A stretch of DNA of 64,000 nucleotides, taken from positions 248,001 through 312,000 of the forward strand of contig JAJTUQ010000002.1 in NCBI GenBank assembly GCA_021399445.1, in the 5' to 3' direction. The stretch is from Xylogone sp. PMI_703 (Eukaryota; Ascomycota; Leotiomycetes). The notes under the pieces are model-generated. The model saw only the letters and a program-made list of their open reading frames with translations. It was not told the DNA's origin and ran no database searches. Positions 1 through 64,000 of this stretch are shown in pieces. Every line of letters begins with the position of its first letter. Position 1 is the first letter of the stretch. The position numbers and the translations under genes are program-made.

Positions 1-14
1 AGAACATGCCATAC

Positions 15-262
15 CTCATGTCGATATGCATATTCTGCGACAGATCTGCAGCCAGACTTGTAGTTGGAGAAGAACCACGAATAGGCGGCTTCATGGCAAA
101 GTAATCGGAAGAAGACTTCTTCATACTAAGATCCTTAAAGTTGAATGCACCAGGGCCGAAGCCGTTTGCACTTGACAAGTGTCGTGAGCCGCACATGCTG
201 CCACCCCAAGCTGGCATGAGGGAGGGCGGCTGCATCGCAGCCAAAGGTGAGGACGCCTCCAT
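15..262 (-). CDS. nimT: M-phase inducer phosphatase (Cdc25/NimT-like), first exon, partial
   Basis: This is the N-terminal exon of a dual-specificity phosphatase of the Cdc25 family, which activates the mitotic CDK by removing inhibitory phosphates. The exon reads 82 codons from the ATG at 262: it opens MEASSPLAAMQPPS, then has GPGAFNFKDLSMK and GSSPTTSLAADLSQN, a pattern I recognise from the non-catalytic N-terminus of Aspergillus NIMT-type proteins. A GTATGG splice donor follows at 14-9, so the exon ends in phase 2 and the gene runs off the left edge. The catalytic rhodanese-like domain is outside the window. The assignment therefore rests on the conserved N-terminal motifs only. Upstream lies an exceptionally long gene-free stretch that may be its regulatory region. 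Confidence 0.75.
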
Positions 263-871
263 AATCTATGTTGGTCGAAAGTTAAAGATGGTGACGTAAA
301 GTGAACTCGGCACCAAATTAAAGCAAATAGAGCTGCAATTGAGCTATAGCTGCAGGTTTGCAATAAGGATGGTAAGATGCTACTCCCAAAAAGTAGAATA
401 TATACACCCTTGGTCGCAGAAGAAACAAAATGCCAGGAAGCACCAATTGAGCCGAAGTATGCCTGATCCCGTTTCTCAAAGAATCGCCAGCGGGCCTGTA
501 TGCTTCCTCCCTGCAGATATACACAGAAAGTATTCAATCGAGCGGTGTTGTACCGGGTTGGTCTACTGGACGTCCTTTCGTAGGAGAATATTTGATCTAT
601 GACGAAAGAACGGTCGAAGTTTTAAACCCAACCGGACGTCGACGAGACAACCCACAACCTTTGGATTTAATTGAAGCTGTACATTGAGCGAAGGGCAGGA
701 AATATTCAAGTGAGTAAAAGCTATCTAGAAGTCTTGCTCATACGGTGTAGTCTCCTAGTCGAAAAAGGTCGCTCCGGTACCAGGTCGTTAATCGGGTTGT
801 GTGAGGGGACTATGCCCGTCAGAAAGGTCGTCAATCTAGGTCTGGTCGTCGAGGGGCCGCGGCGAAGGGGA

Positions 872-897
872 ACACACGCACACACACACACACACAC
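872..897. repeat. CA/GT microsatellite
   Basis: A run of alternating A and C with one G interruption near its left end. It is a simple dinucleotide repeat, likely length-polymorphic. It lies about 0.6 kb upstream of the start codon of the left-edge phosphatase gene. Confidence 0.9.
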
Positions 898-3800
898 AAA
901 AGGCTGAGGAGAGAGCCTTCTGGAATGATATACTACTCCAGGGGAGAATTAGGGAGCGGAAAATGAGGAAAGGGGCGGCGGTGAGGATTGAAGGAAGGAA
1001 TTGAAGATGCGGGAGCAGAGGCAGTTTTGAGGGCTCGCCGTCGACCCAGCTACCAAGTACAACCAGGACTGCGGTTACTGCAACTTGCTGCTGCTGCGAC
1101 GACGACACCAAGCCCGCAGGACCTGCACGCGGTGTGGAGCAGGGCAAGGCCCAGGACCGACAGGCCAGAGCCGGTCTGGTGTTGTCAGGGCGATCTCAAG
1201 CCCTGGGGCTGGCTGCAGCAAGAACTCACTCACCTTTGTTCCTGCCAGCGCCCCAGGCGGATTGGGCGGCGCTGCCATTGGCCTGTGAGCGTACAGTGGT
1301 AACCCCTGGCCGCCCTCTCTTGCCCTGCACCCAGCAACGAACAACCAGCTCCCCCAGCGGGAAAACCCTGCCCGCAGCAGCTGCTGAGCGGACTGCTTGG
1401 TGCTGGTGCTGACTGGCGGCCAGCGCCCTGGACTACACGAACCAGAAAGGTGCTACAGCTGCGAGGGACCTTTTGTCTCACGGCCTGGACGAATGCCAGC
1501 TGCAGTCTTGGTCGCGCAGATGTCTTGCTGGGATGCAGCCCACGGCGGGAATGGCGGATCGCAGGGAGTTTCTGCGATTATTCTTTTTATGCTTGTCTTT
1601 GTTCTGCTTCGAGCAGTAGTGTAGGGGCCCTTCACTGGACGGGGAGCCCGCCGTGCTTGCATTGTTGTGCTCATCCTGTGCAGCAAGAATCACAAAAAGA
1701 ATGCTCCTACTTCTTGCTACAGGTCGTGCTGCTCTCAGCTCCTCTCCACGGTACGCTCCCTCTGTACCAGTAAATTAGATCCATTCACCATGCTTTGGAC
1801 TCTCGTCGTCGACATACATTACAGTACAGTACGGTACGGTACTTGGTAGCTCGAGCAACTCCAGAGCGCTTGCCTGCAGCTGCATCAACCATACCAACAT
1901 ACATACATCGCACAGCGTACAGACTCACTTACATGCTGCAGCAGATTCGCCGCAGCAATCGGGGTAAGCTTGCCACTGCCCGGCTCGCTCCAGTTTGAAG
2001 AGGCTCAAAGCAGCCAAAGAACTGGCCCCCGATCCTTATTTCTCCACGCCAATAGTGGCTGGAATGTGTGCACGCTTCTGCACTTCCTGCAGCGAGCTTG
2101 CACCGATATGCACTGTTGTCAACAGCTACATCGCGTGTGGCCGCACCGGTCGTACGTGAGATACCGTGAGCAACCCGTGAAGAGACCGTGATCTCCTGCA
2201 CAAACGAGATTCTGGACCATTCATTGCATCATCGGTTGCGCTTGCAATCGACGTCAAATAATTACCGGTAGTGATGCGCGCGAAAGTCAATGTCTCGCAG
2301 CTCGCCTGTCGCTTCCTGACCCCCAAGCCAAATCAACTGCACACCGTAAATCCGGTTTTTTCTAGAAACTTTTCAACCACGGAATGGTTCCACCTGCAAG
2401 AAGGAATGCAGACTCGTATCCCGTTTAACATTCAGAAAAACCATGGAAAACAGATTTCCTTCTTCAAAAAAAGTCTATTTTAGCCCAGGAGGTGGCAAGA
2501 TCAGTGTCAAATTCAGAAATGCTCGTCGCCGAACAAGCTCCATCAGGAACAAGCGACAAGAAACTTACGGTACACAGCAGCCACTATCGAAAACCTTAAT
2601 ATCGGCTTTGTATGCGTGACGCTGCGTGAATCCCAAATGGCACCGTACCACGGTATGGAAACAAGCACGGAACAGCTCAATAGAAGGAATGTCAATGCTA
2701 CGTCCCCCAGATAGACAACGGTGGAATGAAGTCTACCACAGTGAACTCCTCTAACGGCTGGGCCTAGATTTAGAGTAAATCCAATCCCATGGGCGGCCTT
2801 CACAAACAGACCTCGCAATTACAAGGCTAACAGGTCTTCTTTTAACCTAATTCCGTCATATCATTGAAGTACAAAGATCAGATAGATGGTTTTCGCAACC
2901 GCCTCGGAAGCGCTTTTCCAACACAAGATAATCTTTGCGTAATTCGCTATTCGATTCCGATCTGGCCTCGGAGCAAACAAGGAAAACACTCCACAGCGCA
3001 TGTCCAGGCCAACCAGATACACCCAATCCAGTCTGCTCACAGTGGTGGGGTTGCTGGGCGCCGTGCGTCGTATGGATTACTGTAATCCTCGCAAGCCCCG
3101 CTATATTCAGCAGCCCTACTGAGCGCCTACGGTATCTGGAGTGCTCTTGATACCGCGGTCCAACACGCTTGAATAACTCTGCATAAGCCAGAGCAAGCCA
3201 AGTGTGTCATAAGGCAGCTGAGCCTCGATTCCCTTCACTCAGAAGTCGCGAAGAGAATGTTCCCCAACGATAGGCTGTAGACTTGTTACAGAGCTTCTGT
3301 ACGATAACGGCACAAGGTTCTTCAGAGTCCTGTCCGTGGGTTTGCAATCTACCTCAGACCAGCCTGCGCGTAAACCAGCCAATGGATGACCAATGACCAG
3401 CTTTCGTCAGCATTTAGACTTCAATACCTCCGTACCGCGAGCTCTCTCTCGTTCTTCCGATCTTGGCTCGATAGAGAATGCTTGAGCATTGGCCGTCCCG
3501 TAACACACCAACTCTCGCCATCCCAACTTTGACAATCCGGTACCTCTTCTGTGTCTCAGAACTAGCAAGGAACGCGTCTTTTTTCGTCGACGGACTGATG
3601 ACATATCCTCAGGGTCTTCCCGATTCATCCACTGAGAGAGCCCAAACTCAACCTGCTGATCCTTATCAATATCCCTGGTCGGAGTCGGGGCGATGAGGAC
3701 TGGAGCTACCATACCATGCGAAACGCCCCTCAACCTTCTCCAACAATTCGTATGGTGCTTGGGGAACAGGCGGGCAGTGAGCAGCTTACTGAAGTGGGAA

Positions 3801-5188
3801 AACTTGAGAAGGAAAGACCGCTTGGCCTCGGGGTTGAACGACCTTGGATCTCGATCTGCCGGCTTGGTTGACTGACGACATCATGTTGGAGGGCAGGCCA
3901 AGCTTGCTACAACGGGTGTGACAATACAGTAACGCTACATCCCGCGCGTGGGAGAAAGCATCTTACTCTGGAAAATCATCTGTCACAACACCACACGAGC
4001 TCAAGATGCGCAAGTCTTGAAATGCGCAACTTGGAAATGAGGTAAACCAACAAAGCAAACAGCAGGCGCGCGCGAGCATATCTAACCATGTCCAACATAC
4101 GCACGCAAAACGCTCAACATGCGTGCCCTCTATGGAGTAGATGAATGGAATGCGAAGCTCGGGCACCCCGGATCTATTTGATGCCCCGCCGCTTTCACCT
4201 GTCGAGCTGAACGAGCTGTCCTCCTCCAAGCCTTCTTCTGGCCAAGCGGCTCCGTGTTTGAAAGAACGGCTCACGCCATAGCTCCTCAATTTCGGAACTA
4301 TTCACGCCAGCCTTACAGCACGGTTCGCGCAAAACGGGCAGGGTCCTTCAGAATTGGCTTCCCCCTGTCGGCACACGTCACGAAGATTACCTCTTTTGCG
4401 GTGTCAAAGTTATGCGTGGAGCATTCTTATTATTTCATCCATCAGGCCTTCTCTCAAGATGTCTAGAGGGATAGAATTATAGGTGGTTGTTGGACGAGAG
4501 TTGGTTTGGAGCACGCGTTTTGTTGATGTCCGTAGTAAACAAAAACAACGCCGTGGCCCCTCGCACAAACGCGAAAGAAGAGCGAAGTCACGAGGTAGGA
4601 ACGCAGCCGCGCGCTATCTCGCGCTGGGGTTGGCTAACAGGGCTGGCGTGTGCCCCCTGTTGGCGCGATCGAACAGGGATCCACCGCTACCGGATCAACC
4701 CATGATGCAATCAGCATAACTTAAACAAGTCCCAGTGTCGAGCGCGTGGAGTAGTGGAAGGAGGGGTTACAGTTGCAATCATCATCCCCGCAGGAAACTC
4801 CCAAAAAGGCTCTCTTTGTTTCCAAATAAAGCATCTCTTTCGGTCCTCTTTTGGACATTCGCTCACACATACAAAGCCTTGTGGTAGAAAGATGGAGATT
4901 CTTATTTCGCGTGCTATTGTTCCAGTCCGTGCAAAAGACCAATGCGAGCGTACGTGCGTTTCTAGCAGAATGTGTCCTTCCTCATCCGCTCGTTGCCTGG
5001 TCGACATGTTTACAAACGAGGGATGCACCGCAACTGCACCACAACCATACCAAACCAAATTCAGTCCCTGCATGCAGTAATCAGTGGGATACGGTACGTA
5101 CGGAGTAGAGCAATTAGCATAGCAGAGCACTGTAATGCGAGGCGGATACTGCAACAGACTCTAACTGGCCCACTGCCCACGCCTCTTG

Positions 5189-5202
5189 GTACGGTACCGT
5201 AC
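5189..5202. repeat. 14-bp perfect palindrome of the dispersed GTACGG family
   Basis: The sequence GTACGGTACCGTAC is its own reverse complement. It is followed directly by another copy of the TACGGAGTAC unit, ending near 5210. Related copies occur near 1821-1843, 5090-5107, 5600-5610, 5667-5680, 5896-5920 and 7016-7036, with weaker ones near 38351, 40623 and 56348. Confidence 0.8.
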
Positions 5203-8200
5203 GGAGTACTGTGTAGTCTGCCTGTCAGACTCTGCCGCATGCGGCGAGTGGATGAAGAACTCCACGCGTTTCAAAGCCTAGCAGAACATAAAGCACCCAA
5301 GCTCCTAGAGCTGTTCTCCAGCAACAAATCAGTGTCTAATGATACTCCCTAGCAACGTCCCTCGTGGTCAGCTCTGCTTCCATTACTTTCCCCATCCAAC
5401 CGCGGATACAGCCGTCCGTTCTTGGGCTGTGGGTGCGGATATCATCATTACTGTATCTGACTCACTCTGTTCTGCAAGGGAGAGCAAAATGCACTGTACA
5501 CAACCGTCTGGTGATGCAGATGGCGTGTCGAAAAATAACGTTACCACACTCCATTCCTATTTGTAAAAATCCATGCAGATAACTTTATCTTGAAACACAC
5601 GGTACGGTGATGGAATGCATAGTGTAGACAAAGTATGCATCCCTACCCGGAGTGTACCATGACATCGTACAGTACCGTAGAGTGATACCAGCTACAGTAG
5701 AAATATTTGGTACCTCACTGCTATCAATCCCGATTTTCCGGAACGGATATTTTCTCGGAGAATAATCATTGTGCAGTCCCTTTCCGGTCATACCCATTTC
5801 GAATGAGCACATCCTCTTCTGGATGGCCTCAAGAGACGGTGAGCGTGGATGTGGATATGCTCATTTCCGGCTCTTCAATTTAGTCTAGCTAGGACAGTAC
5901 TTACGGCACGGTACGGACCGGCTCTAGAATAATTATCTAGAACTTTGCACCCCTTTCTATACATGCTGAACGATAATATGTTGTAAAGTAAAATGAAGAC
6001 TCGATGATTCGAGCGGCTCTTTGTGGAGTAGATGATTCTTCCACACATGTTGTACTTTTTATGTGGAGTGCATTACATTTCACTACTGTATTCTCTACAT
6101 GTACACACTACATAGTTACATAAAATAGAGGTCTCCATATACCTACATGCATAAAACATATGTAAAGAATCTCCATCCCCAGCTCCGTGCCCAAAGTACC
6201 GATTATCCGTACATTCCCATACAATCTTTGAAAAATCCACTCCCCTTTTCAAACAACACTCGGCCTTGTTTTTGTGGGGAACTGTAATGTATCGTGTATC
6301 CAGATAGTCGGTGAAAGGAATGGGACCCATCTCTCTCTCGCGTTGCTATGGTACATTCTTGCTACCATAAACATCCATCAACGTGGGACACCGATGTGAT
6401 CTGGCGTGCTTTGGGGTGGGAATCTGTCTGGGGGGTTCCACTGCGGTATGGATCCTTTTCATTCTGAGTTTTCCGCTCGGTCCGTGAGTGCGGATGTGGG
6501 TTAGGTTTTTTTTTTGTTGGCTTTTGAAATTTTTTTTGGGAAATTGTGGAATTATTATGGAAATTTATGATGTGCATATGGGGGATTATTATATGCAGGG
6601 TGGGTAGCGGGATATCCATGGGTGTTGTTACGTGCACGTTTATTGTTAACGGGATATGCTGGGGAGAAGAACTTTAAACCTATCTGGTCGAGTCTCTTTT
6701 AATAGTGGAGGACGATGATTACTGCATATTCAATCGTTATGGGTTAATGATGGGAAGTGGTCTTTCATGAGTTGGAGAACAGGGATAGTTGATGTATATT
6801 TTTCAGGGTCTCCTTATCTCACCCCTTATCGAGACTCATCTCAACAGCCTCATTTTCAGAATTTTTCTCCTTTCTCCTTTCTCCTTTTTTTGTCGCCTCC
6901 ATCTACCGGTATTTGCTTTTCTCTCTTCACCTGTCCTATAGATCCACAAGTCCAACACTTACCGTCTCTAGTTTTGGATCAGTCCGCACAGAGGTGTTTG
7001 ACCTATTCTTTGATACAGTAAGTACGGTACAGTAAGAAAAATTAAGAAGCAAAGACGTCAATGTGGCCCCGTCACGGTCCCGCCAAGTGGGCTTTTATTG
7101 ATTCTTGTGTTTCTAGAGCAACAGCATGAGATTGTATGGAATCCGAATATCCAGCACCAACAGGTGAACAGAAAAAGGGGGCGGGACTCGTCGAGAGATG
7201 GTAACGAGACATTGTGAGGCATCCGTGACGAAAGCTACGAAACGGCTTCGATGGGATACTTCCCCTTAATTCCCACCTTCATACACAGTAGAGTGCTCCC
7301 GTGATCTGACGGAAATGCGGTATGGTAGGGTATTCATCTTTAATGAGGTGGACCTGGATCGGGTGACGTAATAAATGGTGGGCGTCAAATAATCCACATC
7401 TACGGAGATTTTGAAACGGCGTTCCTTTTTCATTCTTTTCACTGCTAGTGATAGAGACTTGACTCGCGATGCTGGACCCGTAAAAGGACCGCATTAACAA
7501 TGAAAATGATGTGACATAGGACTGAAGGCGGAGGAGATTCGGTCTGATATGCTCTTAACTCGGAAGCCGTTGCAATCTCCTGCCAGATGCTTGAAGGCCT
7601 CATTCTTGTATTATCATATGTCCACATCTCCTGTTAAATAGATTTGTGTATGGATGAATAAATTCCGTACTTGTATTTCTGATGACAACATATATCATGT
7701 TAAGTGCCGATTCCAGCGTTCACCCCATGCTGCTACCGGAAATCAATGCCTACATCGAGGCTCTCCCCAACATCTGATCTTCATTCTTATTACCAGGTTA
7801 CCTAGATGGTTATATTACCGTCGTCACATATACGAACGGGAGATCAGCCCGCGGATTCGATAGTCAGGGTCCAGACACAAAACTAGGCTACAACGGCGCG
7901 GAGGGCAAAAAGAAAAAAGTAATATCAAATCTTGAAGTAGCTTAAACTTAGACCCACCCTCATTTGCTGACACGATTTTTACGGCGCACGGGGTGACCAC
8001 CTTCCAACACTCCACATAGACGCAAAATCCCCAGCGTTTCCTTTTCGTAGAGTGTCAAAACTAACTATTCGGAGGTTACAGTATTCGAGTCTGAGTGTCA
8101 TGTCATGGCCATCTTTTCTTTCATCAGGATCGGATAATCTAAACCCGCGGCAGACGGAGATCGCTGTCCGCCTCACTTTGTCTGAAAAGGGGGAGGGGCA

Positions 8201-9278
8201 TGCATCTACTAAGAAACTGACACGTAGTTATTGCTCATCTTAAAATGTTCAACTTATGACTTATCAGCATAATGTTGATGTTATGGGGATGGTATGCCCC
8301 TGATTGATTTGATGCTTGCGGATATTTTTTGTGGGGGCATTTATACTTGACCTTTATTATATACATAAGTGGAATAGTATCATCAAGCATGCGAGTTTGT
8401 GGAAGGATATGCCGGTAAATCCTGGACATAGAAGTTTATCTTATATTCTTTTATTGTTCTATCTCGAAGCACGACCAGATATATCCAGAATAAAAAACTA
8501 TACTCTGGTTTTCCAGGACTGTCTACTTTCATACAAGACATAACATAGTGACTACCCTGAAATTGAACCTATACTTATCTCCTAGAAGACTAAGTAATCC
8601 ACTGTTATTTGTTTGGAGTCTAGAATGCAATTATCCTCAATATTTGGTGAATGCAAATACCACTTAAAATAGTTCTCCCCGTCCTATTTTAGACAGGACT
8701 CTAACCTTCATCTCTCCAGGGACTTCATATAAAATCGACACCAGTCACTTTATCTGGTCATAGATAATTATCTATCAAACGTATAAGCTGAGAAAAAGTT
8801 TCATGGGATTTGTAATTCATTATTGCTCTGTGCTCTCGAAATTGTATTATGAATTTACGATCTCCATAGGACGGTCCGCACAATATCTTGACACCATAAA
8901 CACGGAGATCGGTTAAATGCGCGTTGCTTAGCAGGAAAACAGCTTTGAAGTCGTGCCTAGAAGGAAAGATGGATAACTGTTATCTTTTAACATCAGACAA
9001 GGTCGACTTTCAAATATTATTATTTCCTAACTATTATTTAGACGCAGCCACCCAGTGAGAAGGTACAGTTAGGCGGTAAATGGAAGTAAAAGGGAACGCA
9101 GCGAGAATAAATGCCCCCTTCAACGCCAAATGCCAAAGAATCCGGATCAATATCCACCGTGACCTTGCCGATGAAACTTTTGAAAAGTAATTTAATACAT
9201 GTCAAATTGCACCCGCTTTACCATCTAGATGCTCCTGAATTCCATGAAATATCCATAGCTTATGCAAAACATTTCCAT

Positions 9279-10426
9279 TTATCTTCCAAAGCTTGCTCTC
9301 AAGGCTAAAAGCTGAGCGCGGTCTGCAGGTGGCAAGCTATCAATGACTTCTTGTGGCATTGCGAGAACTTGCTGCACTAGGGCATCCGTATCGGGTAGAA
9401 CTTGGGGTGTAGCTGCTGGCTGAGGTGTTGGTACAGCCGGGGGAGCTCTATGCTGTGGAATAGGTGGAGGGGGGTATGCTTGTCCATTATATGGAGGTGT
9501 GCTAATGGGGATACCGAGTTGGCCGGCCAACTGAGGTGGAGGAGGGGGATAGCCTGGAGGATATGCTCCTGGGGGTGGGACGGAATATGGTTGCTGCTGA
9601 AGTTGGGGTGGAGGGACATGAGGTAATGCAGCGGGCTGGGCTGTGCTTGGTGCTTCCACAACTGATGCAAGAGCTTCAGTTGAGACAAGACCCATAAGCA
9701 ATAACGCCTGAAAAATAGCATATGATAATTGGGGGGCTTGTTGGAGAAGTTCAGTAGCCCTGGCGGGATCTGAGGTAGCCAGAGTCTTCATCTGTGCTAG
9801 CACATCGAGAAGCTGAGACGGTGGAAGTGTGTTAAGCGTTCGCGATATGGCATCAGGGCATGTGAGACCGGGTGGAAGGTCTGCACCTATAGGCAAAGGA
9901 GGGAGAGAAGATACCGAGGCACCTCCCGAAGGATTTTGTGAGCCATTGAGCGAAGCTTGGGGTGGCTGATATCCCGCCGGTGCGGACTATTGAGAACACA
10001 TTAGAGTTTGAAATATATTGCTCTTGAGCAATCCACTTACAGCATCATCGTCACCACCCGTGTCATTTGAGAAATCCACACGCAGTTTCCGATTCATGAT
10101 TTCGTAGTCATTGAGATTTCGGACGGCAGAAGCTGCAGAGTCTGGAATTGAAGAAGGTTAGGGCGACGGACAATCACAAACATGAGGACTGAGTAAACTC
10201 ACCATGATCGGGATATTCTGCAAAACCAAATCCCTTTGGTCGACCAGTTTCTCTATCATAGACCAACCGAAACGATACAACCTTGCCGGCACTGCTGAAT
10301 ATGTCTATGATCTGTTCTTCGGTGAGGCCTGGAAATTCATGAGTGCTTGCTAGTAAAACAGAGCGCGATATCATTACCATATGGTATGTTTCCGACAAAA
10401 ACGGACTTCGATGGTGGTTTCGACAT
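9279..10426 (-). CDS. CSTF2: Cleavage stimulation factor subunit 2 / Rna15-like pre-mRNA 3'-end processing protein
   Basis: RNA-binding subunit of the nuclear cleavage and polyadenylation machinery; it recognises U/GU-rich elements near the poly(A) site. The model has four exons (10378-10426, 10203-10328, 10041-10141, 9279-9986) and encodes 327 residues. An N-terminal RRM spans about residues 8-88, with RNP2-like VFVGNIPYG and RNP1-like [11 protein letters not shown]. The CSTF2 hinge (about 130-200) contains [20 protein letters not shown] Pro/Gln-rich linker follows, then the short helical C-terminal domain with [19 protein letters not shown]. Introns are 49-61 nt in the first two cases and about 54 nt in the third, all GT-AG. 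The start [10 protein letters not shown] is the only ATG that fits the RRM. The gene shares a 414-bp divergent promoter with prohibitin 2. Confidence 0.93.
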
Positions 10427-10840
10427 GGCGAATGAAGCTGGGTATGGCAAGTATAAAGGACAAGAAGTCACAGTATTTGGGAGCTTTCAATCAGAAGAGC
10501 CTCGTCTATCACCTTCAGGACTGGAGAAATTGGCACAGGGCTTTTTGGAAAGTTTTTGTGGCTATCCTAATATACCCAAATCTCCTTTCCCTAATCAAAC
10601 ATCGCCTTCTCTATCTCATTGAAAGGTATAATGCTGGGAAGATGTGATGGAGAACTAGAGCTTTGCCATTTTGACATCACTCACGCGCGCGTTGGCGCCT
10701 CGCGCCTCAGGCACCAATTGGTAGCGAGAATTGCAAGCTAGTATCAATCTGGCTGTACTCTTCGGACTTCCAATGTAACTTCCGTCTACCTCCAGGTTTC
10801 AATCGGCGCACGCAAATTTACGGCATTTGAAACCGGGAAG
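10427..10840. promoter_or_regulatory. Divergent intergenic promoter region, CSTF2-like / prohibitin 2
   Basis: A 414-bp spacer separates two head-to-head start codons, so both promoters must lie here or overlap the genes. A short CG-rich patch (tcacgcgcgcgttggcgcc, near 10680-10698) sits roughly 150 bp upstream of the prohibitin ATG. A CCAAT on the plus strand occurs in the same area (caccaattgg, near 10712). No clear TATA box is visible for either gene. Confidence 0.5.
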
Positions 10841-11868
10841 ATGTCGAACCCACAGGAAGCATGGAGGCAATTGACGAGGATGGCCAACCAGGCTAGACGA
10901 AGTGGCGGAGGAGCTCCATCACCAAAGGGTATGGCTGGTGGCATAGGCGGATTGGTTCTTCTTGGAGGGGCTATCTGGTTAGGAAATAATGCTCTGTTCA
11001 ACGTCGATGGTGGTCATAGAGCTATCAAATATACAAGAATAGGCGGTGTTAGCAAAGAAATATACAGCGAAGGTCAGTAAAGGATGCTTCGATTTAGTTT
11101 TGTCGCAGCACCTGACATAAGCTATAGGAACTCATTTAAGAATTCCATGGTTCGAGACACCTATAGATTATGATGTTAGAGCAAAGCCACGGAATATTGC
11201 TTCCTTGACCGGCACGAAAGATTTACAGATGGTCAATATCACCTGCCGTGTCTTGTCAAGACCTCGAGTAGAAGCTCTTCCACAGATATATCGAACCCTT
11301 GGTACAGACTATGATGAGCGGGTCTTGCCCTCAATTGTGAACGAGGTTTTGAAGAGCGTTGTTGCGCAGTTCAACGCCAGTCAATTGATCACACAGCGTG
11401 AGAATGTTGCTCGGCTGGTTCGTGACAATCTTTCCAAGCGTGCCGCCAGATTCAATATATTGCTTGACGATGTTTCATTAACTGTAGGTTATTTCCAGCG
11501 ATTATTATTTGCACTGGCAACTACTGATATGATCGCAGCATCTTGCATTCTCTCCTGAATTTACTGCGGCCGTTGAAGCTAAGCAAGTCGCACAACAAGA
11601 AGCTCAACGTGCTGCCTTTGTTGTTGACAAGGCACGACAAGAGAAGCAGGCAATGGTTGTCAGAGCTCAGGGAGAAGCACGATCAGCAGAGCTCATCGGC
11701 GATGCAATTAAGAAGAGTCGGTCGTATGTGGATCTCAAGAAGATTGAGAACGCAAGAGCTATTGCCCAGATTTTGCAAGAAGCTGGTGGAAAGAACAAGC
11801 TGTATTTGGACGCCGAAGGGTTGGGCTTGAATGTTGCGGAGACATTCGAGGATAAAAACAAGAAATAA
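10841..11868 (+). CDS. PHB2: Prohibitin 2
   Basis: Subunit of the ring-shaped prohibitin complex of the mitochondrial inner membrane, which scaffolds respiratory-chain assembly and m-AAA protease function. Three exons (10841-11072, 11128-11483, 11539-11868) give 305 residues, close to the usual 300-310. The N-terminus has the membrane anchor [16 protein letters not shown] (about 32-47), followed by the SPFH/PHB domain with [17 protein letters not shown] and the signature region [15 protein letters not shown]. The C-terminal coiled coil contains [19 protein letters not shown]. The order and spacing are prohibitin-2-like rather than prohibitin-1-like, because the N-terminus before the anchor is extended. 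Both introns are 55 nt with GT-AG ends. It is divergent from the CSTF2-like gene and in tandem with the NEDD8 gene downstream. Confidence 0.96.
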
Positions 11869-12407
11869 TGGCATTGTATTAAAATGGGACTCTCCACTTG
11901 TACTCAAAAGCGCTATCATGTATTCTAAATCGGAACAACTTCCTTTATTACGGCTCTTTCTGTCTACATTGCTGCTATATAATAACATATTCCAAGAGCA
12001 CGGGATTTCTGGACTTTTTAAGACCATTGCTATAAATCTGCCATTCTGTGGCAACATACTCTCAGAGCAAAGGAGAACTCCAGTTGAACTGGCTGCTTAC
12101 ACCCCCAAATATATGTGTTCTGACACATTCCCTCCAGATTGGTTCCAGTCAATTTGGGAGCTTTCCAGTGATAGGCAACCCCGCAGATCTAGAGCTACGG
12201 TAAATTCTGCGGCCCGCCGGAATAACTAAGTTCCGACAGTTGTTGCTCCCCACCTTGTCAGTCTGTATGTTAACTGGAAGCTACTTCGCTCCTTATTCAC
12301 ACGCAATATTTCCAGTGAAAGTCCGGTGAATCATTGCGGAGATAACCTGGCTTTGAATCAGTTGAAACGCGACTGCTATAACAGGAATACTTACTGAATC
12401 CTCAAAG
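11869..12407. other. Intergenic: prohibitin 3' region and NEDD8 promoter
   Basis: A 539-bp spacer between two tandem genes. An open frame from 11831 to 12229 crosses it but shares no recognisable domain and overlaps the prohibitin end in another frame, so I treat it as chance. No TATA box or RNA gene is evident. Confidence 0.5.
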
Positions 12408-12820
12408 ATGCTGATCAAGTACGCCGCTGCCTGATTTGGATTTGGATTCTGTGTTGGAGTACCTCAGAGCTAATATTATTGTAGGGTGAGAACGTTGACG
12501 GGGAAGGAGATTGAGTTAGACATCGAACAGGATTACAAGGTAGCTTCTCTCTTGCTACTGCTAATCTCCGCAGCTGACATAGCTCTTAAATCAGGTATCA
12601 CAAATCAAAGAGAAAGTCGAAGAGAAGGAAGGGATTCCGCCGGTACAACAACGACTTATTTTCGGGGGGAAACAAATGTATGCTACGAGATCCTGACGTC
12701 GTCAGAATTTTGACTGACCTGACGGCACTATTTAGGGTTGATGACAAAACAGCAGCCGAATACAACTTAGAAGGTGGTGCTACTCTGCATCTGGTGCTTG
12801 CACTCCGTGGAGGCCTCTAA
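12408..12820 (+). CDS. RUB1: NEDD8/Rub1 ubiquitin-like modifier
   Basis: Ubiquitin-like protein conjugated to cullins, which activates SCF-type ubiquitin ligases. Four short exons (12408-12418, 12485-12539, 12595-12677, 12736-12820) give a 77-residue protein. It starts [20 protein letters not shown], continues with [18 protein letters not shown] and ends [10 protein letters not shown] followed by a single Leu. The Ala at the position before LRGG (LALRGG, where ubiquitin has LRLRGG) separates NEDD8 from ubiquitin. Processing after Gly-Gly would remove only the last residue, so a C-terminal hydrolase is still needed. The first coding exon is only 11 nt, which makes the gene invisible to simple ORF finding. 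It is in tandem with prohibitin 2 and convergent with elongin A. Confidence 0.95.
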
Positions 12821-13202
12821 GCAAGCCGATGCCCTGATATAGATCTATCCGGGTTGCTATACATTCCTAGAATTTCAAGTTGCCTGAATACAGAGCCAAG
12901 CGTTAGGATAGGCATGGCTTTACTTTGTAATTCATGGATGGTATCATGATAGCATAGCCATCCATACATGGCATTTGCATCATATGAAGCCTTTCTGTTT
13001 AATAGATAGCGCTCTTACGATCACGATTCCTTAATAAGACCTTCGACAATTCTTCCGAATATTAGTGTTCATTAATTGCAAGTTATCATCGCCAAGCTAA
13101 TTATCTTTTATGCTAATCACCCCTAATATATCTGATATGCCATGCTGATGTTCGACCCAACTCCATAGCGCCATTTCTGAGATAAATGATTAATAGCCAA
13201 AC
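12821..13202. other. Convergent intergenic region (NEDD8 / elongin A ends)
   Basis: A 382-bp AT-rich spacer between two converging stop codons. It should carry both polyadenylation sites. Nothing else is visible. Confidence 0.5.
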
Positions 13203-14492
13203 TTAGGGATGTCTAGGCCTTTTAGGTCCACGATTAAATATGTCAACTTCTGCTCTTCGCTTTGGAATAACTGGTTGTGCGGGACTGGACGTTCTGGCTC
13301 TTGAGGCTTCTGTTATGCTAGCTGAAGAATAAAGCGCTTTTGAGCTTGGTGCCATAGTGGATTTTGGCCTTTTAATTATGGAGGATATTAGATCTGAAGG
13401 TTTTGTCTGCGGTTTGGATAGAGGGGCGGATGGCGAGGAGCCTCTCTGAGATAACGGTTTTGAATCTGAGTTAGGGCGTCGTATATTATTAGATGTGGAG
13501 GGTGGTCGTGATTTTGGCGCTGCTTCTTCTCCAAATAGGTCATCCAATTCTTCATTTCCATCTTCCTCATCCGAAGATCCGATATATGTCGGTTTCGAGA
13601 TAGCTGACAACTCTCCCTCGGAACCTGAGCTGGGGTTCGTCAAAGCTCGAAGCCGCTGTTCCCTCTCCTCAAGGGATGACACATTGAGAGGTGTCAACCG
13701 ATTTTCATCTATTGTCTTTCTTTTTGTTAATATCCTGACTGGTGGCTCGGCAGCCTTGCGGTGGTCATTGACCATGCCAGTTGGAGCTCTGATCACCTGC
13801 CCAGGCCTTGCCCCGGTCCTATTTACCATCTTACTCCTTTGGCTGATTTCTTTAGCCTCTCTTCGTGCACGCGTCAATACACTCTTGCCATCCGTCATCT
13901 TTGTTTTACTGCCAGCATTCCATGTCAAAACGCTCGGTGTCTCCCTTCCAGAACCTTTCGTTCTTCCAAGAGGTACTCCGCCATTATTTGCAGCCATCCT
14001 GGGATCCTTTGGAACCTTGGGCAAAGTTCGCAAATCCACAACCCTGCTGAGATGGGTCTCTTTTTCCTTTTTGATACCTAGCATAGTATTCCGCAGAACT
14101 TCTTCGTCGCGCGCAACTTCCCTTCGATGCTCCTTTTTGTACTTGCAATAAACCTCGTACCATTTTCGGGGATTTTTTGGTACATAGTTTTTTTCTTTCC
14201 AATTAGGTATGTCTCTGGCGATTAAACCTTTCCACAGTTCCGCGTCTTCGCCCTGGATTTGAGGAGAGTTAAGCTCAATTTGATGAAGCTGTTCTGCAGA
14301 ATCAACGCGCTGAAGAATAGTGCGGAGTTTCCAATACTCGAAATCGCCAACATCAACGAGAGCTGCTATGGTTAGTACTAAGTTTCAAAGTGATACGTGG
14401 AGAAGCCTCTTATACGCCCCACTTTCACACATACCTCGGACATTCTTGATACACGCTCTCGTGCACAAGTCAATAAGAGAAGGGGCAGGCAT
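13203..14492 (-). CDS. ELOA: Elongin A (RNA polymerase II elongation factor SIII subunit A)
   Basis: Elongin A stimulates Pol II elongation and acts as substrate adaptor of an elongin BC-cullin ubiquitin ligase. Two exons (14435-14492 and 13203-14365, 69-nt intron) encode 406 residues. The BC-box SLIDLCTRACI lies at residues 5-15. The elongin-A domain follows, with DFEYWKLRTIL, ELWKGLIARDIPNW and NPRKWYEVYCKYK, the last two forming the F-box-like part. The remainder is a basic, Ser/Pro-rich low-complexity tail with an acidic patch (GSSDEEDGNEELDDLFGEE), probably disordered. I chose the ATG at 14492 because it lies four codons before the BC-box; an upstream in-frame ATG would add residues without similarity. 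A 218-codon open frame on the opposite strand is a shadow of this gene. It shares a promoter with THOC7. Confidence 0.9.
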
Positions 14493-14934
14493 ATTGTATG
14501 CGCGATCTATATTGTTGTAATGTGGAGAAGAGGAACAGAGTAAAGAGAAGATGTAGTTGCTGTATTTATGCAATGACTTCGGTGTTTCGACCGAGTAGCG
14601 CAAGTAGATAACAATTTGGGATACGCAGTCGCAACCACTTAATTTTAAGGATATCTGCCAAGGTATAGCAATTTAAAAGAATAAAATATATGTGCGGACA
14701 TGATTATGAAGTGAAGTCGTTACTGATGTCGACTTAAGAATAGCAGTGAATGCTGTACGTCTGAAGTCGAAGATCCCTGGGTCATAAAGGCGAAGTTAAA
14801 CGGCGAGGTTAATAGGCTTGAGCTTGAGCATTGGCGAGCTAGCGGCCGCATCATCGTCCCTTCAGAATAGCCTTTGCTGAGCTCTGTTCCTGACACTTAT
14901 TCCCAATCTCACTTTCTACCTAAATCAACCTACA
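14493..14934. promoter_or_regulatory. Divergent promoter region, elongin A / THOC7
   Basis: A 442-bp spacer between two head-to-head genes that both work in mRNA synthesis or packaging. A short GC-rich patch (ggcgagctagcggccgcatc, near 14833-14852) sits about 85 bp before the THOC7 ATG. No TATA box is obvious. Confidence 0.45.
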
Positions 14935-16002
14935 ATGGCGTCGTATCAACTCCTTGACCAACGAGAAGAGGACGAATTACACAAATCGCGATTGTTAAAT
15001 GTCGAAGAGAAACCATTCAAACGCATCACGAAGCGATTGTTGACACCAGGCTCTCTGGTTTCAACTCCAAGTAAGCTGCCCACACCACCGCTCGATAACA
15101 CCGAAGATGCCGCTGCACAAGTAGAATCAGAGAACCAGAAGTTACTTGATGAGCGTCGGCAGTTTCGTGAAGATGTACTGCTCGATTTTGCCGCGTTCGA
15201 CAGTAGCATTGCTCGAATTCAGTTCCTCTTCAATAGCAACGAGCGGGAACGAGAGCGTTACAAAGCAGATAAACAACATATTCTGGACACTTCCCAAGCA
15301 GTTAGGGAGAGTACTGTGCAACTGAGAGCTCAATTAGAGGTGGCTAAAGCGACGTTGGAACAGAGGAAGAAATTTGATAAATTGGCGGAAAAGATAACTA
15401 GTAACCGACTTTTGAGGCCACGGGAGGATCAAGAGATAAATTTAAGAAAATTGGAAGAGGAGTGTAAGGAATTGGAACGGGAGAGTTTGACATATTCTCA
15501 GACATGGAAAGAAAGAAGGGAGCAATTCGGCCGCATCGTGGAGGAGGGCATGCAGTTAAGACGACTTATTCGGGATGAGAAAGAGGAGGTAGAGCGAAGG
15601 GAGGGCATGGATGGTGGAGAAGGGGGGGGAGAGGAAGATGGTGAGGTTGGCGATACTGGATCTAGAGAGGCTCAAACGCCTAGACCGGGTAGTCGGAGCG
15701 GTAATGCAACACCTCACCACGATGGCGCCTTACAGAATCTTCAAGATGGAAGTCTAAAACCAGATACAAACCGAATAACGAGTCGTGGTGTCTCACCTAG
15801 TGCATCAGAACTCCATGGAGAAGGGAGAGGTGAAGGGGATGATGCTGTTATGACTGATGCTGGGGCCAAGACCGGTGAAACGACTGTCGCTGATACACCT
15901 ATGGGGGAATCAGTGAACACACCACAGGATATGGCAACACCCAGAATAGCAGTGGATGAGCGGGAGGACGGTGAAACGGAGGATAAAATGGATACCACAT
16001 GA
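14935..16002 (+). CDS. THOC7: THO complex subunit 7 (THOC7/Mft1-like)
   Basis: Component of the THO/TREX complex that couples transcription to mRNA packaging and nuclear export. It is a single exon of 355 residues. The conserved THOC7 core spans about residues 1-220: the start MASYQLLDQREEDELHKSRL, a TPGSLVSTPSKLPTPP segment, then long heptad-rich helices such as EDVLLDFAAFDSSIARIQFL and LRPREDQEINLRKLEEECKE typical of the Tho7 coiled coil. The C-terminal third is acidic and Gly/Thr/Ser-rich (EGGGEEDGEVGD, several TP sites) and probably disordered, so the protein is longer than animal THOC7 (about 200 residues). It is convergent with tubulin chaperone A. Confidence 0.85.
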   Translation: MASYQLLDQREEDELHKSRLLNVEEKPFKRITKRLLTPGSLVSTPSKLPTPPLDNTEDAAAQVESENQKLLDERRQFREDVLLDFAAFDSSIARIQFLFNSNERERERYKADKQHILDTSQAVRESTVQLRAQLEVAKATLEQRKKFDKLAEKITSNRLLRPREDQEINLRKLEEECKELERESLTYSQTWKERREQFGRIVEEGMQLRRLIRDEKEEVERREGMDGGEGGGEEDGEVGDTGSREAQTPRPGSRSGNATPHHDGALQNLQDGSLKPDTNRITSRGVSPSASELHGEGRGEGDDAVMTDAGAKTGETTVADTPMGESVNTPQDMATPRIAVDEREDGETEDKMDTT

Positions 16003-16225
16003 TCTGTCAGGAGCTCCTGACTTATCCAAAAAGAAAAAGAGCAGCTGTAATATATAATAAGAATTGATACCCTCTAGTGCACATCTACCAAAAACAGCAA
16101 AATAAGTTGTGAGTCTCAAACGAAGTTGTCCAGTGTCTGGAAAGAGCAACCTCCGTTACATCTTTCACCACGAAAATATTTGGTATCTTTGATGCAGTTC
16201 CTAATTACTCCTTGCCATTCTCCCA

Positions 16226-16637
16226 TTATAATGTCTCATTTATAGCAGCTTTAGCTTGCTGGATCGCATCTTTTGCTTTTGTGACTTCGTCTTCATTGGC
16301 AGTGGATGCGGAATCTAAAACATCTTCGAGTTTCTGAACAGCGTCCTCGATGCGCTTTCGTAGGGAAGGAAAGACGGCCTTAGTCTCTTCGATCGCAGCG
16401 CGCTATACCATTGCTGTCAACTCGACACTGCTATGAGGCAACAGAATAGTATAAGTGGATGTGATGACTTACCTCTTGGTTCAATTTATATTCTGCGTTC
16501 TCATCTTCATCTTTGCTTTCCAGTAGCTTGTCTAGATGCGCCTGTTGCTGCACCAACTCTTTATGATATGAAGCCTCTTCCTTTACAAGACGGAGGACAG
16601 AAGATGTGGCAATGGCAAGCTGGCTTGGTGGAGCCAT
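16226..16637 (-). CDS. TBCA: Tubulin-specific chaperone A (TBCA/Rbl2-like)
   Basis: Binds and stabilises beta-tubulin during alpha/beta heterodimer assembly. Two exons (16473-16637 and 16226-16402, 70-nt intron) encode 113 residues, the normal family size. The protein is almost entirely helical: APPSQLAIATSSVLRLVKEE, then EEASYHKELVQQQAHLDKL, with the second half RAAIEETKAVFPSLRKRIED and VTKAKDAIQQAKAAINE. This is the three-helix bundle pattern of TBCA. The start at 16637 (MAPPSQLA) is preferred over an in-frame upstream ATG (MVNIN) by family length. Its 3' end faces THOC7 at a distance of 223 bp. Confidence 0.9.
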
Positions 16638-17193
16638 TTTGTTTATGTTGACCACGGTTAGGGAGTTGTAGGTTGAAGTTTGGAGGGGTTGATCAGTTGC
16701 GACCCCGCGTTTTATTTTAGTGCGGGACTTGAATCATAGTTACAGTACATGCAGCAACTGTTCCTTGCATACGCCTAGTAAGGAACTTTTGAGAAACTTT
16801 TGACAGCCAGAAAATCCTCCTTAGAAAATGTAGTTTAACTCTAGGAGTGTTTAATATAATGTCATCTAGTCTGACATTAGTGGGCGTTAACTGACTACAT
16901 ATGCTTGCCAATCTTTGTATTAGCTTTGTAGCTACTAAGAGCATGCCCCTATTGATCTTATATTACAACCTGGAAAATGGGATCATGATCTTAGCCTAGA
17001 GGTCCTGGGTTATGTCTATTCATTCTTTCTCAGTTCTGTAATCTACTCCTGGAATAGGGGGACCAAAGTACATTTAGTGGAAAAATTAAATTTTATTAAT
17101 CACAGTATCAACTCATACAACCATGATTTCGCCTACTTAAACATTGGGGAGGTTCCATAGCCACAAGACCAGACGTGCCACAGAATCATCATC
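16638..17193. other. Intergenic, TBCA promoter and 3' end of ankyrin gene
   Basis: A 556-bp AT-rich spacer. An open frame on the minus strand (16717-16944) shows no domain. No RNA gene is recognised. Confidence 0.45.
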
Positions 17194-18939
17194 CTAAGGA
17201 AATATTTCAAAAGAATGTTCCTTAAGTGTATCCGCCGCGGACTTCATGGAATGGGGGATATAGGCATGCTTAAAGCCGCAGTGAGTGCTTACGTAGCTGA
17301 ATTCGTGGTCGTTTCTACACCTAGGAAGAGAACTATAGAAGCCCTTGTAATTCTGTATGAATGATGAATCTCCAGTCAATTCATCTGAATTCATTGCCTT
17401 TTTGAAGATCATGACGGTTGCCGCTTTCATCGTATCGTGGCCGTTATTTCTCCCACATCGTAAATAGTGAACAATGCTCTCACACTCTGACCGTCGTGGG
17501 CCAGATTTAAGTATTGAGAGAGGCCAGTTGTATCTAGCTTTTAAGGATGCTCTTATGTTTAATTCGGATGGGGGATATTTGTGCTTGACAACACAGTCCC
17601 GAATGCACTCCCAGAGATATATAAGCCCGCGTCTGACCTGAAGCTTTGTGACTCCGAATTGAAACTTTTCAGGGAAGTCAATGAAATAGTCATAGTTAGA
17701 CTCGATCCACGCCTGTGGTTCATTGATATTATGGATAAGTTCGTCGAGAGCAGTATCTGCCGCATATTCTATAGCCGCGCACGCTCTAGGACTGAGGAAG
17801 CCTTCTATACACTCGCCACAAGTGCAGCCGTATTGAATTCGTGAAAAGTCGTTATGATTTGGTGACTTGATACCAAGTAGAAGGGCTATACATTGGGCTG
17901 AAGAATCTGAGCATCCAGACCAGTGGTCTGATAAGAATCGGAGGGGTTGATCAACATGGTATGTTATATCGTATCTTTCTCTTGTATTTTCTAGTTTAGA
18001 CAGAATTGCCTCCAATGGTGTCTCGCCTCTATGATTTCGTTTTCTGATTAGACAGCGGCCAAAATTATTGAGAATCCAGCGCACCGCTTGCGGCTTCATG
18101 AAAATTGCAGCGCTGTGAAGAATGGTATTTCCATTTTTGTCTCCCACAAACCAGTCAGAATGATTGGCACTTGTATAGAACCGAAAACGCCTCAACTTTT
18201 GTGTTATAGTTGTATCTGGATGTAGAGCGATGCCTCTCTGCAGATTTTCAAACTGTGGGAGACGGGGTGGGCCTATGCAAAGGGGAGTTTGGGGGTAGTC
18301 ATCGGCAATGCTGACTCCAAAGGATCCACAAAGAAAGGTGAGGGGAAGACCAAAATAATCAGTATTGCCAATTCTCCTAAAGCCCATCAAGGTAAAGAAG
18401 AAACTGGCTGCAGGCCATTCAGGGTCGGTGGGACGACTGATCCATGTTCCCGAGATAGTGATGCCGTTCGCGAACACATCCTCCATCCAATCGAAGCATG
18501 ATTTTGTGGGCTGAACAATTAGGATGTTTCCCGATTTGTCACGAGCTCTCTCGATGAACCAGTTGACAATCTCTATGATAAGTTCATCCTTAGACGTGCC
18601 ATCCGAGAGAACAAACATACTATCGAGAATAACAATATTGCCATTGTCGAGCTCTTCCCTCCATATACCAGAACCCCTTTTGACTGGGTGTTCCTGGAAA
18701 ACAGTTCTGAAGCGACCAAAGCGATCAAATAGTGTGAATATGAGGTTGAATAATTCGTGTTCCATACGTGTTTCGTAATATGCCGTTGCTACCATGCTGT
18801 GAAACATCGGGGTTATGATATCTCTCTTCAACAAGATCCCTGTGCAGATTCCAATTGATTGAGCACTGGAGTCAAGATTAGGCCTCTGGATATGTACAAC
18901 CATGGCCTCGAGCCAAGGGAAAGCCGATGAAGATGACAT
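17194..18939 (-). CDS. Ankyrin-repeat protein with possible N-terminal GNAT-like domain
   Basis: I do not recognise a characterised homologue. The frame runs 581 residues from the first true ATG (MSSSSAFPWLEAM). Ankyrin-type sequence lies at about residues 264-315: DKNGNTILHSAAIFMKPQAV, then NHRGETPLEAIL. Residues about 135-200 (GNILIVQPTKS, then FFFTLMGFRRIGNTDYFGL) resemble the end of a GNAT acetyltransferase fold, which is tentative. A Cys cluster, CTCGECIEGFLSPR, follows near residue 375, a motif I associate with lineage-specific fungal ankyrin proteins. There is no signal peptide or membrane segment. An open frame upstream (18878-19114) may be an unrecognised 5' exon or chance. The gene looks like a lineage-specific member of an expanded family rather than part of the surrounding conserved block. 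Confidence 0.65.
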   Translation of the reverse strand: MSSSSAFPWLEAMVVHIQRPNLDSSAQSIGICTGILLKRDIITPMFHSMVATAYYETRMEHELFNLIFTLFDRFGRFRTVFQEHPVKRGSGIWREELDNGNIVILDSMFVLSDGTSKDELIIEIVNWFIERARDKSGNILIVQPTKSCFDWMEDVFANGITISGTWISRPTDPEWPAASFFFTLMGFRRIGNTDYFGLPLTFLCGSFGVSIADDYPQTPLCIGPPRLPQFENLQRGIALHPDTTITQKLRRFRFYTSANHSDWFVGDKNGNTILHSAAIFMKPQAVRWILNNFGRCLIRKRNHRGETPLEAILSKLENTRERYDITYHVDQPLRFLSDHWSGCSDSSAQCIALLLGIKSPNHNDFSRIQYGCTCGECIEGFLSPRACAAIEYAADTALDELIHNINEPQAWIESNYDYFIDFPEKFQFGVTKLQVRRGLIYLWECIRDCVVKHKYPPSELNIRASLKARYNWPLSILKSGPRRSECESIVHYLRCGRNNGHDTMKAATVMIFKKAMNSDELTGDSSFIQNYKGFYSSLPRCRNDHEFSYVSTHCGFKHAYIPHSMKSAADTLKEHSFEIFP

Positions 18940-20027
18940 AGTTATCCTTGATGCTAAATGGTTCAGAAGATGGCATGAACAGGTGCAGACCTGGCGCAAA
19001 ACGGTTTTGGAATATAAAGAGAAGATCTAGCAACAGGCACGCCCAGAGTGGAAGGTTGTTAATAGATTTGGCAATGTACAAAAGAAATATATGGTCATGG
19101 TGTGAGCACGCCATGCTTTGAACGCTAATAGAGTCCTCAGGAAGACGCTATGAGCCTCACAAAACTCCTGAGAGCAACAATAGTACTTGAAAACACAATA
19201 GCGGCTTATGTTTCAGGTTATTCATAGTGGTCACAGGGTTTGCGACCTGCAAACCACTTTTGCTACGGTCTATGAAATAGGAGAGCCGTAGTAATGTTAA
19301 ACTATGGAAATATGGTGGAAAGAACGGCAGTGGTGTGGTAGAGAAGTCTTATTTGAGAAATATAAAAAGATATAAGGTATTATATTCAATTGAGACATTT
19401 GTATCTCGTGTAAAATTTTGAAGCTACTCCCTTTACTATTTTGATATGAGTTATGGCATCAAGCTCGGCAATGCTATATATGTTTGGTAGGATCTGGATG
19501 GTGATTTGGCCGGTAGACAGGCGTTCGTTATCTCAAGAATAGGCAGTATTGAAGTGGTGAGATTTAACCAAAGCTTTTCGCAATAAACTGGATCTAGCTA
19601 TGAAGGTTGTGGATATTGCTGTATTAGACATGTTTATGGATTGTGGAGTGCGGAGGTAATCTTTTTGATAAGGGGGGCTTGATGGTCCGTGCCACTTACA
19701 AGTAGCGGGCGGCTCGGCTCTTGCATGACTGACGTAGACGCGAGAGCATCTGGACTGGCGACATGCAATTGTTGTTCTGCAATCTTACCATTCCTTATCC
19801 TGCTTCCTACAGTACGACGCATTACTCTGAGCCGCATTAGAGGCTAAAAGGTCGGCAATTATCAATAGGAATAGACCTGTTCGAGCGATTCAATCTTGCC
19901 AGCCCCTCAGCCGAGGGAAACCGTTCCTTGGTAACGAAGCTATCGATCGCGCAAATGTATCGGGCGAATTACTGAGATTCATTCCTGTAGATATTGAGAG
20001 ACAGCTGGTTGGCTTCTCAACGCGAAT
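18940..20027. other. Intergenic, ankyrin gene upstream and CorA gene promoter
   Basis: A 1.1-kb spacer between divergent genes. Short open frames occur (18878-19114 and 19634-19837, both minus) but none has a recognisable motif. The stretch is AT-rich around 19200-19450. No TATA box stands out for the transporter. Confidence 0.45.
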
Positions 20028-22799
20028 ATGTCGTCTTCGCAATCTAGATCGCCCAAGTCGAGCGTTCCACCTACTAGACCCGGTCTGATGTTACCTCCTC
20101 CAGCTCTTCACAGCAATTCCGCTGCCTCAAGCTCTCAATTGCAACCCGATGCCCATTCTACGAATCAGAAGAAGAGATTTAATCATCGCGGCGGGAAGAA
20201 GAAAAAGAAGCGTACAAGGCGTCCTTCGTTTGCTGCATCGCCGGAGGGTTCAGGAATGCCACATACGTCTGAGATGCAGAGAGGAGATAGTTTGAATGCT
20301 GCCCGCGAGAGTTTCTACCGATTGCAGGGGCGAAATAATAGCAATACAAGTCTCGAGAGCGAGGCTTTGCTGGATCACCGGTAAGATTGTCCCGCTACCG
20401 GCTCTTTAGTTGATCTGTCTTAATGACATTGGGTTGTTCAGGGAACAGCAAAGTATGAGGCCTCGAAGGCCTTCAACTATGGATCCCAATATGTTCAGTC
20501 AATCGATGCACAACTCACCTTATCGTCCATCGTACAGCAATCCATTCCAGTCTTCAGAGAGTACTGGTAGGCTCCCGAGAACACCAAAATCAAAACAAGG
20601 CATGGGCAGTGGTGATGAAGAGAGAGAACCTTTGCTGTCTAGTATATCTCGTGCAAAGACGTCGGCTTCATTAGCGGGCTATGGTGCAAATAATACACAG
20701 ACATTTGAGGCCGGCCTTTCACGAGACAAAAGAAGAGCTTCTAGCCAGTCCTCATTGAAGAGCAGGCGCATGCCAACATCTGATAGACAGGACTCGCCAT
20801 TTTTCAAACAGCCCGGTGAATACAATGTCAACTATCCTCCTTCTGTCCCAGGCAGCCCCCTTCTAGGCGCATCCCATCCACAGATGAGCTATGGTGATCG
20901 GATGGTGACAGATGAATTTACACCCAGGATGTCTCCTCGGAGTGCTAGAGGAGGGAGTCGTGGTGGGGAACCAGGAGAGTCACAGTCTATGCCGAGTTCT
21001 CCATCTAGAAGAGATCCTGGGTTTGAATCCCGGCGACATACAATAGCTCTGGAAGCTGAAGAGGACGTCTGTTTTCCGGTGGAAGAATTGTCAGAGATGG
21101 TCGAGGATGAGGCCCCTCAAAGGGAAGATATTGGGAATCGGCGAAGCGTGAGGCGTCGGAGAGGCAAGTGGCCTGATCTATCCGTACTTGATGATTGGAG
21201 CAGGGTTGAAAAGGAAGGTAGAAATGAGGAACGTCGGGCGAAGAAGATCACAGAACCGCATCTCATAGGTGGTAGACTACGGCCGATCCACAGAGGATGG
21301 CATCGCGCTGAAGATGATGCGCCGTATCGGTTCACTTATTTCAATGAAGAATTTCAAAGCACTATTCATAGCCAGACCATTTCGGAGCTCGTTCAACCCG
21401 GGGGTACCTTTCGAGAGCTCTTCATTCCTGATCCTCCTTTATTGAGTGATAGCTCCGACACAGAAGATGAAGATGATATGACATATATTAATCAAATCAA
21501 CAGCAACAATGCCAATAACAATGGAGAATCTAAACCGTCTACACGCCATGCCTCTATACTTACCGATACTAGATCAGAAATGCGACGCACGAGTTCACTG
21601 AATGGAGGAGAAGGAGCAGCAATTTCGAGGGAAACTTCAGGGGAAGCAACCCCAAATGCGGGAGTCAGATCGCCACACCCAAGAAGCTCTCCAGATCCCA
21701 AATCAGAGAAACCAAAGCGGTATGGCGAACGTCCAACGTGGTGGCTGGACGTTTTGTCACCAACAGACGCTGAGATGAAGATACTTTCCAAAGCTTTTGG
21801 TATACACCCCCTAACAGCGGAAGATATTATGATGCAGGAGGCACGAGAAAAGGTGGAACTCTTCCGCAATTATTATTTCGTCAACTATAGGACCTTTGAA
21901 CAAGACATGAACAGCGAAGATTTCTTAGAGCCAGTCAATATGTATGTTGTGGTGTTCAGAGAAGGGCTAATTAGCTTTCACTTCTCTTTGACACCTCATC
22001 CAGCCAATGTCCGTCGAAGGATCAGACAGTTGCATGACTATTTGATATTATCATCGGATTGGATATCATATGCTATCATTGACGATATTACGGACGTATT
22101 TGCCCCGCTAATCCAAAATATTGAAGACGAGGTTGATGATATCGATGACGCCATTCTCCAACTGCATACTAGTCCAGACGACAGAGCTTCTTTCAACGAG
22201 AAGCAGTCCCAGTCTGGAGACAGCATGTTGGGTGTAAATGGTGGTGGTGACATGCTTCGAAGAGTAGGCGACTGCCGAAAGAAAGTCATGGGGCTCTACA
22301 GATTGCTAGGCAATAAGGCGGATGTAATCAAGGGTTTTGCTAAGAGGTGCAATGAGCACTGGGAAGTGGCACCAAGGAGTGAGATTGGTCTATATCTTGG
22401 CGATATTCAAGATCATATTGTTACCATGACTTCCAACCTTTCTCACTACGAAAAGTATGTTTTGAACGTCTAACCCGCAATCGTCTATTGGTCTATTGAA
22501 CTAACTTGTTCTTCAATTGTAGAATCCTGGCCCGTGCTCATGGCAACTACCTGGCACAAATCAACATCCGCATGAACGAACGACAGGAACAGACTGCTGA
22601 TGTGCTTGGCAAACTGACGGTTTTAGGAACCATCGTGCTTCCCATGAACATCATCACTGGACTATGGGGTATGAATGTATGGGTTCCGGGACAGGATTAC
22701 GAAGGAGACCTGACCTGGTTCTGGTGTATCACTGCTGGACTGCTCTTCTTCGGTGCCAGCTGCTATTATATAGCGAAGATCTTCTACCGAATTGTGTGA
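20028..22799 (+). CDS. CorA-family Mg2+ transporter, Mnr2/Alr-like
   Basis: Divalent-cation channel of the fungal CorA branch (yeast Alr1/Alr2 at the plasma membrane, Mnr2 at the vacuole). Three exons (20028-20380, 20442-22454, 22523-22799) encode 880 residues. The first 430 residues are hydrophilic and Ser-rich with a basic stretch KKKKKRTRRPSF, typical of the cytosolic extension in this group. The CorA core begins near RPTWWLDVLSPTDAEMKIL and includes FGIHPLTAEDI and the long stalk helix. The signature Gly-Met-Asn is at residues 838-840 within IITGLWGMNVW, ending TM1. TM2 follows (FWCITAGLLFFGASCYYIA). The short C-terminus and long N-terminus favour an Mnr2-type protein, but the membrane of residence cannot be read from sequence. 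The stop codon inside intron 2 is removed by splicing GAAAA to AATCCTGG. Confidence 0.92.
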
Positions 22800-23684
22800 G
22801 CATCACCGAGAGAAATGGCACCTTGTGTATGGGTGTAGAGATGGTGCGTGGATGTTACTGTACATTCTACATCTATTTATTTGAACAACCGGATGGTTAA
22901 GGCACCTTTATGGCCCCGCGTCGTTTCTTGCAAAATTGGCCGCTTTATATAATTGGGTTACGTATATATATTGTTTTCGACTACTTGTATAGGAGTAAGA
23001 ATAGGCAACAAGAAGGTGTATAGCCATTGGATAAATTAAATATAAATTAATTGGTTAATTCTATGATAAGCTGTAATGCCTTACCGAGAAATAACGTGTG
23101 CAGGTGATTAGATGAGAATAGTACACTGGGATGACACACTTCTACCAACTAAATTAGTTTTGTGGGGTTTAGTATGGCGACTCCACGGGGTTCTGGTAGG
23201 GGGAAAAGCGCGATAATCACGGATTCTGCTTCCCTGCTAGGTAATACGTCACCAAGCACAGACAATGGGTGGATGCCATAGATAAAATAGAGCCAGAGAG
23301 CTTCTCGGCTTGTTCGGGTGCGTCACTAAATACGAGGTGGAATGTTTGCCAAACGGATGACTGCAGGCCGCAAAATTGGGAGTGAATCTTTTCACTCTCT
23401 TATCCAAAGATCGCAACCTTCTTCTTCGATATTATTCATGCTATGAAAGTTATCACGCTGTTGTAAGGCTGTTGCTCGACTGCTCGTTGATCGCTGTTGA
23501 GGAACTACCTGGATTGGCAACTCAGTCACTTTGGGGTGTGGGGATCTCTCACCCGGTTATTGAATCCCTGTGTTTATTATTTATGATCCAAGTACATGGT
23601 CATGTCAACTTCACTTTCTTTATTTAAACAACCACATTCTTTAGCGTAGCATGTTCAATCCATTCGTTCTACAAAGAAACAAAG
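22800..23684. other. Intergenic, CorA 3' region and GH3 promoter
   Basis: An 885-bp tandem spacer. It ends in a TATA-like TATTTAAA shortly before the GH3 start. The open frame at 23376-23627 shows no domain. Confidence 0.45.
23621..23628 (+). promoter_or_regulatory. TATA-like element of the GH3 gene
   Basis: TATTTAAA lies 57 bp before the proposed ATG at 23685. That distance allows a short 5' UTR. Position and sequence fit a TATA box, but this is inference. Confidence 0.4.
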
Positions 23685-26673
23685 ATGATGGTAGTTCTAA
23701 GTAATATCTCGCTGGCTCTGCTAGCCACCACTGTTGGACTGGTCGATGCTCAAGGTGGTGATAATATTGGGAGTGACACGGCTTTCTATGGAGACTCTCC
23801 TCCTGTTTATCCCGCGCGTGGGTTAATTACTCAATTCCTTTTCATCTACTTGAAATTCTAGCGCTGGCTTTACTAATTGGATATAAAATAGCTGTTGGAG
23901 CCGGAACTGGTAGTTGGGCTGCCGCTTATACGAAGGCGAAGCTACTTGTAGCTCAGATGACCCTTGAAGAAAAGGTAAGCAGATTAACCTAAGATCCACC
24001 AAGAATATGAAGTTTTATTGATGGCGGATCATTTAGATCAATCTCACAGCAGGCATGGAAGTTCAGCCTAATGGCTGCTCAGGGAATATTCCTCCCATTC
24101 CTCGGTTGAATTTTCCCGGGATGTGTTTGAGTGATGCTGGAAACGGTGTCAGAAGTACGGATTTCGTGAACTCTTATCCAAGTGGATTGCATGTCGGCGC
24201 AGCGTATGATTGCTCCTCTTCCTACTCTTCTTTTCCTTATCTCTTAATTAGCATATTAAGAGTAAACTCTTCTGCCTTCTGTAGCTAAACTAGCCCTCAC
24301 AGTTGGAACAAGGATCTTGCTTATAATAGAGGATTGCATATGGGAGGAGAATTTCGAACGAAAGGAGTCAACGTCGCTCTTGGACCAGGTGAGATATTTC
24401 CTTGATAATCTAACGACCAGTGGCTGATGGATGTAGTGGTCGGACCCTTGGGTCGCGTTGCTACAGGCGGTCGAAATTGGGAAGGTATATTGAACCAATG
24501 CTTCGAAGCATGAAGTGGAGTGAATACTGAATCCTTCCATGATAGGATTTTCCAATGATCCTTATCTCTGTGGTGCGCTTGCTGCGGAGACCGTTCGTGG
24601 CATCCAGCAAGCTGGAGTTATAACTAGTACTAAGGTATTCTACTGTGCTGTAATCTGGTATGTAGAATGTGCTGACTTTTTGTGACAGCATTTTATTGGA
24701 AATGAACAAGAGACGAACAGAAATCCATCCAGTTCAGGAGACCAACAACTTGAGTCTGTGTCTTCCAACATAGATGATAAGACAATACATGAGCTATATC
24801 TTTGGCCATTTCAAGGTATGCGGCTCTTGAATCCTTACTTGAGAATAGACTCGTTCTTACAAATTATAAGATGCGGTACATGCTGGTAGTGGCAACATAA
24901 TGTGCTCTTATAACAGAGTGAACAATTCCTATGGGTGTGCAAACAGTAAGACATTGAACGGACTTCTCAAGACCGAGCTCGGTTTCAATGGGTTTGTGGT
25001 TTCAGACTGGGGTGCTCAACATGCAGGTGTTGCTACCGCATTAGCTGGATTGGATGTAGCCATGCCAAGTGAGTATGGACGTATTCTGCGTGGTATATCT
25101 ATTGATAGGTTTTCAGGTTCTCCGATCTTTTGGGGATCAAACCTTCTAGACGCAGTCAACAATGGATCTGTACCGACATCGAGGTTAGATGACATGGTAG
25201 TCAGGTGAGCAACTGTATCTCTAACTTGTTAAACCCATACTTATGAGTTCAGAACGATTGCAGCCTGGTACCAAATGGGCCAGGATCAGGACTTTCCGCC
25301 ACCTGGAGTCGGCATGCCACTTGACATATTTGGACGTCATGAGATAATCAATGCTAAAGATCCAGCATCAAGAGATACTCTGTTGAATGGTGCAATTGAA
25401 GGACATGTTTTGGTAAAAAATACCGGGGCACTCCCTCTTAAATCCCCTAAGCTCCTTTCTCTCTTCGGTTACTCTGCGTATGCCCCACGACAATCCACCC
25501 CGCTAGGAGGAGGTGCGAACCCTTGGAATGTTGGTCAGGAAAGTGCTCCTCTAGATGGCCCAGCAACCAGTCAGATCGCCATCAATGGAACAATTATCAG
25601 CGGAGGAGGGAGTGGGGCAAACAGCCCGGCTTATATCAATGCTCCGTTTGACGCGTTACAAGAGAGGGCGTATCAGGAGGGCACTACCATCTTATGGGAT
25701 TTCATTAATGATAGGAGTCTTGCCTATGTTGATGGTGTCTCGGATGCTTGCTTGGTATTCATCAATGCTTTTGCAAGTGAAGGAGATGATAGACCAGGGG
25801 TTCATGATGACTATTCAGATGTTTTGGTTAACAAGGTAATGTTTTGCGAGTTCAGAATATATATGATTATGAAGATAATCAGCACTGACTAGCTGTTTTT
25901 GTCTCCTCTAGGTTGCCAACGCCTGTAATAATACCATTGTGGTAATTCATAATGCTGGCGTGCGGCTTGTTGACCAGTTCGCCGATCATCCCAATGTCAC
26001 AGGAATCATCTTTGCACACCTTCCAGGCCAGGACTCCGGCCGGGCCCTAACGGCAATTCTTTATGGCGATGTGTCACCATCAGGAAAACTGCCATACTCA
26101 GTACCCAAGAATGAGTCTGACTTTGGTGACTTGCTCTCGCCCGCTCAACCGACCCCTCCATACGGATTATACCCGCAGTCGAATTTTAGTGAGGGAGTAT
26201 ATATCGATTACCGCGCCTTCGATAAAAGGAACATCAGTGTACGATATGAATTCGGATTTGGACTGTCTTATACAAACTTCACGTACTCAAACCTCGATAT
26301 AAGCGTCGTTCCGGGTGTCTCGCATGGTGTTTACCCTATGAGCCCGATCCTGGAAGGTGGGGCAGCCGATCTTTGGGATGTACTGGTACAGGTACACTCA
26401 ACTGTGCAAAACACAGGTAACTATGATGGAAGTGAGGTCTCACAGCTGTATGTTGGACTGCCGGGAGGGCCTGTTAGGCAGTTGCGGGGATTCAGTAAGG
26501 TGGGGATCCAGAAGGGCGGCAGCACGACAGTGGAGTTTGACCTGATGAGGAGGGATCTCAGCTCCTGGGATGTGCAGGCGCAAGCTTGGAAGCTACACGT
26601 GGCGGAGGAGATATCGATTTGGGTTGGGAGTAGCTCGAGGGATTTACGTCTGAACGGGAGCCTCACACTTTGA
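23685..26673 (+). CDS. Secreted GH3 beta-glucosidase
   Basis: Glycoside hydrolase family 3 enzyme expected to release glucose from cellobiose or other beta-glucosides outside the cell. Ten exons (23685-23817, 23892-23974, 24037-24203, 24294-24388, 24437-24484, 24546-24634, 24689-24815, 24871-25204, 25253-25835, 25912-26673) join to 806 residues in one frame. A signal peptide is visible ([20 protein letters not shown], then DAQ). GH3 motifs are [17 protein letters not shown] [11 protein letters not shown], the [16 protein letters not shown] block and [13 protein letters not shown], whose Asp293 is the expected nucleophile. The C-terminal half holds the alpha/beta sandwich ([15 protein letters not shown]) and a fibronectin-III-like domain with [15 protein letters not shown] and [12 protein letters not shown]. 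Nine introns is a high number for this family in filamentous fungi. Tandem with CorA. Confidence 0.93.
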
Positions 26674-28108
26674 GGCGCGATAATCAAGTGAGCATGAATA
26701 ATGTTTGTGATGGTAATGAGTAAAAATGGAATACGGGTCTACAATGAATTGACGTTCATGCGGACTGATTGTGCATGCATAAAGTGATGCTCCATGCCTG
26801 ATACCCGGTAGATAGGGCAAAAGCAAGAAATGTTATCTGATTGAATTTGATATTCCATGTATCCTGTCGTAATGTAGAAGAGAAATACGTTTCTAATCTG
26901 AATCCGCTCTGCTACTGCTGTAAATACTTCCCCTCCTGTGTTGGAACTGGGGGAGTTGCAGGCTGTAGTTCGTGCTACCAAAAGGCCTCGGAAGGCTGAT
27001 GTTGATCAGCGCCACGACCAAGCCCTTCTGGTTGGACTTGCCACATATGGACAAGCTGCCCGAAAGCCACGCTACACGCTATGTCATTTTTAGATCCGAC
27101 AAGACTTTCTTTTCGATATCGGCCTTCTTGACTTTTGGCACAGAGCATACCTATAGAAGAATCCTTGGTGGCTGGGACATGGAAAAAGGAAAGAGATCGC
27201 ATTCCACGAAGTAATTAGTCGTGCCTCCTATATCTAATATCAAGCCAACGCGATATGGGCAGCTTGTTGTACCAGCCTCACGCCTGGCATGGTAGCCTGG
27301 AGAATACTGGTACCTGACATAAGCCCAACTGCACACCGGGACCAAGGCTGGTACAATGTTCATTTGGAGCTCAAGCGGTCCACACTTCCCCGGATTCAGG
27401 CATTCCAGCTCTGAACGCGGAGGTACCTCAACGAGTACTCCACTTCATCCCAAGAAGAGGATATTCACCACACAGAGCAATATAGAGTAGGGCAGATGGG
27501 AATCCAGCTGGTGGTTGGCGAGGTTGGTAATTTTAATGCCTCATCGCTGCTCGGCAAGCCCCTGGGTAGCGCACAGCTAGCGGCGGGTATGAGGTAAGAG
27601 AATTCACAACTTTTCTCCAGAGATTTCCTCTCTCGTGCTTAACTGCCTTTGGTAGTTGCCACGGACATTTCTCACTTCCCCAGGGAGCTATGGGTTTCAT
27701 TACTCTTTCTCCTTACCTAACTATCAAAGTGTTGTAGCCAACCGCGTCCCTCTACCCCGCATTTGGCCTGATAGGAAGAGATATCGAGATTCAATGGCGG
27801 CTCTGCTGCGTCCGCAATCTCCATTGAAATACTTCCGTACCCTGCCCTCCTTTGCCTGATTTCTCTTCTTTTTTTCTCTATCGTCCACCTCTCCCTTTAA
27901 ACCTACATATCTCATTTTCCATTCTCTCTTCTTTTGTCGTGGTTGCTGCCTTTTAGCGTGTCTCGCTTTTTCTTTACATCGCAGTGGATCTCTTTCTGCC
28001 GCGCACGCCTAGGCGGGTCAGCAGCTTACGCTGTCGGTGTTGTCGTTGGGTACCTTGAAGCTTATTCTTCTTTGTTGCTGAGATAGACGAGTCTCTTCAA
28101 CTGGAAAC
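26674..28108. other. Intergenic, permease promoter with long pyrimidine tract
   Basis: A 1.4-kb spacer between tandem genes. The last 250 bp before the permease ATG are strongly C/T-rich on the plus strand (about 27845-27945), a common feature of fungal promoters and 5' UTRs of well-expressed genes. A clear TATA box is not seen. Open frames in 26739-27363 lack domains. Confidence 0.5.
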
Positions 28109-29743
28109 ATGGACTACGACGACGACTACCCTTCCAACGACAAGAAGATTCTTGACGTGACGGACCAAGCCACTCAAGATGCCCTCGATCTTGCGGACAT
28201 GGGCTTGGAGTCCGCCATGGCCCGGAGTTTCAATATATGGAGCATGCTTGCCTTCTCATTTTGTGTCTTAGGGACCTGGTCAACCTTCGCTCAGGATCTC
28301 GCCTCGGGTCTCACCAACGGCGGATCAATTGCTATCCTCTGGGGCCTCGTTCTAGTCACCTTTTGCAGTCTATGTCTTGCCATCTCTCTAGGAGAGATGT
28401 GCAGCGCTATGCCCACTGCGTTAGGGCAGGCTTACTGGGTCCATAGATTGTTGGAAGGTGACGCAGGCCGCCTCCTTTCGTATATTTGCGCCTGGATCAA
28501 CGTGTTCGGCTGGTGGACCATCACGGCTTCACAGATTGCCTTCATGTCGGACTTTATTCTTGGAATGAAGGTGCTCTTCAATAACGAGTGGGAATCAACA
28601 TCCTGGGAGGAGTTTGTCGTGTATATTGGTGTCACTGCGCTTTTCACTGCCGTCAATGCAGTTGCCTGCCGAAAAGAAAAGGTGCTCCCCTGGTTCAACA
28701 ACATAGTTGGGATCCAATTCGGCACACTCTTCTTAGTTTTCAGTCTCGCCCTACTCATTGCTGTCGGCGTCCGATCAAATCTTTCATATCGGTCTGCCGA
28801 CTTTGTTTTCGGTACCTGGATCAACCAGACGGGGTGGTCAGACGGCGTGACATGGTTCACCGGTCTGATCCAAGCTGCTTACGGCCTCACGGCTTTTGAC
28901 TCCGTAATCCACATGGTGGAGGAGATCCCAAATCCACGTGTCAACGCCCCGCGTGTCATCTGGCTTGCCGTGGCTGCTGGTGCTGTGACCGGATTTATAT
29001 TCATGGTTGTGTGTCTCTTCTGTATCCAGGACTTGGATCTCATCCTCGACTCTCCCACAGGATTTCCATTTATGCAGCTAGTCCTAGATGCCGTTGGATT
29101 ACAAGGTGCAGCCGTGTTATTATCCCTTTTTATCTTCAACGGCTTGGGCCAAGGCGTGTCAGTGATGACCACTGCGTCTCGCCTAACCTGGGGGTTTGCC
29201 AGAGATGGCGGTTTGCCCTGGAGCAGATACTTCTCACATGTTTCCCCAACATGGAAAGTACCTCTTCGTGTTCTTATAGGCCAAGGAGTCATCATCGGAC
29301 TCATTGGGATACTCTATCTTTTCTCTAATACCGTCCTTGAAGCTATTCTTTCTGTTTCAACAATCGCCCTTACCATATCCTACGCACTCCCTGTTGTTGC
29401 TCTTCTCATCGCTGGTCGCGGTGCTCTTCCTCGCGGCGGCAAGTTCTCCTTGGGTCCTCGTATCGGTCCTATTGTCAATTGGGTCAGCATCATCTACTCC
29501 GCCATAACCACCGTGTTTTTCTTCTTCCCAGGAGAACCAAACCCGGCACCTGCAGACATGAATTATGCCATTGCTGTTTTTGGCATCATGGTCATAATTG
29601 CTACAGTGTTCTGGTTTGTCAAGGGGCGCAAAACGTACGCCAAGACAGAGGAGGCGCAATTAGAATTCTTCAGAGCGCAGAGGTTAGAACGAGGGCTGGA
29701 GCCTCACATTGTGGGAGTTGATATTAGCACGGAGCAGAAATGA
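28109..29743 (+). CDS. APC-superfamily amino acid/choline permease
   Basis: Twelve-helix transporter of the fungal amino acid/choline group (yeast Hnm1 choline and Uga4 GABA permeases). It is a single exon of 544 residues. The hydrophilic N-terminus MDYDDDYPSNDKK is followed by the conserved MGLESAMARSFNIWSMLAF block and the first membrane segments. SLGEMCSAMPTALGQAYWV is the family signature in the TM2-TM3 region, and FDSVIHMVEEIPNPRVNAPR lies between TM6 and TM7. The C-terminus is short and hydrophilic. The pattern around FAQDLASGLTNGGSIAILWG most resembles proteins annotated as choline transporters, but the substrate (choline, GABA or another amine) cannot be assigned. The ATG at 28109 is the first in the frame and immediately precedes the acidic N-terminus. 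Confidence 0.88.
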   Translation: MDYDDDYPSNDKKILDVTDQATQDALDLADMGLESAMARSFNIWSMLAFSFCVLGTWSTFAQDLASGLTNGGSIAILWGLVLVTFCSLCLAISLGEMCSAMPTALGQAYWVHRLLEGDAGRLLSYICAWINVFGWWTITASQIAFMSDFILGMKVLFNNEWESTSWEEFVVYIGVTALFTAVNAVACRKEKVLPWFNNIVGIQFGTLFLVFSLALLIAVGVRSNLSYRSADFVFGTWINQTGWSDGVTWFTGLIQAAYGLTAFDSVIHMVEEIPNPRVNAPRVIWLAVAAGAVTGFIFMVVCLFCIQDLDLILDSPTGFPFMQLVLDAVGLQGAAVLLSLFIFNGLGQGVSVMTTASRLTWGFARDGGLPWSRYFSHVSPTWKVPLRVLIGQGVIIGLIGILYLFSNTVLEAILSVSTIALTISYALPVVALLIAGRGALPRGGKFSLGPRIGPIVNWVSIIYSAITTVFFFFPGEPNPAPADMNYAIAVFGIMVIIATVFWFVKGRKTYAKTEEAQLEFFRAQRLERGLEPHIVGVDISTEQK

Positions 29744-31069
29744 TATAACTTATAGGTCGGACTGGTTACCGTGTTCTCAAATATATTTGTTTTATATACA
29801 TATAGATGCAATGTTCCAAGGGCAAAAGCCATTCTAATTCCACCATCTTCGTCAGGTTTTATAGAGTGACTACCCTAGTAAAGTATTCATATTGTAAGAC
29901 TTTACCATCGCCAGTATCTCTCACCGGGTTTAGATCAGTTGTTTTTGCGAAAAGATACAGCTTACGACGATTCAGCAACCAATTGTATGTCACAATATTC
30001 TATCAACAGCTTCAAAAGAGTTTACCGTATCAGCCCAATTGAAAAAGAAATATCTATAACTATAGTTTCAACACTTCCTTCCGGTGTGACGGTAGCATGC
30101 CAACTTCATTTTTTAGAAATACAATATCATAGATAGAGGGGCTGAGATATCCTCTATTAACCCTTATAGTTAAAGACCATGAACTTTACACCCGAGTTGC
30201 CGTATTTAATTCAACTAGTTACCTACTTCAATAGAGAACATCATAGATCCAAGATACCACCAGTTAGCCTAGAGATGTTACAGCTAAGTAGTGGACGACC
30301 AGGGGCATTGCGTATTATTGATTTTTGATTGATGAAAGCAGATTAGCAAACCAGCCATTTAAAAAGATGCAATTCAGTTAAATAGAGTGTATAAAAGGTA
30401 ATTGGCTAAGAGTATAGTATGAAAAGGCTAGGCCCTGACAATGGTTACACTGAATACCTTGGGCATGCGCTATGTGTATAAACGGGCACAAGCGGCCTGT
30501 GGCTGTACTGCTTGATAGGATAATAATAACATCGCTGTGCTCCAACGCCAATGTTGGATCCTATGTGCTGTATGGCGGAGTCCTTGCCGTGATGTGCGTA
30601 TGAGGCGTAGATGGCTACCGGGCAGTGTCTAAAAGTAGGGGATTGTGGACAACATAGCTACTTGCGATCTTGATCTCTAGAGACTGCGGAAAATCCTGGC
30701 ACCGCCTGAGCTTAGCCGCCGGTGCTGTGGGGTATAATTGGCCGTGGTCAACAGCGCAGTTCCAGGGAAAGAAAGTTCGTATTAGATAGGTTTAATTAGC
30801 TACGTAGCCAACTGTGCCGCAATCTTCCTTGCAGATGCTGCTCCGCAAGCACATTCCAATCCATACTGGTCGACAATAAGGCATTCTTTACGTACATGAT
30901 CTTCCCGTCTCAGCTATCTTCACGAGTTCTATCCTCTCCAAGAAACCTGTTGCATGGTAGTTAACACAGGTCATAACTACTTGAGGTAACGCCCATCTCT
31001 TTTTGGCCTGATGTTCTCTCAGTTATTTTGCTCCCCAAGTCGGACCTATGACGCTCTGGTTTGGTTCTC
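29744..31069. other. AT-rich intergenic region
   Basis: A 1.3-kb tandem spacer. Around 29780-30420 it is AT-rich with no domain-bearing open frame. From about 30500 it is of average composition and presumably includes the promoter of the next gene. No RNA gene or repeat is recognised. Confidence 0.5.
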
Positions 31070-31944
31070 ATGGCTTTTATATCCGCCAATGTGTTCCTAT
31101 TCCTCCTTATTCATAGTCTTTTGGTCTTCAATGCCAATGCGGTGACATGCTTTGGCATGAATGGTTTTCCATACACCAACAATCTAATTTGCCCCGGATC
31201 GAATGCATGTTGTCGAAGTGATGCGACGTGTCTTCCAAATCGGCTCTGCCATTACCCGGGGACTCCAAATGATACTTTCGTACGGGGGGCGTGTTCTTTG
31301 AAGAAGTATGATACCAATACCTGCGCTACAATATGCCTGTACAGTAAATTGCTCCCCGCCTCGGTCCGTAGCATCTCATACTAATTTGCCCAGATGAAAC
31401 GAAGGTGAATCATGGTTTCTTGCCGCGAGTTACACTCTGTACGGATGGAAAATATTGTTGCGACAACAAACCCAATTGCTGCGAAAATGGAAATGGAGTC
31501 TATTTGAATGACGTTGGAGCTATCGTTCCGACTCCCCCAAATACATCAGCTACTCCAACTACCTCTCTCTCGTCTTCGACGGCTTTACCATCGAGTTCCA
31601 CTGCAACTACAACTTCACCTCAGGGAGCTGCGAATACATCGTCTTCAGAACCATCATCATCTGGATTATCAACGGGTGCTAAGATAGGTATTGGGGTTGG
31701 TGTGCCAATTGGAGTCATCGCAGTTGGCGGACTGGGAACTATTATATTTTTACAGCAAAGACGACTGAAGAGGATAGAAGGTCAGGTGACGGCAAATTCC
31801 AGTGATGCTATGCAAAGAACTCCTCTTTATGCGCATCAAGAGCATATACCTGTGCTTCCAAAGGTGGTACAGCCCCCGAAGGAGATGGACGCCAATCAAC
31901 GGCCTGCTTTGTCAGAACTACCTGGAACGCAAGTGGAAAGATGA
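31070..31944 (+). CDS. Cys-rich secreted-domain single-pass membrane protein
   Basis: Fungal surface protein of unknown function. Two exons (31070-31343 and 31394-31944, 50-nt intron) encode 274 residues. A signal peptide (MAFISANVFLFLLIHSLLVF, then NANA) precedes a Cys-rich ectodomain with CPGSNACCRSDATCLPNRLC, and after the intron CTDGKYCCDNKPNCCENGNG. A Ser/Thr/Pro-rich stalk (about 145-195), likely O-glycosylated, leads to one membrane segment (GIGVGVPIGVIAVGGLGTII) and a basic QQRRLKR stop-transfer sequence. The roughly 60-residue cytosolic tail is Pro/Gln-rich. This architecture is common in Pezizomycotina and often annotated as a Cys-rich or sensor-like surface protein. The ATG at 31070 is the first in frame and directly starts the signal peptide. 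Confidence 0.8.
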
Positions 31945-32458
31945 TAACGATTTCTCTAAACTTGATCGTGGAAATATAATTTGTTGGCAACTACAACAAT
32001 GGATAATTGAGCTCATTTGAAAGTAATTTAGCGACGATATAGGACTAGGAGCACATACTTTACTTGCTATTTTGGTTTATATATTGTATATATGATACAA
32101 GATACTCATTGAGGGTATCGTTTAGGTGCAAATGGTTATAGAAGGTTGCATTGATTGAGCAGAGAGAATATACTGGCATCTGCTCATCTATATTCGAAGA
32201 GCATAGATACTAGGCTTCACAAAATATCATTCCAAATCACCGATGTATTTCGTATTACATAGTATCAGGCATACTTGCTCTGCACATGGGTACCGACAGC
32301 TAACTATAACTAAGTTCGGACCCTTGGTGCGGTTAGACATCTTAATATATCACCCTAAACAGGTTTTTAATACCGCACTGTATATGGACTGTATATGGAA
32401 CAATCCTGTCTAACTTTGTTTTAGCCCATAAGTTTGCTCCGGCACGAACTAAAACTAG
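31945..32458. other. Convergent intergenic region
   Basis: A 514-bp AT-rich spacer between the converging ends of the surface protein and GT90 genes. Nothing else is visible. Confidence 0.45.
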
Positions 32459-34004
32459 CTATGGTTGTATCTTCTTCTCTATTCCTGTCGACCCAGTCAA
32501 GCTAAAAGTCTCCCACCTGGTACCATCACCCCAATAACTTCCATCGGCGGTATTTCCCGATTCAGAAGTTCTAGCCATCAAGGCCCAAGCTGTAATGAGC
32601 TTCCTCCAATAGCAAGCTTCTGCAGCCTCACTCAAATAGCCTTGTTTTACCATTACGTCTCGCTGCCTGTTTGCAATGCCTTCACCTATTCCTGGGTGTT
32701 TCATCAAAAACTCAACCGTATCTTCAAGATCCGACCAGTCAGGTTTGACAAAAACTATGTTTGCTTGCGATGGCGGGTAAGATGCAGGCCAAGTTTTCCG
32801 AGTCGATTCGTCGGGGAATGCTGATGAAGGAGGAGATTTCGCATTGTGTCTGTCTGCATCCAAATTGGTGGAGGACAGGTAAATAGTGGATGAAAAAAGA
32901 GGCCTCATCAAGTGCGTATTGTGAAGGAGGAACGCCAGTGGCGGAGTAAGAATTACGGACGCACAAGCCTGGTGAAACGGTAGACGGCCAGAATACGATT
33001 TCCCCTATTGAAGCGATCAATATGCGTTCTGCGGAAGACTGAAATACCACTTACTTCGGCGTATATTATATACTTATATGCGCAGAAGTCGGTGATGTTA
33101 ATAGTGTTATCACCACTCTCCCCGTCCCAAATTGCAACATCAGCCCACGGCTTTCCCCCTGCTACCTCTACAAGCTTCGGTCTCAATGCCATATTCCAAT
33201 CGGGGTTGAACCATGCAGTACCTCTCCAGACAACCTTGTTAATTTTCTCTCTCCACGGTGCTGCCTTCTCCAACTTTTCAATCTTAACTAGTGCTTCGTC
33301 TAGGGGTCCTACAAACGGAAGTGGCCATGACCATGAACTAAAATGAGGCATAAGCCATGGGTTCTTTGGTATTCGTGGGTTATCAGAGCGTGAAAAGGAC
33401 CATGAATTGGACCTTGGCTCGTCGTTTATGTTGAGCGTGAAGAGAGTGTTAGGAAGGGGTGATGGAGATGTAACAATGGCCCGATGAAGGGAATGTAGCA
33501 CTGCTCCCACACGCTGTGAAATGTTACCAAAAATTACTATGTGAAGAAGACTCGTAGGGGACAAACATTTAGAACCCTGTCTTGAACTGCGGATATGATG
33601 TAGAGCTGATCTCGGTACTTGGGTTAGTGGGCTTATACGTATTATCTTGATATTTTGGTTTGAAACATGCGGGTATTACAGACCTTTCCATCCCTGATTC
33701 TACCTTGTACTGAGCCAGAGTAGTCATCTGGGCCCTTGCGCAATTCAAAGGGACCTTCATGGGAAGCCTTTTCAATCTCTAGATTCAAGAGTGGAAACGC
33801 TGCAGTACATTGCTCCTCTGTTAAAGAGAGCGACTTAGGCGTTGCTGCCGATGGATACCTAGGGTTTGCGGATCGGAGTCCAGGCTCGCCCCCGAAATAC
33901 CCCAGATTGTAGCTCCTGAGTCGATACAAAGCTACTAAACAGAAAATGACAATCAATAGAATTCTAGTGGTTCCACCACATGTCCTTGATCGATAATGCA
34001 TCAT
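32459..34004 (-). CDS. Glycosyltransferase family 90 (CAP10-like)
   Basis: Type II membrane glycosyltransferase related to Cryptococcus Cap10 and animal POGLUT enzymes; in fungi the family is linked to xylosyl or glucosyl transfer to surface glycans. Four exons (33684-34004, 33567-33605, 33055-33513, 32459-33004) encode 454 residues. One N-terminal membrane anchor is seen (TRILLIVIFCLVALYRL). Family motifs in order are GKLYIISAVQDRV, a PSPLPNTLFTLNINDEP block, VVWRGTAWFNPDWNMALRPK, GKPWADVAIWDG, FCAYKYIIYAEG, SYSGRLPFHQAC and HNTHLMRPLFSS. The YAEG/SYSGRL join requires a 50-nt intron at 33005-33054. Without splicing, the region reads in another frame and looks broken. Exon 2 is only 39 nt. 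The donor substrate is unknown. It is divergent from the CBM18 gene. Confidence 0.9.
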
Positions 34005-34896
34005 ACTGATAGCTCATCGCGGCTTTCTGCATGGTCTACTATTTCCCATGATAGGCGATGAATTAAGACAAAGAAGACAATTTGCGAAATGTCAAGACCA
34101 AAGTATGTTAAAGTTAGAAGAAGACAACATGTCTGCATTTTGTGAAATGTAAACCGGCTAAGCAACAAGCCTGGTTTTGTATGGGTGAGGTGTTACATGG
34201 GGGGTTATAATAGGCTGAATAGTGCATTGGCTAGTGCAGTGCAACGCAATGTACCCTTAGGGTTGTGAACTGTGACACGATATCTATCGGTTCCCTACGT
34301 ATTTTGTGAGCGTTCCTTTCGTGAATGGATGCATGGTGCATGTTATTTAGCTTATTTTTTCTAAAGAAAGTAAAGATACTACATAAGAAGCATGGCTCCA
34401 TGCGTTGAGTTGGACAAGCATTTATTAGGTCTATCGTGGAGTTATATCTACTTCTACTGTTATCATTTCCGTGGATTGGTTTAACCTTCCTCACATGACA
34501 GGCGGTCTTCTATCTGGGGTGAGGGGGTCTATGAGCGCATGTCGGCTAGCAACAGATGGAGAAAATGCCTATTGTGTCATACGGGCAATGATATAGAAAG
34601 AGTGCTTAGCTATTGGAAGTGTTAAAAGTTTGCTCCAATGTCAATTCTGTGTATGAGTTACCGGAAACTCAGAATACCGTGATGGGGATTCGGATTTGCA
34701 CTACAATATAGGTCTCACAAAATCGTTGTGTAAGAGTGTTATACTGGCATTTTGTACTGCTAAAGGGATATATAAAGACAATCAATGAACTCAATTGCAA
34801 GACGTAAGATACTCCTCATGTTGCGCCATCAAAAATATTTATCCTGATTTCTACAACACTATCAACTTGTTAAAACATATATCTAATATATTTACT
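34005..34896. other. Divergent intergenic region, GT90 / CBM18 protein
   Basis: An 892-bp spacer between head-to-head genes, containing a strong TATA box for the CBM18 gene. The open frame 34231-34494 (minus) shows no domain. Confidence 0.5.
34769..34776 (+). promoter_or_regulatory. TATA box of the CBM18 gene
   Basis: TATATAAA sits 121 bp before the proposed start codon at 34897. Sequence and spacing match a canonical TATA element, as expected for a tightly regulated, inducible secreted protein gene. Confidence 0.6.
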
Positions 34897-35250
34897 ATGC
34901 GTTCCCTCATCATAACACTCATTGGGTTGCTATCTGCGTTGGACACCACTCAAGGTATCGCCCTTGTCCCTAGTCTGGAGCATCGTCAACAGGGTTCTTG
35001 CCTCACCCATCCTTGCCCTGTAGGCTATTGCTGTTCGATCTGGGACTATTGTGGTACCGGGCCTGAATACTGTCAGGCGGGATCATGCACTGGAGGTGTT
35101 GGAGGTAATTGTTCTGCAGGCCTTTGCTGCTCCCCTTTCGGCTACTGTGGGACTGGTCCTGATTATTGCACACTTACCAAACGGGTTCCATTAAGTGGTG
35201 ACCGGCCCAAACAGATGGGCCAAATCGAAAATATTCGTAGATCTGTTTAA
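34897..35250 (+). CDS. Small secreted protein with two CBM18 (hevein-like) domains
   Basis: A predicted secreted chitin-binding protein of 117 residues from the ATG at 34897. The signal peptide is [20 protein letters not shown]. Two hevein-type modules follow: the first with [20 protein letters not shown], the second with [20 protein letters not shown]. In each, the CC, the aromatic Y/W-x-YCGTG core and the final Cys of the chitin-binding fold are present. The tail is short and basic, without a catalytic domain or GPI signal. Small CBM18 or LysM proteins can coat fungal chitin and shield it from plant chitinases and receptors, but a wall-remodelling role is equally possible. An in-frame upstream stretch from 34795 begins before the TATA-proximal 5' UTR would end and is not needed. 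Confidence 0.82.
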
Positions 35251-35738
35251 GGGCGCAGTTTATGCAATCAAATATCTAACCGTGGCTATGGGTTCTTTTT
35301 ATCTATCTGTTATGATGGAGTGGTGAAACGATGGTGACTTATGGGATGAGTATCGACGCTTTGGTTAGCAGTATTAGTGGTTGGGATTGAACATTGCAGA
35401 ATGGTATCTCTCTGGCGATATACCTCTTTGGTATGGGGATTTGCAGAACATGTTCACTGATGAGATTTTGATAGTGGTGCTCCATATACTTTCATTAATT
35501 GATGAGAAGTTTAAGGAGTGTTGCTTCCTGCTCTAGCTTGTTTCGCATATTATGAATTAAATCTAACTTAAAATCATTGACGTTTAAGTGACCATATTCT
35601 TATGCACCTATGTAGAGAAGTTTCAGGATGATTATGAGTTCATTCTTCGCTACACTGATCTATCCAAATAATACATATACTATTATAGTAACGACCATCC
35701 GTTCCTTAATTTACACAGAAATCAAGATTTTATACAAT
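35251..35738. other. Convergent intergenic region
   Basis: A 488-bp AT-rich spacer between the converging CBM18 gene and Zn2Cys6 gene. No further feature is seen. Confidence 0.45.
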
Positions 35739-38156
35739 CTAAAAGCCTATGTTTGGCTCAAACTCATCTAAACTAGGTATTTGCGACATATTCATGTTCA
35801 TAAACATGTCCATATCAGCCATATAAGATTGCCCTAGATCGCTGTACACATCCGTTAGGTTGCCAACAAAGTCCATGAAACTGAAATTTCTATACCGCAT
35901 TAGCCATCAGTACATTCAGTGGACGGCTATTTTGAACTCACTGTAGACCATCGTAATTTTGGACACTGTTATCTCTGACTATAAGTCCAATTTCTGCTAA
36001 ACGGACAGGAAGCTCCTGTATTACCAATGCGCAAAACCCAACGGGTTCCATGGCCTGTACGATCATGAAGCACTCTTCCATCGCGATCTGGTATTCCAGT
36101 GACCCTGTCTTGCCAAGTGCAAGAACAAATACCATGCTTATCTTCAATATGAAAGAGGTGTCAAATGTGATGAGGCTGGATAAACTCCTCTCTGCTGACA
36201 TACCCTTTAAAACTGGAAGAGCATTTTTGGCTGCGTCAATACAAATGTCACTTAGTTTTTCAAACCACTCTTTCTTTGTTTGACTTAGTTTAGGTCCTCT
36301 GAGTACAAGATACAAAAGAAAGGCCCTGGTTAACAATATTGTGGCATCCCAGTAATGTAAGTGAAGGATTCCAACAGCTCTTTTGTGCTCTGGCGGGAGC
36401 GGAGCACCCAATTTCAGATGCGAGGGTAGGGAGGTGTGCCATTTCTGAACGGATGAGAGCAAGCTCATGGTTTTTGAAAAGGAGATTGATCTTGAATCTG
36501 CTGAACGTTCCGGATAGGTAGCTTGGATGATCTCTCTCTTTAGGCGACAAATTAACATTGATGCTGAGACGAAACCTAGCGGTGTCGCTGGACCTGGGTC
36601 AAATACCTGTATAATGATTGATTGGTTAGAGATATGACACGTTTTCAGACGTTTTATTTCAAGAAAAGTTGATGAGGACTGCGTACTTGTTCTAGAGGTG
36701 CTGGCGTCTGAATTCGCAGCACACGTCCGTCAATCATAAAGGGGCTCCCGCATAGTAATGATATTTCTTGGTCCAGGACATATAACGTCCACCAAATCCT
36801 CCTATTCTGTTGCCTTGTAGCCAAACTTTGTGATGCTGGCCCTTTGTCATATTGAAGTCCTAATGAAAAGGCTATTCTGATGGCTGATCCGATATAAATG
36901 TACGAACCGATTCGGAAGCCGAAGTTCTCAAGGATGATCCCCTTTTAACCATCCATCAGCGTAATGCATACAAGATAACACGAATACAAAAAATTAAAAT
37001 AACATACCAAGATTGTAAAGGCGCGAATACTATCTACACTGGCTTCATCTTGGGTTGAGGGCGCCAAACCTTTTGCTAGTGAGAGGTAGTCTTGAAATGA
37101 TTTTGTGTCGGAAAATGTTGGATCCATATGGGTTATAGGTGGATCAAATAGGACACTGTTTTGACCGTGAACAGAGGCTGCTCCTAGAGCAAAGATTCCA
37201 TAAAGTGAGCATAGCCAGGCACTACTTGAGGTAGCCCCTCCATCAGCATATGTCCTATCTAAGCGCGTTTGGAATTGTTTATATGGATATAGCCAGTAAG
37301 TGGAATTGACATCTGCGAAAAATCGTTTCACGTAATATGCGCAGGAATCTCGAGGAGGAAGGTAAGGGTTTCCTAGTACGGTGGAACCATCTGGTGGTTT
37401 GATTCTTTTTGGCTTTTCTGGAGGGTAAGCTGCCCTCCTTGGCGGCAAAATAATCCGAGTATCTTGTTTCTCTAGATTCATTGAACTTTTTATAGTACAA
37501 ACAGCGTCATTGAACGCGATATCCGAGTAAGGGCCGATATATCCTAGAACGTCAGTCAATTGCATTCCTACTTAAGAGCATGACGCATACTATATTCTCC
37601 TAGTGAATCCTCCATCATGCATCCCAGTTGTTTATTGAGGTCACCGATTTCCTCACTTTGACGCTCATGTTCGTTCTTTTCATCCTCATTCATAGTAACA
37701 TTGGGCGTATTGAGAACCGGGGTTTGTTCATGGCCAGCTCCTCTATCAAGTTCTTCTGCTATCCGCCTTAGACTCTCCAACGAAAGATCCTGTCCAGGCA
37801 GTAGATGGCGTAGTATTTTGATGCAGCACCGATACTCTTCTTCTGTTACATGATAATATGGCCGCTTTTTCTGTCTGTCAGTTCCACTACATTCTACCCC
37901 TATATGAGCACAGTATTTGCATGGTCCAGGAACTATGTTAGAGAAGAGAGTCAGGATGAATTCTAGCAAATATACTAAGCCTGGTAGTTACAGACCTGGA
38001 TCCACACACTTTTGTCATTAGTTTTGCTCATATTGATACTGACAGTTTCCCACAAACCTTAGTCTTTCTACTTTTGCAGCGATCACAACTCTGTGGCGTC
38101 CGGGGCTTCTTAGATCCTGAGTTACTGCTCGATACTGACATATCTGATCTCGCCAT
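35739..38156 (-). CDS. Zn2Cys6 fungal-specific transcription factor
   Basis: Nuclear DNA-binding regulator of unknown targets. Seven exons (38058-38156, 37996-38008, 37591-37932, 37008-37543, 36687-36941, 35942-36606, 35739-35889) join to 686 residues. The binuclear zinc cluster is C24-x2-C27-x6-C34-x7-C42-x2-C45-x6-C52 (SCDRCKSRKTKC then PCKYCAHIGVEC). Its third Cys comes from a 13-nt micro-exon. The fungal-specific regulatory (middle homology) domain covers about residues 200-480, with RRIWWTLYVLDQEISLLCGS and a GFRIGSYIYIGSAIRIAFSL helix. The C-terminus is acidic and Met/Asp-rich (DMDMFMNMNM), a plausible activation region. The 47-nt intron at 37544-37590 resolves an apparent frameshift. 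The ATG at 38156 is the first true ATG in frame. It is divergent from FAF1. Confidence 0.85.
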
Positions 38157-38643
38157 CTCATATGGATTACGGATTACGGGGTCAATGTCATAATTGGTCT
38201 GATTATACGATACAACTGGTCGGATCAGCACACTTTGTTGTTGAGTGAGGCTGAAATGCGGAGGCAAACCGAGGGAAGTGGGGCTGTTCCGCGTCGAATT
38301 GTAGCTGGGCTAGCCATAACGCATAGGCGCTCTCGAGAGACTCCTGTCATGCAAGGAGTACCTCCGTACTGGTACTCAATATATACCATCGATTTAACTG
38401 TTTGAGGGATACAAGATAAACTATAGAACCAATGATTGCCATTCAATCTGTAGTATCTATGAACTATGCTGTGAATGTCATGAAGTAAAGAAGTATTTAC
38501 GGAGACAGGGGTGTAGAATAGCATGGGATGCGGAAGGAGCGGACCCTGTTCCGGGGCTCGGTTTTTCCGACATCAAAAAAAGTTAGCGAAGCCCAAACAG
38601 ATAGGTTTGACCCAGACCTGAGAACAAACAATCTGTGACAGAT
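38157..38643. promoter_or_regulatory. Divergent promoter region, Zn2Cys6 factor / FAF1
   Basis: A 487-bp spacer between head-to-head genes. It contains one copy of the CTCCGTAC-type motif (gtacctccgtactggtactc, near 38359-38378) and a TATATA stretch just beside it. These may belong to either promoter. Confidence 0.4.
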
Positions 38644-39549
38644 ATGGCATCCACTCTCGGAAAACGAAAACGTGAAGTTACTAAAGCTTCCAAGGAGCAA
38701 TCAAAAGTCGATTCTCCGGACCCAGACTCTATAGAGCAAGATGCGCAAGAGGTATTTCGGCGACATTTTGAAGCACAATTCAAGCCCTTGCCAGCAGTCA
38801 AAAGGAAACAAGTCAAGCCAATTGAGGTCGAGCCTATGGATGAGGGTAACTCCAGCGCAGACTCTGAATGGGAGGGGATATCGGAGGAGGAAGGAGTGCA
38901 GGTGATTGAACACACAGAAAAGAAGGTTGAGGTTCCTAGGATGTCAAAGACAGAATTGAAGGCATTTATGGTAAAGGCGACCAATTTTTAATTCTGGTGG
39001 ATACCTTACTAATTGTGAATACAGAGTTCCAAACCTCTAAGAACAGGCATAGAAATATCCGATACCACAACAAAGGCATCGAAAGATGAGGAGGAAGACG
39101 CCGAGACGGAAGCATTGAATCTCAAAAATGACCTCGCTTTGCAACGACTGCTAGCTGAATCACATTTACTCGACTCATCCTTTACACACACCTCTAAAAA
39201 CAGGCATATTGCCACCGATCTTCGCATACAAGCTCTAGGCGCGAAAACCTCAATTTTAAAACAGGAGAAGATGCCGATGGCGCATAGAAAAGGTATCGTC
39301 GCCAAAGAGAAGGCAAGGGAAGAGAAGAGAAGGGCGGAAGCAAGGGCTAATGGTATTATTCTGGAAAAGGCGAAGATGAAATCAGAAGTAAAGACGAAGA
39401 GGGATCGGGGTGTCGATGCACCTGGGGTCGGAAAGTTTAGAGGCGGAATGTTGAAATTAAGCAAGAACGATATACGCGATATCGAAGGCCCAAAGAAACA
39501 CGTTGCTGGGAAATCCGGGAGAGGCGGAAAGAAAAGTCGGGGAAGATGA
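38644..39549 (+). CDS. FAF1: Ribosome assembly factor Faf1-like (40S biogenesis)
   Basis: Nucleolar protein needed for early pre-rRNA cleavages and 40S subunit formation in yeast. Two exons (38644-38970 and 39025-39549, 54-nt intron) encode 283 residues. The start MASTLGKRKREVTKASKEQS is basic. A following conserved patch has DAQEVFRRHFEAQFKPL, then an acidic linker. The C-terminal half holds ALQRLLAESHLLDSSF and HIATDLRIQALGAKTSILKQ. The end VGKFRGGMLKLSKNDIRDIE followed by a Gly/Lys/Arg tail is the family hallmark. The protein is highly charged, as expected for a ribosome assembly factor. A GTG four codon positions upstream is ignored in favour of the first ATG. Confidence 0.87.
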
Positions 39550-41585
39550 TGATCTCCGAAATGCATAGCACACTGCCAAGCAACATGCGGGGCATTCTGT
39601 GTATGATTTGGAATACGACTGAGAAGAGCCAATAGGGGACACGTGGTTATTAGATTTGTCGTCGGGGCAGCCACAGAGGCAATGCAGAAGTCCGGTTATC
39701 TTGGGACTTCTGGGAGATCTCATTTCGATCCGACAAATCCGGATAGATTGAGGGATAGCTAATCCCTGGACGCCACGAAATGAGCGTTACCTTTGCTCCA
39801 GAGAATCAAGCTTTGGAGCAGGCAGGTAGAGTACCAATGGATAGCATGTTTGCCATATCTTTGACAAAGGACTGGATACGGATTGGTAGCTAGATGAGTG
39901 AGGTCACCATAGATGAATGCCCAGTGAATATCACAATAATATATGTCAGGCTGGCACCCACCATTTACGCAACTGCTGAATGGTAGATTATTGTAGATAC
40001 TGTGGAACCACATTTTATGGAATATAGGACCTTGTATGTTGTATTTGATGGAGACCAGAGTCTCTTAATGATTATTCTACTTTCAGCACTAATTTCGGAC
40101 TATATTTACGTACAGGAGACATCATTTGATTGTCCATGGTATCCGTAGTACTGGGTGGGCATATCCGATCCGGGAAGATCTCGATTGACAATGTGTGGCG
40201 ATTAGTAACCTATGCTTGGCTGACAGAGATAGCTACCAAACTTCACTGAGATATATCGTACAAGGCTGCTGACGTGAGAAACATTCACGTAGCCAAGCGT
40301 GTAATAGACATCTGTGAAGGAGTGTATGATAATTGCAATAGCTTTTTGAACCATTCACCTAAGTTCCTCTGATATCCGGATCAAAAGGGGCCTGTGACGG
40401 ATTGATTCACTTCATATTGGTAGTCTGGAAGTTGGAACGTATCATCGCATTTAGCTCCGAGCAACGGCTACAGATGTGTCCGAACCCTGTTATATTGACC
40501 ACGGCAATGATCCAATAGGAAACATACCAGTATTTAACTGTCAGTCGGACAACCACTTAGCCGGACACTACTTGGGGCGTCCGGTTGGGGGCTCAAGGAG
40601 TCGTCGGATTAGCACGTAAAATACCTCCGTACTGTACTAATAGCACCCGCTCCCAAGGGTCAGCTGTTGCTCCCAACCCGCAAACGGGTCGTTCCTGAAC
40701 CACCCGCTCTCTATGTGTATTGGAGGGGCAAACGCGGAGCCCCGGCCGGGGAAAAGTCGGTTTCGCGTCCCCCGTATTCTAGCTTTACCTCCGTAAGCTG
40801 ATTTACCAGTTGGACCAGCTCCGCCAAGGGGGTATTTGTCATTGCTTGATTGTATGAAGTAAAAGATAAGTAAAATATGCAGTATGGAAATAGCATTTGG
40901 AATGATTTATCGTTGGTGCCCTCTGCGTGCTTTCCGGTCACTGTTCCGTATCTGGTATTCTTTAATGCGGGGTTCGTGTAGCTTATCTTTAGAGAGTTGC
41001 AAGAATGTGCGAGCCGGGGATCCGCCGTTATCGTGCTTAAAAGTTATAATTTCTATGTATTTACCTATGAAACATTAAAGAGTTGTGTAACTGAGTTACT
41101 GTACCCATTCCCCGGTGGTTCTGCTAAGGTTAGTGCGGGGAACCCTTTCGGTGCACGTAGCGTCGCTGTAATCTATCCATCTGCCCCGCCATAGCTCCTT
41201 GCGGTCACCCAAGGTTAACGCCGAAGGCCAAGAATCATCTTGCGCCTAAGAATACCGTGGAGCACCTCGTAATATCATGCGGGTGTAGTAAGCCCAAGGT
41301 GGTGTAAGTATTATTATTTTAGAGTCTTGTGTTGTGTGTGGATTCCTGGGTTATCTCCGAACCCACTTGAAAACGCAAAAGGACGGCATGTGCTTGGCCT
41401 CGTTTGGCTGGGCCTGCTATCCAACTACCGATAACATAGCTGCACTTAAAAAGCCATTGTTCCCATCATTCTTCCCTCCTCTGTATTTGGGAGCTTTGTA
41501 AATCTACAGCTAGTTATAGTGTACTTGCTTAGCTTTCGTTCTTAGATTTCACTTAAAGCACACACATACCCCTCAGAAAGGCGAG
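39550..41585. other. Two-kilobase intergenic region before ALDH gene
   Basis: No convincing gene. The part from about 40600 to 41220 is more GC-rich than its flanks and includes a perfect short hairpin (ACCCG-CAAA-CGGGT, 40676-40689), a CCCCGGCCGGGG palindrome near 40740, and a CTCCGTACTGTAC motif near 40625. Open frames at 39759-40013 and 40711-40941 (both minus) have no recognisable domain. This island could be a decayed mobile element, but no terminal repeats or enzyme remnants could be shown. Confidence 0.45.
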
Positions 41586-43239
41586 ATGACGCAAACACCT
41601 AAGTATATCGAAACTAGACTCTTCATCAACGGCGAGGTATGTTCGGGCCGGTCATGAGCCTCAGTTAGGAATTCTCTAACATCTAATAATAGTTTGTTGA
41701 AGCCGAAAATGGCAAGACCTTCAGCTTGATCTCGCCTGCCACATTAAAGCCTGTAGCAGAAGGTAGATCATGGCCATTCTATATTTCAGATTGCACTATC
41801 ATAACTGATGTCTTTTTCAGTTCATGAGGCTTCAGAAAGGGATACAGACCGAGCGGTAGCTGCGGCCAAAGCCGCACAGCCAGCATGGGCGGCTCTAAGT
41901 GCTTCAGAACGAGGGGCCTGCCTCAAAAAATTAGCCGCTCTTGTCCGTGAAAATATGGACGAGCTTGCTGTTTTAGAAGCTCTATCTATGGGCCGTCCAG
42001 TAGGGCAATACTTTGACGCTTATAGTTTTGTTGATACGTTCAATCATTATTCCGAGGCAGGTTATGATGTCCAGGGAACCACAAGCTTAGGTACTCCAGG
42101 GATTGTCGCCATGACACTTAGACAGCCATATGGCGTTGTTGCTGGCATCATTCCTTGGAATGCGCCTTTAATTTTCTTCGCTAACAAGGTTGCTCCTGCA
42201 TTGATCACGGGCAACACTGTTGTATTGAAGAGCAGCGAGAAGGCACCACTTACTGTGAGTATCAGAGACTATCTTCATACCCATTGTGTAGCTAGGTTTA
42301 GGGTACCAGGTATATTCGAAGTGTTGACATGTTGTGTTTTAGTCTGCAAAGGTCGCAACCCTAATTAATGAGGCTGGCTTCCCTCCGGGGGTCCTTAATG
42401 TCATTACCGGCTTCGGAGGTGTCTCGGGCTCGATCCTTAGTTCTCATATGGATGTGCGAGCATTGTCCTTCACCGGGTCGACTCGCACCGGAAGACTCAT
42501 CCAACAAGCCGCTGCGCGGTCAAACTTGAAGGCTGTATATCTCGAACTTGGTGGCAAATCCCCTGCAATTATCTTCGAAGATGCAGATATAGAAAAGGCA
42601 GTCCATGATACTCAATTCTCTATTCAATGGAATAGCGGCCAAGTCTGCATGGCAAACTCTAGAATTTATGTCCAGGACACTATTTTCCAGAAATTTGTTA
42701 CTTTATTCAAGGAAAAGTTTGGCTCCGTATCTATTGGTGATCCAACACAAAAAGAGGTCAATCACGGTCCTCAAGCTGATAAACAACAACATGATGCAGT
42801 CCTTAAGTATATTGAGATAGGAAAGAAGGATGGCAAGTTAGAGCTCGGCGGCACAGTCCCATCGGGTGAGAACGGTTATTTCATTACCCCCACCATTTTC
42901 ACAGAGACACCTGAACATTCTCAAATCATGAGGGAAGAGGTCTTTGGTCCAGTTGTCAACATCAATATGTTCCACTCCGAAGAGGAAGTATTGGCGAAAG
43001 CTAACAATACCGAATATGGCCTCTATGCTTCGGTATATACCAAGAACATTGATAGGGCGCTGAGATGCGCAAAGGCAATGGAGGCTGGTACTATCGGAGT
43101 CAACCTCACTAGTCCCACAACCGTTAAAGATATGCCATTTGGTGGATATAAGGGGTCTGGTGTCGGACGTGAAGGAAAACCATTCTATAGCCTTGATAAC
43201 TTCTTGGAGACTAAGGCTGTTCTTATTAAGGTTGATTAA
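41586..43239 (+). CDS. NAD(P)-dependent aldehyde dehydrogenase
   Basis: Oxidises an aldehyde to its carboxylic acid; substrate unknown. Four exons (41586-41636, 41693-41762, 41821-42254, 42343-43239) encode 483 residues, the usual length for the cytosolic ALDH1/2-like superfamily. Landmarks in order are YIETRLFINGEFVEAENGKT, PYGVVAGIIPWNAPL, LSFTGSTRTGRLIQQAAARS (nucleotide site), general base Glu253 in YLELGGKSPAIIFEDADIEK, nucleophile Cys287 in WNSGQVCMANSRIYVQ, and EEVFGPVVNINMF near the C-terminus. The Glu-Cys spacing of 34 residues is canonical. No targeting sequence is seen. All introns are GT-AG, 56-88 nt. It faces a MetX-like hydrolase end-to-end across 567 bp. Confidence 0.94.
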
Positions 43240-43806
43240 AGATAAAATATAAATTAATCTACCAGTATGATCCTAGACGCATGTGTTACTAACATTATTA
43301 ACACGGAGTGCCATAGTAAAGTTTGGCTTTTTCCTAGATGTGGAGAATGATTGTAGTTGACTAGCCTTGCCATTTCTTATCCGGCCAATATATCTTCACT
43401 CAATAAACTCACGTCAATTAGTCATCATCTCGATACTCTAGAGTACCAGAAATTCAATTGAGAGATATTTAAATAAACTAAGCGGAAAGGAAGTAACATA
43501 TACCGCAGTTTAGAATTCTTATTCTGGCTGGTTATCCGGTCAAGAGGACCTGGATCAACCTACACTTGAGAAGATTCACACTTAGTTTCATTCTCAAAAT
43601 GGTCTCTGAACACAATATGTACCAGCTATTAGTGTACTCCAAATTTGACTCATTATGGATAGGCTAGAGTGACATTGATGGATAGAGAAATCTAAAACCT
43701 AAGATACGATATACAAGCGTTATGGACTTTTCCCTCCCAGATACCTAGTACCGTGGCCAATGCCTAACAGAGTCTGGAATAGTGTCAAAAACCTATGAAT
43801 ACCCAC
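43240..43806. other. Convergent intergenic region
   Basis: A 567-bp AT-rich spacer between the ALDH and hydrolase 3' ends. Nothing else is recognised. Confidence 0.45.
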
Positions 43807-44871
43807 TTAAAGTAATCCTCCAGTTTGCTCTAACAAGCCCTTCAATTCATCCTTCCATAAATGTGCATACGTATGGGAGCCATGACCACGGGTATCATCA
43901 CTAATTGGAAGAACGATAGCACGCCCCTTAGCCACCTTCTTGATCCCTTCCTCCAGAATTCCTAGTTCCGGTGGATTGACCTGATCATCCGCAGAATTGA
44001 TAGCTAACAATGGAACTTTGATCTTCTCGAGTAGTGGCCGGGGATCATAGTCGAAGGAGGCTCCTACTTGGTAGAGCAGATCATTAGCATCCGTATTGGG
44101 CAGGTCTCCATTAATGCGACGGTCCAGAAAAGCATCAGCAGAGTCCCGATCTGGAGCTTCTTTCTGCCATTGTAATGGACAAGAACCCATCCAAGTCAGG
44201 ATGTATAACGCCGTTTTGACACCTTGTGTGGGCTGTATTTTGTACTCTCCATCATGATATTCTGGATCTGTCTTGATGGCGTCAATTATCATCTTGCGTG
44301 ACATGCGATTGCGTCCAGCAATTTGCGTGGGCAACGATGCCAACGGCATCGCAGCATCCATAAAATCAGGATATGTGCCAGGCCATAACCACGAGTGCAT
44401 ACCACCCATGGACGTACCCATGACAAGCCGTAAGTGATTTACTCCTAAACCTTGGGTTAACATGGCATGATCTGCCCGAATCATATCTTGATACCCGTAT
44501 TTGGGGAACTTCGCATGCAGTCCATCGCTAGGCTTGCTGGATTTTCCATGGCCAATACCATCACGGACGATGATGAAGTACTTGCTTGCATCAAGTAGTT
44601 GGCCTGCCCCAAATAGTTCTCCGGCAAATATATCTTTGAAGAACTGGAGGGAAGAACCACCAGTACCATGCATAATGAGAACGGCATTGGTAGTGCGGCC
44701 GTTGCTGTCTTGCTGTGGCTTGCCCAGTGTCCTGTAATGTAGCCGCAATTTCGGTAGAACCTCGCCACTGTTGAACTTGAAGTCATTGATCTCGAAGTCG
44801 CCCTCGGTTGGCGTGGGCCAGCTTGGACTGGACGAGGCCGACATCGTGCGCAAGAACTTATACAGTATCAT
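43807..44871 (-). CDS. Alpha/beta hydrolase, homoserine O-acetyltransferase (MetX)-like
   Basis: A single-exon protein of 354 residues with the alpha/beta-hydrolase fold. Ser154 in LVMGTSMGGMHSWLWPGTYP is the expected nucleophile, the Asp is in LLAINSADDQVNPP and the His in DTRGHGSHTYAHLWK. The oxyanion-side sequence NAVLIMHGTGGSSLQFF and the DGIGHGKSSKPSDGL block place it in the MetX/acyltransferase-related branch. It may not be the methionine-pathway enzyme itself: true fungal Met2 proteins are usually longer (about 480 residues), so this is probably one of the shorter paralogues of unknown substrate. Translation could start at 44871 (MILYKFLRTM) or at the tenth codon (MSASSSPSWP, 44844), which fits homologues better. 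Confidence 0.82.
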   Translation of the reverse strand: MILYKFLRTMSASSSPSWPTPTEGDFEINDFKFNSGEVLPKLRLHYRTLGKPQQDSNGRTTNAVLIMHGTGGSSLQFFKDIFAGELFGAGQLLDASKYFIIVRDGIGHGKSSKPSDGLHAKFPKYGYQDMIRADHAMLTQGLGVNHLRLVMGTSMGGMHSWLWPGTYPDFMDAAMPLASLPTQIAGRNRMSRKMIIDAIKTDPEYHDGEYKIQPTQGVKTALYILTWMGSCPLQWQKEAPDRDSADAFLDRRINGDLPNTDANDLLYQVGASFDYDPRPLLEKIKVPLLAINSADDQVNPPELGILEEGIKKVAKGRAIVLPISDDTRGHGSHTYAHLWKDELKGLLEQTGGLL

Positions 44872-46302
44872 TCAGAATTTTGCAATGCTAAATAGATATC
44901 AAGGAAGAAACACATTGTTCTAAAATATATTCCCTCCACTTTTGGATTGACTCCTAGGGACTTACATGGTATCCCCCACTTTGCGATGGCAGGGAACGTA
45001 AATGAGTGGGATGAAGGTTCTAACGAGACTAAAGAGGAAGGAGAGTATGGTAAAGTATGAGGTAGGTCTACGGATAAATGAATATGGAAAATTATTCTTG
45101 GACGGCAATGATTATTATCTGTCTATTTCCATTACCGTAGAATGCCTAGCTTGAGAGAGCTCTCACATTTTTTCTTATTTACACTCGAGTTATTACTGGC
45201 AGCAAACACTTGAATATCTAATCTTCAGAACGGAGCTACAAGAAACACACAGCAAGCACATGAAACTCTACCAAGCAAACCAGCATGTACAAAGTAAGAG
45301 CTAGTCACCATAGTCGAGTATAACTTCAATTGGTGAATAATGTGAGTTCAGGTATAAGCTTAAAGTAGAGTATGCAGTGTACTAATTGGTATAATACCTT
45401 ATATTTAGATATAGTACGCTGTCAAGTTACGTTAATCTTAGATGCAGCATGTGCTGGACCCTCTAGGTGTTGTTGCTCCTCGCAATTGATTTCTGATGAA
45501 TGCAGCTAACTCCGAAGTTAGATGTGTATATTTCTCTCCTCACCATCTCTATGATGCAAGGATAGGGGAGGCAGAATTGAAAAGGAACGGCTACGGATGC
45601 TCCGGTGGAGATCGAATAGCATTTTGACTTGACTCGCCTTGGAAAGCTAATACTGGCTAAGCCGCTACATACTGCAATTCTGGCTGTAGTACGAGTAAAT
45701 GGAGAACGTAAAACAAAATATACGCCATGACTGCCTATGCTCATAAGCATAAAGTTCCGCTTCATACATATGAAGCTTTGAAGAATCCCTAGCATAAAAG
45801 AACCTAGCATCATTTATAGACCGCTTTGGTAGTGAGGTTAAAAAGAGCTAGTACTAGTCTTATGATATAGAGGATTATGAAATTTAATATGTAACGTGAT
45901 AGCGCTGTCTTGTAGAGATACCGTAGTATCCGGTTTCTGGTCTCCATAAAGCAATAGGTGATAGCATCTGTTGGGAGTAGAGACTGTCCGTCCTGTCTAA
46001 TTGCAAGGCTGCGACAATGCCAAGGATTACCGGCAGCGAGAGGATATCATGACTTGTGACAGTGTTGGTGTTACATCCCTGTGGCGCAAGCGGTAATTCC
46101 GGTGTCACTTCCTAATGGAGAACGCTAAAAGGCGAAGCCAACAGCGGCCCGGTACGGCCCTGGAGAGAGACCCAGGAGCGAGGCCCAGGAGCGACCTGGT
46201 CAGTTTTAAATAATTCACATTAAACTCTCCACTTTCACTCAGCACCTACACATTTCCTTTCCATGTACTCCATCTCTCGTCTTGATTCCACGAAGACAAA
46301 CG
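44872..46302. other. Divergent intergenic region before dynamin-like gene
   Basis: A 1.4-kb AT-rich spacer. Near its right end a small GC-rich patch (46140-46200) carries two copies of CCCAGGAGCGA. A 15-codon upstream ORF (46263-46310) overlaps the GTPase start codon. The open frames 45463-45813 and 45884-46108 (both minus) have no domains. Confidence 0.5.
46171..46194. repeat. Short direct repeat in dynamin-like gene promoter
   Basis: CCCAGGAGCGA occurs at 46171-46181 and again at 46184-46194, about 110-130 bp before the GTPase ATG. It could be a paired factor-binding site; no known element is assigned. Confidence 0.6.
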
Positions 46303-46310
46303 ATGGATGA
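46263..46310 (+). other. Upstream ORF overlapping the dynamin-like start codon
   Basis: An ATG at 46263 opens 15 codons that end in TGA at 46308-46310, overlapping the main ATG at 46303 in another frame. If the transcript begins upstream of 46263, ribosomes starting here would terminate just past the main start and could lower GTPase translation. The transcription start is unknown. Confidence 0.4.
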
Positions 46311-49163
46311 TCAACCTACTCTCCATACACCTTCATTGAAGGAACTACAGTCTGATGAACAGACGAAACTTTTGGATGCAGTCGATTCTCTTCGTGCACA
46401 AGGCCTAAGCGATCTCGTTGCTTTGCCTCAGTTGATCGTTTGTGGAGATCAGTCCAGTGGGAAGAGTTCGGTCTTGGAAGCGATTTCCGGGCTGCCATTT
46501 CCCAAGCAAGGCACACTTTGTACACGCTTTGCTACTGAAGTTATTCTTCGTCGAGCCATAGAGGAGAAGATTTCGGTCTCTCTTGTGCCTGGAAAGGATC
46601 GTTCTCAGCAGGACCGAGAAAGGCTCCTTCAGTTCCATACTTCACTAAAAACAAAGGATGACTTTGAAAAGCTATTCGAAAAAGCTAGAGAGGCTATGGG
46701 GCTATCCGCTGATGACAAATCATTTTCAAATGATGTTTTGCGGGTCGAATTCAGTGGTCCGGCTCAATCTCAACTTACTCTTGTGGATCTTCCCGGTCTC
46801 ATTCATTCACAAGATGCCTCTTCGAAAACAAATGACGTTGATTTGGTACATACCCTTGTCTCTCGGTATTTAGAAAGCCCTCGAAGTATAATTCTAGCTG
46901 TTGTGTCGGCAAAGAACGACATTAACAATCAAATTATCCTTCAAAGAGCTCGCCAAGTTGATCCACAAGGCCTGCGAACTCTAGGCATCATTACTAAGCC
47001 TGATACACTAGCTGAAGGATCAAAGAGCCAAAGCGAATTCCTCTCACTAGCAAGAAATGAGATTTTCAAGCTTGCTCTTCAGTGGCATGTTGTGAGAAAT
47101 CTTGATTCAGATAGAGAAAACGATCAGAGTACGCGCGATGACAAAGAGACTTCATATTTTAGACGAAGTAAATTTGGCTCGCTTCCACCTCACACCATTG
47201 GGATTGCATTCTTGCGGTCTCGTCTGAGCAGAATCCTCTTCAATCAGATACGTACGGAACTTCCACGTCTCCTACAAGATATTGAGGCCCAGATCTCAGT
47301 AACAAAAGCTTCTCAGGATAGGCTTGGTCCTGAACGGGACAACGCTGAGAAGAAGAAGAGAGTCCTAATAGAACTTAGTCAATCTTTCCAAAATCTTTGC
47401 CGAGACGCTGTGAGAGGAGATTACGACCATAAGTTTTTCAGGGACGATGAAGACCCTGAAAGGCGGCTGTGTGCAAACATCATGAATATGCATATTGACT
47501 TTGCCGAGAAAATCCGGAAAGAAGGGGCAACCTGGATTATTAAAGATGAAGATGACGATACGAGTCACGAATATGATGAAAAATATAATGAGAAGCTTCG
47601 TACACGTGAGGAAGCTATAATAGAAGCCTGCGCACTTTTGAGACGTAGCCGTGGACGAGAAGTATGTCAATTCTTTGCTATAAATATGGTTTAACGGAAT
47701 ATGTAACTCACTGAACTATTAGCTCCCTGGCCTTCCAAATCCCTTGGTTGTGGGAGAGCTTTTCCGTGAATATAGTCGCCCTTGGGGAGAGTTAGCTCGA
47801 ATCCATATTAGGAATGTGTGGGAAGCCACCGTTAGATTTCTTGAGCTTCTTCTTAAACATCTCGCCGATGATGATACATGTGAAAGGATCCTCCAATACT
47901 TCTTGTATCCGATCATGGAACAAAAGCTTCAGACAGCTTACAACAAACTAGATGAACTTCTCAGCGTCCATGAAGACTATCCTATGACAACAAATAGCAA
48001 TTACATATACAGTAACAAGAGTCGCCGGCAAAAGGATACCGACAAGAGGTCTGAGGCACTCATTGGACTAGGGCAGGATTCAGGTATTACTGGTATCTCG
48101 GATGCTTTGTCAACCATAGATATGGTTACTGCAGAAGAAGCTTTTGATAAAATGAACTCATTTTATGGTGTAAGTCAATCACTGTACAATATCTGTGCAG
48201 GTGTCAGTGCAACTGATCTTATATTTTATTTAGGTAGCTTTGAATTTATTCACCGACAATGTACCCACTCTTGCCATTCAGGGACCAATCATTCGAGGTC
48301 TTGCAGATACGTTTTGTCCTACGGTTGTCTCCTCCATGAATTCCGAAAAGATTGAAGAGATAGGTGGTGAGACCAAAGAAAAAGACCTGGAGAGAAAGTT
48401 TATAACGCAGAAATTGAATATTTTGGAGGATGGCGCTCGCATATGTAGATATTACGCAAAGAGGCCTCAAACTGGTAAGCCTTCTCCCCAAATTCTTGTC
48501 TGGTTTAAATTTTGACTTGTAGGCCACCTGTCAGTTGTAAAACACGAATTCCGACAGCAAGAACCTGCAGGGACTTCCCAGAACGAATCCAAAGCCAAGG
48601 ATATGTCTAAGGAGCCTTCCACATCAAAACACGATCCAGACGGGCAGGTCTTTGGCAAGCCAGTACTTAGCGCGGGTACGAGTTTGTTTGCCAGTAATTC
48701 AGCAGGAGGGCTTTATGGAAATGCAGTACCTAATAAAACTTCTGATTTGGCTGCCAGCAATGCAGCCGGCGGACATTCTGGAAAACCAAAATTCGTTCCT
48801 AGCACTTTCTTCTCTACCTCTAAGCCTGAAGGGGTATCGGAGCCTAAAACAGGTTTTGCAGGCTCTGGAGTATTCGGAAGTGCTGCTCCTGCAAGTCCTA
48901 ACTTATTTGGTGGAGTCAAAAGTGCTACTCCTTCCGGTACCGGTGCATCCGGATCCTCCACCTCCTCGCCAGGCCCTTCAACGTTTGGCAGCTTCGGAAC
49001 CACTAAAGCACCCACCAGTAGCATCTTTGGTGGTACAGCAACTAGCGCCCCAACTGGTGGTCTCTTTAGTAGTGCAGCTACCATCACCACCCCAGCGGGT
49101 AGTGTCTTTGGCGGAATAACAACCAACACCCCAACCCCTAGTCTCTTTACTGTTCAAAAGTAA
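46303..49163 (+). CDS. Dynamin-like GTPase with C-terminal FG-repeat tail
   Basis: Large membrane-remodelling-type GTPase of the dynamin/Mx group. Four exons (46303-47661, 47723-48169, 48234-48474, 48523-49163) encode 895 residues. G1 GDQSSGKSS is at 48-56, the G2 Thr in QGTLCTRFATEV, G3 DLPG at 162-165 and G4 TKPD at 231-234. The middle/stalk region includes GRELPGLPNPLVVGELF, spanning the first splice junction. A short helical segment (about 640-680) sits where the effector domain is expected. The last exon adds about 210 Ser/Thr/Gly/Pro-rich residues with seven Phe-Gly dipeptides (726, 800, 811, 837, 840, 851, 878), in contexts such as SPNLFGG, SSIFGG and GSVFGG, as in FG nucleoporins. There is no transmembrane segment or PH domain. 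The phase-1 junction at 48474/48523 is clean, so the tail belongs to this gene model. An AATAAA lies 70 bp after the stop. Confidence 0.85.
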
Positions 49164-52068
49164 GTGTATTATATATAGCATTCCTCTATCAAACTTTTTA
49201 GCTAATCTGGAAAAGAAAGACAGCAACTAAAAAATAAAGCATTTTCTACTGTGATAGCACCGTGGCAGCCCACTCTGTTGGAAGAGGATGGTAGCAGGTT
49301 CCCAAGTAGTTACCAAAGTATTTGTTTCCAACCCTGCTATCAAAATTTCTCTCATGAGGTAAGCCTGACATGCAACACGGGTTTCCTTAGGGGTACATAT
49401 TAATCATCTTGGATAGGAGCTGAGGCTTGAGGATTACCGAGTCGGAATAAGGTACCCAAAACTAGCGAAGACGTAGCTTGGACAACTATATGATAGACCT
49501 TCTTGGATTGACACTGTGAAATATAGATGTAAGAGTAGAATGTAGGCTTTACCTGTACAGTTGCATTCTTGACTAAGGAATGGTGAGCCTCGTCCTTTGA
49601 AGGAACAATGTTATTGGAGGATAAATAATGTCGTGGGGTTCTGTAAAACCAAGAGTTACCAAGTTATCGTACATCTACTGAGAGACAATAGAATTCTCTA
49701 GGCCTGACTTACTAAACATAAGCAACAGCTCGAAGTATTATGACAATACTATACTCAGTTATTTGATCATCTCCGTATCTACGTCTTCCTGACGTGTTAG
49801 CGGCCCGGCTGCGTAATTAGACGTTGAGCCGCAACTTTCCACTTACAGATATCGTGGCTGAAATCATAGATGTAGCTTCCGTTCTCTCGTTCGCATGTGC
49901 GTCTGAGTGTGTTGAGAACCTTACTTTCCCAACCATTATAATGCATTCTCGTCTTGGCCTCCATCGGTTATCGGTGGCAGGCTGGTCTGCTGCATCATCA
50001 GGCACTGCTTCCCAACGTGCAGATACAGGTGACCCCTATACCAAATAAGGTTGCAGTACGTATACGCCAAGTTAAAGGGGCATTACAACGTATCAGTTGG
50101 ATGGCGGAATACTGAAAGAGGTTTTCCGGACCTGGTGTCCGGCACGATCCACCGGATAATACAGTCTCCTGTATGCCTCGATCATATCTACCAATCGAGA
50201 ACATAATCGGTTTGAGTAGCAGCTCCCTGGTATAACTCAAACGGTGGATTAGTTCGTATATATACTATATTTATAGCCAGTACGGAAAGGAGAGTCTTGC
50301 TTTAGGGTGGTCGGTCAACCAAGGCATTGCCATGAAGTTCCAAAAGTAAATAAAGCACAGGACCTGGCACTAGTAGACGTGACTCGTAGAAGCTTGAAAA
50401 GGTAGTAACATTACCTTTTGACACTGCAATAGAATGCGTTTTAACCCAGCCACATATGGGATTTTGTTAGTGCTTTTCTAAAAGGAAATACCAGACATAG
50501 AATACTATGGTAGAGAGAGAATCGCTATCTATAATTACCAGTTCGTAATTTGAAACGGGTATGAGCCGTGAGGAAGTCTTCTGTTGCACGTGTCAAGCAA
50601 TTTAGCCATTGAACGGCGCCGGATCTACAAGTAGACAAGATCTCGTATTAGAATTAGCTTGGCTTTGCGTGGCCTGGCTCACTTAGCGGATAGAAGCCCC
50701 TGTATGTGGGTCCTGCCCTGAGATCCATAACCCAAAGAGACGGAGACTGCTTATCAAAACTCTAACTTATGGGTCCACCCAGATTCTTGGCCTCTAGTTG
50801 GGTACCTGTCAATCGTAACCGTTGGATGGATTGAGATTGGCAAAAGGGGCAAGCACAGTCCATATGCGCTCTACTGTGTACTAAAAACCTTCACTTCGCG
50901 TTGTTGGTCGTGTCTGTGGATCTCGTCTTTGAGTTCTACATTTAATTCTTGAGGCTTCGGCATTATAAAAGCCTCTTTCCTAACTCAGAGCAACAAAAGT
51001 ATAGAACCATCATCAGACATTAGCTCACTTAATGCGCCTTGGTAAGCATGGGAGCCTCTGCACAGATTTTAGTAATCTCTCTGGGGCATTCACTTCCTCC
51101 TCAGTAGTTCTCCTGCTATGACGTGCTCCACGATATGCCCGAGGGATATCCCTTTACTCTGTATAGTTAGCCGATCGAGCCGACATATGCATGAACGTCG
51201 CCGGTACGTCATACTCAACAATTTTGGGAGCCACCTGATCTTTGAAATTTGTTGCCAGCATTATTGGTAACAACGGGCCAACCCCGGAAGAGCCAACGCC
51301 TACGGTTGTAAACTCCGATCTTTCTCAATGCCGATATCATAGCCGATATCACAGCCGTGCTCCTGGCACACCAGAGCTGAGAAGGCACGGGGAGGACAGA
51401 AAAGTGATCCTGACTGGGTGATTGGGCTGCTGAAAAGAGGACAACTGCATGTCAGATCCTTTTTCGATATGGCCGGCAGCCTATGCGCCGTCATAGGGCT
51501 TGGCATTTCACACTGCCACGATTATACATAGCACGGTATGAAGAAATTCACAGGAAGGCTAGCTTAGCCGGAAAACTTCTAGAACGTGAGGCGGAAAACG
51601 AAGCACAGGATGCTTCAACGGTGAGCCGTGAGTAGACTAGTCCTTGGCATGCAGCTTCCTCCAAACTTCCCATCGCAGTAAGAATCGCGAGCAGGATTGC
51701 CCTATGTGGTCAAACGTCGATGCCTTATTGCCGTATTTTCAGGCATCCGCGGAATTGCTCATGTCTTGGCATCACTTCCGGCCGGCCATCCGGCTACTCA
51801 GGCCCGGCTTGGAAGTTCTCGCGCGGGTCTTGAGTAAAATAAAAAAAATCCATGGCTGTCCATGGTAGAAAGTATATAATCTTCAGGACATCCTGCATTT
51901 TGGGAAAGCTCTTGGCATTGTAACCCCTAATTAATTGAACCCACTGCTACCTAATAAAAACACATTTAAGACTCGTACTCTGCCGCTAGACTTGACAACA
52001 GAATAGAACAAGCTAGTGAAGAGGAGAAGCAAGAGCAGCGAATTCGAGGTTCTATTAGAGTAGCAACC
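49164..52068. other. Intergenic region of 2.9 kb without a supportable gene
   Basis: No domain-bearing frame. A somewhat GC-richer part (49800-50240) carries open frames on both strands (49824-50048 plus, 49817-50005 minus) that I do not recognise. The rest is of ordinary AT-rich composition. The right end should contain the bZIP promoter. Confidence 0.45.
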
Positions 52069-52798
52069 ATGAGCAATTGGCAGTTGTACGATAATAGCTA
52101 TGGTGAAGCAGTTGCCCAAATAGATCCTCAACTCCTCGTACAAATAACTAGCTCTCAGCCTGGCTTTTTTCTACCAGTGCCTGAATATGGAATGATCTCA
52201 CAGTATGAAGACTACAACCAGCAGGTAAGTTAATCTGAATCCATCCATATCCATTGCAAGTATGTAGCTTGAAAACTGACCTGGCTCTCCTGACAGCAGA
52301 TCGCAGCCGGTTATGCAGAGAGCTCCGCTTCATACGATAGCTTTGACGCGCAAAGCCCCATATCTTCCGTATCGACTCCAAAAGCGAGTCCACGGCAAGG
52401 GCCAGGCCGACCAAGGCTCAATGGTGCACTAGAAATAGATTTGACAAGTCTCTCGGATCCAAAGCAAGCATCAAAAATTGTACGGTTTTTTTTCTTACTA
52501 GTCTCTAAAATCCCACCCTGTGAATTAACTAATAATTCCCCTATAATAGAAACGACAAAAACAAAACCGTGAAGCCCAGCGTAACTTTCGACAGCGAAGA
52601 AAAGAGACCCTCGATAAAATCAGCGCCGAACTTGAGCTCGAGAGACAGCAAAAAGCACTCCTCGAGGAAGAGAACAGGAAGCTACAGCAAGAGTTACAGA
52701 GTATGAAGGGCCTAGTTGTAGCGGCCTCACATGTCTGTGTCAATATGCATGGGGGTGTGGATTGGCTTAGTGCCATAAATCCTGCCCCGCAGGCTTAG
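52069..52798 (+). CDS. Small bZIP transcription factor, AP-1/Yap-like basic region
   Basis: Three exons (52069-52224, 52297-52479, 52550-52798) encode 195 residues. The bZIP lies in the last exon: the basic region KRQKQNREAQRNFRQRRKE matches the N-R-x-A-Q-x-x-F-R signature of fungal AP-1/Yap factors, followed by a leucine-zipper-like helix with KISAELELERQQKALLEEEN and a later LQQELQSMKGL. The N-terminal part is acidic and Gln/Ser/Pro-rich (PISSVSTPKASPRQGPGRPR). There is only one Cys, so the redox-sensing Cys-rich domains of Yap1 are absent. The second exon begins at a tandem CAGCAG acceptor, allowing loss of one Gln. No single open frame exposes this gene, because each exon is short. It is isolated by 2.9 and 2.7 kb of non-coding DNA. 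Confidence 0.85.
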
Positions 52799-55543
52799 TG
52801 AGAAATCTGTCCATGACTATATGATTTAATGGGGTCGGAACTTGGGTCTCTTAAGGAGTTGAACTCGGAAGATATTTGGGGTCTCTTTCTTGGTGAACAA
52901 TGAGATCTATATGTAATTTTCACTCTCGGCCGGAGGTTTGTGTTCTTGTTTCAGAGCGTTGCTCAGAAGTGGGACTGGTGTTTTGGTGCTTAAGGGGCTT
53001 TCTCTGTTTACAGCGTTTTTTAACTTAATACCACCAGGGGAATTCTATGTGTAAGATACCTGAAAGGGTGGGAACCGGGAGTTAACTGGTATAGAATATG
53101 TACATTTGTATCTAGCTATCTATCTTCAAGCATACAAATTGAAGAAAAGTTTGAGAGGATGGGCTAGAAGTCATATAAGTTTCAAGCTGGGACAGATTTT
53201 CAGTATCTCAATATTTCCACTTATTTTCTCTGACAAAAGATGTTCAGCTGCAACTATATTACTCCATTTTATACAATACAATATATCATTTGTGCCCATA
53301 ACATCAATGATATATGCTATTGACAACTCACTTACAAGCTTAGTCGAGATTGAGAGAGTAGTGACCTATAAGGAGCTTTTTTCTCTCCTTAAAAAATAGC
53401 TAAACAATGCGTATTTCAACCACCTGCGAGAGTACGTATACCCCGAGTCTCAGTATCAATCGATGCCTTAATCTCTAGCATTACTGAGGTAGCAAAGGTT
53501 TTAACCAGTGTTGGTCCAGATTGAGAATCTCCAGTAAGTTTACTGTCTGATTAGTAGAACGGTAACATGGGATCTAACAGGCATCCGCGGGGGGATTAAC
53601 TGAATGTCTCTCCCAAAAAATGAGCCCGGCGTTACACCGACTTGTCCGGACCGGCGTTCAAAGAAATACAATAGCTTTACATGACATGTGATGACTGTGT
53701 CACAACAGGAATATGACAGGCAGAATAATAACCAGTAAGATGTACCGTGTGTAACAGCCACCTGTGAAAGGGATTCCTTAAATGCAGTCAGCGTAGGAGG
53801 GATCTGCAGGGCAACCCATAATTTCAGCCTGTAGGAAATCTCGTTAATGCACCATACCCTACCAGCATATGCATCCTCTCGCCCGGCGAAATCCTCAAGA
53901 CGGGGAATCCGGTCTGACAGTCATAAAGCATCTATTCCAAGCGACGAATACGGCGCCTATATCTAGCTCCGAGTAATACTATATACTTCACGACTGTCCA
54001 GCAACTCTCGAGAAAGCCCAAAGATAAGAAATACAATGCTTGACAAATTTCACGGCAACACTGGTAAATTAGTTCACTATGATTTCGATAGTATCCGATG
54101 CCAACCCTTGTCTTTGACAGTCGATTTAGTAAATCGGATTTGCAAAAGTAACCACCAGTATTTGGAAGAGTTTTGATAAACTAGTAATGATGCGAATCTC
54201 TAATATTATGTTATAACGAAGTTTTTGTTCTATCGAACTCCATGAAGGCTGCTTCTTCCTTAATGTGGATGGGCCACGGCTAAATCTATCTTCCAGAATC
54301 ACGCATCTGACGAATAGGGTGTAATCGACCGGCAATTTCTATGACCGGGACATTTCAATACCATGGCAGTATTACCGTTCCGGGGGACTGGGAAGGCTGG
54401 AATCCCACATTGAAAAGGCTTGGACTTCACTACCGCTTACGACTGCAACGATAGAAAATGTCTGAGGTCCTTCGAGACGGCCCCCTTCATAATGAACCCA
54501 TCCATCTTAACTTGTCGTAACCAACCGATATAAGACAGTCAACCCCACGACATCTACCCGCAATTACCTTCAGCGTGGGAAAGTGGCCATTGCTGATTTG
54601 CCATCAATCTCATATATCCATATCTCCGGCATATTGTTTCTTTCGAGCTTTGCGATAACAAAGAGATACAGGCTGTGCCGTTCTACTCTGATTTCTCTAA
54701 ATTCGACTCATTGCTTACTATGCATAATCTTGGCTTGGCATGAACATAGATACTCTATGATTTCGGCAGCGTAGGATTTCCTCTTCAGTGGTAATTTTAT
54801 TAATACATAGTTTCTCGCGTACACGCAGGAATTGGATTCACGATACATGGCAAGGCATTTCTAGGTAATCGGGAAGGTGTCAAGAAGTGGGGACTTACGA
54901 TATCTCTATACCGCCCTGTGTGGGGGATGGTAACGTGGGGTAAAGTAAAGGTCTAGAAGGCCTGACAACTGATCAGAATTACTTCTCTTGAGCATTAAAA
55001 TATCGAGTTAGAGCGTATGTTCCTTCAGTTGGTCCCCCTTGCCCAGTTTTGATCGCTTATATTCGTTTTATGTTGCCCTAATTGCGCGTGGTTCCTTGTG
55101 ATGCTCTTTTTAAAATAAGATTCATGAGATGATCGGATTAAAGAAATAGTCAATGTTGAATATAGAAATAGAAATTTTGCCTCTTCACTCTGCTCTCATG
55201 GGTGCTCAATAAGCTGGAGATACTGTGTGCAATATGAAGAAAACTCTTCGTAATTAGTGGAGTGGGAAAGACGAGTTTTAGGCTGCAGGAAGATGAGATC
55301 TGACTTGCTCGGTTATCTAGAAGGGAGAGCTAAAAGGCAAATTCCTTTGTTGCTACAAACCTAAATATAATATAAGCTTAATAGTACTAGATCAAAATAT
55401 TCTCAAGAAAATTTAATTTTGTCAACGCCTTGTTGACAGAGCCGGTATAGCGAAATAAGCGGAGCTGTCATTCATTACCTAGAGACCGAGCTGAGCCTCA
55501 ATCATTTGGGACTTTAAGAGGCCAGCGGCGCATCAGAGGAAAA
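52799..55543. other. Intergenic region of 2.7 kb without a supportable gene
   Basis: AT-rich, especially 53080-53420 and 55100-55450. The open frame at 53106-53399 starts at a TTG and shows only compositional bias. No transposon ends, RNA gene or domain could be recognised. Confidence 0.45.
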
Positions 55544-56134
55544 ATGTCAAAGATAGACAGCTCAAAGAGCGTTACTCCTAGCTTCACAAGTCATCCTTCG
55601 AACTCACCGTACACTGTTTCGTGTCAAGCTTACATATCCAATTCTGATAACATAAATTGCAAATACATTGCAACTGGTGCACTTGTCTTTGATACCTCCA
55701 ATCCAGCCGTCCCGCGAATCCTTCTTATCCAACGCTCTCAGAGTGATAGTTGGCCAGGATGTTGGGAGATCCCCGGAGGTGGCTGCGATGATGAAGACGA
55801 GAGTATTCTGCATGCAGTAGCACGAGAGCTATGGGAAGAGGCAGGGCTTAGAGCTAGTAACATCGGTGCTCTGGTCGGGAAACCACACTTTTTCCTCAGC
55901 AGCTCTGGGAAGCAAATATGCAAATTCAATTTCCTAGTAGACGTGTATCGGAGCATAGATGGCAGGCTAGAAGTTAAACTGGATCCAGTTGAGCATCAAA
56001 ATTTTCTTTGGGCGAATGAGGAGGAGGTTAGAGCAAGAAGGGTTGGGAATTCAGACTTGAAGTTCACCACTAAAGAGTCTGAGGATACTATACTAGAGGG
56101 ATTCAGGATGAAGATGACAGCGCGGAGTATATAA
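55544..56134 (+). CDS. Nudix hydrolase
   Basis: Single exon of 196 residues. The Nudix box is complete: G80-x5-E86-x7-R94-E95-L96-W97-E98-E99-x-G101-L102, within GGGCDDEDESILHAVARELW and EEAGL. Upstream, YIATGALVFD and RILLIQRSQSDSWPGCWEIP form the usual strand pair before the box. The family hydrolyses a nucleoside diphosphate linked to another group; the substrate here cannot be read from the sequence. The N-terminal 38 residues are Ser-rich and not conserved. There is no targeting signal. Neighbours are a bZIP factor about 2.7 kb upstream and a Zn2Cys6 factor downstream. Confidence 0.9.
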   Translation: MSKIDSSKSVTPSFTSHPSNSPYTVSCQAYISNSDNINCKYIATGALVFDTSNPAVPRILLIQRSQSDSWPGCWEIPGGGCDDEDESILHAVARELWEEAGLRASNIGALVGKPHFFLSSSGKQICKFNFLVDVYRSIDGRLEVKLDPVEHQNFLWANEEEVRARRVGNSDLKFTTKESEDTILEGFRMKMTARSI

Positions 56135-57041
56135 GAACTCAACTCTCCTGATTTATAGATCTATTCAGAGACTTTCCTGATAGACTTTATTGATTAATAT
56201 GAACTGTATGTTATGTAACGGTCACTTTGCTTATCCTCCGTATTTGGGTCTCCTCAGTCAAATTTATCTACGCCCGACTGTTGCATTAGCCAAGTGCTAC
56301 TTCGTCACCGCCACTATTAGGAGGTGAAGACAGAAGTGGCGGAGTCGTACCGTACATTAGTAGAGATATACACAATAGAAATTTAATTTGGTTTGCTAGT
56401 ATCGGAGTAATTCACAATTCGACTATGATACCAGTATCCCGTATTTAAATGCGCTAGAATGTCCATGCTTATACAATGGTGGTTGATTCCAGTGAAAATA
56501 GATGCTGTGACATATTCACGGGATACTATAGCTCTTGTATAACCATTGAAATACTTTTAAATAGATACAGGCTAAATAGATCATAAATAGATTATCGCAC
56601 AAGTACCATTGCTCAGGTCTAGGATTATGCACGCCCGACCCATCGGAACCACATTTCGGAGTCTTCGGAAAACATAGCTAATCACTCATTCGGCAGCCGC
56701 CCCTAACACAGCTGCACCTTCCTCCCATTTCACGGAAGTTCATACCGTACAGGATCATGAAAATTAGGCAAAAGATATATATCTACCGATAACAAGCAGG
56801 TTTCTTGAGATAAATCACAACAGGTTTCCTCCGAGCAGAACTCACCAAGTTTGCAGGTCGAACTGGGGATTCGGATACTTTTCTTTGTTTCTTTTTTCCG
56901 AACACGCGGCGCGCCCAGACCGAGACCCCGCATCCTCCGTAACAGCCTCGGTGTACCTACAGCCTGGGAGACGATTGACGGGGGGAAAGATTGAACGAAA
57001 GTCCAATCGTCTCTTGTTTCCCTGGACCTACGGGTTAAGAG
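56135..57041. other. Intergenic, promoter of second Zn2Cys6 gene
   Basis: A 907-bp tandem spacer, with one GTCGTACCGTACATTAG copy of the dispersed motif near 56345-56361. No gene is seen. Confidence 0.45.
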
Positions 57042-59522
57042 ATGTCGAACCACCCTGAACCACGCCTAGAGCCTGATGTGGAGGCTCAAGCTCATCTAGA
57101 GAAACCATCCAAGCGACAGAAGATTCCCGTAGCGTGTGATGGATGCCGAGCTCGGAAAGTGAAGTGTGATGGCGTTCGGCCAGGTGAGTCCTCAAGATGA
57201 AGCTAGCCTCAAATCTCGGAAGACGTCTAAGGAATCTATCTTAGTATGTGGTGTATGTATTCGTAGGAAAGCCAAAGGTGCCGTTTGCACTTATAGCGAT
57301 GATAGACCATCAGGGCTCCATAGGAATACAGGGCCGTTACATCAACGTGATTCAATTCCCTTTTACAACAACTCATCACCATCTCAGCCATCTCAGACTC
57401 CCCAGTCCATTAGAGAACATGAGTCTCATGTGGATGTCGCGGGCCAGCGTTCCGTTGCTGCAGCACATCTCTTGGAGCTGAGAGAGAGAGGTGGAGAGAG
57501 CCCCAGAGCCTTCTCAATGAGGACTCCGAATTCCATAACTCAGACACTTCCCGAGAAATCAAGAGGGATAGACTCTATGACAGGCGTTATAGGAGAGCAA
57601 ACTAATACACAAGGCTTCTTTGGTAGTAGCAGTGCTGGTTCATTCATGAGACAAATCAAATCAGCCATTGACTCTAAGGTGGGTATCGCTAGCCGCAGGC
57701 CTTCACTCTCTGCAACAAGTAAGGCACCACTATTTGCTACATCTCCAGCTGAGAATTCCGATGCTGCACGAAACTTGAAGGTTGATTATGTCTTGCCTAC
57801 ACGAAAAACCGGCGATGCGCTCTTCGCGGTTTACTGGGAGTTGGTACATCCACTATATCCATTTCTAGACCGCAAAAGGTTTGAGCAAGCTTATTTCTCA
57901 CTATGGTCGGGAGCCGACACCAAAATGGATGAAAGAATCTTGGTTTGTACACTGAACGTTATATTTGCTCTCGCTTGTCAACTCTCTGAAGGCATCCCTC
58001 CAGAAAACCGAGAGGAGTCTGCTAAGACATACTTCAAACGAGCTCAGGAACTATTGCAATTAGATCTTTGGGACATTGGATCTACAGAGTTGGTACAATG
58101 CTTGCTACTAATGGGACAGTATCTTCAGAGCACTAATACTCCACACCAATGCTGGATGGTGGTAGGGCATGCAGTTAGGGTTGCTCAAGGCTTAGGATTT
58201 CACCTGCCCGAGAGCTCATTCGATATAAAGAGTGCGAAAGACAGGGAGTTATCAAGGGTTATTTGGCATGGATGTGTTCTAATGGATAGGTAGGAAGCAT
58301 TCATGAAAACGTTCAAATTTGACACTAAATGAAACTAGGGTCCTTTCGATGACTTTCGGTCGGCCTGCAATGATATCAAAAAGCCTCGCAGATACAGTGC
58401 CGTTCCCGGCAATGATTGATCCAGAATATCTGCCAGAGGAGGCAAGTACCCCAGGAGTGCAGCCACCTGGTCGGCCACCGATGATTGCATTCTTTGTGAA
58501 ATCGTTACATTTGTACGAGATTATCAATGATATTTTGTTAGAGCTCTACATGAACGACGATCAGAACGAGACCAAAGATCCAGACGGGTTTCCATTATAT
58601 AAACCATATGAGTCATTAGACCTGGCAGCAATACTGAAACTGGACCGGGCTCTAATGTCATGGGGTCGAAACTTGCCGCCGCATCTCAAACTCTCTTGCC
58701 CCGAATGTATGAGTAACGGAATGGTTTACAGACAAGCCGTCGTTTGCCGAGCTAGGTAAGTTATAGACCTATCTTTAGTTATTTAGCTAATTAAAGCTTT
58801 AGGTTTCTTTATGCTCGCATCTTACTCTTCAGGCCTGTTTTATCACGTTTCTGCCTTCCAGATATAACGACCTCAGCAACCAACACTGGGACAGCCCTTG
58901 ATGAAAGTCTCTCACAATGTGTGACTCTGCAATGCTCTATTCTTTGCCTAAGATCTGCTCACGAAATAATTCATTTAATACACTCAAACCTATCTACTAA
59001 CGATCTCAGTGGACCCTTACCAGCTTGGTGGTATTGTATCCTATGTAAGCTCCACTGAACTCTGTCAGAGCTATTAGAGATTAATGGTTGCCAGATGTTT
59101 ATACTGCTGCCACCGTTCTTCTTGCAGCGCGTTTACACCCTATCATACAATCTGAAATCACAGATTACACAATCTCAAATTCTTGGGCGTGTGCAATAGA
59201 GGTGTTAAAATCATTCGAGCGCCTAGGGCAATCAGCCCAGCGCTGCGTCGCGGCACTCGAAATTCTTGCTGTTAAGATCTCCCAGGACTCAACCAACGCT
59301 GAAAATTCAGAATCCCACCTAGTTCACAGCCAGAACGTAGCTGTAGCTAAGAGATCCCAACATTCACATGACGAAGTTGAGACTGCAAGAAGAGATATGG
59401 ATGAGAGGGTGAATGGCAGTTTTGATATAGATATATATGACACAGGCGGATTTGACTTCAACGGATTCCATATCGACCTTAGCGATATGTCTTGGCTGAA
59501 GGTAGTTCCTTCGGACTTGTAA
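57042..59522 (+). CDS. Zn2Cys6 fungal-specific transcription factor
   Basis: Five exons (57042-57183, 57245-58289, 58339-58755, 58803-59044, 59095-59522) encode 757 residues. The zinc cluster is C32-x2-C35-x6-C42-x6-C49-x2-C52-x9-C62 (VACDGCRARKVKCDGVRP, CGVCIRRKAKGAVC), split by intron 1. A Ser/Pro-rich linker follows. The fungal-specific domain starts about residue 235 with ALFAVYWELVHPLYPFLDRK and includes HQCWMVVGHAVRVAQGLGFH and WHGCVLMDRVLSMTFGRP, the latter spliced across intron 2. This is the typical architecture of regulators of metabolism genes in filamentous fungi. The end is acidic (NGSFDIDIYDTGGFDFNGFH). Targets are unknown; the nearby SDR genes are candidates by position only. 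Confidence 0.88.
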
Positions 59523-60098
59523 AAGTAAAACGATGCTGCTTTTTTGGTATGTTTAAACATAGAGAAAAGAGACGTCTTATTGCGTTCTTAGTGTAGCGTT
59601 GGTGTTATGGATGCCATGGGGGTTCAGACCTACTTTTTAAGGACGGTCAAATCATAATTTATTATCTGTTTTCCGTGAATCGAGTAATAGAAGTAGCGTT
59701 ACTTAGCGTGCTTAAGCAAGATCCTCCCCCATACCAGCAGCCAATTCTTCTCTCCCTGCTGGGTATCGATAAGTCTCTCTACACAAGATTATCGAATTAT
59801 TTTGTGAACTTACGCATCATACATTTATACTCACATAAACTAGAAATTTTCTAGCTTAATGCTATGCAAGAGATATCGTCTCTGACAGATATAAGTTCAA
59901 TGCTATATAAGAGATTTCATCCATGAATTCTTTAGTCAGACCTAAGACTGGTTGTGCCATCCACTGTAATAATAAACCCTCTTTTGGCCAAAGATACAAT
60001 GCAAGAAAAATCGAGACCTGCCAAATGATACACTTCCTTTCAACTTTGATTTCGCTGATGTAGACCATGGATCTACCACTAACACGGATATGGATGCA
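59523..60098. other. Convergent intergenic region
   Basis: A 576-bp AT-rich spacer between the regulator and the first SDR. An open frame crossing it on the minus strand has no domain. Confidence 0.45.
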
Positions 60099-60905
60099 TT
60101 ACCACGGACTAATACCATACTCACCACTAACTTTCCCAACATCGGCGTCTCTCTCTCCGCGAATTACACGAACAATTCTATCACCACCAACTTGTGGTTC
60201 TGCGGCACCCCTTTTACGCACTTGATCTGCGTCAATAAGGTTAGTAGCAATCAAGCCTGGATCTGCCCCAAACACTTTGAACCCTTCAGGTCCCAGCTTA
60301 ACCCAGTACTGAACCATCAACATGTTCAGGGCTGCTTTACTGGCACGGTATTCATTGGCAGCAGAACTATAGTATTTTGATCTCGGATCGGATGCAAGAG
60401 TCAGAGAGCCAACACTTGTAGAAACGAAGATGAGGCGTGGTGAGCTGGACTTGCGTAACAGTGGTAGGAAAGCCTCGGTCACACTGACTACGCCGATGCA
60501 GTTTACAGCAAAGTTCTCGCGAAGGCAATCCGTTGAATTGAGATTCTTGCTAAAGATACCCGCGTTGTTAACTAGCACATCCAGACGTCCATGGAGTTGT
60601 GCTACAATGGTTGCGGCAGCTTCAACGGATGCTTCCGAAGTGACATCAAGTTTAACAGCAGAAACAGTCCCCTTAATTGGCAAAGATTTGAGGGCTGAAA
60701 CGGCATTGGCACCTTTGACTGGATCGCGGCTGCCGATTATTACATGCCAGTCGGAGGAGGAGAGGACAAGATTTTTGGCCGTCTCATATCCGATCCCTTG
60801 ATTCGCGCCTTTTTACGAGAGTTATCAGCTTCATTATCGTAGTGTCTTCTTAAATCAAGACACGGCATTACCTGTGATGAGGACTATTCTTTGTGGTGAA
60901 GACAT
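60099..60905 (-). CDS. Short-chain dehydrogenase/reductase (classical SDR, carbonyl-reductase-like)
   Basis: NAD(P)-dependent oxidoreductase of 247 residues from two exons (60872-60905 and 60099-60808, 63-nt intron). The Rossmann motif TGANQGIG is at 11-18, split by the intron. NNAG is at 92-95. The catalytic Ser lies in LIFVSTSVGS, with Tyr165 and Lys169 in NEYRASKAALN. GSRD after the second strand suggests NADPH preference. The extended sequence before the catalytic Tyr (SDPRSKYYSSAANEYRASK) resembles the carbonyl-reductase-like group of fungal SDRs. There is no targeting sequence or membrane segment. Substrate unknown. It is divergent from a second SDR at 62205. Confidence 0.9.
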
Positions 60906-62204
60906 CTTGAGGCGTAGAATAGGGCTGAGGTAGCCGCTTCAGGATGGAATGCCCTTTTTGGCAATCCAGTTACCGATTGATATAATCACCAAACTCTCTT
61001 CTATAGTCATTCCTCTTGTTTGCATTTTCTCTCGTGGACATTATTGTCGTCGCTGAAATCATTCGGCTTAAAGTACAGCCGGAGATAGTGGAGATAAGGC
61101 ATCACGGGCATCTAACAGCTTACATTCCGCGTGCTTTTGTGAATTGTCCCATTATTTTTAGCCATAGCCTTTAATCCGGGAACCGTAATTCCAAATGCAC
61201 CGAAGCTCCACAGGTAAGAGGTCAAGGCGGATTTAAAGGGCCCGATATCGTAATTTCCGATCCGACATCCAGCAATGAAACTCAAATATGGGTGTCGGGA
61301 ACTCAAGCGAAAAACAATAGGGGCAAAGAAACATACAAAATAGATATGTAGGGTGCAGCGGTGCGAGCGCAAAAGTTGGTTAACGCTACTGCCCAGCGAT
61401 GGAGCTCTATATATATAATTACGTTCACAGCAGATGGGGGGGTAGAGGGGTGTCGAGGTAGCGACTCGACTCGAAGTTTCAACATGAGAAGCAAAAGGCA
61501 TGTCCGTTTCCATATCAGGAGGGGAGGCGTGGGGGGATTGAGTTGCAACCCCGACAGCAAACTACACCACCAGACCTGAGACCACATGCAGGGAGGGAGA
61601 GAAATCAGATACTGACGTGAGGAATGAACTACGAGAAAGATGCGATTATCGGTCGCAGACATGGATACGTGCATCCCCGTTCGACATGGTTGATGCTTAA
61701 TCTGACGGCAACAGAAACGAAACCAAATAGAGTTATGTTCGGAACAAAATAGTGATGCCTGCGTCTCGAGCGACAGGGTAATAATACAGTATTCCTAAAT
61801 CAGTTGTTTGTGCGCGGAGGGTGCATGATGGAGCAACATTCATAAATCGCCAGGAATGGTAAGTATGCGAAAGCACTGCAAGGTATCGAGATTCAATGCA
61901 TGTGAATGGAGGACACTGCCTGAGACTGCGTCCACGAAGGCCTGCGGGGAACGAGTACCGGCCTCTGTGCCGCGCTAACCCCGCGTTTGGCAGCATCCTC
62001 GGGTTAGAGCATTCCTGACTTAGGATTAGTGACAATGCATGTCCAAGGTGCTGAGCTTCTTACTCTCCATCACTGACAGCTACTCCTCATCTCGCAATGT
62101 CCACTTCTCTCCTCATTCAAGGGAGTTTGTTTCCCATCAATATTTTATCCTTTTCCCATCTATCCAATCATCCAAACGATTAGAAATTGCAAACTATACT
62201 CATC
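60906..62204. other. Divergent intergenic region between the two SDR genes
   Basis: A 1.3-kb spacer between head-to-head SDR genes. Open frames at 61112-61674 on both strands overlap each other and carry no domain. The last 100 bp before the right-hand gene are C/T-rich (ctcttctcc-type). Confidence 0.45.
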
Positions 62205-63481
62205 ATGCCAATGCATAACGGCTGGTTACCACGCGAAGGTGCTGCTACCCCCGCTTCTCATATCTTCAAGTTCCTTTGCGTATATGGACAATGAAAGAAA
62301 AATCACAATAAATCATAGCTAATAAATATTCCATAGGCCTCAGCATCGATCCAATCGGCCGATTGATAAAGAGAACAGCTCTGAATCCGGCCCTCACTCT
62401 CCCTTTGATCTTGCTCGCGCATTACACCAAGAAGGGAGAAGACCTCTCAATTTTACACCCTACTGCTTTCCGCCGTCTTAAATCCCTCTTTTATCTCGGA
62501 CTCGTGCGCTGGGCCTCGAACTATCTGAGTCGCCGAGCCTTGAACAATGGTGTAAGCGACAAGTATGACTGGGACAAAGAGATTGTCGTAGTTACCGGTG
62601 GTGCCGGAGGTATTGGTGGGCATATTGTCAAGCTCTTAGCTAAGAGAAATATCAAGGTCGTCGTATTAGATGTCATCCCCATGACCTTTGAAGCTCGTAT
62701 GTTATTATCCATCAACGCAGCTTTCCCATCATTTTAGTTTTCTACAAGAGTATCACTCACAGCTCCAACAGCAAGCCACGTCTACTACTTCAAATGTGAC
62801 ATCACCTCTCCTACAACCATAGCCGCAGTAGCTAAGGAGATCCGCTCCAACATTGGCACCCCCACCATCCTCATTAGCAATGCTGGCGTAGCCCGTGGCA
62901 AGACCGTGCTTGACTCGACCGAGAAAGACATCCGTTTCACCTTCGACGTTAATACGCTGGCCCACTACTGGCTAGCACAAGAATTCCTTCCTGCTATGGT
63001 TGAGAATAACCACGGCATGATCGTCACGGTTGCCTCCCTCGCCGCATATGCCGGCGTCCCGGGAATGGTGGACTATTCCTCATCAAAAGCAGCCGCACTA
63101 TCATTCCATGAAGGGCTGGCAGCCGAGTTAAAGACGAAGTATAACGCTCCAAAGGTTCGGACTGTCATTGTCAATCAGGGATACACGAAGACTCCACTGT
63201 TCGCAGGCTTCAATAGTGGAAATCCATTTCTCCTGCCACCACTAGAGCCTGAAACTGTCGCGGAGGGTATTGTAAAGCAGGTTTTGTCAGGAGAGAGCGG
63301 TCAAGTTGTCCTTCCCGGGTTTGGTGTAACAATGATGTTCCTAAGAGGGATGCCGCATTGGTATCAATTAGGTGCGCGGAATGGAAGCAAGGATGCTATG
63401 ACAAAGTGGCATGGAAGACAGGTCATTAAGGATGTGGAAAAATATTATGAGGATAAAGAGAAGGATACGGAGAGCGCGTGA
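62205..63481 (+). CDS. SDR16C-type short-chain dehydrogenase (retinol/17-beta-HSD-like)
   Basis: Three exons (62205-62238, 62337-62696, 62763-63481) encode 370 residues. A hydrophobic N-terminal segment (ALTLPLILLAHYTK) could anchor it to ER or lipid-droplet membranes, as in the SDR16C family of retinol and 17-beta-hydroxysteroid-like dehydrogenases. The Rossmann motif TGGAGGIG is at 98-105, with an acidic VVVLDV end to the second strand suggesting NAD preference. ISNAG is the NAG motif, VASLAAY carries the catalytic Ser, and Tyr236/Lys240 sit in DYSSSKAAAL. The substrate is a lipid-like alcohol or ketone by family analogy only. The first coding exon is 34 nt. Confidence 0.88.
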
Positions 63482-64000
63482 GTAATCTAGATCTCAAAAG
63501 CGGTTTCTTTTTGCCATCGTTTTCGGCGATACCTTCTGACTCCAGGTTTCCTCTTGTGTCACAGGTCGACGGTTTTGATACCTCCTGCAACTCATTAGCG
63601 TAACAACTATGGCTTCTCTTTACTCTCCACAGATTGAACCTCGAATAATACTTTGCTTTTAGCTATTTCATATGAGATATTTGAGGAGTGACAAGGGGAG
63701 TAATGAGTCAGAACTTGACAAGTTTTTACAACCATCCGTACACCCGGCTTCCCACTGGAGATGTAATGAAACAAGTGAAAGGCAATGGAGGTAGATCGGC
63801 CTCACTGTGCCCGTGAACAGGACTCTGTTTTATAACTTTCAGCAAAAGAACGGTCCTAATAATTAATAAATCATGAAACCAAAATACAGCTGCCAACAGA
63901 CACACTCTTCCCCAATTGGCCGTCTTGCCAGGTTTGGTGCATCTCAATAAAAAAAGTAATCTACAATACAAACACAGAACTAGTGGTGGCAATACATAAC
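63482..64000. other. Right-edge intergenic region
   Basis: About 520 bp downstream of the last SDR. The minus-strand frame 63726-63992 is hydrophobic but has no recognisable domain. Nothing else is supported. Confidence 0.4.

Follow-up and report, generated by a model that had tools for sequence, protein, structure and literature searches.

A Dynamin-Superfamily GTPase with a Predicted Nup98-like FG and GLEBS Tail in the Fungus Xylogone

The window considered here, a stretch of 64,000 nucleotides within contig C12 of the 50.1-Mb genome of Xylogone sp. PMI_703 (25 contigs), encodes a GTPase of the dynamin superfamily that has apparently acquired a module resembling part of the nucleoporin Nup98: a tail with Phe-Gly (FG) dipeptides and, at its end, what is by homology a GLEBS motif, the element through which Nup98 binds Gle2/Rae1. 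The explanation that we prefer overall, with confidence somewhat better than even, is that of an Mx-like, and probably MxF, GTPase that docks at nuclear pores through its Nup98-like FG/GLEBS module. An earlier note on this DNA had proposed that a dynamin-like GTPase bears an FG domain covalently, and the proposal is now supported by fusions within single proteins, by their confinement to one clade and by the addition of the GLEBS motif.

Gene Structure

The gene is longer than previously thought. The earlier note had placed its end at 49163, but the TAA found there (49161-49163) lies inside a GTAAGT splice donor that is followed by two further exons. The stop at 49163 was consequently dropped for a longer model, in which this donor and the two exons add 65 residues, including the GLEBS motif; the gene then extends to 49476 and its predicted product has 960 residues (Table 1). 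Once the first three introns are removed, the reading frame continues without a stop into the FG exon, and with introns 4 and 5 also spliced out the predicted protein terminates in WQPTLLEEDGSRFPSSYQSICFQPCYQNFSHEELRLEDYRVGIRYPKLAKT. Within exon 4, the first FG codons are at 48651-48656 and the last at 49107-49112.

Table 1. Predicted features of the GTPase gene, in window positions
Feature	Positions	Strand	Basis
Exon 1: start codon, G domain, start of stalk; residues 1-453	46303..47661	+	translation, Pfam
G1/P-loop GDQSSGKS, residues 48-55	46444..46467	+	translation
G3 DLPG, residues 162-165	46786..46797	+	translation
G4 TKPD, residues 231-234	46993..47004	+	translation
Intron 1, 61 nt, GTATGT...TATTAG	47662..47722	+	splice signals
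Exon 2: stalk	47723..48169	+	translation, Pfam
Intron 2, 64 nt, GTAAGT...ATTTAG	48170..48233	+	splice signals, relatives
Exon 3: end of stalk / GED-like part	48234..48474	+	translation, AlphaFold2 of relative P0002
Intron 3, 48 nt, GTAAGC...TTGTAG	48475..48522	+	splice signals
Exon 4: disordered FG tail, seven FG dipeptides	48523..49159	+	FG count; disorder predicted for relative P0002
Intron 4, 60 nt, donor GTAAGT, acceptor AGAAAG	49160..49219	+	frame, alignment to P0002
Exon 5: first GLEBS part (WQPTLLEEDG...NFSHE)	49220..49358	+	translation, GLEBS search
GLEBS (Gle2/Rae1-binding) motif, putative; residues 910-954, split by intron 5	49263..49455	+	sequence comparison
Intron 5, 58 nt, GTAAGC...GGATAG; splits the two Glu of HE-ELRLEDY	49359..49416	+	splice signals
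Exon 6: ELRLEDYRVGIRYPKLAKT and stop	49417..49476	+	translation

The splice calls are of unequal strength. The weakest is the acceptor of intron 4 at 49219 (AAAG), which was chosen for two reasons: the frame set by the only consensus donor is maintained, and VQK-QQLKNKAF then aligns with GQK-PQIKAEGL of the relative P0002. Intron 2 is placed differently, at 48174-48237, in the public model of the same gene (P0001, Xylogone sp. PMI_703, 695 aa, 100% identical), which reads GVTLNLF at the junction; our placement is favored because the relatives read EVALNLF, EIAMNLF or EVAMNLF.

The public model also lacks the tail, and this is the chief caveat. Reading through intron 3 gives GKPSPQILVWFKF followed by a stop, which is the exact end of P0001, and the models of three relatives (P0005, P0009 and P0013), compared at the protein level, stop within ~12 residues of the same point. 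Since the public model and apparently those of the three relatives stop in intron 3, a tail-less isoform may exist, and with it transcripts ending before the tail exon, which the earlier note had named as grounds for refuting the fusion; the stop may represent either a shared annotation fault or an isoform switch. Could the tail, then, lie outside the main product? Intron 3 would in this case usually be retained, the working protein would be a GTPase of ~695 residues, and the FG and GLEBS exons would belong to a minor isoform. The coincident end points speak for such an arrangement. Against it, among the best 120 of 6338 matches the models of 10 relatives reach the GLEBS motif (one of them its first half only), and the invariant residues of the motif are kept across relatives; conservation of this kind needs translation. 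Retained introns are, moreover, a frequent fault of gene models. We regard a tail confined to a minor isoform as improbable.

Two other features of the window may be recorded. A 13-base unit (GGCCCAGGAGCGA) occurs three times at 46156-46194, ~110 bases before the start codon, and this array is the sole tandem repeat found in the window. A gene for THOC7, a subunit of an mRNA export complex, lies at 14881-15999, beside an Elongin A gene at 13203-14381; it is ~30 kb from the GTPase gene and hence probably unrelated to it.

The GTPase Core

The earlier reading of a complete dynamin G domain, with intact G1, G3 and G4 motifs and a stalk, agrees both with the motifs listed in Table 1 and with the Pfam matches of the window protein: Dynamin_N at 1.6e-30 (106.7 bits against a cut-off of 27) and Dynamin_M at 1.7e-20 (73.9 bits against 28.5). 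With G1, G3, G4 and stalk all recognizable in its sequence, the protein is a member of the dynamin superfamily. No PH family appears among its Pfam matches up to E=1.

Among solved structures of the superfamily, the core is nearest to Mx. The best matches are eight MX1/MX2 sequences, at 181-196 bits, compared with 156 for Vps1 and 147 for Drp1; a comparison of folds also places Mx nearest, by small margins, and finds the dynamin fold complete. In a tree of the GTPase domain (30 rows, unrooted, with several long branches, and with L023 and L025 absent), three rows that we labeled Mgm1/Dnm1/Vps1-type (L016, L017 and L019) split off with an SH-aLRT of 99, and MX1/MX2 fall between these and the fungal group, so that placement in an Mx clade depends on the root. 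The sequence comparisons suggest that the GTPase probably belongs to the recently named fungal MxF proteins, described as uncharacterized (PMC11789081).

A more domestic role can be imagined for such a protein: a housekeeping dynamin of the nuclear envelope, in which the module brings a membrane-remodeling GTPase to pores or envelope, where it would serve in assembling pores, in nuclear division or in repairing the envelope. Drp6 of Tetrahymena, found at the nuclear membrane, is a precedent (PMC7946437), and the complete dynamin fold is compatible with this function. The core is nearer to Mx than to dynamin or Drp1, however, and Mx proteins are said to act independently of host membranes (PMC11789081). 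In addition, among the relatives sampled from the best 120 of 6338 matches, the FG tails are confined to a single clade, which is unusual for a basic function. We consider the housekeeping role quite unlikely and retain the Mx-like reading.

The FG-Repeat Tail

Seven Phe-Gly dipeptides had been reported in the tail. The count is exact (residues 726, 800, 811, 837, 840, 851 and 878) and exceeds that of shuffled sequences: the 205-residue tail has 7 FG against a mean of 2.2 in shuffles (P = 0.0015). Likewise, the context is charge-poor, as had been stated, with 6.7% charged residues in 761-895. In a six-frame scan of the window for open stretches of at least 60 codons, this tail is the only one with at least 4 FG in ~110 aa. 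The Pfam Nucleoporin_FG match, at 23.1 bits, is below the curated cut-off of 32.2; for this reason the FG assignment rests on the counts, on the relatives and on a search with the tail alone. The AlphaFold2 model of the relative P0002 has an ordered core and predicted disorder over 674-960, with a single ordered island, a helix at 973-985, that falls on the GLEBS motif.

Several simpler origins of the tail were tried and rejected. A chance low-complexity sequence is ruled out by the shuffles, the relatives and the six-frame scan, and a separate nucleoporin gene downstream is ruled out by relatives that have GTPase, FG and GLEBS within one annotated protein. Neither is the FG tail a general trait of the dynamins of this genome: none of 12 other dynamin loci examined carries an FG-rich stretch or an ELRxxD(Y/F) motif; five weaker places (C17:3510, C1:7157631, C1:4497077, C20:5847642 and C19:4249709) lie beyond this set.

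The GLEBS Motif

The identification of the C-terminus comes from several comparisons. Nine C-termini, that of the window protein and those of eight relatives, were chosen for holding (S/T)xEE(L/I)R and aligned as a profile (P0036 was omitted as near-identical to P0018); their invariant columns are I, S, E, E, R and L. Searched against the PDB, this profile gave 12 matches at E up to 10, of which the top eight, at 6.5e-8 to 1.9e-6, are all Nup98, and the next is at 0.087. Seven of the eight are named Nup98, and the remaining one, 7byf_B, takes its name from its peptidase domain; it is the GLEBS of Nup98 (PMC12666860).

Two further searches are independent of the selection of these nine C-termini. 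Used alone, the P0002 tail (residues 760-993) matched six further proteins at E<=1e-3; five carry PF04096, the autopeptidase domain of Nup98, each aligned through GLEBS. The best match of all was P0121, an HSP90-like ATPase with the same FG and GLEBS module. In turn, the GLEBS of P0121, used as a query against the whole genome at E<=10, found two places: Nup98 (1.2e-10) and window positions 49257-49361, in exon 5 (0.049).

The window motif can also be compared with the genome's own Nup98, where the GLEBS reads YQNICFQPAYQKWSPEELRLVDY; in the GTPase it reads YQSICFQPCYQNFSHEELRLEDY. Aligned with each other, the two score 111; no score above 45 arose in 2000 shuffles, and 24 of the 45 aligned residues are identical, as counted in the alignment. 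In human Nup98, E201 and E202 (E154 and E155 of yeast Nup116) form salt bridges with Rae1/Gle2, and reversing the charge of the Nup116 pair breaks its association with Gle2 (PMC3783196). The Gle2-contacting Glu pair is present in all nine GTPase rows of our alignment.

Other tools returned less. The Pfam GLEBS model, PF21240, stayed under its cut-off of 27 in eight of eight queries, with 19.3 bits at best, and gave no listing at all for three of six full-length queries (P0002, P0003 and P0014). Run over the genome, it found neither this gene nor the genome's own Nup98, and reported one unrelated place at E=0.9; it gave nothing for P0122, a protein named Nup98-Nup96. Because it misses these Nup98 proteins as well, the model appears insensitive to fungal GLEBS. 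Residues 950-1000 of P0017, used as a query, recovered only themselves, among 2 candidates. A search of the genome's DNA for the pattern EE-L-R-x-x-D-Y, which is blind to the intron-split motif of this gene, gave four places, one of them Nup98, and five in the reversed control.

Distribution among Relatives

How widely does the fusion occur? A protein search had been suggested for this purpose, and it finds the fusion in single annotated proteins of other fungi, with query coverage of 97% for P0002 and 99% for P0003. The relatives were taken from the best 120 of 6338 matches; leaving out P0001, which is the same gene, and 48 that end before core residue 640, a tree of 72 rows was built from 71 relatives and the window protein, with SH-aLRT values by the quick method.

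At least 4 FG are found in the tails of 19 of the 72 rows (18 relatives, from the best 120 of 6338, and the window protein), and in each of the 19 the count is reached by at most 10 in 1000, or at most 3 in 300, shuffles. All 19 fall in one clade of 26 rows with an SH-aLRT of 100, and the other 46 rows all have fewer than 4 FG; among the relatives sampled as the best 120 of 6338 matches, FG tails are thus restricted to one clade. It includes Cadophora and Pseudogymnoascus (Leotiomycetes, as is Xylogone) and Trapelia (Lecanoromycetes). The GLEBS motif is present in the annotated models of 11 of the 26 clade rows (again from the best 120 of 6338), counting P0008, whose model breaks off within its first half. 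Seven clade rows have fewer than 4 FG: P0005, P0009 and P0013, with tails of at most 10 residues; P0010, with 53; P0007, with 91; P0021, with 130 residues and no FG; and P0011, with 213 residues and two FG.

On a long branch outside this clade is P0120, a distant metagenomic relative of the dynamins, with three FG in a Ser/Gly-rich tail at ~670-861. This is a chance level, as 0.11 of shuffles reach the count.

A Possible Function at the Nuclear Pore

What could such a protein do? With its FG stretch the protein might penetrate the FG barrier or associate with transport receptors, and Gle2 (Rae1), a WD40 protein, would be bound by the GLEBS hairpin. Were the stalk to assemble in a GTP-dependent manner, as it does in Mx and dynamin, FG tails and Gle2-binding sites would be displayed in large numbers at the pore or close to it. 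The sequence shows the GTPase with its stalk, the FG tail and the GLEBS motif with its glutamate pair; docking at the pore through Gle2 is inferred, and we think it likely. The likeliest use would be Mx-like: foreign nucleic acid or RNPs, such as those of a mycovirus or retroelement, would be gated or restricted in their passage or export. As a free GLEBS is not neutral, an assembling GTPase that bears one could gate export locally. This restriction role is advanced tentatively, with expectations short of even.

The other carrier of the module deserves attention here. P0121 is a metagenomic ENA record of 1201 aa, an HSP90/sacsin-like ATPase (SACS at 1.1e-5, below its Pfam cut-off; HATPase_c_3 at 7.5e-5) in which 21 FG and then a GLEBS lie within the chain, at residues ~590-952. 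None of the five homologues of its ATPase in the Xylogone genome has an FG-rich stretch. This one record suggests that the FG and GLEBS cassette may be portable. Taken further, the two parts would be a transferable, Nup98-derived cassette placed on fungal immune-type NTPases (the Mx-like GTPase and P0121), which serve as self-docking pore guards or as decoys of Nup98; the GTPase would polymerize at the pore via Gle2 and there stop foreign RNPs or, in infected nuclei, the export of mRNA, and retention of intron 3 might switch between free and pore-docked isoforms. We offer this larger scheme as a speculation that is rather unlikely to hold in full.

A variant with decoy as the main function should be weighed separately. 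FG and GLEBS would here imitate Nup98 as an integrated bait, so that proteins of viruses or mobile elements that attack Nup98-Gle2 bind the GTPase, which assembles and disables them, and docking would be secondary. Several unrelated animal viruses target RAE1-NUP98, and the structures 4OWR, 7VPG/7VPH and 7BYF have viral proteins on the RAE1-NUP98 GLEBS (PMC12666860). The Mx-like core and the occurrence of the same module inside the unrelated P0121 would fit a bait as well, with the reservation that P0121 is one metagenomic record. The tail, however, is old and common to a clade, and decoys often turn over fast, as in plant NLRs; moreover, we know of no fungal virus protein that binds Gle2-Nup98. 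A bait as the primary function therefore receives a low probability from us, and pore docking by an Mx-like GTPase remains our preferred reading.

If this reading is true, the parts of Nup98 that bind at the pore have been incorporated into an Mx-like GTPase in a fungal lineage, which would provide an independent test of the pore-guard idea for Mx-type GTPases. MX2 is the precedent that an Mx GTPase can act at the nuclear pore, for reasons that are debated. The uncharacterized fungal MxF proteins would gain a concrete hypothesis, that of Gle2 binding and pore localization, and FG and GLEBS parts would be in use outside nucleoporins. In the open-access literature, with subscription journals mostly outside its scope, we found no dynamin or Mx protein described as having FG repeats or a GLEBS; the open-access papers found to mention dynamin and GLEBS together concern brain ageing and rhabdoviruses.

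Comparison with Known Systems

Four systems invite comparison. The first is Mx itself, with animal MX1/MX2 (MxA/MxB) and fungal MxF. What anchors MX2 at the pore is an N-terminal triple-arginine motif with affinity for FG nucleoporins, NUP98 and NUP214 among them (PMC6264145). The GTPase described here itself bears FG repeats and a C-terminal GLEBS, and would need no motif for binding an FG-nucleoporin partner. The second is Drp6 of Tetrahymena, also dynamin-related and at the nuclear membrane, which is brought there by a domain with affinity for cardiolipin-rich bilayers and not by a nucleoporin-like tail (PMC7946437).

The third is Nup98/Nup116. The GTPase resembles these nucleoporins in having an FG tail with GLEBS, but it lacks the autoproteolytic domain PF04096, the single locus of which in this genome is the separate Nup98 gene on contig C19. 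The number of repeats also differs, with 7 FG in the GTPase tail and 45 in the open frame of the genome's Nup98, as does the position of the GLEBS, which is C-terminal here and within the N-terminal FG region in Nup98. A GTPase, too, is attached to these parts in the Xylogone protein. The fourth, P0121, has both FG and GLEBS as well, with an ATPase as partner domain and the module inside the chain.
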